The translations under genes and the position numbers were made by a program. This document shows positions 1 to 33,653 of a DNA stretch of 33,653 nt, piece by piece (position 1 is the stretch's first letter; every line of letters starts with the position of its first letter). A model generated the notes under the pieces. It searched no databases. It was not told the DNA's origin and worked only from the letters and a program-made list of their open reading frames with translations. Source of the DNA: Leptolyngbya sp. (GTDB lineage: Bacteria > Cyanobacteriota > Cyanobacteriia > Leptolyngbyales > Leptolyngbyaceae); assembly GCA_003249025.1 (NCBI GenBank), contig QBMH01000028.1, positions 1-33,653 on the forward strand. The letters run 5' to 3'.

Positions 1-77
1 GAACTCTAGCCCAATGTCACTACCTCACTCAAAAATGGGCGAACCGTGAGTTATTAATACTCATCTTTAAAGATAGA

Positions 78-112
78 AGAGCCAGATCTTTTGGAAGATC
101 TGGCTCTTTTTT
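78..112 (+). terminator. Intrinsic terminator of a gene off the left edge
   Basis: A perfect 13-bp inverted repeat (AGAGCCAGATCTT, loop TTGG, then its complement) runs straight into a six-T tract on the + strand. This is a textbook rho-independent terminator for rightward transcription entering from the left. The minus strand has no comparable T run after the hairpin, so it is less likely to stop icd transcription efficiently, although it sits only 24 bp past the icd stop. Bases 1-77 hold no reading frame that I can assign to a protein. Confidence 0.85.
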
Positions 113-135
113 AGAGAAATTGTAGGCAGAGATCG

Positions 136-1560
136 CTAAAAGCGTTTGATAATCGCCTCAGCAAACTCAGAACATTTCAAGGGCGGCTCCACGGGCGGCT
201 CCATCAATCGGGCTAAATCGTAAGTTACCTCACGATTAGAGATTGCTTCACCCAAGCCTTTTTTAATCAGATCGGCGGCTTCTTGCCAGCCCATATATTC
301 CAGCATCATCACGCCAGAGAGAATCAACGAGCCAGGATTAACTCGATCCAAGCCAGCATGTTTAGGTGCGGTGCCGTGGGTTGCTTCAAAAATAGCGCAG
401 GAGTCGCCAATATTGGCTCCCGGTCCCATTCCTAACCCACCCACTATCGCCGCTGCCGCATCCGAGAGATAATCGCCATTCAGGTTCATGGTTGCCAAAA
501 TGGAGTATTCATCTGGACGGGTTTGAATTTGCTGAAAGATACTGTCGGCAATGCGATCGTTCACCATCACCTTTTCTTTCCACTTGCCATTTCCGTGGCT
601 TTCTCCAATGGCATCCAGCACTTGCTTCACTTCCTGGCAGATAACATCTCGTTTTTCAACGGTCAATCCATCGAAGCCGGGGTCAATCATCCGAGCATTG
701 TCTTCGAGGGAAAGCTCTGGATTTTTTGCCTGATTGCCTAAAATCCAAGATTCCCGCTCCGTAACGCACTCTGCCCGAAATTCACTGGTTGCCAGCTCAT
801 AGCCCCAATCGCGGAATGCCCCTTCGGTATATTTCATGATGTTGCCCTTATGTACTAAGGTCACCATTTGTTTGTTTTTGGGTAGTCTCAAGGCATGTTG
901 CATGGCACGGCGCACTAGGCGCTGAGATCCCATTTTGCTAATGGGTTTGATGCCAATACCTGAATCTAGAGGAATCTGTTTTTTGCCATGTTCGGGAGTG
1001 CCAGGGATGAAATCTTCATTGAGAATTTTGATTAGGCGATCGCACATTTCCGTGCCCTGCTTCCACTCAATCCCCAGATAAATATCCTCTGTATTTTCCC
1101 GATAAATAATCAAGTCTAGCTTTTCAGGCGTTTTGTGGGGCGAAGGAGTGCCTTCATAATAGCGACAGGGACGAATGCACGTATACAGATCAAAAATTTG
1201 GCGGAGTGCGACATTCAGCGATCGAATTCCGCCACCAATCGGTGTGGTCAACGGTCCTTTAATTGCCACGCCGTAGGTTTTAATTGCGGTCAGCGTGTCC
1301 TCAGGCAAATATTGATAGGTGCCATACAGTTCGCAGGCTTCATCCCCGGTGTAAACCTTGAACCAGGAAATTTTGCGTTTTCCCCCATAAGCACTCGCCA
1401 CCGCCGCATCAAAGACTTTCTGAGAAGCGGGCCATAGGTCAATTCCGGTTCCATCCCCCCGAATAAACGGAATGATCGGGTCATCTGGAACTACAGGCTC
1501 TCCATTTTTGAATGTAATTGTAGAACCCGTAGTTGGAGGGCTAATCTTTTCGTAAGTCAT
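136..1560 (-). CDS. icd: NADP-dependent isocitrate dehydrogenase
   Basis: Oxidatively decarboxylates isocitrate to 2-oxoglutarate with NADP+ in the cytoplasm. In cyanobacteria this makes the carbon skeleton for ammonium assimilation. The 474-residue protein has the substrate loop [17 protein letters not shown] near residues 105-121; its Ser114 matches the serine phosphorylated in the E. coli enzyme. It also has [13 protein letters not shown] near 154 and the cofactor region [11 protein letters not shown] near the C-terminus. The open frame extends 17 codons further upstream, but the ATG at 1560 gives the family-typical start [12 protein letters not shown] and has GGAG about 8 nt before it. 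It is a single gene transcribed leftward, with 375 bp of non-coding DNA in front of it. Confidence 0.96.
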
Positions 1561-1935
1561 TGCTGTCGCTCCAATATAACGGCAGGCAATCGTCGGGTCA
1601 GTGACTAACAATTTAAGTGACCTGCTTCATGCCGCTCGGTTAGGTTATCTCAAGTTGGGAACTGTGAACTGTCTTTTTTGAGCAGATTGCAAAATTCCTA
1701 CTAAAAAATATTCTTTGGCACAAGACAGAAAGGGGATGCCCAAATCGATTAGCTACTTTTTTGCTATCCAATTTCAGGCTTCCTTTAAGAAAAAGTGTCA
1801 GATAGCTATAAAGTTCGCGAGTCTCTGGGAATGCTAAATAAATCAAGCAGAACAATTGCTGAAATGTTGTTCGTACAGGCTCAAAAAGTGTCAGTTAATA
1901 TGATTTTCGCGTGATCTACCATACAGGAAATTCAG
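1561..1935. other. Divergent intergenic region between icd and the response regulator
   Basis: A 375-bp stretch that must carry the promoters for icd (leftward) and the response regulator (rightward). The 12-mer AAAAAGTGTCAG occurs twice in direct orientation, at 1790-1801 and 1883-1894, each preceded at variable distance by CAGGCT (1775-1780 and 1876-1881). A possible -10 hexamer TATGAT lies at 1899-1904, with no convincing -35. The 71-codon minus-strand frame inside (1640-1855) shows no recognisable protein and no ribosome binding site that I would trust. Confidence 0.5.
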
Positions 1936-2598
1936 ATGAAACGAGTACTCGTGGTTGATGATGACACGACTTTGCGAATGGCGCTAACGCGTTACTTAGA
2001 AAAGCGAGGCTACCTAGTTCAAAGTGTAGGGTCAGCAACAGAAGCTCTGAGTGCAGTTGAAGCAGATCCGCCGGATCTAATTGTGTCGGATGTGATGATG
2101 CCTGAAATGGATGGGTTTGAGTTTTGCCGTCGATTGCGGGCAACGCGCACTGGGCAACTGGTTCCATTTATATTTCTCTCCAGTAAGGGGGAAGTGGAAG
2201 CCCGCATCCAAGGGCATTCTATGGGAGCTGATGACTATTTGATGAAGCCATTTGAACCTCTTGAACTATTGGCAAAAATTGAGGCGCAATTGGAGCGATC
2301 GCGCCGGATTCATTCTGAAATTGTGCGGCTGATGCAAAAGTCAGATTTAGAGAACTCAACCAGTCCGGTGTCACCGCAGCCTGTCTTACCGCTTACTCCA
2401 GCCGAGGAAAAAGTGTTTTGGGAAGTCGTGCAGGGCTTAACCAATAAGCAAATAGGCGATCGCCTATTTGTCAGTCCCCGCACCGTGCAAACCCATTTGA
2501 GCAATATTCTGAACAAACTTGATCTGGAAAATCGCTCTCAACTGGTTCGGTTTGCGTTTGAGCGAGGCTATAAGCCACGGATTACGGAACAAGCGTAA
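1936..2598 (+). CDS. NarL/LuxR-type two-component response regulator
   Basis: A 220-residue DNA-binding response regulator. The N-terminal receiver domain (about 1-120) has the acidic pair at D8-D9, the phospho-acceptor D52 in the segment LIVSDVMMPEMDG, the Ser82/83 switch position and the invariant K104 (DDYLMKPF). The C-terminal LuxR/GerE helix-turn-helix runs from about 153 to 212 (LTPAEEKVF ... LTNKQIGDRL ... SPRTVQTHLSNIL). The layout and the C-terminal NRSQLVRFAFERG resemble the cyanobacterial/plastid Ycf29-Rre1 group, but I cannot assign an orthologue. No histidine kinase is nearby, so it is an orphan here. AGGAA lies before the ATG. Its stop codon abuts the stop of the convergent permease gene. 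Confidence 0.9.
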   Translation: MKRVLVVDDDTTLRMALTRYLEKRGYLVQSVGSATEALSAVEADPPDLIVSDVMMPEMDGFEFCRRLRATRTGQLVPFIFLSSKGEVEARIQGHSMGADDYLMKPFEPLELLAKIEAQLERSRRIHSEIVRLMQKSDLENSTSPVSPQPVLPLTPAEEKVFWEVVQGLTNKQIGDRLFVSPRTVQTHLSNILNKLDLENRSQLVRFAFERGYKPRITEQA

Positions 2599-3864
2599 TT
2601 AATCGCTTCTCAAAGCCGCGATCGGATCAAGCTGAGCCGCATTTCGAGCGGGAATCACGCCAGCGATTAATCCCACCGTCGTAGATAGCACAAGACCAGC
2701 GGCGATCGCCCACAGTGAGATTACAAAAGGAAAGCGAAAGAGTTGAGCGGCAGCAAAGGCTAACCCGACCCCTAGCGCAATTCCGATCGCACCCCCGATG
2801 ATCGACACGACGATCGCTTCCGTCAAAAACTGACTGAGTACGGCACTGTTGGTGGCTCCGACCGCTTTACGGATGCCAATCTCGCGGGTGCGCTCCACCA
2901 CAGACACCAGCATAATGTTGGCAATCCCGATTCCGCCGACAACCAGGGAAATACCTGCGATCGCTCCCACCATGACCGTAAATAAGCCCACGATGTTACC
3001 AAAGGCATTAATGATATCAATTTGATTACTCAGCCGGAAGTCATCGGGTTGAGGCGGGTAGATATTATGCCGAATTCGCAGCAGATTGGTCACTTGAAAT
3101 TGAGCCGCTTCCAGTTGAGCATCGTCTTCAGCCTGGAGCCAAAACCCACTAACGGCAATGCCATTAATTGCATTATTGCCCACAATTCGAGAAGACATGT
3201 TGGTGAGGGGAATATAAACGCGATCGTCCTGATCCTGTCCACCCACTGAGCCTTTCGACTCCATCACTCCAATGACCCTATAGCTACCCCCTTGAATACG
3301 AATACTGGTTCCCACAGCACTGCCGCACGCTCCAAATAGGTCATCTCGCACCTTGCTGCCCAAAACCGTCACAGGGTTGGCAGCATCTAAATCGTCTTGG
3401 CTAAAAAATTGCCCCGTTTGAGGGTGAATGTTTTTCACATCTGAGTAGTTCAAATCAACCCCTAAAAGGCTGGTTGATGTATTTTGCCCTGAATACACAA
3501 CCTGAGTAGAACGCTGAAGAAACGCGGTAACGGCTTTAGCAGCGGGGGCTTGTTCGGCAACTGCCTTGGCATCTTCCCAGGTTAACGTTGATGCAGAACC
3601 GCTTCCTTGGCTAATGCCACCAGAACGAGCAACCCCCGACAAGACCAGCATCACGTTCGATCCCAAGGCTTGAATTTGCTGCTCGGTTGCTTTTTGAACG
3701 CCTTGTCCTACTGAAGTGACTGTAATCACGGAAGCAATGCCAATCACGACCCCCAGCATGGTCAATGCTGTGCGTAGGCGATTGCTCCAAAGGGCATTGA
3801 GCGCCATGGTCAACACTTCAAATACAGGAACGGTAGTCGGACGAATTCGAGCAGGCTGTATCAT
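2599..3864 (-). CDS. MacB/FtsX-type ABC transporter permease
   Basis: A 421-residue inner-membrane permease of the MacB type without a fused ATPase. TM1 is at about 30-52 (RTALTMLGVVIGIASVITV). A large periplasmic domain follows at about 55-285. The FtsX-like core has three more helices at about 292-320, 345-375 and 380-404. The signature ERTREIGIRKAVGA is at about 324-337, and the tail PARNAAQLDPIAALRSD is typical of the family. It starts 17 bp after the adaptor gene's stop, and the SD AGGAG overlaps that stop, so the two are surely co-transcribed and probably translationally coupled. The cognate ATP-binding subunit is not encoded in the window. The exported substrate is unknown. Confidence 0.92.
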   Translation of the reverse strand: MIQPARIRPTTVPVFEVLTMALNALWSNRLRTALTMLGVVIGIASVITVTSVGQGVQKATEQQIQALGSNVMLVLSGVARSGGISQGSGSASTLTWEDAKAVAEQAPAAKAVTAFLQRSTQVVYSGQNTSTSLLGVDLNYSDVKNIHPQTGQFFSQDDLDAANPVTVLGSKVRDDLFGACGSAVGTSIRIQGGSYRVIGVMESKGSVGGQDQDDRVYIPLTNMSSRIVGNNAINGIAVSGFWLQAEDDAQLEAAQFQVTNLLRIRHNIYPPQPDDFRLSNQIDIINAFGNIVGLFTVMVGAIAGISLVVGGIGIANIMLVSVVERTREIGIRKAVGATNSAVLSQFLTEAIVVSIIGGAIGIALGVGLAFAAAQLFRFPFVISLWAIAAGLVLSTTVGLIAGVIPARNAAQLDPIAALRSD

Positions 3865-3881
3865 TGGAATTTTGAATTCTC

Positions 3882-5240
3882 CTAACGCTGTCGCGACCCG
3901 CCACCGCCCAGGCCTGGAAGCACTGAGGGCGTTCGAGATTGAGGACGTTCTCCGGGAGGGAAACTGAGCATGACTCGATCTCCGACTTGCAACCCAGATA
4001 GCACCACTGTTTTATCGTTGACGCTAACTCCGGTGTTGATGGGGCGAAATTCTGAGCGGCGATTCGTGGAACGATCCCCCTGGGAATCGCCCTTTTCCCC
4101 AGTCATAACTAACACGCCGCTGGTTCCCTCTTGCCGCACGATCGCCACGGTTGGAATTACCAGGACATCGTTCAAGGTGCCTATCTTAAACTCTACATCC
4201 ACACTCATTCCGGCTCGAAGCAGCTTTGCAGGATCGGCAATAGAAGATTTCACTTCAAAACTGGTGACATTTTGTACCGTGGTAGATTGGGTCGCTAGTT
4301 GAATCACCCGTCCTGTAAACGTTTTGCCGGGAAAAGCATCCACTTTAATCTCAACCGCTTGCCCTAATTTGATCTGAGCAATGTTGGACTCTGCAACATT
4401 TGCCATAATTTGATTGTTGGAAGCCAGAGACAAGATTGAAGAGGATGTGGCGGAAGAGACTGCACTTCCAGAGGTAGTTGGGGTGACAAAAGCTCCGGGA
4501 TCGGCGAACTTTTTGGTGACCACGCCACTGAATGGCGCACGAATCACGGTGTCGGCAATCTGGGTCTGAACGGTTTGAAGGGAACCTTGAGCAGTGGTCA
4601 CTTGAGCACGAGCTTCCGCAATCTCTTCCGGGCGAGACCCTACTTGCTGTAAAGAAAGCGCTTGTTTATTTTGAGCAAGTAGGGCGGTCGCGCTATCTCG
4701 ATCTGCCAAGGAGTTGTTTAGCTCCCGTTGAGAAATTGCCCCAGTATTAAACAACTGCTGATTTTGTCGTAAGGTTTGCTCTGCACGTCTCACACTGGCT
4801 TCAGCATCCCGCACCCGTGCTTGAGCTTGGGCAATGTCCTGGTTGCGATTGCCTGCTAGTAAACGTTGAAGATTAGCTTGAGCGGATGCAACTTGTCCTT
4901 TTGCCTGGGTAAACTGTCCTTGAAAATTGGAATCATCCATGTAGGCAAGAATCTGACCCTGCTCAACGCGATCGCCCTCTTTCACCAACAGTTCTTTCAA
5001 TTTCCCAGATGTTTTTGGACTCACGTTCACCGAGCGTTCTGGCTGCACGGTGCCGTTTGCTGCGATCGTCACAGGTAAATTGACTTGTTCAACCGTCACG
5101 GTTTTTCCACGTCGTCTCCCTTCTCTAGGATTGGGAGCAGTGACCTGGTTATAGATTGCGTAGCCGCCACTGGCTAATAGACCCACTATCAACAGAGTAG
5201 TCAACCACTTGGGTACTCTCAGTTTCTTGAGGTCTTTCAT
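3882..5240 (-). CDS. HlyD/MacA-type periplasmic adaptor protein
   Basis: A 452-residue membrane fusion protein that would link an inner-membrane ABC permease to an outer-membrane channel. A signal-anchor helix lies at about 12-30. Next comes the first half of a lipoyl-like domain (about 60-103, with SGKLKELLVKEGDRVEQGQ). An alanine/glutamine-rich coiled-coil hairpin follows at about 106-225. The second lipoyl half is at about 230-252 (VIRAPFSGVVTKKFADPGAFV), then a beta-barrel and membrane-proximal domain to about 430. A Ser/Thr-rich loop at 254-272 and a Gly/Arg tail are less usual. AGGAG precedes the ATG by about 8 nt. It is the first gene of a two-gene operon with the permease. Confidence 0.93.
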   Translation of the reverse strand: MKDLKKLRVPKWLTTLLIVGLLASGGYAIYNQVTAPNPREGRRRGKTVTVEQVNLPVTIAANGTVQPERSVNVSPKTSGKLKELLVKEGDRVEQGQILAYMDDSNFQGQFTQAKGQVASAQANLQRLLAGNRNQDIAQAQARVRDAEASVRRAEQTLRQNQQLFNTGAISQRELNNSLADRDSATALLAQNKQALSLQQVGSRPEEIAEARAQVTTAQGSLQTVQTQIADTVIRAPFSGVVTKKFADPGAFVTPTTSGSAVSSATSSSILSLASNNQIMANVAESNIAQIKLGQAVEIKVDAFPGKTFTGRVIQLATQSTTVQNVTSFEVKSSIADPAKLLRAGMSVDVEFKIGTLNDVLVIPTVAIVRQEGTSGVLVMTGEKGDSQGDRSTNRRSEFRPINTGVSVNDKTVVLSGLQVGDRVMLSFPPGERPQSRTPSVLPGLGGGGSRQR

Positions 5241-5299
5241 CAGTCTGCTCCTGAATTAGGTCAACAGTATCTCGACCATGAATCTCTCTCCATCCGATA

Positions 5300-5318
5300 A
5301 GAAGAATATTTGTCTTCT
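5300..5318. repeat. Inverted repeat upstream of the adaptor-permease operon
   Basis: AGAAGA and TCTTCT form a perfect 6-bp inverted repeat around a 7-nt spacer, about 60 bp before the adaptor start. It lies in the 181-bp gap that must hold the operon promoter, so it could be an operator. No T tract follows on either strand, which argues against a terminator. The function is inferred from position only. Confidence 0.3.
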
Positions 5319-5368
5319 AGTGATTTTCTATAAAGAGAGGATAAAGCGCAATATGAAGCATGTTTCTA

Positions 5369-5386
5369 TTAGACTTTAGCGTCTAA
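5369..5386. repeat. Inverted repeat TTAGAC-N6-GTCTAA, candidate operator
   Basis: A perfect 6-bp inverted repeat with a 6-nt centre (TTTAGC) in the gap between the S4-domain gene (ends 5422) and the adaptor gene (starts 5240). A dyad of this size suits a dimeric regulator. It is not followed by a T run, so it is not a terminator for the S4 gene. No regulator of the efflux pair other than the nearby NarL-type protein is visible. Confidence 0.3.
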
Positions 5387-5421
5387 GGAACGGTTCAGAC
5401 TCTAGGAGTTCATCCGTAATT

Positions 5422-6201
5422 CTAAACAAACCGGGTTAGCTGGACACGGTAGCGATCTTTTTTGGTAATCATAACCTCGCCCACTTCAACTCTTCCTTTA
5501 CCGCTCACTGCAATCAGGTCGGCTGATTTGACCGCATAGCTAGCGCTTGAAATATCTTTCCAGTTAACCCGCACATCGCCCGCTGAGATCAGATCCGCCA
5601 TTTTGCTGCGAGACATGCCAAATCCTGCGGAGGCGATCGCGTCCAACCGCATAGAGGCTTCTACGGTTACTAGTTCCTTCTTTTTGGGTTCACGAATTTT
5701 CAGTTCGCTCAACTCTATGCGTCTGGTTTTAACGGGAACCGAGCGCACTTGAGTCAAGCTGGCTGTGAGAAAATCAACTAGTTCTGGAACCGCGATCGCC
5801 TGACCGCCTCTTTCCCCCAAAACAATAATATCGCCCACCTTATCTCGAACGATACCTGTTCCTAGCAAGGCACCTAAAAAATCTCGGTGAGTAGCGGGAT
5901 CAAACAAAAAATTTCCAGCAATTTCGAGCGCTGCAAGTTTGACTTGAGTTGAATCGAGAGGAATTTCTGACCGGGCGATCGCTAAACGCTGACGTTCTGC
6001 TTGCGGGTAGCCACCCCAGGAAACAATATGAACTTCGGTTAGCTGGCTAAAAGTTTTTTGAGCCTCTGCTAATTCGGGCGGGGAAAGAAAATCGGTAGTT
6101 ACGACTTCCCAAGTTTTAATTGCCTGATCTGCTCGATCAATTACTCGCGCTATCGTTTCGCGATTCTCAACCTGCTTCAGCAAATCTTCTCGTGGCAACA
6201 T
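5422..6201 (-). CDS. S4-domain RNA-binding protein, cyanobacterial photosystem II S4 family
   Basis: A 259-residue protein of the YlmH-like group, annotated in cyanobacteria as photosystem II S4 domain protein. The N-terminal alpha/beta region (about 1-150) includes VHIVSWGGYPQAERQRLAIAR. The C-terminal S4 RNA-binding domain is at about 184-245 (RLDAIASAGFGMSRSKMADLI, then GDVRVNWK). It follows prfA with only 2 bp between them, so it is the last gene of the long ribosomal transcript. Firmicute YlmH relatives act on stalled ribosomes, which suits its place beside release factor 1. A direct PSII role is a family label and is not shown by the sequence. Confidence 0.85.
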   Translation of the reverse strand: MLPREDLLKQVENRETIARVIDRADQAIKTWEVVTTDFLSPPELAEAQKTFSQLTEVHIVSWGGYPQAERQRLAIARSEIPLDSTQVKLAALEIAGNFLFDPATHRDFLGALLGTGIVRDKVGDIIVLGERGGQAIAVPELVDFLTASLTQVRSVPVKTRRIELSELKIREPKKKELVTVEASMRLDAIASAGFGMSRSKMADLISAGDVRVNWKDISSASYAVKSADLIAVSGKGRVEVGEVMITKKDRYRVQLTRFV

Positions 6202-6203
6202 AG

Positions 6204-7316
6204 TTATACAGCCGAAGCCTGACCGTTACTTTCAGCCGCCAGCAATTCCAGTCGCTCTTGCTGATCTTGAGAAATACAGGTCTGGATCAAAGTATCAACA
6301 TCTCCCTCCAAAATTGGAGGGAGCGAAAAGTTTTGATTTAAACGGTGATCAGTGACACGACTATCTTTATAGTTGTAAGTACGGATTTTTTCAGAGCGTG
6401 AGCCAGTGCCCACTTGCATTTTGCGGGCAGAACTCACTGCATCTTGCTGCTCTTGCAACTTTAGTTCATACAGCTTTGCCCGCAGAATTTGCATGGCACG
6501 TTCCCGGTTTTGAAGCTGCGATCGCTCTTCGGTACATTTAATCCGAATGCCGGTCGGCTTATGCATCAAGTCAACAGCCGTTTCTACCTTGTTCACGTTC
6601 TGTCCACCTGCACCGCCCGATCGCATGGTAGTCATTTCGATATCTTTTGCATCGATATGGACTTCCACATCATCCACTTCTGGCATGACTGCAACCGTTG
6701 CTGTTGAGGTGTGGACTCGACCCTGTGCCTCGGTCACCGGAACACGCTGTACCCGATGAACTCCCGCCTCAAATTTAAGCTTGCTATAAACACGATCGCC
6801 CTGAATTTCAAGGATGATTTCCTTAAAGCCGCCCATGTCCGCGAGAGACTCACTAACTAACTTCACCCGCCAACCTTGACCCTCAGCGTATTTTGAATAC
6901 ATCCGTAGCAGGTCGCCAGCCCAAATGCTAGCTTCGTCTCCACCCGTACCCGCTCGAATTTCCAACATGATGTTCTTTTCATCGTTGGGATCGCTGGGCA
7001 ACAGCAGAACCTTTAAACGGATTTCCAGCAGATCTAGCTTTTCTTCTAGTTCTGCCACTTCCAAAGATGCCACTTCCTGTAGCTCCAAGTCACCGCCTGA
7101 TTCCTTCACGATCTGCCGGGCTTCAACCACCGAAACTTGGGCATTTTTCCATATTCCATAGGTCACCACAACTTCTTCCAAAGAAGCACGGGTCTTTGCT
7201 ATCTTCTGAAATTCAGTTGGGTCTTTAGCAATATCAGGATCTGCCAGTCGTCGAGTTAACTCATTAAAAGTTTGTTCAACCGATTGGAGCTTATCAAGCA
7301 AATAGGCTTCAGCCAT
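6204..7316 (-). CDS. prfA: Peptide chain release factor 1
   Basis: Recognises UAA and UAG in the ribosomal A site and triggers hydrolysis of peptidyl-tRNA. The 370-residue protein has the RF1 codon-reading tripeptide PVT at 193-195 ([14 protein letters not shown]), which separates it from RF2 (SPF). The catalytic GGQ is at 237-239 within [20 protein letters not shown]. The N-terminal helical domain spans about 1-105. It sits just after rpmE, a common bacterial pairing, and 2 bp before the S4-domain gene. Confidence 0.97.
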
Positions 7317-7414
7317 AAACAGAAAGGCTCGTCAAGGTGAGCAGGTAATTGGATGTAGAAGACATTCGTTATGTAGTGTACCAAGCAAAATTAGTAAACA
7401 ACTACAATACCTGG

Positions 7415-7663
7415 CTAAGCTTTCTTGTCAGTTTCAGCAGGACTTTGTTCCGCATTGTCAACCATGCCGTATTTACGCAAGAAGCGCTCAACTCGCCCTT
7501 CCGTATCAATCAGCTTTTGAGTGCCTGTAAAGAAGGGGTGATTACCTGACCAAACATCAACATTGAGTTCAGGCTTCGTAGAACCCACTGTCATTATCAC
7601 TTCACCGTTACAATAGACTTTAGCTTCGGGATACCAGGTGGGATGGATGTCTTGCTTGGGCAT
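7415..7663 (-). CDS. rpmE: 50S ribosomal protein L31, zinc-free form
   Basis: An 82-residue large-subunit protein near the central protuberance. The core has PTWYPEAKVYCNGEVI and VDVWSGNHPFFTGTQ, followed by the L31 signature DTEGRVERFLRKYG. Only one cysteine is present (Cys18), so the zinc-binding CxxC pairs of C+ L31 are missing; this is the C- type usual in cyanobacteria. The last 15 or so residues form an acidic/Lys tail. It lies between rpsI and prfA in the long cluster. Confidence 0.95.
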   Translation of the reverse strand: MPKQDIHPTWYPEAKVYCNGEVIMTVGSTKPELNVDVWSGNHPFFTGTQKLIDTEGRVERFLRKYGMVDNAEQSPAETDKKA

Positions 7664-7761
7664 AACTCACTCGCTTTTATAATTTTATCTACATCAATTC
7701 TAACAATTTGGTCTGGATAACCCATTAACAGTCGCACACAAATTCCATATCCAGCAGATTG

Positions 7762-8169
7762 TTAACGTTTTGAGAACTGAGGTGCCTTCCGAGCTTTTCG
7801 CAAACCATATTTCTTACGTTCTTTGGCACGCGGATCGCGGGTTAAATATCCCTCAGTTTTCAAAGGTTTGCGATTATCTGGATCAAGCTGACACAATGCG
7901 CGGGCAACTCCTAAACGAACCGCATCTGCTTGCCCTGTCAGACCACCACCATGGGCATTGACCAAAATGTCATATTCACCTTCTAGCCCAAGAGTTTCTA
8001 AAGGGGCTTTAGTTGCTGATAGATATTCTGGATTGAACTGTAAGTACAGATCACCAGGCTTACCGTTGATAGTTAGTTGACCATTCCCAGGAACTAGGCG
8101 CACCCGTGCAACCGCCGATTTGCGACGACCTGTTCCCATGTATACGACGCGTCCTTCCGTAGCTTGCAT
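7762..8169 (-). CDS. rpsI: 30S ribosomal protein S9
   Basis: A 135-residue small-subunit protein. Its basic C-terminal tail, ending APQFSKR, reaches the P-site t[17 protein letters not shown] at about 12-25 and [19 protein letters not shown] in the middle are S9 signatures. Its ATG overlaps the stop of rplM by one base (TAATG), so translation is probably coupled. The pairing rplM-rpsI is universal in bacteria. Confidence 0.97.
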
Positions 8170-8624
8170 TATGACTCTTCTCCTGGAATGGTGTTGATTT
8201 CAAGAATTTCGGGCTTTTGAGCCTGATGGGGATGAACATCCCCTGCATAGACATTGAGTTTGGTAAAAAGCTGCCGCCCTAAGGTGTTTTTGGGCAACAT
8301 TCCTTTAATGGCTTGTTCAATAATTCTTTCTGGAACACGAGCTTGCAATTTAGCAAATGTTTCTGTTTTCATCCCGCCTGGGCGACCAGAGTGACGACGA
8401 TAAAGCTTCTGAGTCCGCTTTTTACCAGTCACACCAATCTTTTCTGCGTTGATGATAATCACAAAATCGCCAGTATCCATAAAGGGGGTGTAGCTTGGCT
8501 TATTTTTGCCACGAAGGACTCTGGCAACTTCACTGGCAAGGCGACCAAGCCGCTGATCGGTTGCATCGATGACGTACCATTTGCGCTCAATAGTATCGAC
8601 AGGAGGAAGATAGGTTTTGTTCAT
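8169..8624 (-). CDS. rplM: 50S ribosomal protein L13
   Basis: A 151-residue early-assembly protein of the large subunit. Visible signatures are [20 protein letters not shown] near the N-terminus and [19 protein letters not shown] near 107-125. An upstream in-frame TTG would add ten residues, but ATG 8624 gives the family-typical start [10 protein letters not shown]. Neither start has a strong Shine-Dalgarno sequence. It overlaps rpsI by one base. Confidence 0.95.
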
Positions 8625-8672
8625 GATGGTCACTGGATAAATAAAGAAACTCAACTATTAAATGGTTATTAA

Positions 8673-9524
8673 CTAAGTGGCTCTGCTAGGCAAATCAGAT
8701 AGGGATGAAAAAGCAAAGGAGGGTTGAGTATCAAACCAAATCTCAGGAGGAAATGGGAACTCAGCATAGCCCACTCGTAAGAGGCATAAACCTTGGGCTG
8801 GTGCTGAATATTTCACTTCTTCACGACGTTCTGTTTCCCACAATTTTGTAAAACTACTAGGCGATCGCACTCCTTGACCGACTTGAACCAATAATCCAAC
8901 TAATAACCGCATCATGCCGTATAAAAAACCACTTGCCTGAACCTCAATTGAGATAAAAGGACCTTGGCGATCGCATTGAGCCGCTTGAACATCAACCCAA
9001 GAATGAGGACGTTTAGAACCCGCTCGATGAAATGCAGTCAAATGGTGATGACCGATCAGAGGGTCTAAAGCTGCTTGAATTAAAGTTTCATTCAATGGCT
9101 CATGATAATAGTGCCAACAGAATGGACGAACAAACAAGTTTGGATGAGAATCGGTATACAAAATGTATCGATAGCGTCGCCAAAGTGCGGAGAAACGAGC
9201 ATGCCAATCATCAGAAACCACAGCCGAGGCTCGAATCAAAATATCTTTTGGTAATCGAGCATTCAAAATGCTTGCCCACCGATGAGCCGGAATCATGGCT
9301 GGGGCATTAAAATGCGCGACCTGTGCCGCCGCATGGACTCCGGCATCCGTTCGACCTGCACCATGAATGCGAACTGGTCGATTTAAGACGTTTTGCAATG
9401 CCAACTCAATCTCTTCTTGAATAGTGCGTTGATTGGGCTGCCATTGCCAACCATGAAAATGCGTACCCAAGTATTGAATCACAAGAGCAATGCGCTGAGT
9501 TGGTTGTAAATTGGCAGAAATCAT
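8673..9524 (-). CDS. truA: tRNA pseudouridine(38-40) synthase
   Basis: Isomerises uridines 38-40 in the anticodon arm of tRNAs. The 283-residue protein has the catalytic motif GAGRTDAGVHA, with the nucleophile at Asp60. RIALVIQYLGTHFHGWQWQ is at the N-terminus and the conserved FLYGMMRLLVGLLVQVGQG near 203-221. It sits between rplQ (18 bp upstream) and rplM, the usual cyanobacterial order. The last 30 or so residues are divergent. Confidence 0.96.
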   Translation of the reverse strand: MISANLQPTQRIALVIQYLGTHFHGWQWQPNQRTIQEEIELALQNVLNRPVRIHGAGRTDAGVHAAAQVAHFNAPAMIPAHRWASILNARLPKDILIRASAVVSDDWHARFSALWRRYRYILYTDSHPNLFVRPFCWHYYHEPLNETLIQAALDPLIGHHHLTAFHRAGSKRPHSWVDVQAAQCDRQGPFISIEVQASGFLYGMMRLLVGLLVQVGQGVRSPSSFTKLWETERREEVKYSAPAQGLCLLRVGYAEFPFPPEIWFDTQPSFAFSSLSDLPSRAT

Positions 9525-9542
9525 ATCGCGAACTTAAAACAA

Positions 9543-9893
9543 TCAGATCAACTCGATAAATGCCATTTCAGCATTGTCACCCCGACGATGGACAGTTCGG
9601 ATAATCCGGGTATATCCACCTTGGCGATCGCCATATCGATCAGTGGCTTGCTCAAACAGAGCATGAACTAATTGCTTGTCATAGATGTAGCCAAGGGCTT
9701 GCCGTCTAGCAGTTAGAGAGCCGTCTTTTGCCAAAGTAATCATCCGTTCGGCTTCCGACCGAACCGCTTGCGCACGGACTTTGGTCGTTTTTATCCGACC
9801 ATTCCGAATTAATTCAGTCGTCAGCGCTCTTAGAAGAGCTTTACGCTGATCAGCAGGTTTTCCCAGCAAGGGGACATTACAACGATGACGCAT
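9543..9893 (-). CDS. rplQ: 50S ribosomal protein L17
   Basis: A 116-residue large-subunit protein near the exit tunnel. The N-terminal [20 protein letters not shown] and the motif [18 protein letters not shown] are diagnostic. [13 protein letters not shown] closes the protein. It lies directly downstream of rpoA, as in the alpha operon of most bacteria. Confidence 0.97.
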
Positions 9894-9960
9894 AGGACTA
9901 TGAATGAATAACGATTATTGCTCAACTTGATACTAATAAAAGATTTCTAGGAAATCTCTA

Positions 9961-10911
9961 TTAATGATTGTTTTTAGAAGACTTTTCTTGAGGTAAAGTG
10001 ATCCCCAAACGTTGTTGTAATGCTTCAACGACTTCTTCAGCAGATTTTTGCCCAAAATTCTTAATCTCTAATAAATCCTCTTGAGTGTAATCAAGCAGAT
10101 CTGCCACAGAATTGATTTGAGCACGTTTCAAGCAGTTGTACGCTCGCACAGAAAGTTGCAGTTCTTCGATCGGAATTTGATTCGTTGGATCATTATCCTC
10201 GTCATCATCCTTCTCGGTAGGCTCAAATGTGATCTCTCTTAATGGGTTAAAGAGATCCACCAGAATGTTAGCAGCTTGACTTAACGCTTCTTGTGGAGTC
10301 AAACTACCGTTAGTCCAAACCTCCATCACCAAGCGATCCTTTTCAGTCGTTTCGCCAATCCGTGCATCCTCAACTGAGTAATTCACTTTGCGAACGGGCA
10401 TAAATATAGAGTCGATTTGAAGAAAATCTAGCGCAGCAGCGTCATCACGACTTTTATCTACTCCTCTATAGCCTTTACCCTTTTCAACTCGAAATTCCAT
10501 CTCTAAGACAGAACCTGATGAGAGTGTTGCGATGTATTGATCTGGATCGACTAACTCCACATCAGAAGGAAGTTCAAACTGCTCTGCTGTGACAGTTGCG
10601 GGTCCTTGAACGAATAACCGTCCAATTTGGGGTTGAGAAGAATAAGTCTTCAGGACAACCTTCTTCATATTTAGAAGAATATCCAGTACGTCTTCTCGCA
10701 CACCAGGAACCGTAGCAAACTCATGACTAACCCCTGCAATCCGCACAGCGGTAATAGCTGCTCCTTCGAGGTTGGACAGCAATACACGTCTTAGAGCATT
10801 ACCAAGGGTTGTCCCTTGTCCACGCTCTAATGGCTCAATTACAAATCGGCTAATTTGACTGTAATCTTTCTCGATCTTTGATTCAACGCATTCAACTTGA
10901 AAGTGTGCCAC
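9961..10911 (-). CDS. rpoA: DNA-directed RNA polymerase alpha subunit
   Basis: The 316-residue alpha subunit, which nucleates RNA polymerase assembly and contacts upstream promoter DNA and activators. The alpha-NTD covers about 1-230, with the dimerisation motif ERGQGTTLGNALRRVLLSNL near 29-48. An acidic linker (DDDEDNDPTNQ) follows. The alpha-CTD is at about 248-305 (IEELQLSVRAYNCLKRA, then DLLEIKNFGQKSAEEV). The start codon is GTG, supported by AAGGAG about 10 nt upstream. A 136-bp gap separates it from rpsK, so an internal promoter is possible. Confidence 0.98.
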   Translation of the reverse strand: MAHFQVECVESKIEKDYSQISRFVIEPLERGQGTTLGNALRRVLLSNLEGAAITAVRIAGVSHEFATVPGVREDVLDILLNMKKVVLKTYSSQPQIGRLFVQGPATVTAEQFELPSDVELVDPDQYIATLSSGSVLEMEFRVEKGKGYRGVDKSRDDAAALDFLQIDSIFMPVRKVNYSVEDARIGETTEKDRLVMEVWTNGSLTPQEALSQAANILVDLFNPLREITFEPTEKDDDEDNDPTNQIPIEELQLSVRAYNCLKRAQINSVADLLDYTQEDLLEIKNFGQKSAEEVVEALQQRLGITLPQEKSSKNNH

Positions 10912-11047
10912 TAAGCGTCCTCTCCTTCCGAACTATGAAGGTTAATTCCTTTGTAAATCTTGGTTAGCTAAAACCCGGTGCAAACGGTAGACCTCTTGAA
11001 TGAACTCAAGTCAAGCTCAGAAAACCTAACGACTAAGAATGGTATGG

Positions 11048-11443
11048 CTAAACTCGGCGTCGCTTGGGAGGACGGCAACCATTGTGAGGAATAGGCGTGA
11101 CATCACGAATCAAAGTAATCTCTAAACCTACTCCTTGAAGCGCCCGAATGGCAGTCTCGCGCCCTGCACCAGGACCACTAACCATGACTTCAAGTTGCCG
11201 CATTCCTTGATCGGCAGCACGCCGAGCGGCGTTTTCGGCTGCTGTCTGAGCCGCAAATGGAGTTCCTTTCTTAGCACCTTTAAATCCACTAGAACCGGCT
11301 GATGCCCATGAAACTACTTCGCCATTTGGGTCGGCAATCGTAACAATAGTGTTGTTAAAAGTAGATTGAATGTAAGCGACACCGCTTGGAATATTTTTTT
11401 TCTGTTTACGCGGACCAGTACGCTTTTGTTGTCTTGGTGGCAT
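11048..11443 (-). CDS. rpsK: 30S ribosomal protein S11
   Basis: A 131-residue platform protein of the small subunit that helps shape the mRNA exit channel. It carries [30 protein letters not shown] in its first third and the S11 signature [17 protein letters not shown] near 87-103. The end [18 protein letters not shown] is the invariant basic tail. It is preceded by 153 bp of AT-rich spacer after rpsM, longer than most gaps in the cluster. Confidence 0.98.
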
Positions 11444-11596
11444 TTCCTATTTCCTACATCAATCTAATCAATGAATCTTCTTTCTTATCTTCATAGTGCT
11501 AGGGCAGTAACGATTTACATCCTGCCCAATATCCGGCATTACAAAGTGTTTTCTGCGGTTAACTACATCAGCGCTAGCAGTAAAAAAACTTGAGAA

Positions 11597-11980
11597 TTAT
11601 TTCTTACTAGGCGCTTTCTTCTTACCGGCAACAGTACGACGACCGCCTCGGCGAGTACGTGCATTAGTGCGCGTTCTTTGCCCCCGAACTGGCAAGCCTA
11701 ATCGATGACGGCGACCTCTGTAGGTGCCAATATCCATTAGCCGCTTAATATTCATCGCCTCTAAACGGCGTAAGTCTCCTTCAATTTGATAGCTACCCTC
11801 AACTTCAGATCTTAAAACAGCAACTTCTGCATCACTCAAGTCCTTAACTCGAATGTCGGGGCTTACCCCCGTTGCTTTTAAGACGGCTTGAGAACGAGTT
11901 AGTCCAATCCCATAAATATAGGTCAAACCAATCTCTATTCGTTTATCTCGAGGTAGGTCTACTCCGGCAATCCGTGCCAC
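11597..11980 (-). CDS. rpsM: 30S ribosomal protein S13
   Basis: A 127-residue head protein of the small subunit that contacts the large subunit and P-site tRNA. The N-terminal [20 protein letters not shown] and the C-terminal [18 protein letters not shown] are S13 hallmarks. The start is GTG, with GGGGAG six bases upstream. It follows rpmJ as in other cyanobacteria. Confidence 0.97.
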
Positions 11981-12057
11981 GCTATTCTCCCCTACTGCTT
12001 AATCTAATGCTAATTGAACTTGAAACTATCTATGCTATGAAATTAGACAACTAATTC

Positions 12058-12171
12058 CTAACCCTGCCGTTGTTTATGCTTTGGGTTAGGACAGATAACC
12101 ATGACTCGCCCTTTACGGCGAATGACACGACATTTCTCACAAATCTTACGAACTGATGCTCGAACTTTCAT
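12058..12171 (-). CDS. rpmJ: 50S ribosomal protein L36
   Basis: A 37-codon gene. The protein begins [19 protein letters not shown] and ends NPKHKQRQG. The zinc ribbon C11, C14, C27, H32 is intact. It lies between infA and rpsM, the standard position, 77 bp before rpsM. L36 binds 23S rRNA late in large-subunit assembly. A purine-rich AAGAGAG sits very close to the ATG. Confidence 0.97.
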
Positions 12172-12274
12172 CTCTCTTGACAGCGCTACAAACTCTAGAT
12201 GTTAGCAAAATACTACTATGGTTGTCAACTTTATTTAGACCCCTTGAGTGGGCAATTAATCTTGCAGCACACAG

Positions 12275-12502
12275 TTACTTCTTATTACGCAAGCGATAAG
12301 TAATTCGTCCTTTGGTAAGGTCATACGGAGTTAACTCAACTTTTACGCGATCGCCTGGCAAAATCTTGATGTAATTTCGCCGAATTTTTCCTGAAATATG
12401 AGCCAGCACATTAAATCCATTATCCAAATCAACACGAAACATCGCGTTTGGAAGGGATTCCGTTACCGTACCTTCCATTTCAATTAAATCTTGCTTCGAC
12501 AA
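12275..12502 (-). CDS. infA: Translation initiation factor IF-1
   Basis: A 75-residue OB-fold protein that occupies the ribosomal A site during initiation. The family sequence [19 protein letters not shown] and the block [20 protein letters not shown] are intact. The start codon is TTG: the family N-terminus [11 protein letters not shown] begins exactly there, and TAGGAG lies 7 nt before it. The next ATG (codon 9) would remove the first beta strand and lacks a ribosome site. The rare start suggests deliberately modest or IF-dependent expression, which is inference. Confidence 0.95.
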
Positions 12503-12643
12503 TTGAACTCTCCTACTTTGTAAGCTAATGACTAGCTAAAATCTAAATTAGTCATCTTATCTTGAGTCTAGACTATCTAACAGAAACTTTTCTTAAGAAG
12601 AGAAGGCAGCAGTCTAGTAAAACCATCATGGCAAAACGCTTAG

Positions 12644-12665
12644 AAAGTCTTTGTCTTTAGACTTT
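12644..12665 (-). repeat. Stem-loop just downstream of adk
   Basis: AAAGTCT and AGACTTT form a perfect 7-bp inverted repeat with an 8-nt loop, starting 6 bp past the adk stop inside the 168-bp adk-infA spacer. The stem is AT-rich and has no adjoining T tract, so it is at most a weak terminator or an RNA processing/stability element between the upstream and infA parts of the cluster. Confidence 0.3.
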
Positions 12666-12670
12666 TACCT

Positions 12671-13219
12671 TTAGATAAGCTTTTTTAAGTCTGCTGCGAC
12701 GCCCTCCATAAATTGGTTGCCATTCACAACAGTGAGTTTCTTACGCATTAGATAGAAATCAATTAAAGGAGAAGTTTGCTCTCGATAAACCTTTAACCGA
12801 TTGCGAATCACTTCCTCAGTATCATCAGTTCTTCCCCTTTCAAGCATCCGATGTGCTAAGACCTCATCGGGTACTTCAAGATTCACAACGTAATCGCAGG
12901 GTTGGTCAATCTCATTTAAAAGGGAGTCCAAGAATTCCGCCTGAGCCACATTACGTGGAAAACCATCTAAAATCCAACCCTTTTGAGCATCGGAATTATT
13001 TAATCGCTCTTGAATAAGCGCAACTACAAGCTGGTCAGGCACCAGATCGCCTTTGTCCATATATGACTTCGCTTGAAGTCCTAGAGAAGTTTGGTTTGCA
13101 ACAGCAGCTCGAAGAATGTCTCCTGTAGATACATGAGGAATTTTACAAAAGTCTGCTATCAACTTTGCTTGAGTCCCTTTGCCTGCCCCAGGGGCACCTA
13201 GAAAAATTAGTCGGGGCAC
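12671..13219 (-). CDS. adk: Adenylate kinase, short-lid form
   Basis: Interconverts ATP + AMP and 2 ADP. The 182-residue protein has the P-loop GAPGAGKGTQAK at about 8-19, the AMP-binding segments STGDILRAAV and LDGFPRNVAQAEF, and the lid arginine region LERGRTDDTEEVIRNRL. The long zinc-finger-like LID insertion is absent, as in other short-form kinases. The start is GTG and overlaps the secY stop by one base (TAGTG). The family prefix PRLIFLGAPG supports this start. Confidence 0.96.
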   Translation of the reverse strand: MPRLIFLGAPGAGKGTQAKLIADFCKIPHVSTGDILRAAVANQTSLGLQAKSYMDKGDLVPDQLVVALIQERLNNSDAQKGWILDGFPRNVAQAEFLDSLLNEIDQPCDYVVNLEVPDEVLAHRMLERGRTDDTEEVIRNRLKVYREQTSPLIDFYLMRKKLTVVNGNQFMEGVAADLKKLI

Positions 13220-14613
13220 TATTGATTCACCATTCCTTCATAACGTTGAGAGATCACGTAAGTTTGAATTTGCTTTGCAGTATCAATTGCTACACCAACT
13301 ACAATCAAGAGTGAAGTTGCTCCAAATCCCTGAAAAGTAGTGACCCGAGTTGCGCTTTCAACAGCCGTTGGAACGATCGCAACCAAACCTAAAAAGATTG
13401 CACCAAGGAAGGTAAGTCGATTTAGCACTCGCTCAATGTAGTCGCTAGTTGCCTTTCCAGGACGAATGCCCGGAATACTGGCTCCCATCTTTTTAAGATT
13501 CTGCGATAAATCAACGGGGTTAATCGTTAATGATGTCCAAAAGTAGCTAAAAAAGACAATCAGAGTCAGGTAAAAGATTACATATACCCAAGGAGCTTGT
13601 CCGCTTGGACTTAAATAATTAGCAATCTGACCTAAAAGGGGATTTTTAGTAAATTCAGCTAAGTAAACCGGCAGGAAAAGAATGGCAGACGCAAAAATGA
13701 TAGGCATTACACCGCTGGAGTTTAATCGAAGCGGCAAGTAGCTACTACGCTCAAGATAAGTTTTACGACCCACTTGGCGACGAGCCGAAATGATGGGGAT
13801 GCGTCGGGTGCCTTCCTGAACAAAAACAATGCCGATGATCATGACCAGGAAAACGACAAAGAGCATAATTACTCCAGCGACTAAGCCGCGATCGCCTGTC
13901 TGTGCCAATTCCAAAGTTTGCCCCAACGAACGAGGCAACCCAGAAACAATACTAATAACAATTAATAAAGATGCTCCATTTCCAATACCACGCTCAGTAA
14001 TTAGCTCGCCAATCCACATCACAAGCATAGAGCCGGCTGTTAAAGCCAGAGCGGTGGACGCAATAAATGGAAGTAACGTCGCGGGGCTGACAGGCACACC
14101 AGCTTGAGTCACAAATGAGAACCCAGTGGATGTCCTTTGAGCAAGAATTAAATTTCCCCCAACTCTTGCTGCGCCACTATTGATTACCCACCAAGCTAGT
14201 CCGATGCTCTGAATAATTGCCCAACCCAAAGCAACATAGCGGGTAATTTGAGAAATCTTGCGTCGCCCAGCCTCACCCTCATTCTTCTGAAGATTTTCTA
14301 ATGAAGGGAGAGCAGTAGTGAGAAGCTGCAAAATGATCGAAGCATTAATGTACGGTAAGATACCGAGTGCAAAAATACCAAGCGCAGACAATCCGCCTCC
14401 TGAAAAAATATCCAAGAAACTTACCACGGGATTATTCTGAACGCTTTGTGCAAATGCACCGCGATCTATGTCAGGGATAGGTAGAAAAATACCAAGGCGT
14501 ACCAGAATCAACATCCCTATTGTCAGCAAAACACGCCCCCGCAATCCAGCCGCTTGAGCCATCTGAGAAAATGTCTCTTGCGCACTTGGTGCTTTGTCTC
14601 GGTTAACAACCAT
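13219..14613 (-). CDS. secY: Preprotein translocase subunit SecY
   Basis: The 464-residue channel subunit of the Sec translocon, with ten predicted membrane helices; in cyanobacteria it serves both plasma and thylakoid membranes. Signatures are the plug-side GIFLPIPDIDRGAFA, LGILPYINASIILQLLT, the loop QEGTRRIPIISARRQVG near 275-291, and PGKATSDYIERVLNRLTFLGA. It is longer than the 430-440 residues I expect: a segment around 148-180 (INSGAARVGGNLILAQRTST and onward) between two helices looks expanded. GGAG precedes the ATG. The adk gene overlaps its stop by one base. Confidence 0.96.
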   Translation of the reverse strand: MVVNRDKAPSAQETFSQMAQAAGLRGRVLLTIGMLILVRLGIFLPIPDIDRGAFAQSVQNNPVVSFLDIFSGGGLSALGIFALGILPYINASIILQLLTTALPSLENLQKNEGEAGRRKISQITRYVALGWAIIQSIGLAWWVINSGAARVGGNLILAQRTSTGFSFVTQAGVPVSPATLLPFIASTALALTAGSMLVMWIGELITERGIGNGASLLIVISIVSGLPRSLGQTLELAQTGDRGLVAGVIMLFVVFLVMIIGIVFVQEGTRRIPIISARRQVGRKTYLERSSYLPLRLNSSGVMPIIFASAILFLPVYLAEFTKNPLLGQIANYLSPSGQAPWVYVIFYLTLIVFFSYFWTSLTINPVDLSQNLKKMGASIPGIRPGKATSDYIERVLNRLTFLGAIFLGLVAIVPTAVESATRVTTFQGFGATSLLIVVGVAIDTAKQIQTYVISQRYEGMVNQ

Positions 14614-14712
14614 GGGGAAAATCTCCTAACGCACACTTTAGGTAATAGGGGTGCGACTGCAATTTCAAGAGAAAGTTACGAAGAAGCACATTTAAAAACT
14701 TTGTAAGATGAA

Positions 14713-15165
14713 CTATTTATCACTCAAAACTTCACAAGTTCCTTTTGCTGCTTCAATTTTAGCGCGAGCAGACCTTGTAAAGGCAGCAGCTTTCACATTC
14801 AAAGCAACCGTTAACTCGCCATCGCCCAAAATTTTCAAAGGTCCATCGTTAGCAGTCAGAATTCCAGATTCGATTAAAGAGTCTAAAGTCACTTCAAAGT
14901 TTGCTGTAAGTGCTGATAAGGCACCAACATTGATAACTGTAAAGTTTTTAGGATTTACAAGAGTAAAATGCTTCAATTTTGGTAAGCGACGGTACAGGGG
15001 AGTTTGTCCACCTTCAAAACCAGGACGAGTTGGACGACCCGAACGAGATTTTTGACCCCGCATTCCAAAGCCGCAACTTGCACCTTGCCCAGCCGCAATT
15101 CCTCGACCAACGCGGCGACGACGGCGTTTGGAGCCTAGTTGCGGTACTACATCATCAAGTCTCAT
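14713..15165 (-). CDS. rplO: 50S ribosomal protein L15
   Basis: A 150-residue large-subunit assembly protein with the basic, glycine-rich N-terminus [20 protein letters not shown], then [20 protein letters not shown]. An in-frame ATG five codons upstream exists, but ATG 15165 gives the family start MRLDDVVPQ and is preceded by GAGGG at suitable spacing, while the earlier ATG has no ribosome site. No rpmD (L30) gene lies between rpsE and rplO, as expected for cyanobacteria. Confidence 0.95.
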
Positions 15166-15242
15166 CGTTAGTGCCCTCATTCAAGATCAAGTCATCAAAA
15201 CCCATTACCAAACCAGGCGGAAATTATTAACAATAGACCTGA

Positions 15243-15764
15243 TTAAGCATATAAGTTTTCAATTGGAATACCCCGCTCTTCAGCCACTTCAGAAAATGTT
15301 CTCAACGTGCCGAGAGCATCAACTGCTGCTCTTGCATTATTAAGGGGGTTGTCAGAACCAAGCTGCTTAGCCAAAATGTTTTTAACCCCTGCTAGTTCGA
15401 GGACAGTTCTGACTGCACCTCCAGCAATTACTCCAGTACCAGGAGCCGCAGGGCGCATCATTACTTTTGCACCGCCGCCTTGACCTGTTGTTGGATGAGG
15501 AATGGAGTTATTTTTGGTCAAAGGAACTTCAACGAGATGCTTTTTACCATCTGCCACGCCTTTCTTAACGGCTCCAATCACATCTGCCGCTTTCCCAACT
15601 CCAACACCGACTTGTCCGCGTTCGTTGCCAACTACAACGATCGCTCGGAAACTGAGCTTTTTACCACCTTTGACAACCTTAGTGACGCGACGAATTTGAA
15701 CAACTCGTTCTTGCCAATCAGTTTCTTTTTCGCGGCTCTTCGTATTTTTACGACCCTTCGCCAT
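15243..15764 (-). CDS. rpsE: 30S ribosomal protein S5
   Basis: A 173-residue protein at the mRNA entry site, important for accuracy. The S5 double-stranded RNA-binding fold is seen as [22 protein letters not shown] and [18 protein letters not shown], and the C-terminal domain as [21 protein letters not shown]. The open frame continues 40 codons upstream over rplR in another frame, but family length and start [17 protein letters not shown] fix ATG 15764, 13 bp after the rplR stop, with AAGGGA upstream. Confidence 0.96.
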
Positions 15765-15777
15765 GATTGTTAATCCC

Positions 15778-16140
15778 TTAAAATTCCAGTCCAGCTTCAC
15801 GAGCAGCATCAGCCAAAGCTTTGACACGCCCGTGATAAAGATTACCACCTCGATCAAACACGACTTGTTTAATTCCTTTTTCAAGGGAACGCTGAGCGAT
15901 TAATTTCCCAACTTGAGCCGAGGCAGTACAGTTTGCTCCCGTCTCCAAATCTTCCTTGAGACCTGAGTCGATCGTGGAGGCAGAGGCTAATGTATGATGT
16001 TGGGTATCATCGATTAGCTGAACATAAATGTGCTGGTTAGAGCGGAAAACAGCTAGCCGAGGGCGCTCTGATGTTCCCAACACTTTTCGACGTACACGAG
16101 AATGTCGACGACGAGTTGATTCTCTACGACTTGTTTTCAT
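15778..16140 (-). CDS. rplR: 50S ribosomal protein L18
   Basis: A 120-residue protein that binds 5S rRNA together with L5 and L25. The basic N-terminus [20 protein letters not shown] and the motif [20 protein letters not shown] are typical, as is the C-terminal [20 protein letters not shown]. Its ATG is 2 bp after the rplF stop. Confidence 0.97.
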
Positions 16141-16142
16141 AA

Positions 16143-16682
16143 CTACTTCTTACCTGCCTTACCCGCTTTACGCTTGACGACTTCGCCCGCATACCGAATT
16201 CCTTTACCTTTATAGGGTTCAGGAGGACGAACTGCCCGAATCCGCGCAGCCGTGTTGCCCACAATCTCTTTGTCAATGCCGCTTACTAGCACATTTGTGG
16301 TGCCTTCCACAGCAAACTGAATGCCATTAGGGGGTTCTATTTGAACTGGATGGCTATATCCCATGTTGAGAGTCAGGTTTTGACCTTGGACTTGTGCTCG
16401 ATAGCCCACACCAATAATCTCTAGCCTGCGCTGAAATCCTTGGGATACCCCTTCAACCATATTGGATATTAGGGTTCGGCTGAGACCATGGCGTTGACGC
16501 GCTGTGCGTGAGTCATCACGCTGCTTAACAAGAACCGTTTCCCCCTCCTGTGAGATTTCAACCTCAGCAGGTAGGGTACGGGATAATTCACCCTTGGGTC
16601 CTTTAACCGTAACAAATTGACCGTCAATGGCGACAGTCACTTTGCCGGGAATATTGATTGGACGCTTACCGATACGTGACAT
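16143..16682 (-). CDS. rplF: 50S ribosomal protein L6
   Basis: A 179-residue protein near the factor-binding site. It consists of two related domains. Visible signatures are [20 protein letters not shown] at the N-terminus and the L6 motif [26 protein letters not shown] at the C-terminus. Gene order and short spacing match the spc part of the cluster. Confidence 0.97.
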
Positions 16683-16744
16683 AGCTGCCTACTCCTACTA
16701 CTGCGATCGCTGGAACGATCTGATGATGTTTATCCTCAAGGTAA

Positions 16745-17146
16745 CTACCAAACGTAGCAGAGAACTTCGCCACCTAAGCCCTGCTGACGAGCTTCGCGAT
16801 CGGTCATAATACCGCTGGAAGTCGAAATGATGGCAATACCGATACCTCCCAAGACGCGAGGCAAATCATTTCGATTTGAGTACACTCGAAAGCCTGGCTT
16901 ACTAACCCTCTTCAAGGAATTAATAATGGGTCGTCTACTTTTACCTTTGTATTTCAAAGAAAGAACCAAGTTCTTCTTAACTCCTTCGCCAGTTTCTTCA
17001 TATTCAGTGATGAACCCCTCATCCTTGAGGACTTTGGCAATGTTGCGAGTCATCTTTGTGGATGGGACTTCGGTGGTTTGGTGACGTGCGAGATTCGCAT
17101 TACGAATGCGCGTCAACATATCTGAAATCGTATCGTTTACCGCCAT
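16745..17146 (-). CDS. rpsH: 30S ribosomal protein S8
   Basis: A 133-residue primary 16S rRNA-binding protein; in E. coli it is also the translational repressor of the spc operon. [19 protein letters not shown] lies at the N-terminus, and the S8 signature [26 protein letters not shown] closes the protein. The 24-bp gap to rplE has no room for rpsN, which is encoded elsewhere in cyanobacteria. Confidence 0.97.
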
Positions 17147-17170
17147 AGTGTTCCCTTTGATAAACCTGCC

Positions 17171-17716
17171 TTAGTTGTCCCGGAAGGGCATACCAAATTC
17201 TTTCAACAAGGCTCGACCCTCCTCATCAGTGTTTGCCGTTGTAATGATGGAAATGTCCATCCCACGAATTTGATCAATGCTGTCGTACTCGATTTCTGGA
17301 AAGATAAGCTGCTCGCGAATCCCCAGAGTATAGTTGCCACGTCCATCAAAACTTTTCGGACTAATTCCTCTAAAATCTCGTATTCGAGGTAATGCAAGAT
17401 TAATAAATCGGTCCAAAAATGCATACATTCGATCAGCCCGGAGGGTAACCATAATGCCAACGGGCATTCCTTGACGAAGTTTGAAGCCAGCGATCGCTTT
17501 TTTAGCCCGGGTTACAACAGGCTTTTGCCCAGTAATAATCCCAATCTCAACCAGTGAGGCATCCAACGCTTTGGCGTTTTGAGCAGCTTCGCCTAAACCT
17601 CGATTTAGGGTGATCTTGACCAATTTTGGAACTTGGTGAAGGTTGGTATAACCAAACTGCTCTGTTAATTTCGGAACAATTTCCTTTTGATAGCGAACTT
17701 TAATTTTCTGCGGCAT
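17171..17716 (-). CDS. rplE: 50S ribosomal protein L5
   Basis: A 181-residue protein of the central protuberance that binds 5S rRNA and touches P-site tRNA. Diagnostic blocks are [39 protein letters not shown] and [21 protein letters not shown]. The C-terminal half ends [19 protein letters not shown]. It lies between rplX and rpsH. Confidence 0.97.
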
Positions 17717-17768
17717 GTGAGTTAGTGTCCATAAAATCCCTGGGCTTTGTCAGGGAAATAGATATAAG

Positions 17769-18113
17769 TTAATCAATGATTTCTCCAGTCTTTTTCAGCA
17801 TTCGCACTTTGCGCCCATCAGCATCAAAGCTATAACAAATGCGACTAGCAACTTTTTGCTTTTCGGAGTAAAGCATAACGTTAGAACTGTGAATGGGTGC
17901 TTCACTGGTCACTATTTGTCCAGATTCGCCCTCTTGCTGAGGTTTCACATGTTTTGTCCGGAAGTTTACCCCTTTGACCAGAACTTTGCTTTCCTTTTGC
18001 AAGGTTTGCAAAATTTCTCCAATCTTTCCTTTGTCCTTGCCAGAGATAACTTGAACCGTATCTCCCTTCTTGACATGCATTTTGTAGCGAGTGACCGCTT
18101 TAGTCTTTGCCAT
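17769..18113 (-). CDS. rplX: 50S ribosomal protein L24
   Basis: A 114-residue assembly initiator of the large subunit. The KOW motif [20 protein letters not shown] is at about 15-34, followed by [13 protein letters not shown]. Its ATG overlaps the stop of rplN by one base (TAATG), suggesting translational coupling. Confidence 0.97.
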
Positions 18114-18478
18114 TACAGTACCTCCGGAGCCAAAGAAACGATTTTAGTAAACTCCTTATCGCGTAATTCACGTGCGACAGGACCAAAAACGCGAGTTCCA
18201 CGGGGGTTTTTATCTTTATTAATCAAAACAGCAGCATTGTCATCGAAACGAATACTCATGCCATTGTCACGGCGTAAGGTATGACGGGTCCGAACAATCA
18301 CTGCGGTCACTACATCAGACTTTTTAACCGCCATGTTAGGAATCGCATCTTTAACAACGGCAACAACAACGTCACCGATTCCCGCATAACGGCGGCGACC
18401 CCCTAAAACGCGAATGCACATTAATTTACGGGCACCACTGTTATCTGCGACGTTGAGATAGGTTTGCGGCTGAATCAT
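18113..18478 (-). CDS. rplN: 50S ribosomal protein L14
   Basis: A 121-residue protein at the subunit interface. [20 protein letters not shown] and the L14 signature in [20 protein letters not shown] are intact. It overlaps rplX by one base and follows rpsQ by 13 bp. Confidence 0.97.
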
Positions 18479-18491
18479 GAGTCACCTTCCT

Positions 18492-18743
18492 TTAAACTTG
18501 AGCGGATGTTGTTAAAACATCGATCACTTGCCACCGTTTGGTGCGGCTCAAGGGACGAGTTTCTTGAATACGAACGCGATCGCCAGATTTGCACTGATTA
18601 CCTTCATCATGAGCTTTATAGCGCTTGGTACGAGCAACGATTTTTCCATACTTTTGGTGGGCAGAACGACTTTCGACGGCCACTACTACTGTTTTATCCA
18701 TTTTGTCGCTAACGACTAAACCAACTCTCTCTTTTGCTGCCAT
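18492..18743 (-). CDS. rpsQ: 30S ribosomal protein S17
   Basis: An 83-residue OB-fold protein that binds 16S rRNA early in assembly. [20 protein letters not shown] and [18 protein letters not shown] are diagnostic. An upstream in-frame TTG would add six residues; ATG 18743 matches the family start MAAKERVG and has GGAG upstream at suitable spacing. Confidence 0.95.
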
Positions 18744-18799
18744 CTCATCTACTCCGTCCAAAGCTATAAAACTACTTGTAATCTGGGTTCTATCTATTA

Positions 18800-19012
18800 C
18801 TAAGATGATGTCTTTTGTAACTGACGCTCTCGTTCAATCGTCATCAACTGAGCCAGTCGGTGACGCGCATGTTTGAACTGATGAGACTTTTCTAATCTAC
18901 GAGTACCTTTCTGAAAACGTAAATCAAACAGCAGTCTTTTGGTCGCTATAATCTGCTCGTCAAGTTCAGTTTCACTTAGATCCCGGACTTCACTGACTTT
19001 AGGCAGTGCCAT
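18800..19012 (-). CDS. rpmC: 50S ribosomal protein L29
   Basis: A 70-residue, mostly helical protein at the tunnel exit. [20 protein letters not shown] and [20 protein letters not shown] are the L29 signature region. The ATG follows the rplP stop by 2 bp. The C-terminus is a short charged extension. Confidence 0.96.
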
Positions 19013-19014
19013 TG

Positions 19015-19434
19015 CTATGACTCCTCCGTTTCACGAGTAATAAATTTTGTCTTAATTGGCAACTTGTATTGAGCCAATCGCATTGCTTCACGTGCTGTTG
19101 CTTCTGGCACCCCAGCAATTTCAAATAAAATACGACCGGGCTTGACAACCGCAACCCAGTATTCAGGCGCACCTTTCCCAGAACCCATGCGGGTTTCTGC
19201 GGGACGCATTGTTACAGGTTTGTCTGGAAAAATGCGAATCCAAATTTTACCGCCCCGCCGAATATAGCGGGTCATTGCACGACGACTTGCCTCAATTTGA
19301 CGAGAGGTAATCCAGGTTGGTTCTAGGGCTTGCAAACCAAACTCGCCAAAGTTTAGATTGCTACCACGAGTCGCTAGACCTTTCATCCGTCCGCGCTGCT
19401 GTTTACGAAATTTTGTTCTTCTTGGACTTAACAT
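19015..19434 (-). CDS. rplP: 50S ribosomal protein L16
   Basis: A 139-residue protein that helps organise the A-site tRNA and peptidyl transferase region. [20 protein letters not shown] opens the protein. The L16 signatures are [20 protein letters not shown] and [20 protein letters not shown]. Gene order rpsC-rplP-rpmC is standard. Confidence 0.97.
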
Positions 19435-19508
19435 GGCTCACTACCTTGGGGAGTCAAAAGTTGGAGATTAAATGGCAGAAAGATAAGTCATCTTTTGTCT
19501 TTTAATCT

Positions 19509-20258
19509 TCATCCTTCATTCGATCGATCTTCAAACTGCTGGCGACGACGTTGTTGACGACGCTTCGGCTGGTTGTTGGCGGGTGTAGATTTCTCTTCTT
19601 GTCCAGGGATGATTTCACCTTTGAAGACCCACACCTTGATGCCAAGTGTGCCGTAAATAGTGCTTGCAGTGCAGTAGGCATAATCAATATCTGCACGGAG
19701 AGTATGAAGGGGAACGCGACCTTCGCGTGTCCATTCAGGACGAGCAATTTCAGCCCCGTTTAGACGACCACTAACTTGAATTTTGATACCTTCTACTCCA
19801 GCTTTTTGAGCGCGTTGAATGGTTTGCCGCACAACGCGACGGAAAGAGACACGACGCTCCAATTGTTGAGCAATATACTCACCAATCAGTGCCGCTTCCG
19901 CATCAACCCGCGTGACTTCGACTACGTTAATGCGGATTTGGCGATCGCTTCCACCAAGCACTTTTTGCAGTCCACCCCGTAGTTCCTCAATCCCTTGTCC
20001 CCCACGACCAACCACTACACCAGGACGAGCCGTGTGAACTTCTAAATCAATTTGGTCTGCTTTCCTCTCAATCCGAATTTGAGAAATTCCGGGACTTTCT
20101 AATCCCTTAAGCTTTAAGGGATTCTTTTGAAAGAAATGTCTGATTGTATAATCTTCCTGAAGTAGCTCAGGATAGCGACTTGTATCGGCGAACCAACGAG
20201 ACCGATGCTCTTGGGTAATGCCTAAACGTAAGCCCGTTGGATGAATCTTTTGTCCCAC
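19509..20258 (-). CDS. rpsC: 30S ribosomal protein S3
   Basis: A 249-residue protein at the mRNA entry tunnel with helicase-like function. The N-terminal [20 protein letters not shown], a KH domain with [14 protein letters not shown] near 80-93, and the C-terminal S3 domain ([20 protein letters not shown]) are all clear. After about residue 215 there is a Gln/Arg-rich tail that varies among cyanobacteria. The start is GTG with AAGGA 9 nt upstream. Confidence 0.97.
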
Positions 20259-20304
20259 AAAATACTTCCTTATACAAATTCAACAATATTGATTGAGATA
20301 TGAA

Positions 20305-20667
20305 TTATTCGTCCCCATCGCCCGGAGCAACGGAAATTGTAATGTGACAAGTCGGCTTGCGGATTTGGTAAGCACGACCTTGAGCGCGAGGTCTAAAACG
20401 CTTTAAGGTTGGGCCTTGATCGGCATAAGCGGTGCTGACAAACAAATCTGCCCGATCGTATCCTTGATTATGTTCAGCATTTGCAGCAGCAGACCGCAGC
20501 AGCTTTAATACAGGTTCACAAGCACGATAAGGCATGAATTCTAAGATAATTAATGCTTCTCGATAGGAAAGCCCCCGAATTTGGTCAAGGACACGACGAA
20601 CCTTGCGAGGGGACATCCGAATGTAGCGAGCGATCGCCTTTACTTCAGTTGTAGTTTCAACAGCCAT
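20305..20667 (-). CDS. rplV: 50S ribosomal protein L22
   Basis: A 120-residue protein whose long hairpin (about 84-104, [20 protein letters not shown]) lines the exit tunnel and is where macrolide-resistance changes arise in other bacteria. The N-terminal [20 protein letters not shown] is typical. Two ATGs, at 20673 and 20667, are in frame. AAGGAG ends 2 nt before the first and 8 nt before the second, so the second is preferred. Confidence 0.95.
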
Positions 20668-20722
20668 ACCCATTACTCCTTAACTGACCACCACTAGCCC
20701 TGAGCTAGTAGTAAAATCCCTC

Positions 20723-21001
20723 TTATCGACGTGCCTTCTTATCAGTACCAGCGTGCCCTTTAAAGGTGCGCGTGGGCGAAAACTCGCCCAATTTATGTCC
20801 GACCATTTGTTCATTGACATAAACTGGCACATGTTGTTTGCCATTGTGAACCGCAATGGTATGCCCAATCATCTGAGGCAGAATTGTAGAAGAGCGAGAC
20901 CAAGTTTTAATCACTTGCTTTTCACCCTTTGCGTTTAATGCTTCAACTTTACTAAGCAAATGATCCGCAACAAATGGACCTTTCTTTAACGAGCGAGACA
21001 T
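20723..21001 (-). CDS. rpsS: 30S ribosomal protein S19
   Basis: A 92-residue head protein of the small subunit that forms a complex with S13. [20 protein letters not shown] and the S19 signature around [20 protein letters not shown] and [18 protein letters not shown] are complete. It lies 19 bp after rplB. Confidence 0.97.
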
Positions 21002-21020
21002 ATTTTTAATCCCTTATCAC

Positions 21021-21884
21021 CTACGAATCCCGACCGCCACGACCTCGTTTGGAAGACTTCCGACGACGGCGAATAATCAAAGCACTACTCAGCTTGCGCT
21101 TGTTCCGAGTTTTATACCCTAGAGTTGGTTTACCCCAAGGAGTAACCGGTCCAGAGCGACCAATGGGTGCCCGCCCCTCACCACCACCATGCGGATGATC
21201 GACAGGGTTCATGACGCTACCGCGAACTTGAGGACGACGACCCAAATGCCGCTTCCGACCCGCCTTCCCTAAACTCGTGTTCCGTACGTCTGCATTTCCA
21301 ACCTGTCCGATCGTGGCGTAACACTCACGACGAATCATCCGAACTTCACCAGAAGGCAATTTTAGAGTGACAAAGTTTCCATCTTTTGCTGCGACTTGAG
21401 CACTTGCTCCAGCCGCTCGAACTACTTGTCCACCACGTCCGGGAGTCAACTCCACGTTGTGGACAGCTGTACCTAAAGGAATATTACTGAGCGGTAAAGC
21501 ATTGCCAATCTCAATAGGCGAGTCAGGTCCGGCAATGACTGTTGCTCCAACAGCAAGACTCGCAGGATGCAAGATATAGCGCTTCTCACCGTCTCTGTAG
21601 TACAACAGCGCAATTCGAGCATTCCGATTAGGGTCGTACTCGATCGCGGCAACTTTAGCGGGAACGTTGCGCTTATCGCGGCGGAAATCAATTTGCCGAT
21701 AAAGACGCTTGTGACCACCGCCCCGATGACGACAAGTGATCACTCCACGATTATTGCGACCCTTATGACGATGACTCGATTTTGTTAGCGACTTTTCAGG
21801 TTCGCTACGAGTGATTTCAGCAAAATCCGAGATGCTGCGCTCACGAGTACCGGGGGTGTAGGGTCGATAAATACGAATGCCCAT
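21021..21884 (-). CDS. rplB: 50S ribosomal protein L2
   Basis: A 287-residue protein required for subunit association and peptidyl transferase activity. The conserved C-terminal block [18 protein letters not shown] is at about 225-242, with His230 corresponding to the essential histidine of E. coli L2. [10 protein letters not shown] and a basic tail follow. The N-terminal [15 protein letters not shown] is typical. Confidence 0.98.
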
Positions 21885-21921
21885 AACTTAATCTCTTGAA
21901 TGCCTTAATCAAATAGAAAAA

Positions 21922-22227
21922 TTAAACTTCCGGGAACAGAGCTATCGAATCTCCATCTGCCAAGGTGACAACGGCTCGCTTGTAAATAGGGCGGTAGCCA
22001 AGAAACTTACCAACCCGACGCTGCTTCCGGGGAGGGTTAATTGTACTTATCGCAACCACCTTAACTTCAAACAACGACTCAATGGCGGCTTTGATTTCAG
22101 GCTTAGTGGATCTAGGAGAGACTTCAAACGTGTATTGATTGTTCTCCAAAAGCAGAGTTGCTTTTTCAGTAATAATTGGACGACGAACCAGATCCATCAA
22201 ATTGCGAGGATTAAATTCAGTCACCAT
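21922..22227 (-). CDS. rplW: 50S ribosomal protein L23
   Basis: A 101-residue protein at the tunnel exit that docks trigger factor and [23 protein letters not shown] and [20 protein letters not shown] are signatures. The gene overlaps the end of rplD by 11 bp. AGGAGG lies 4 nt before this ATG; the GTG at the second codon would have better spacing and cannot be excluded. Confidence 0.96.
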
Positions 22228-22849
22228 ACACCTCCTGGATTTTTGCGATAGCAGACTGCGTAATCACAATGCGATCAGCAGCTAAAAGATCAAAAACATT
22301 TAAGTTAGACGCAGAAATCAAACGGAGTTTAGCAACGTTGCGAGCAGATAAATAAACCATTTCCTGACGATCTGCCAAAATCAACAAAACCTTTGATTCA
22401 GCTTGGATTCCCCAAGTTTGCAAGGCTCCAACCAAATCTTTTGTCTTTGGGCGAGGAAACTTATCAGCAAAATCTTGTACGACTATTACATCTTCAATAC
22501 GGCTTTGAATCGCCGTTCTCAGAGCAAGTCGGCGTTCCTTGCGATTCATCTTGAGGGAATAATCTCTTGGTTTAGGTCCAAAAATTACTCCGCCCCCCCG
22601 CCAAAGTGGGGAACGATTGGAACCGGCACGAGCGCGCCCTGTACCTTTTTGCCGCCATGGCTTTCTGCCGCCACCCCTAACCTCTGCACGGGTCTTAGTT
22701 GATACTGTGCCTTGACGAGCATTTGCCATTTGGCGCACCAATGCTCGGTGGACAACATGAGCCGCGCTTTTCTCACTTGCTACTTGCAAGTCTAAGGAAG
22801 CAGTGCCAACCTCTTTTCCACTCCAATCTTTAACTGCGCAATCCGCCAT
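22217..22849 (-). CDS. rplD: 50S ribosomal protein L4
   Basis: A 210-residue protein; its extended loop (about 60-95, [20 protein letters not shown]) reaches the exit tunnel. In E. coli L4 also represses its own S10 operon through the leader RNA. In-frame ATGs lie at 22855 and 22849. AAGG is 3 nt from the first and 9 nt from the second, and cyanobacterial L4 usually begins like MADCAVKDW, so 22849 is chosen. It overlaps rplW by 11 bp. Confidence 0.96.
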
Positions 22850-22929
22850 AATCATTAACCTTGTTCAACTTTCGCAGGCTTCAAAAGCTAGAAATTTTAA
22901 GACAATCTCATTTCTTACGACTTAATTTT

Positions 22930-23568
22930 CTACTTAGATCCCACAATCGTTGCAGGAACTACATTGACCAATGCACCTGGTTTTCCAGGAATTGCACCTT
23001 TAATTAAAATCAAATTTCGTTCAGAATCGACCCGAATAACTGTTAGTTTGCGGATAGTCACTTGACCGCCCCCTAAACGACCTGCCATTCGCTTGCCTGG
23101 ATAGACACGCCCTGGAGTTGTTCCTGCACCTGTAGATCCGGGGGCGCGGTGGTTTTTGGAGCCATGGGACATGGGACCCCGCTTGAAGTTATGACGCTTC
23201 TGATAGCCTGCAAATCCACGACCAATGCTGGTGCCGATCACATCAACGACTTGACCCGTTGAGAATGTATCTACATTAATTTGCTGACCCAATTCAAATG
23301 CATTGGTGTTCTCCAAACGATATTCATGTAGGTGGCGCATGGGAACGCAATTGGACTTTGCCAAATGACCCAATTCAGGCTTACTTAGTGCCTTTTGTTT
23401 GACCTCACCATAAGCAACTTGAATGGCTGAATAGCCATCAGTTTGAGTTGTTTTAACTTGAGTAACAATGCAAGGTCCTGCTTGGATAACAGTGACCGGA
23501 ATTGCGTTACCTGTTTCATCAAAGACTTGGGTCATGCCAAGCTTTGTGCCGAGTATACCCACAGACAC
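22930..23568 (-). CDS. rplC: 50S ribosomal protein L3
   Basis: The first gene of the cluster. The 212-residue protein helps start large-subunit assembly and contacts the peptidyl transferase centre. [20 protein letters not shown] opens it, and the L3 signature region [20 protein letters not shown] is in the second half. The open frame continues 29 codons upstream, but the family N-terminus [12 protein letters not shown] begins at the GTG at 23568, with AGGGAG about 10 nt before it. The upstream extension would encode the leader hairpin, further evidence against it. rpsJ is absent in front, as in other cyanobacteria. Confidence 0.96.
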
Positions 23569-23602
23569 TATGAACGGTCTCCCTTTCGTACACGCTTTGG
23601 AG

Positions 23603-23628
23603 AAGCAGGCAATCGAAACTGCCTGCTT
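23603..23628 (-). promoter_or_regulatory. Hairpin in the rplC leader
   Basis: AAGCAGGCA and TGCCTGCTT form a perfect 9-bp stem with an 8-nt loop, ending about 35 nt before the rplC start codon. There is no T tract, so it is not an intrinsic terminator. A stem in this position is a candidate binding site for an autoregulatory ribosomal protein, by analogy with L4 control of the E. coli S10 operon; the sequence itself does not resemble the E. coli leader. Confidence 0.45.
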
Positions 23629-23653
23629 GAACTGATCTAATAGGGTATGTCTC

Positions 23654-23670
23654 AAGATTTCGAAAATCTT
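23654..23670. repeat. Small palindrome upstream of the rplC leader hairpin
   Basis: AAGATTT and AAATCTT, a perfect 7-bp inverted repeat with a 3-nt centre, about 25 bp upstream of the leader hairpin. It may be a second stem of the leader RNA or a DNA operator. The role is unknown. Confidence 0.35.
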
Positions 23671-23882
23671 CTATAGATAAGCGATCGCCTACCTATGGAA
23701 GTTAACTATTCTTGTAAACAGTCTCTAAACCTTGCCAATTCTGAAAGAAATGTGCAAAACCAGTTAGTTGAGTGCCAGCTAAGGACTTGAACGGCATGCC
23801 GCTCAGTATCCATTTCAGAGTTTTATCAAAAGTGACAAGGTAGCTTTCTACAAGCTGCGTCACCAACAAATCATCTGCAATG

Positions 23883-23974
23883 AGCATTTAGGCAACAGCT
23901 ATTAAATATAGACTAATTCATGTGATTATGTCTACATAATAATGAGACTTTTTTTGGCTGATTGCCTAAATGCT
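23883..23974. repeat. Nested inverted repeat beyond the Ycf45-like gene
   Basis: AGCATTTAGGCAA at 23883-23895 is perfectly complementary to TTGCCTAAATGCT at 23962-23974. The pairing continues inward through CAGC/GCTG (23896-23899 with 23957-23960) with one bulged base. Inside the loop a second stem pairs TAGAC (23909-23913) with GTCTA (23930-23934). The outer arm begins 2 bp past the stop of the Ycf45-like gene, so on the minus strand this is its 3' untranslated region. I see no flanking target-site duplication. It may be a structured 3' UTR, an sRNA or a decayed mobile element. Confidence 0.6.
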
Positions 23975-23976
23975 GC

Positions 23977-25842
23977 TTAAGCGGGATAAATTCTCAATCG
24001 CCGATTAGGATCTTCGCCAAAACTGCGAGACTTGAGATGGTAATGTTCAACCAGCTCGTGTTGCATTTTACGAACGGTCGCAGAGCGCGGTAGCAATTCC
24101 ACAGGTTGTCCTTTAGGAATCACAATTTGTTCAACCGCCAGTCTGGCTTCTTCTAAGGCTTCAATCTCATCTTCATTATCCCCTCGTAATAAGTCAAAAT
24201 CAGTGGCATCAGGAATTCCAGGGTCATCCATATCCAACATTCGGCGTAAGCCACGAGCAATTTGAGGAATACTGCTGGCTTTAATGGTATGAATCGGAAC
24301 TTGACGAGATTTTGCGAATTGGCGCAGTTTTGAATGATTTTTGACATGCGATCGCAGCGCTAAAACAGCATCCGCACTGTCAATATCTTTAGTGAGAATA
24401 ACTGGCAATTTCAAGGTGCGAACTACTTGATCAAGCTGATGACGACTGACTCCGTAGGGATAGATATATAAAAAGTCTTCTCCATTCGGACCTAAGCGGC
24501 GCTCCTCTTTTGCAGTTTCCTCAAAGTCATAGCCATTTCTCTCCAAAGAGTTTTGCAAAAAAGGCTCTGCGGTTTCATCGGAAAATAAGGAAGTTTGTAA
24601 AGACTCATCCAATAAACGCTCAAATTGCTGCTCATCGGGAAGTTTACTCAATGCGGTATCGGTTGATAGAGGGCGCATTTGCCCCGACGATCGCCATCCT
24701 TTTCCCTGAAAATCTGAGCGTCCAGCAGAAGAGCGATCGGCTGAAAAATTATCTCGCTGACCGAAGGCAAGCGAAGTTGATCGCCCTCTACCGGTTCTAG
24801 CGGCTGTAAACTCATCACTCGATAATTCATGAGTGATAATGGCTTTGCCCGTTTCACTCACGGTTCGCACTTGAGGATTTGGTTGACGACCTCTCAATAG
24901 ACTATCAACAGTTTCTGCCACCTGTTCATGCACAACCCAGCGCTGCCGTTCCATCATTTCCACCGCGATGTCAAAGGTGGGAGGCGCTTTCCGCTCTAAA
25001 ACACTCTTCTGGCTGCCTCGGCGGCGCGCTTCTTCATCTCCTAACGTAACCGACTGGATGCCACCTACTAGATCTGATAGAGTTGGATTTTTGATCAGAT
25101 TCTCCAATCGATTGCCATGGGCAGTTCCAACAAGCTGCACGCCTCGTTCTGCGATCGTACGAGCCGCCAACGCCTCAAGCTCCGTGCCGATTTCATCAAT
25201 CACGATTACTTCCGGCATATGGTTTTCCACTGCCTCAATCATGACCTGGTGTTGCAGTTCAGGGCGAGCTACCTGCATTCTTCGGGCACGACCGATCGCT
25301 GGATGGGGCACATCTCCATCCCCGGCAATCTCATTGGAGGTATCAATGATGACGACTCGTTTTTCCAATTCATCTGCTAAAACGCGGGCAATCTCTCGAA
25401 GTGCGGTTGTTTTGCCAACTCCAGGACGACCCAGCATTAAAATAGATCTGCCGCTTTCAACCAAATCACGAATCATGCTGATCGTCCCGAAAACAGCACG
25501 ACCAACCCGACAGGTTAGCCCAATTACCTCACCTCGCCGATTCCGAATGGCGCTAATGCGGTGAAGGGTTCGCTCAATGCCAGCGCGATTATCGCCACCA
25601 AAATCACCGACGCTGTTGATACATTCGTTGAGGTCACTTTGGGTAATCGGAATTTCAGAAAGGTATTCTGCTAAACCCGGAAACCGAGCCTCTGGGCGAC
25701 GACCTAGGTCTAACACAACTTCAACCAGCATGTTGCGTTGAGGGTGTTGCTGTAGTTGAAGCTGAATAGAAGCCGGAAGAATGTTGAGCAGTTTATTTAA
25801 GTCGTCTGTAACAAGCAAGTCAGCCGATACGGTGTTATCCAT
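23977..25842 (-). CDS. ycf45: Ycf45-like AAA ATPase with R3H domain
   Basis: A 621-residue protein of the SpoIIIAA-like/Ycf45 ATPase family, found in cyanobacteria and some algal plastid genomes; its function is not established. Walker A is at about 138-147 (GRPGVGKTTA) and Walker B at about 212-219 (VIVIDEIG). The ATPase core ends near 310. A low-complexity Ser/Arg linker (about 345-400) follows, then an alpha/beta region resembling a second nucleotide-associated domain (about 430-540). The C-terminal R3H single-strand nucleic-acid-binding domain (about 565-617) includes RKMQHELVEHYHLKSRSFGE. It is transcribed in the same direction as the ribosomal cluster and lies just upstream of it. Confidence 0.88.
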   Translation of the reverse strand: MDNTVSADLLVTDDLNKLLNILPASIQLQLQQHPQRNMLVEVVLDLGRRPEARFPGLAEYLSEIPITQSDLNECINSVGDFGGDNRAGIERTLHRISAIRNRRGEVIGLTCRVGRAVFGTISMIRDLVESGRSILMLGRPGVGKTTALREIARVLADELEKRVVIIDTSNEIAGDGDVPHPAIGRARRMQVARPELQHQVMIEAVENHMPEVIVIDEIGTELEALAARTIAERGVQLVGTAHGNRLENLIKNPTLSDLVGGIQSVTLGDEEARRRGSQKSVLERKAPPTFDIAVEMMERQRWVVHEQVAETVDSLLRGRQPNPQVRTVSETGKAIITHELSSDEFTAARTGRGRSTSLAFGQRDNFSADRSSAGRSDFQGKGWRSSGQMRPLSTDTALSKLPDEQQFERLLDESLQTSLFSDETAEPFLQNSLERNGYDFEETAKEERRLGPNGEDFLYIYPYGVSRHQLDQVVRTLKLPVILTKDIDSADAVLALRSHVKNHSKLRQFAKSRQVPIHTIKASSIPQIARGLRRMLDMDDPGIPDATDFDLLRGDNEDEIEALEEARLAVEQIVIPKGQPVELLPRSATVRKMQHELVEHYHLKSRSFGEDPNRRLRIYPA

Positions 25843-26020
25843 CTTGGATGTTTTTTAAAAATCACTTAAGGACAATGGGAGAGGAAATTGGCAACCTTAT
25901 GAAGCCTCTTAATTGCTGCCCAGCAGGGTGCTAATCAAAAAAATGGAGCCATATAAATTGCCATGTAGGGGGCATAAAATTCAGGTGAACTGACAAAAAA
26001 TTGAGCACGAGGTTGAAACC

Positions 26021-27286
26021 TTAGGATAATTCATGGTCGAATTGCGGTGATGAGCGAAACGGTTTGAGTTGCGACACAAGGGAATGAGCAAGCTGTACGG
26101 CTTGTTGCAAAGATTTAGGAGCTTGTTCTAAAAGAATCGGTTGAGGTAATGACAAAAATTGCGATCGCAGAGTGGATACTGATGATTCAGCAAAGCTTGT
26201 TACTAATTGCCCATCTCCTTTATTTCTGGCTAGAACCGACAGGGAGTTTTCAATGGGTTCTATCGCTTCTAGCTGTTCTAAGACAGGTGACAGCAACATT
26301 CGGGCATAGCTTCCATAGGCAACTCCTGAAACCTGTGAAGGCGAACGGGGTCGCGGAGTTAGCACAGTTCCAAACGGGGGCGTTTCAAGATGAGGCATTG
26401 AGCTATCGCGGGAAGAATTAGACGCTAACAGATTGAGCGATCGCAGTTTGGGTACAGTGTAATCGTTTGTTCCTCCTGCTAACTGAACATATCCCGGCAA
26501 CCCTGTCGCTAATACCTTTTGTCCTAGTCGAATGGCTGCTCTGGTTGCGCCATTGCCAATGTCCCCGCTCATCGGACGACCATCGGTTTGCCAAATAAGA
26601 GGGCAGGGCAACGGCGAAACAACATCGTACAGTGCCCAGAGATATTCGCTCAGATTCTCGCCATCAGGACAGCTAATTGCAATTAGCTGAAGCTGGGGCA
26701 ACCAAGGTTTAATTGCTGACCACAAGCGTTGAAAATCTATGAGCCGTCCTACTTGGGTATGAATTTCAATGGCATCAATCCCCATTTCTAGCACTAAGGG
26801 GGCGATCGCTTGAGTCGTTGAAACATAGGAATGGGCTGAAATATGTTGAATGGGACAAATCGGCAGGCAGCGCCCACAGCCATAACAGCGATCTTCAATG
26901 ACACCATGGCTGTTAATAGCACCTGCCGGACAGACCTGTTCACAGGGACGGGCGCAATCTGAAGGACAATTAAGAGGTAAAAATGTTGCTTTGCGAAAGT
27001 GAGGATCTTCACCATCATTTAGGCTAACCATGAGCAATGGCTTTTGAAGCATCGCAGAAGTCGGGTGGGAATTACGGCGACCCATCTCCATCGCCACCTG
27101 AATGGCTTCTTTAGCCGCGATTACCACTGCTGGATCAGCCGCAATGTCAACACAATCGACACCCGCCAACGTATATGCCAACGTCAGGTTGCGAACAGTA
27201 GGAAGATTTTGGAAACTGGCTCCGCAGATTAGTTTAAACCAGTGCCCGTCTCTTAAAGATTGCAGCGGATAGTTTGGTTCACTCAC
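26021..27286 (-). CDS. ldpA: Iron-sulfur protein LdpA (light-dependent period)
   Basis: A 421-residue protein. In Synechococcus elongatus LdpA adjusts circadian period to light through cellular redox state. Two [4Fe-4S] ferredoxin-type motifs are present: Cys107, 111, 115 and 119 (CPSDCARPCEQVCP) and Cys134, 137, 140 and 144 (CYGCGRCLPICP). The N-terminal domain opens GHWFKLICGASFQNLPTVRN, as in the family; the C-terminal 120 residues are variable. The start is GTG, the furthest upstream possible because TAA lies two codons before it, and AAGGG directly abuts it, an unusual spacing. It lies downstream of ndhN, a pairing common in cyanobacteria. Confidence 0.92.
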   Translation of the reverse strand: MSEPNYPLQSLRDGHWFKLICGASFQNLPTVRNLTLAYTLAGVDCVDIAADPAVVIAAKEAIQVAMEMGRRNSHPTSAMLQKPLLMVSLNDGEDPHFRKATFLPLNCPSDCARPCEQVCPAGAINSHGVIEDRCYGCGRCLPICPIQHISAHSYVSTTQAIAPLVLEMGIDAIEIHTQVGRLIDFQRLWSAIKPWLPQLQLIAISCPDGENLSEYLWALYDVVSPLPCPLIWQTDGRPMSGDIGNGATRAAIRLGQKVLATGLPGYVQLAGGTNDYTVPKLRSLNLLASNSSRDSSMPHLETPPFGTVLTPRPRSPSQVSGVAYGSYARMLLSPVLEQLEAIEPIENSLSVLARNKGDGQLVTSFAESSVSTLRSQFLSLPQPILLEQAPKSLQQAVQLAHSLVSQLKPFRSSPQFDHELS

Positions 27287-27333
27287 CCCTTAATGCTAAT
27301 GCTCTATGGGGAAATTTAGGATCTTAAAGCAAA

Positions 27334-27348
27334 AATATTTTAAATATT
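27334..27348. repeat. AT-only palindrome in the ndhN-ldpA spacer
   Basis: AATATTT and AAATATT form a 7-bp inverted repeat around a single T, about 11 bp from the large palindrome at 27359. It may be chance in AT-rich DNA or part of the same element. Confidence 0.3.
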
Positions 27349-27358
27349 GGTTTGGAAT

Positions 27359-27413
27359 GGGTTTCGAGTACGCTCAACCCGCAGACTTTGGGTGTTGAGC
27401 GTACTCGAAACCC
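27359..27413. repeat. Perfect 20-bp palindrome between ndhN and ldpA
   Basis: GGGTTTCGAGTACGCTCAAC at 27359-27378 is exactly repeated in inverted orientation at 27394-27413, with a 15-nt loop inside which CC and GG can extend the stem. It lies in the 196-bp gap between the ndhN stop (27483) and the ldpA start (27286). No T tract follows on either strand within 10 bp, so it is not a standard terminator. It may be an intergenic palindromic repeat of a genome-wide family or an mRNA stability element that separates ndhN from ldpA expression. Confidence 0.75.
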
Positions 27414-27482
27414 TGACTACAATCTTGCATATATTGCAGCGTCTCCCCCTATCAATTACCTTTCACCGTAAAACTGAGCAGG

Positions 27483-27962
27483 CTACGCAACCATCACAGC
27501 TTGCTTTAAAGGTTGCCAACGGAAATAGCGATCGCCGCCAAGCTCCACAGCAATCTTTACTCGTGGTTCCGTAATCGGTAGGGTCGTCAAATATTCAATC
27601 TCCTGACTGGTCAAGATATGTCCCTCAATAATCCACAACAAAAGCCCTTTGGAGTCGGCAGGTAACTTCTCCAACTCATAGGAAATGATTGGCGGAATGT
27701 AATAACGGTAGCCCACCATTGCCCCAGTAACCGTACCGCACTTTTTACCTAAATGAGGGGGACGAACCCCATGAACCTCGGTTAGATAAGCAGCCACATC
27801 TCCTAATCCTCGTGCGGTGATCGTAAGAGCATTATACCCAGCAGCACGAATTCGTCGCTGGTAACGTCCTTCAAAACCGCCTTCCAGAGGAACATACAGA
27901 CCCAACGAACCATGTAGTTCTAAATCTCGGATCAACTTTTTGCCAGTTGTAATTAGCGCCAT
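27483..27962 (-). CDS. ndhN: NAD(P)H-quinone oxidoreductase subunit N
   Basis: A 159-residue peripheral subunit specific to the cyanobacterial/chloroplast NDH-1 complex, which carries cyclic electron flow and respiration at the thylakoid. Conserved blocks are MALITTGKKLIRDLELHGSL at the N-terminus, GGFEGRYQRRIRAAGYNAL, GVRPPHLGKKCGTVTGAMVG and the C-terminal LGGDRYFRWQPLKQA. An upstream in-frame TTG would add seven residues, but ATG 27962 matches the family start. Only a weak GAGAG precedes it. Confidence 0.95.
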   Translation of the reverse strand: MALITTGKKLIRDLELHGSLGLYVPLEGGFEGRYQRRIRAAGYNALTITARGLGDVAAYLTEVHGVRPPHLGKKCGTVTGAMVGYRYYIPPIISYELEKLPADSKGLLLWIIEGHILTSQEIEYLTTLPITEPRVKIAVELGGDRYFRWQPLKQAVMVA

Positions 27963-28110
27963 CGATTTCTCTCTAACTATCAAAAGTTGCTAAAACAGGT
28001 ATCCAAAGGCAACACCAATGATACTGCAATGCCTCAATTATTCGCGTATTCCATAGCAACAGTCTCTCATACCTATAAAAAAGCTCCAAGCTGAGATGAA
28101 TAGGAGTTTG

Positions 28111-28152
28111 CTATGGATGGGATAGGGAGAAGCGGTAGGTTTTTATCCATAG
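28111..28152. repeat. Inverted repeat upstream of ndhN
   Basis: CTATGGAT (28111-28118) and ATCCATAG (28145-28152) are perfectly inverted around 26 nt, in the 197-bp gap before ndhN and 8 bp past the stop of the unknown gene at 28160. It could be a weak terminator stem for that gene or an operator for ndhN. The spacing is long for either. Confidence 0.25.
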
Positions 28153-28159
28153 ATTGGAT

Positions 28160-28639
28160 TTAAACAGAAACACTTATCCCTTGTCTCAACAAGCTAACGG
28201 TTTGTGGTAAAACTCCAACCATTAAGGCAAAGGCTTCATCAGGAATTTTGGCGACGGTGTTAGCTCCAAAGTAATTGTCAAACTGATTCAAAATCATTTG
28301 TGCTCTTTGGGATGGAATGGGGTTATCAGTCAGTTGATGAGTCAACCGAATCCACTGTCGCCGAATGAGATAGGCTTTTTGACGCTCCTCTTGATCTTCA
28401 GGGCAAATTAAAGACAGTTCTCCCACAGGCAGTACCTGATGGGAATCTACATCAAAAAAGCTGCCAACTGCTGCCCCAGGACCAGCAAAGGCTGCATAGA
28501 ATTGCTTGTAAATGATTAGTCCATTTCGCCGTCTGCTATTGACCATCCAAAGCTGTCCACCAGTCAATTGGCACAGAACAAGGCTGTTGTTTTGATCTTC
28601 AGCAGAATTAGGAAAGGAGCTTGGACTTTCATGAGTCAT
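28160..28639 (-). CDS. Unrecognised protein between bciB and ndhN
   Basis: A 159-residue soluble protein that I do not recognise. There is no signal peptide or membrane helix. The first 20 residues are Ser/Asn-rich and likely disordered. The middle has LVLCQLTGGQLWMVNSRRRN, a Gly/Ala/Phe stretch AAFAGPGAAVGSFFD, then an acidic-to-basic helical region ICPEDQEERQKAYLIRRQWI. The end (about 130-156, ending MVGVLPQTVSLLRQG) could form a helix-turn-helix like pair, but this is only a resemblance. It is codirectional with bciB (116 bp upstream) and ndhN (197 bp downstream). The window gives no direct functional evidence; a cyanobacteria-restricted family is my expectation. Confidence 0.75.
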   Translation of the reverse strand: MTHESPSSFPNSAEDQNNSLVLCQLTGGQLWMVNSRRRNGLIIYKQFYAAFAGPGAAVGSFFDVDSHQVLPVGELSLICPEDQEERQKAYLIRRQWIRLTHQLTDNPIPSQRAQMILNQFDNYFGANTVAKIPDEAFALMVGVLPQTVSLLRQGISVSV

Positions 28640-28755
28640 AGGGCTGTCATCGAATCAACAAATTGCTCAACCTCCTAGAAATGGTAACTCCTTAAATCTG
28701 AAAAATAGGCATTGAAAGGGGCGATCGCGCACAATTACTTCAGTCAATTCCGGCT

Positions 28756-29952
28756 TTACTTTTTAGGTAATTTGTACTGACTGACAATTCGCTTGGCGTA
28801 TTCAGGAACATGAGCTTCTAGCTTTTCGGGATAGTGACGCTGGACATAAAGATAATTGCGAGTGAAGTGGGAGTCGATCGAAAAGCGCGCATATTCTAAG
28901 CCTTTAGGACCAATGCGCTCAATCACTACGCCCATCAGTTTGGCTGCCCACATAGGCAAAGTCACGCCCTTATCATAAGCGGGGATGCTTTGCTGAACAG
29001 CTTCTTTGCGATCGCCCTGAGACATCACCGGTTGCGTCTCGATCTGATCATTCACCAGATCCAGCATTTCCTGACCGCGATCGTTGCGAACCACAATCCA
29101 CTGCCAGCCGAAGGGTGCGCCCATATAGCCCACCACCAGATCCGCCAAAGAATTTACATAATCAAAACAACTCATGCAGGATGGGGCAAATACATCTTTG
29201 AGTTGATTAGTTTTTAAGCCAAAGAACGGCACGGTTTCGGTAGAGCCATCTTCATGTTTGAAGTGGACACGGAAGTCTTGCATGAATTCATAGGAAACCA
29301 CAGTAGAGGGCGATCGACTGGTGGTGTCCAAAAATTTCTGCAATCCAGCACGGGTGACATTATCGACACAAGGGGTTCCCAGTACATACAGCTTTTCCAA
29401 GCCTAGTTGCTTTTCTACCGTCCGCAGCGCTTGGATTTGACAACCGACTCCAATCACTAGCAGCCGCTTCATGCCCGATTGCTCAATTTGCTCTAATACC
29501 GATAAGTTGGGAGAAAGGGTCGGTTTATTCACTCGCGCCGCCAAAATTTCCTCCGGCGTGCGGGCAATCACGGGTTTAGGCTGAAAACGGTCTTGGTCAG
29601 TATTTTGCACACAGACGACTCCTTCTACCATGCCGCGAGTCAGCATTTCGATCGCAATGCTGCTAACAATCCCCGTCCACTGGGCACCCGCGATCGGCTC
29701 GGTTTTTTTGGCTGCCATCATGTCTTGATGCACGCCAAAGTACCACTCATCTTCGTTGTCTAAATCACGGCTGCGATCGTGGGCTTCTTCCTCCAGTTCT
29801 GCAATATGCTGGGTCAGAAAAGCGCAAGCATCTTTGACATAGTGAATGTAATAGGTATCGCACAGCCCACATTCGCTGCACAGTTCCTTGGCAGGGCGAC
29901 GACTGGAAGGTTTAAGAGCCTTGGCTTTTTCATGAGAATGAGTGACAGACAT
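28756..29952 (-). CDS. bciB: Ferredoxin-dependent divinyl chlorophyllide 8-vinyl reductase, FrhB family
   Basis: A 398-residue iron-sulfur flavoprotein of the coenzyme F420 hydrogenase beta-subunit family. It matches the cyanobacterial BciB/slr1923 type, which reduces the 8-vinyl group of divinyl (proto)chlorophyllide to make monovinyl chlorophyll a. The N-terminal cluster motif has Cys25, 28 and 31 (CSECGLCDTYY) and a further cysteine at 43. Other conserved cysteines are in VIGVGCQIQALR, GTPCVDNVTR and the segment FAPSCMSCFDYVNSLADLVVGYMG. Close relatives include chloroplast 7-hydroxymethyl chlorophyll a reductase, so the exact substrate is inferred from overall resemblance. Confidence 0.88.
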   Translation of the reverse strand: MSVTHSHEKAKALKPSSRRPAKELCSECGLCDTYYIHYVKDACAFLTQHIAELEEEAHDRSRDLDNEDEWYFGVHQDMMAAKKTEPIAGAQWTGIVSSIAIEMLTRGMVEGVVCVQNTDQDRFQPKPVIARTPEEILAARVNKPTLSPNLSVLEQIEQSGMKRLLVIGVGCQIQALRTVEKQLGLEKLYVLGTPCVDNVTRAGLQKFLDTTSRSPSTVVSYEFMQDFRVHFKHEDGSTETVPFFGLKTNQLKDVFAPSCMSCFDYVNSLADLVVGYMGAPFGWQWIVVRNDRGQEMLDLVNDQIETQPVMSQGDRKEAVQQSIPAYDKGVTLPMWAAKLMGVVIERIGPKGLEYARFSIDSHFTRNYLYVQRHYPEKLEAHVPEYAKRIVSQYKLPKK

Positions 29953-30552
29953 AGTTCTATGTTTTGAATTTTAAGTTTTATAAACCCTCTGGACTAGCTT
30001 CGCCAACGGGTAGCGTTGACCTAGCAAATATTCCAAGACAAAGAGGCGTTGCCGTTTTCAGAAAAGAAAATCATTTGCCGGGTTTCCAATTTCAAACTGG
30101 CATCGAAATAATGGGCGATCAAGAAAAAAGTCTAGAGCTTACTCCCACAATACCTTAGAGCAGATATTGGATACTTAAAATATGCGAAATTTGGCAGTGG
30201 AAAGCAACTGTAATGTGAATGAACCAAGCGTATTCCGTCCCTCACAAGACATCCATCACAGTATAAAATTTGCCAATTTCAGTTTAAGTTGCAGCCTATA
30301 TCAGTTGCGAAAATCTCCAAAAATTATAAAAGGGTTAGAGAAGTTTAACAGCAGCTACTTTGTATATTTCTACTCCTTTCCCTCTTCCCTTCCATACCTC
30401 TTTCCTCTTGAGATTAAAGTTAACAGCGACTAGATATACAGGAGTTTACTGAGTAAATCTTAGTGGGGCACAAAGTCTTCTGTATATTTGCTGTTTATCT
30501 GTTCGGTGGGGTGGGGCACTTTAGAGATACCACTTCGATTTACTTCATATTG
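29953..30552. other. Divergent intergenic region between bciB and the first TPR gene
   Basis: About 600 bp containing the promoters of bciB (leftward) and the TPR genes (rightward). An imperfect dyad lies at 29994-30025: CTAG at both ends and CAACG/CGTTG flanking GGTAG, resembling short palindromic repeats common in filamentous cyanobacterial genomes. Two + strand frames of 64 and 83 codons have no recognisable sequence and no ribosome site. AGGAG at about 30441 precedes a GTG (30463) that could extend the TPR frame by 30 residues, but its spacing is about 20 nt. Nothing else stands out. Confidence 0.45.
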
Positions 30553-31383
30553 ATGGCAAAGACCATGACAGATGTTCAAGAAATAGAAGTCATTTTCTTT
30601 TTTCAGAAAGGGCTGCATCTCAATAAACAGAATGACTACAGTTCTGCGATCGCCAGCTATGACGCAGTTCTGATGCGGCAACCCGATTATCCTGATGCCT
30701 GGTACAACCGAGGAAATGCCCTTTACCGATTGGGACAGTATCACGCTGCCATTACCAGCTACGATAGGGCACTCGAATATGAGCCTGGGTTTTCGGAAGC
30801 CTGGAACAATCGCGGCAGCGCTTTGGATGATTTGCACCAGTATGAAGCGGCGATCGCGAGCTACGATCAAGCCCTAAAATATCGCCCCAACTACTGTTGG
30901 GCTTGGTATAACCGAGGGATTGCCCTGCGTAATCTAGAACGTTACGACGAAGCGATTAATAGCTATGACCGTGCCATTGAATTTAAGCCTGATTACTATT
31001 GGGCATGGTATAATCGGGCACTTGCACTGAAGCAATTGGATAAACTAAAAAGCGTTGTGGCATCCTATGACAAAGCCATAGAGTTTAAGCCAGATTTTGA
31101 GGAAGCTTGGACAAATCGCGGCAATGCTCTCTATCACTTAGGCTACCTGGCAGCCGCGATCGCCAGTTACAATAAGGCTTTAACTCTAAAACCCGACAGC
31201 CCCAATACGTTTTACAATCAAGCGTGCTGCTATGCGCTTCAGGAAGAATACGATTTGGCATTTGCCAGTTTGCAACGGGCAGTTGAACTCAGCCCTCAAG
31301 AATATCGAGAAATTGCTAAAACCAATTCAGACTTTGATGGATTGCGAGCAGATGAGCGGTTTGCAAGCTTAATCAACGAGTAA
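30553..31383 (+). CDS. Tetratricopeptide repeat protein 1
   Basis: A 276-residue protein made almost wholly of seven TPR units of exactly 34 residues, each ending in a proline (residues 44, 78, 112, 146, 180, 214, 248). The consensus is AWYNRGxALxxLxxYxxAIxSYDxAL. TPR arrays are protein-protein docking scaffolds; the partner is unknown. A short C-terminal tail FDGLRADERFASLI is common in cyanobacterial TPR proteins. Start uncertain: the frame is open back to a GTG at 30463, and ATG 30565 is also possible. ATG 30553 was chosen because the upstream residues look unlike the rest. No signal peptide is seen with this start. Confidence 0.8.
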   Translation: MAKTMTDVQEIEVIFFFQKGLHLNKQNDYSSAIASYDAVLMRQPDYPDAWYNRGNALYRLGQYHAAITSYDRALEYEPGFSEAWNNRGSALDDLHQYEAAIASYDQALKYRPNYCWAWYNRGIALRNLERYDEAINSYDRAIEFKPDYYWAWYNRALALKQLDKLKSVVASYDKAIEFKPDFEEAWTNRGNALYHLGYLAAAIASYNKALTLKPDSPNTFYNQACCYALQEEYDLAFASLQRAVELSPQEYREIAKTNSDFDGLRADERFASLINE

Positions 31384-31499
31384 CTTCAAGAAATAAATTC
31401 TAAAATCGGGGGCATTCTATTAGTATAGAATTCTAATCAGTCTCTACGTAGTCAGCGCTGTTGGTGCATTGAGTTGAGTGTGAATATCTGAGAGTCCCT

Positions 31500-32318
31500 A
31501 TGAATCACAGCGAAGACTCCCAAATTTTATATAGTCATGGGCATGTCCTCCGCGAATTAGGACATCATGCTAGTGCAGTAGATAAATATGATGCGATTTT
31601 AACCGCTCAACCGCGCGATCATAGAGCATGGAATTGTCGAGGCTATGCGTTGGAAAGCGCGGGACAGTGTGAAGACGCACTGGTTAGCTTTGATCGGGCG
31701 ATCTCCCTCCAGCCCAAGTATGCCCCCGCATGGCAGGGAAGAGGAATTGTCCTGGCAAAACTGAGTCAGTATGAAGATGCCATTGTCAGTTTCAATCGGG
31801 CATTAAAGTTTCAACCAGAGGACTATCGGGCATGGCAAAACCATGGCAAAGCATTGATGGGATTGTGCCGCTATAAGGATGCAATCGCCAGTTTCGAGCA
31901 AGTGCTGACCCTCAAACCTGACAGTTACAAAGCCTGGTATAACAAGGCAGTTGCCCTAAGCTGCCTGAATCGCTACACCGAAGCGCTCACCAGCCTAAAC
32001 AATACGCTGATTATTAAGCCTAGCTGCCATTACGCCTGGAACTATCGCGGTATGGTGCTTTCTAAACTAGAGCAGTTTCAAGAATCTCTCGCCAGTTTTG
32101 ATAAATCCTTGCAGGTAAAGCCCAATAATGCCAATGCCTGGTATGGCAAAGCCTGCTCCTATGCTCTGCAAAGTAACTCAGATAGGGCGATCGAACACTT
32201 GAAGCAAGCGATCGGCTATAGCCCTTATCTCTGTCAACTGATGGCAAAGACTGATCCCAACTTCAATCGTATCCGCACTGATCCACGATTTCAAGCGCTG
32301 TTGCAGGATAAAACTTAA
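31500..32318 (+). CDS. Tetratricopeptide repeat protein 2
   Basis: A 272-residue protein with seven 34-residue TPR units, prolines at 38, 72, 106, 140, 174, 208 and 242, and a tail FNRIRTDPRFQALL that matches the tail of the preceding gene. It is a tandem paralogue of TPR protein 1, 116 bp downstream on the same strand, but well diverged (Cys- and His-richer repeats). Probably a cytoplasmic scaffold; the partner is unknown. The Shine-Dalgarno sequence is weak (GAGAG). mazG follows after 104 bp in the same direction. Confidence 0.88.
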   Translation: MNHSEDSQILYSHGHVLRELGHHASAVDKYDAILTAQPRDHRAWNCRGYALESAGQCEDALVSFDRAISLQPKYAPAWQGRGIVLAKLSQYEDAIVSFNRALKFQPEDYRAWQNHGKALMGLCRYKDAIASFEQVLTLKPDSYKAWYNKAVALSCLNRYTEALTSLNNTLIIKPSCHYAWNYRGMVLSKLEQFQESLASFDKSLQVKPNNANAWYGKACSYALQSNSDRAIEHLKQAIGYSPYLCQLMAKTDPNFNRIRTDPRFQALLQDKT

Positions 32319-32422
32319 ACAAACAGCAAAACCTCACTAGACCGCCCGAATCAGTTGCAGGGTAATGAAGTTGCTAACTGCCGCTAAAGTTAAAGCATGA
32401 AATCAATTGTGCAGGGTATGGC

Positions 32423-33259
32423 ATGGGAACTTTTGAGCAAACACCTAAACAAACCGAGATTTTGAGTGCTGTGCAGCAGTTAGTCGAAGTGGTTGCCCGG
32501 TTACGATCGCCCGATAGCGGCTGTCCGTGGGATCTTGCCCAAACTCCAGAAACCCTAATTTCCTTCGTAATTGAGGAAGCTTACGAAACCGTAGATGCCC
32601 TTCGCAGCGGTAATTCTGCTGCCATTTGTGAAGAACTTGGCGATTTGTTACTTCAAGTAGTACTCCAAGCACAGATTGCCAGCGAAACTAATCAATTCGA
32701 CCTGCAAACAGTGGCGCAAGGCATTACCGATAAGCTAATTCGACGGCATCCTCACGTATTCGGTGATGTGAAAGTGCAGAGTCTAGAGGATCTCCATCGT
32801 AACTGGGAGAGAATTAAGGCGGTAGAAGAAGGAGAAGACCCAGATATTGAGCCGCCTCTAAGCAAAAAACTAAGTCGCTATGGGAGATCGCTGCCGCCAA
32901 TCATGGCAAGCCTAAAAATCTCGCAAAAAGCAGCGGAAGCAGGCTTTGAATGGGAAACCGTAGATGGCGTATGGGATAAATTTAATGAAGAACTGACGGA
33001 ATTTAAAGACGCGATCGCCAGCGAAGATCAAGCCCATCAAGAATCTGAACTGGGCGATCTATTATTTACCATCATCAACCTGGCACGCTGGTATGACCTC
33101 GATCCCAGTGCTGCTCTCCAAGGCACCAACCACCGTTTCATTCAACGCCTACAACTGATGGAAACTGTCGCCGATCGTCCCCTGGAAAACTATACCTTGG
33201 CAGAACTAGAAACCCTTTGGCAGCAAGCAAAAGCAACATTAAGAAAGAGCGGGGAGTGA
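32423..33259 (+). CDS. mazG: Nucleoside triphosphate pyrophosphohydrolase MazG
   Basis: A 278-residue house-cleaning enzyme that hydrolyses NTPs to NMP and pyrophosphate. Two tandem MazG domains are seen. The first has LRSPDSGCPWDLAQTPETL, then the metal-binding EExxE at 51-55 and EELGD at 70-74. The second has EExxE at 189-193 and ELGD at 209-212. The N-terminal GCPWD motif and length match the full-size E. coli type. AGGG lies 6 nt before the ATG. It is the last intact gene on the right. Confidence 0.95.
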   Translation: MGTFEQTPKQTEILSAVQQLVEVVARLRSPDSGCPWDLAQTPETLISFVIEEAYETVDALRSGNSAAICEELGDLLLQVVLQAQIASETNQFDLQTVAQGITDKLIRRHPHVFGDVKVQSLEDLHRNWERIKAVEEGEDPDIEPPLSKKLSRYGRSLPPIMASLKISQKAAEAGFEWETVDGVWDKFNEELTEFKDAIASEDQAHQESELGDLLFTIINLARWYDLDPSAALQGTNHRFIQRLQLMETVADRPLENYTLAELETLWQQAKATLRKSGE

Positions 33260-33267
33260 GGATTTAA

Positions 33268-33653
33268 GATGAGGAGTGCGATCGCAACGATTGGTTTCCC
33301 ACCTTTTATGAAACCGTTCCTGATCAATTGCCCTTGTATCAATTCGCAGGTTTTAGCCATGTCCAAATTGGTAAAGATGCCATCATTGACCTGACTACTT
33401 TTAACTTAAAAGGCAAAGCAAATCAAAATCTGCGGACTGCCATCAATCGCTAACAAAGACTGGATATCGCGTTGAGGTGTTTGAGCCACCCATTAGCGAT
33501 GAATTGATTGCTCAGCTTAAAACAGTGAGTGATGAAGCACCAATTTAAAGAAAGAATTCAACCCCGCTGGGAACCCCGCTATCTGGTTTTTCTCAGCCTT
33601 ACCCACTTACGGTTCGCTCATTTTCAGGGTGGCTCGTCAGATTGTGGCCCAAG
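33268..33653 (+). pseudogene. Decayed remnant of a DUF2156/MprF-type (lysyl-phosphatidylglycerol synthase C-terminal) gene
   Basis: Three neighbouring pieces read as one broken protein. Piece 1 (to 33450) contains YQFAGFSHVQIGKDAIIDLT and FNLKGKANQNLRTAINR, then TAA. Piece 2, shifted by one base (33453-33548), reads TKTGYRVEVFEPPISDELI and ends API-stop. Piece 3 (from about 33532, another frame) reads KERIQPRWEPRYLVF, like the family's C-terminal KFxPRWEPRYLVYP. Restoring one C after 33450 (CGC CTA ACA) rejoins pieces 1 and 2. About 100 residues expected between pieces 2 and 3, and the N-terminal part, are missing. Intact relatives transfer amino acids to phosphatidylglycerol or belong to that acyltransferase fold. 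The family call is from memory of its motifs. Confidence 0.65.

Follow-up and report, generated by a model that had tools for sequence, protein, structure and literature searches.

The palindrome between ndhN and ldpA

The window, by which we mean the whole 33,653-base stretch of DNA analysed, carries the genes ndhN (27483-27983) and ldpA (26021-27286) on its minus strand, with ndhN as the upstream gene. NdhN was identified by PF11909 (E=3e-70) and LdpA by NF045992 (E=2e-166). The ORF of ndhN is listed with a TTG start, but translation more probably begins at the ATG at 27962. Between the two genes is a 196-bp spacer (27287-27482), which contains an exact inverted repeat. Its left arm, GGGTTTCGAGTACGCTCAAC (27359-27378, plus strand), and its right arm (27394-27413, minus strand) are 20 bp each and are exact reverse complements of one another, and they are separated by a 15-nt loop (27379-27393).

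A sequence-only reading of this DNA had described the palindrome and its setting in a codirectional gene pair in these terms and had judged its length to be beyond chance. The description was confirmed and the judgement was borne out. When loops of 3 to 40 nt were scanned, the palindrome was the longest perfect inverted repeat of the window, and eight mononucleotide-shuffled versions of the window gave longest repeats of 9 to 11 bp. The palindrome folds as single-stranded DNA at -25.6 kcal/mol (z = -10.5) and the RNA of the whole spacer at -66.1 kcal/mol (z = -5.6). Rfam gave no match at the gathering score anywhere in the window. Near the start of the window, a perfect stem of 14 bp closing a loop of 4 nt (77-108) is followed by a T run and resembles an ordinary intrinsic terminator.

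A dispersed repeat family and its MITE-like frames

The palindrome is one member of a patchily distributed family of dispersed palindromic repeats, as the sequence-only reading had suggested among other possibilities. When the 20-mer arm was searched against its own genome (5.46 Mb) with up to three mismatches, it recurred at 25 places, compared with 1 for the reversed control pattern. The looser core TTTCGRSTNCGCTCAA, with at most one mismatch, was found 43 times in the own genome, G000 (control 4), and 32 times in G001, the other genome of the genus that was searched (control 2). Many of the copies are inverted doublets of one REP-like unit of about 22 bp, GGGTTTCGACTNCGCTCAACC, and others consist of one unit, built as GGTGCGTT-TCGACTNCGCTC-AACGCACC. 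The two arms of the window copy are REP-like unit 1 and, inverted, unit 2, and the left arm carries GAGTAC, a variant of the family core TTTCGACTNCGCTCAA. Its loop is of the CCGCAGACTTT subtype, which it has in common with L019 of the own genome and L119-L121 of G001. Open stretches that cross the 12 own doublets examined reach 105 codons at most (76 for the window copy), so by this open-frame test the own doublets look extragenic.

A covariance model built from the 12 own doublets matched 23 of 42 genomes of the taxonomic family, with counts that range from 0 to more than 100 and differ within genera; these counts are minimum values that include both strands of the palindrome and serve as indices, not as copy numbers. 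The same model matched 19 of 194 genomes of a phylum-wide sample. The plasmid records searched for the repeat gave no match. To our knowledge the family has not been described in print. A search for the core motif in a collection of papers that did not include Elhai 2008 on the Nostoc SDRs gave no description of it.

In five related genomes (G010, G012, G034, G036 and G038) the doublet forms the core of an element of about 140 bp with two conserved AGGGAYYTGC-type ends. Twenty-seven such elements were aligned. The TNA triplet was the same at both ends in 14 of the 20 callable elements (the other 7 of the 27 could not be called), where composition predicts 8.2 (p = 0.008). L031, a full element in the own genome, has no counterpart at the corresponding position of G001 (G001:C335), as judged by a BLAST break at query 645-792 in which 148 nt stand against 28 nt in G001. 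At the level of the family, the relatives display the conserved inverted ends, target duplication and insertion polymorphism of MITEs, and the family spreads at least partly by forming the core of MITE-like elements whose ends are of this AGGGAYYTGC type. A parental autonomous transposon was sought with the left end; in the 7 loci read out of 30 retrieved, no transposase with such ends was recognised.

The window copy itself was aligned by the full-element profile over the core alone (positions 39-98 of 150), and no MITE ends were detected in its flanks. It has either lost its ends by decay or is a bare doublet, and no empty site is known for it. Several further loci bear on how core and ends are combined. 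L321 (419 onward) has the MITE ends without the core, L331 and L335 (1501 onward) have MITE ends enclosing a different palindrome, and in L239 and L241 of G015 the core is, on our reading, set in another frame, whose flanks resemble TAGTGGTCTGTCAA. The core is thus a module carried by several miniature elements, and MITE frames and palindromic cores can be exchanged for one another as modules.

Paired changes, covariation and loop inversions

The closest named relative, the uncultured cyanobacterium PMM_0083 (L032, which seems to be the contig G001:C337), encodes an LdpA that is 82% identical and has a hairpin at the same site between ndhN and ldpA. The spacer flanks are alignable on both sides, with 50 of 64 and 60 of 71 positions identical. 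In the sister hairpin the loop and the 3' arm, that is, the 3' half of the hairpin, are tandemly duplicated (about 2847-2930). Two adjacent stem positions of the window (27367-27368) and their pairing partners (27404-27405) have changed on both sides: the pair 27367/27405 is A-T in the window and G-C in L032, and 27368/27404 is G-C in the window and C-G in L032, whichever of the duplicated 3' arms is used. The pair 27365/27407 is also matched in L032, with the nearer duplicate only. Among the remaining pairs of L032 some are broken or wobble, one arm is decayed, and the longest perfect stem is 11 bp. The pair 27368/27404 is C-G in 38 of 39 aligned doublets, the G-C of the window being the sole exception, and a search with at most one mismatch found the GAGTAC core at this locus and at no other in both genomes of the genus. 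For these reasons the paired change would most simply be placed on the branch of the window.

Compensatory changes in orthologous spacers were among the things that the sequence-only reading had proposed to look for. They are present at this one site, but across the family there is little or no covariation beyond that of the controls. Two of the outcomes that the sequence-only reading had named as refuting, arms absent elsewhere and no compensatory variation in relatives, were therefore not observed. In 39 doublets, 5 pairs had changed on both sides and 4.1 did so after shuffling (171 of 500 shuffles), and standard pairs made up 91.3% as against 90.1% in shuffled sets (4 of 500). The covariation score of the same doublets was matched by 4 of 500 shuffles, a figure which the tool itself warns is not a probability, and in the 12 own doublets no covariation measure stands out. 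Family-wide covariation as a sign of selected RNA structure was thus tested and gave little or nothing above controls.

Two arms taken from one doublet are no closer to each other than two taken from different doublets (108 mismatches compared with 107.4 after shuffling, 39 doublets). Rare transversion alleles are present in both arms of one element in three cases, the window copy, L223 and L230, and 209 of 5000 shuffles reach three. Since 19 rare stem alleles are unmatched in the other arm and 3 are matched, homogenisation of the arms is not general. Perfect 20-bp arms were found in 2 of the 39 doublets, one of which is the window copy.

The single-unit copies show a different kind of change. 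Seven of them, all that were available, are common to both genomes of the genus. Three of the seven (L013/L140, L026/L126 and L195/L128) have the 12-nt loop in opposite orientations in the two genomes, with the flanks conserved, and the other four show no inversion. As a control, inverted repeats of 7 bp or more were examined in about 53 kb of orthologous DNA. There were 85, with 2 inversions, both in the repeat family and both among these three singlets; the control is a weak one, as coding and non-coding sequence were not separated for the other 83.

Origin of the window copy and related systems

We consider it probable that the palindrome is a relic copy of a mobile palindromic repeat that was already in place when the two species of the genus diverged and that owes its maintenance mainly to template switching. 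A doublet of two inverted REP-like units would have entered the ndhN-ldpA spacer before the split, presumably by transposition, and the window copy would then have been inherited in place. Template switching during replication of the hairpin would copy one arm onto the other, which may be the chief way in which the arms stay perfect, with some assistance from selection. The same process would invert the loops at other copies of the family. In the transcript, the palindrome would form a very stable stem 3' of ndhN, as an incidental effect. Template switching is, with moderate confidence, the cause that we favour for the perfect stem, since under it a single locus can show paired changes while the family as a whole lacks clear covariation. 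Two reports (PMC8604942, PMC8794818) describe template switching between inverted repeats as homogenising arms and inverting spacers.

The palindrome could instead be a selected RNA element, a stem at the 3' end of the ndhN mRNA that stops 3'-5' exonucleases or sets the processed end, so that ndhN and ldpA are expressed differently. The very stable stem lies closely 3' of ndhN in a spacer whose RNA fold is itself unusually stable, perfect arms are rare among the doublets, and paired changes are seen in the L032 orthologue. According to PMC13289151, the REPs of E. coli stabilise 3' ends and cyanobacteria are without Rho; the same paper also states that in Synechococcus stabilising structures are largely missing at ends without U tracts, which speaks against this explanation. 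So do the short perfect stem of the sister species and the lack of clear covariation in the family. In addition, no such doublet was found at the site beyond the genus: among 80 LdpA loci, 28 of which have ndhN within 1 kb upstream, a recognisable upstream doublet was found in L032 only, and it is present in none of the other 79, including 27 with ndhN directly upstream. Four of these other loci have one weak match each, within three mismatches. We therefore think a selected RNA element rather unlikely. The sequence-only reading had proposed that the palindrome protects ndhN mRNA or uncouples ldpA expression; such a role is possible, and the proposal is weakened because no doublet of the core motif was found upstream of ldpA outside the genus and because covariation in the family is so slight.

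It is highly improbable that the repeat is a true REPIN moved by a RAYT transposase. Like REPINs, the repeat consists of two inverted REP units that form a hairpin, and it is dispersed in multiple copies, patchy in copy number and, by the open-frame test, apparently extragenic. However, the core (with at most two mismatches) was near none of 30 RAYT/Y1 loci, which were examined with flanks of about 1.5 kb where the contig allowed, and the own genome has no RAYT above the cut-off. A linkage to RAYT was therefore rejected, and the repeat is REPIN-like in form and is not shown to be a REPIN. As for IS200-like TnpA as a driver, the own genome has such genes at L112, with no family core beside it, and at L113, with one weak half-motif (within three mismatches). 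In the sister genome, L169 (G001:C264) is a RAYT gene interrupted by an in-frame stop, and no repeat core is nearby. The identity of the repeat as a GTAG/CGTC-tagged REP was considered as well and was dropped: a constant unpaired tag is absent from its ends, and G[N]AG sits inside the stem with a variable second base.

An intrinsic terminator between ndhN and ldpA, or a physical block to transcription there, which a strong hairpin between codirectional genes might suggest, is likewise highly improbable, as no T tract follows the stem on either strand, in agreement with the sequence-only reading, and the terminator scan made no call at the palindrome.

We put forward, tentatively and as rather doubtful, that cyanobacterial REP-like repeats are self-repairing, in that template switching within the hairpin inverts loops and copies arms so often that nearly half of the orthologous singlets flip between sister species. 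On this view neither selection on RNA nor a transposase would be needed for perfect stems or for seemingly compensatory changes. Paired stem changes are usually taken as proof of a functional RNA; here one locus has them in a family with little or no covariation and with inverted loops. The family provides a natural test bed for distinguishing selection from template-switch mutation in bacteria, and it is a warning not to label each hairpin found between genes of cyanobacteria as a regulatory element.

The small dispersed repeats (SDR) of Nostoc are reportedly hairpins of 21-27 nt with compensatory changes, often located inside minitransposons. The repeat described here is likened to them on these general features. 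GTAG/CGTC-tagged REPs of cyanobacteria are palindromic dimers like the present repeat, and some of these dimers are embedded in longer palindromes, as stated by Di Nocera 2013 (PMC3733652); in contrast to them our repeat has no constant tag, and it comes closest to the 'untagged' families set aside in that paper. REPINs, or REP doublets, are inverted doublets of a short palindromic unit that are extragenic, dispersed and hairpin-forming, as here, and show compensatory changes (Bertels and Rainey 2011, PMC3116915); the present repeat differs in that it was not found near any RAYT, has a low copy number and is also nested in MITE frames. MITEs such as Nezha, which is named in PMC3733652, are non-autonomous elements of about 140 bp with inverted ends and a short target duplication, like the family here; the likeness lies in these general features, and the window copy differs in having no detectable ends. 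The template-switch hairpins of PMC8604942 and PMC8794818 are situated in yeast genes and rRNA genes, unlike the dispersed bacterial repeats described here, and resemble this family in the homogenisation of their arms and the inversion of loops or spacers.
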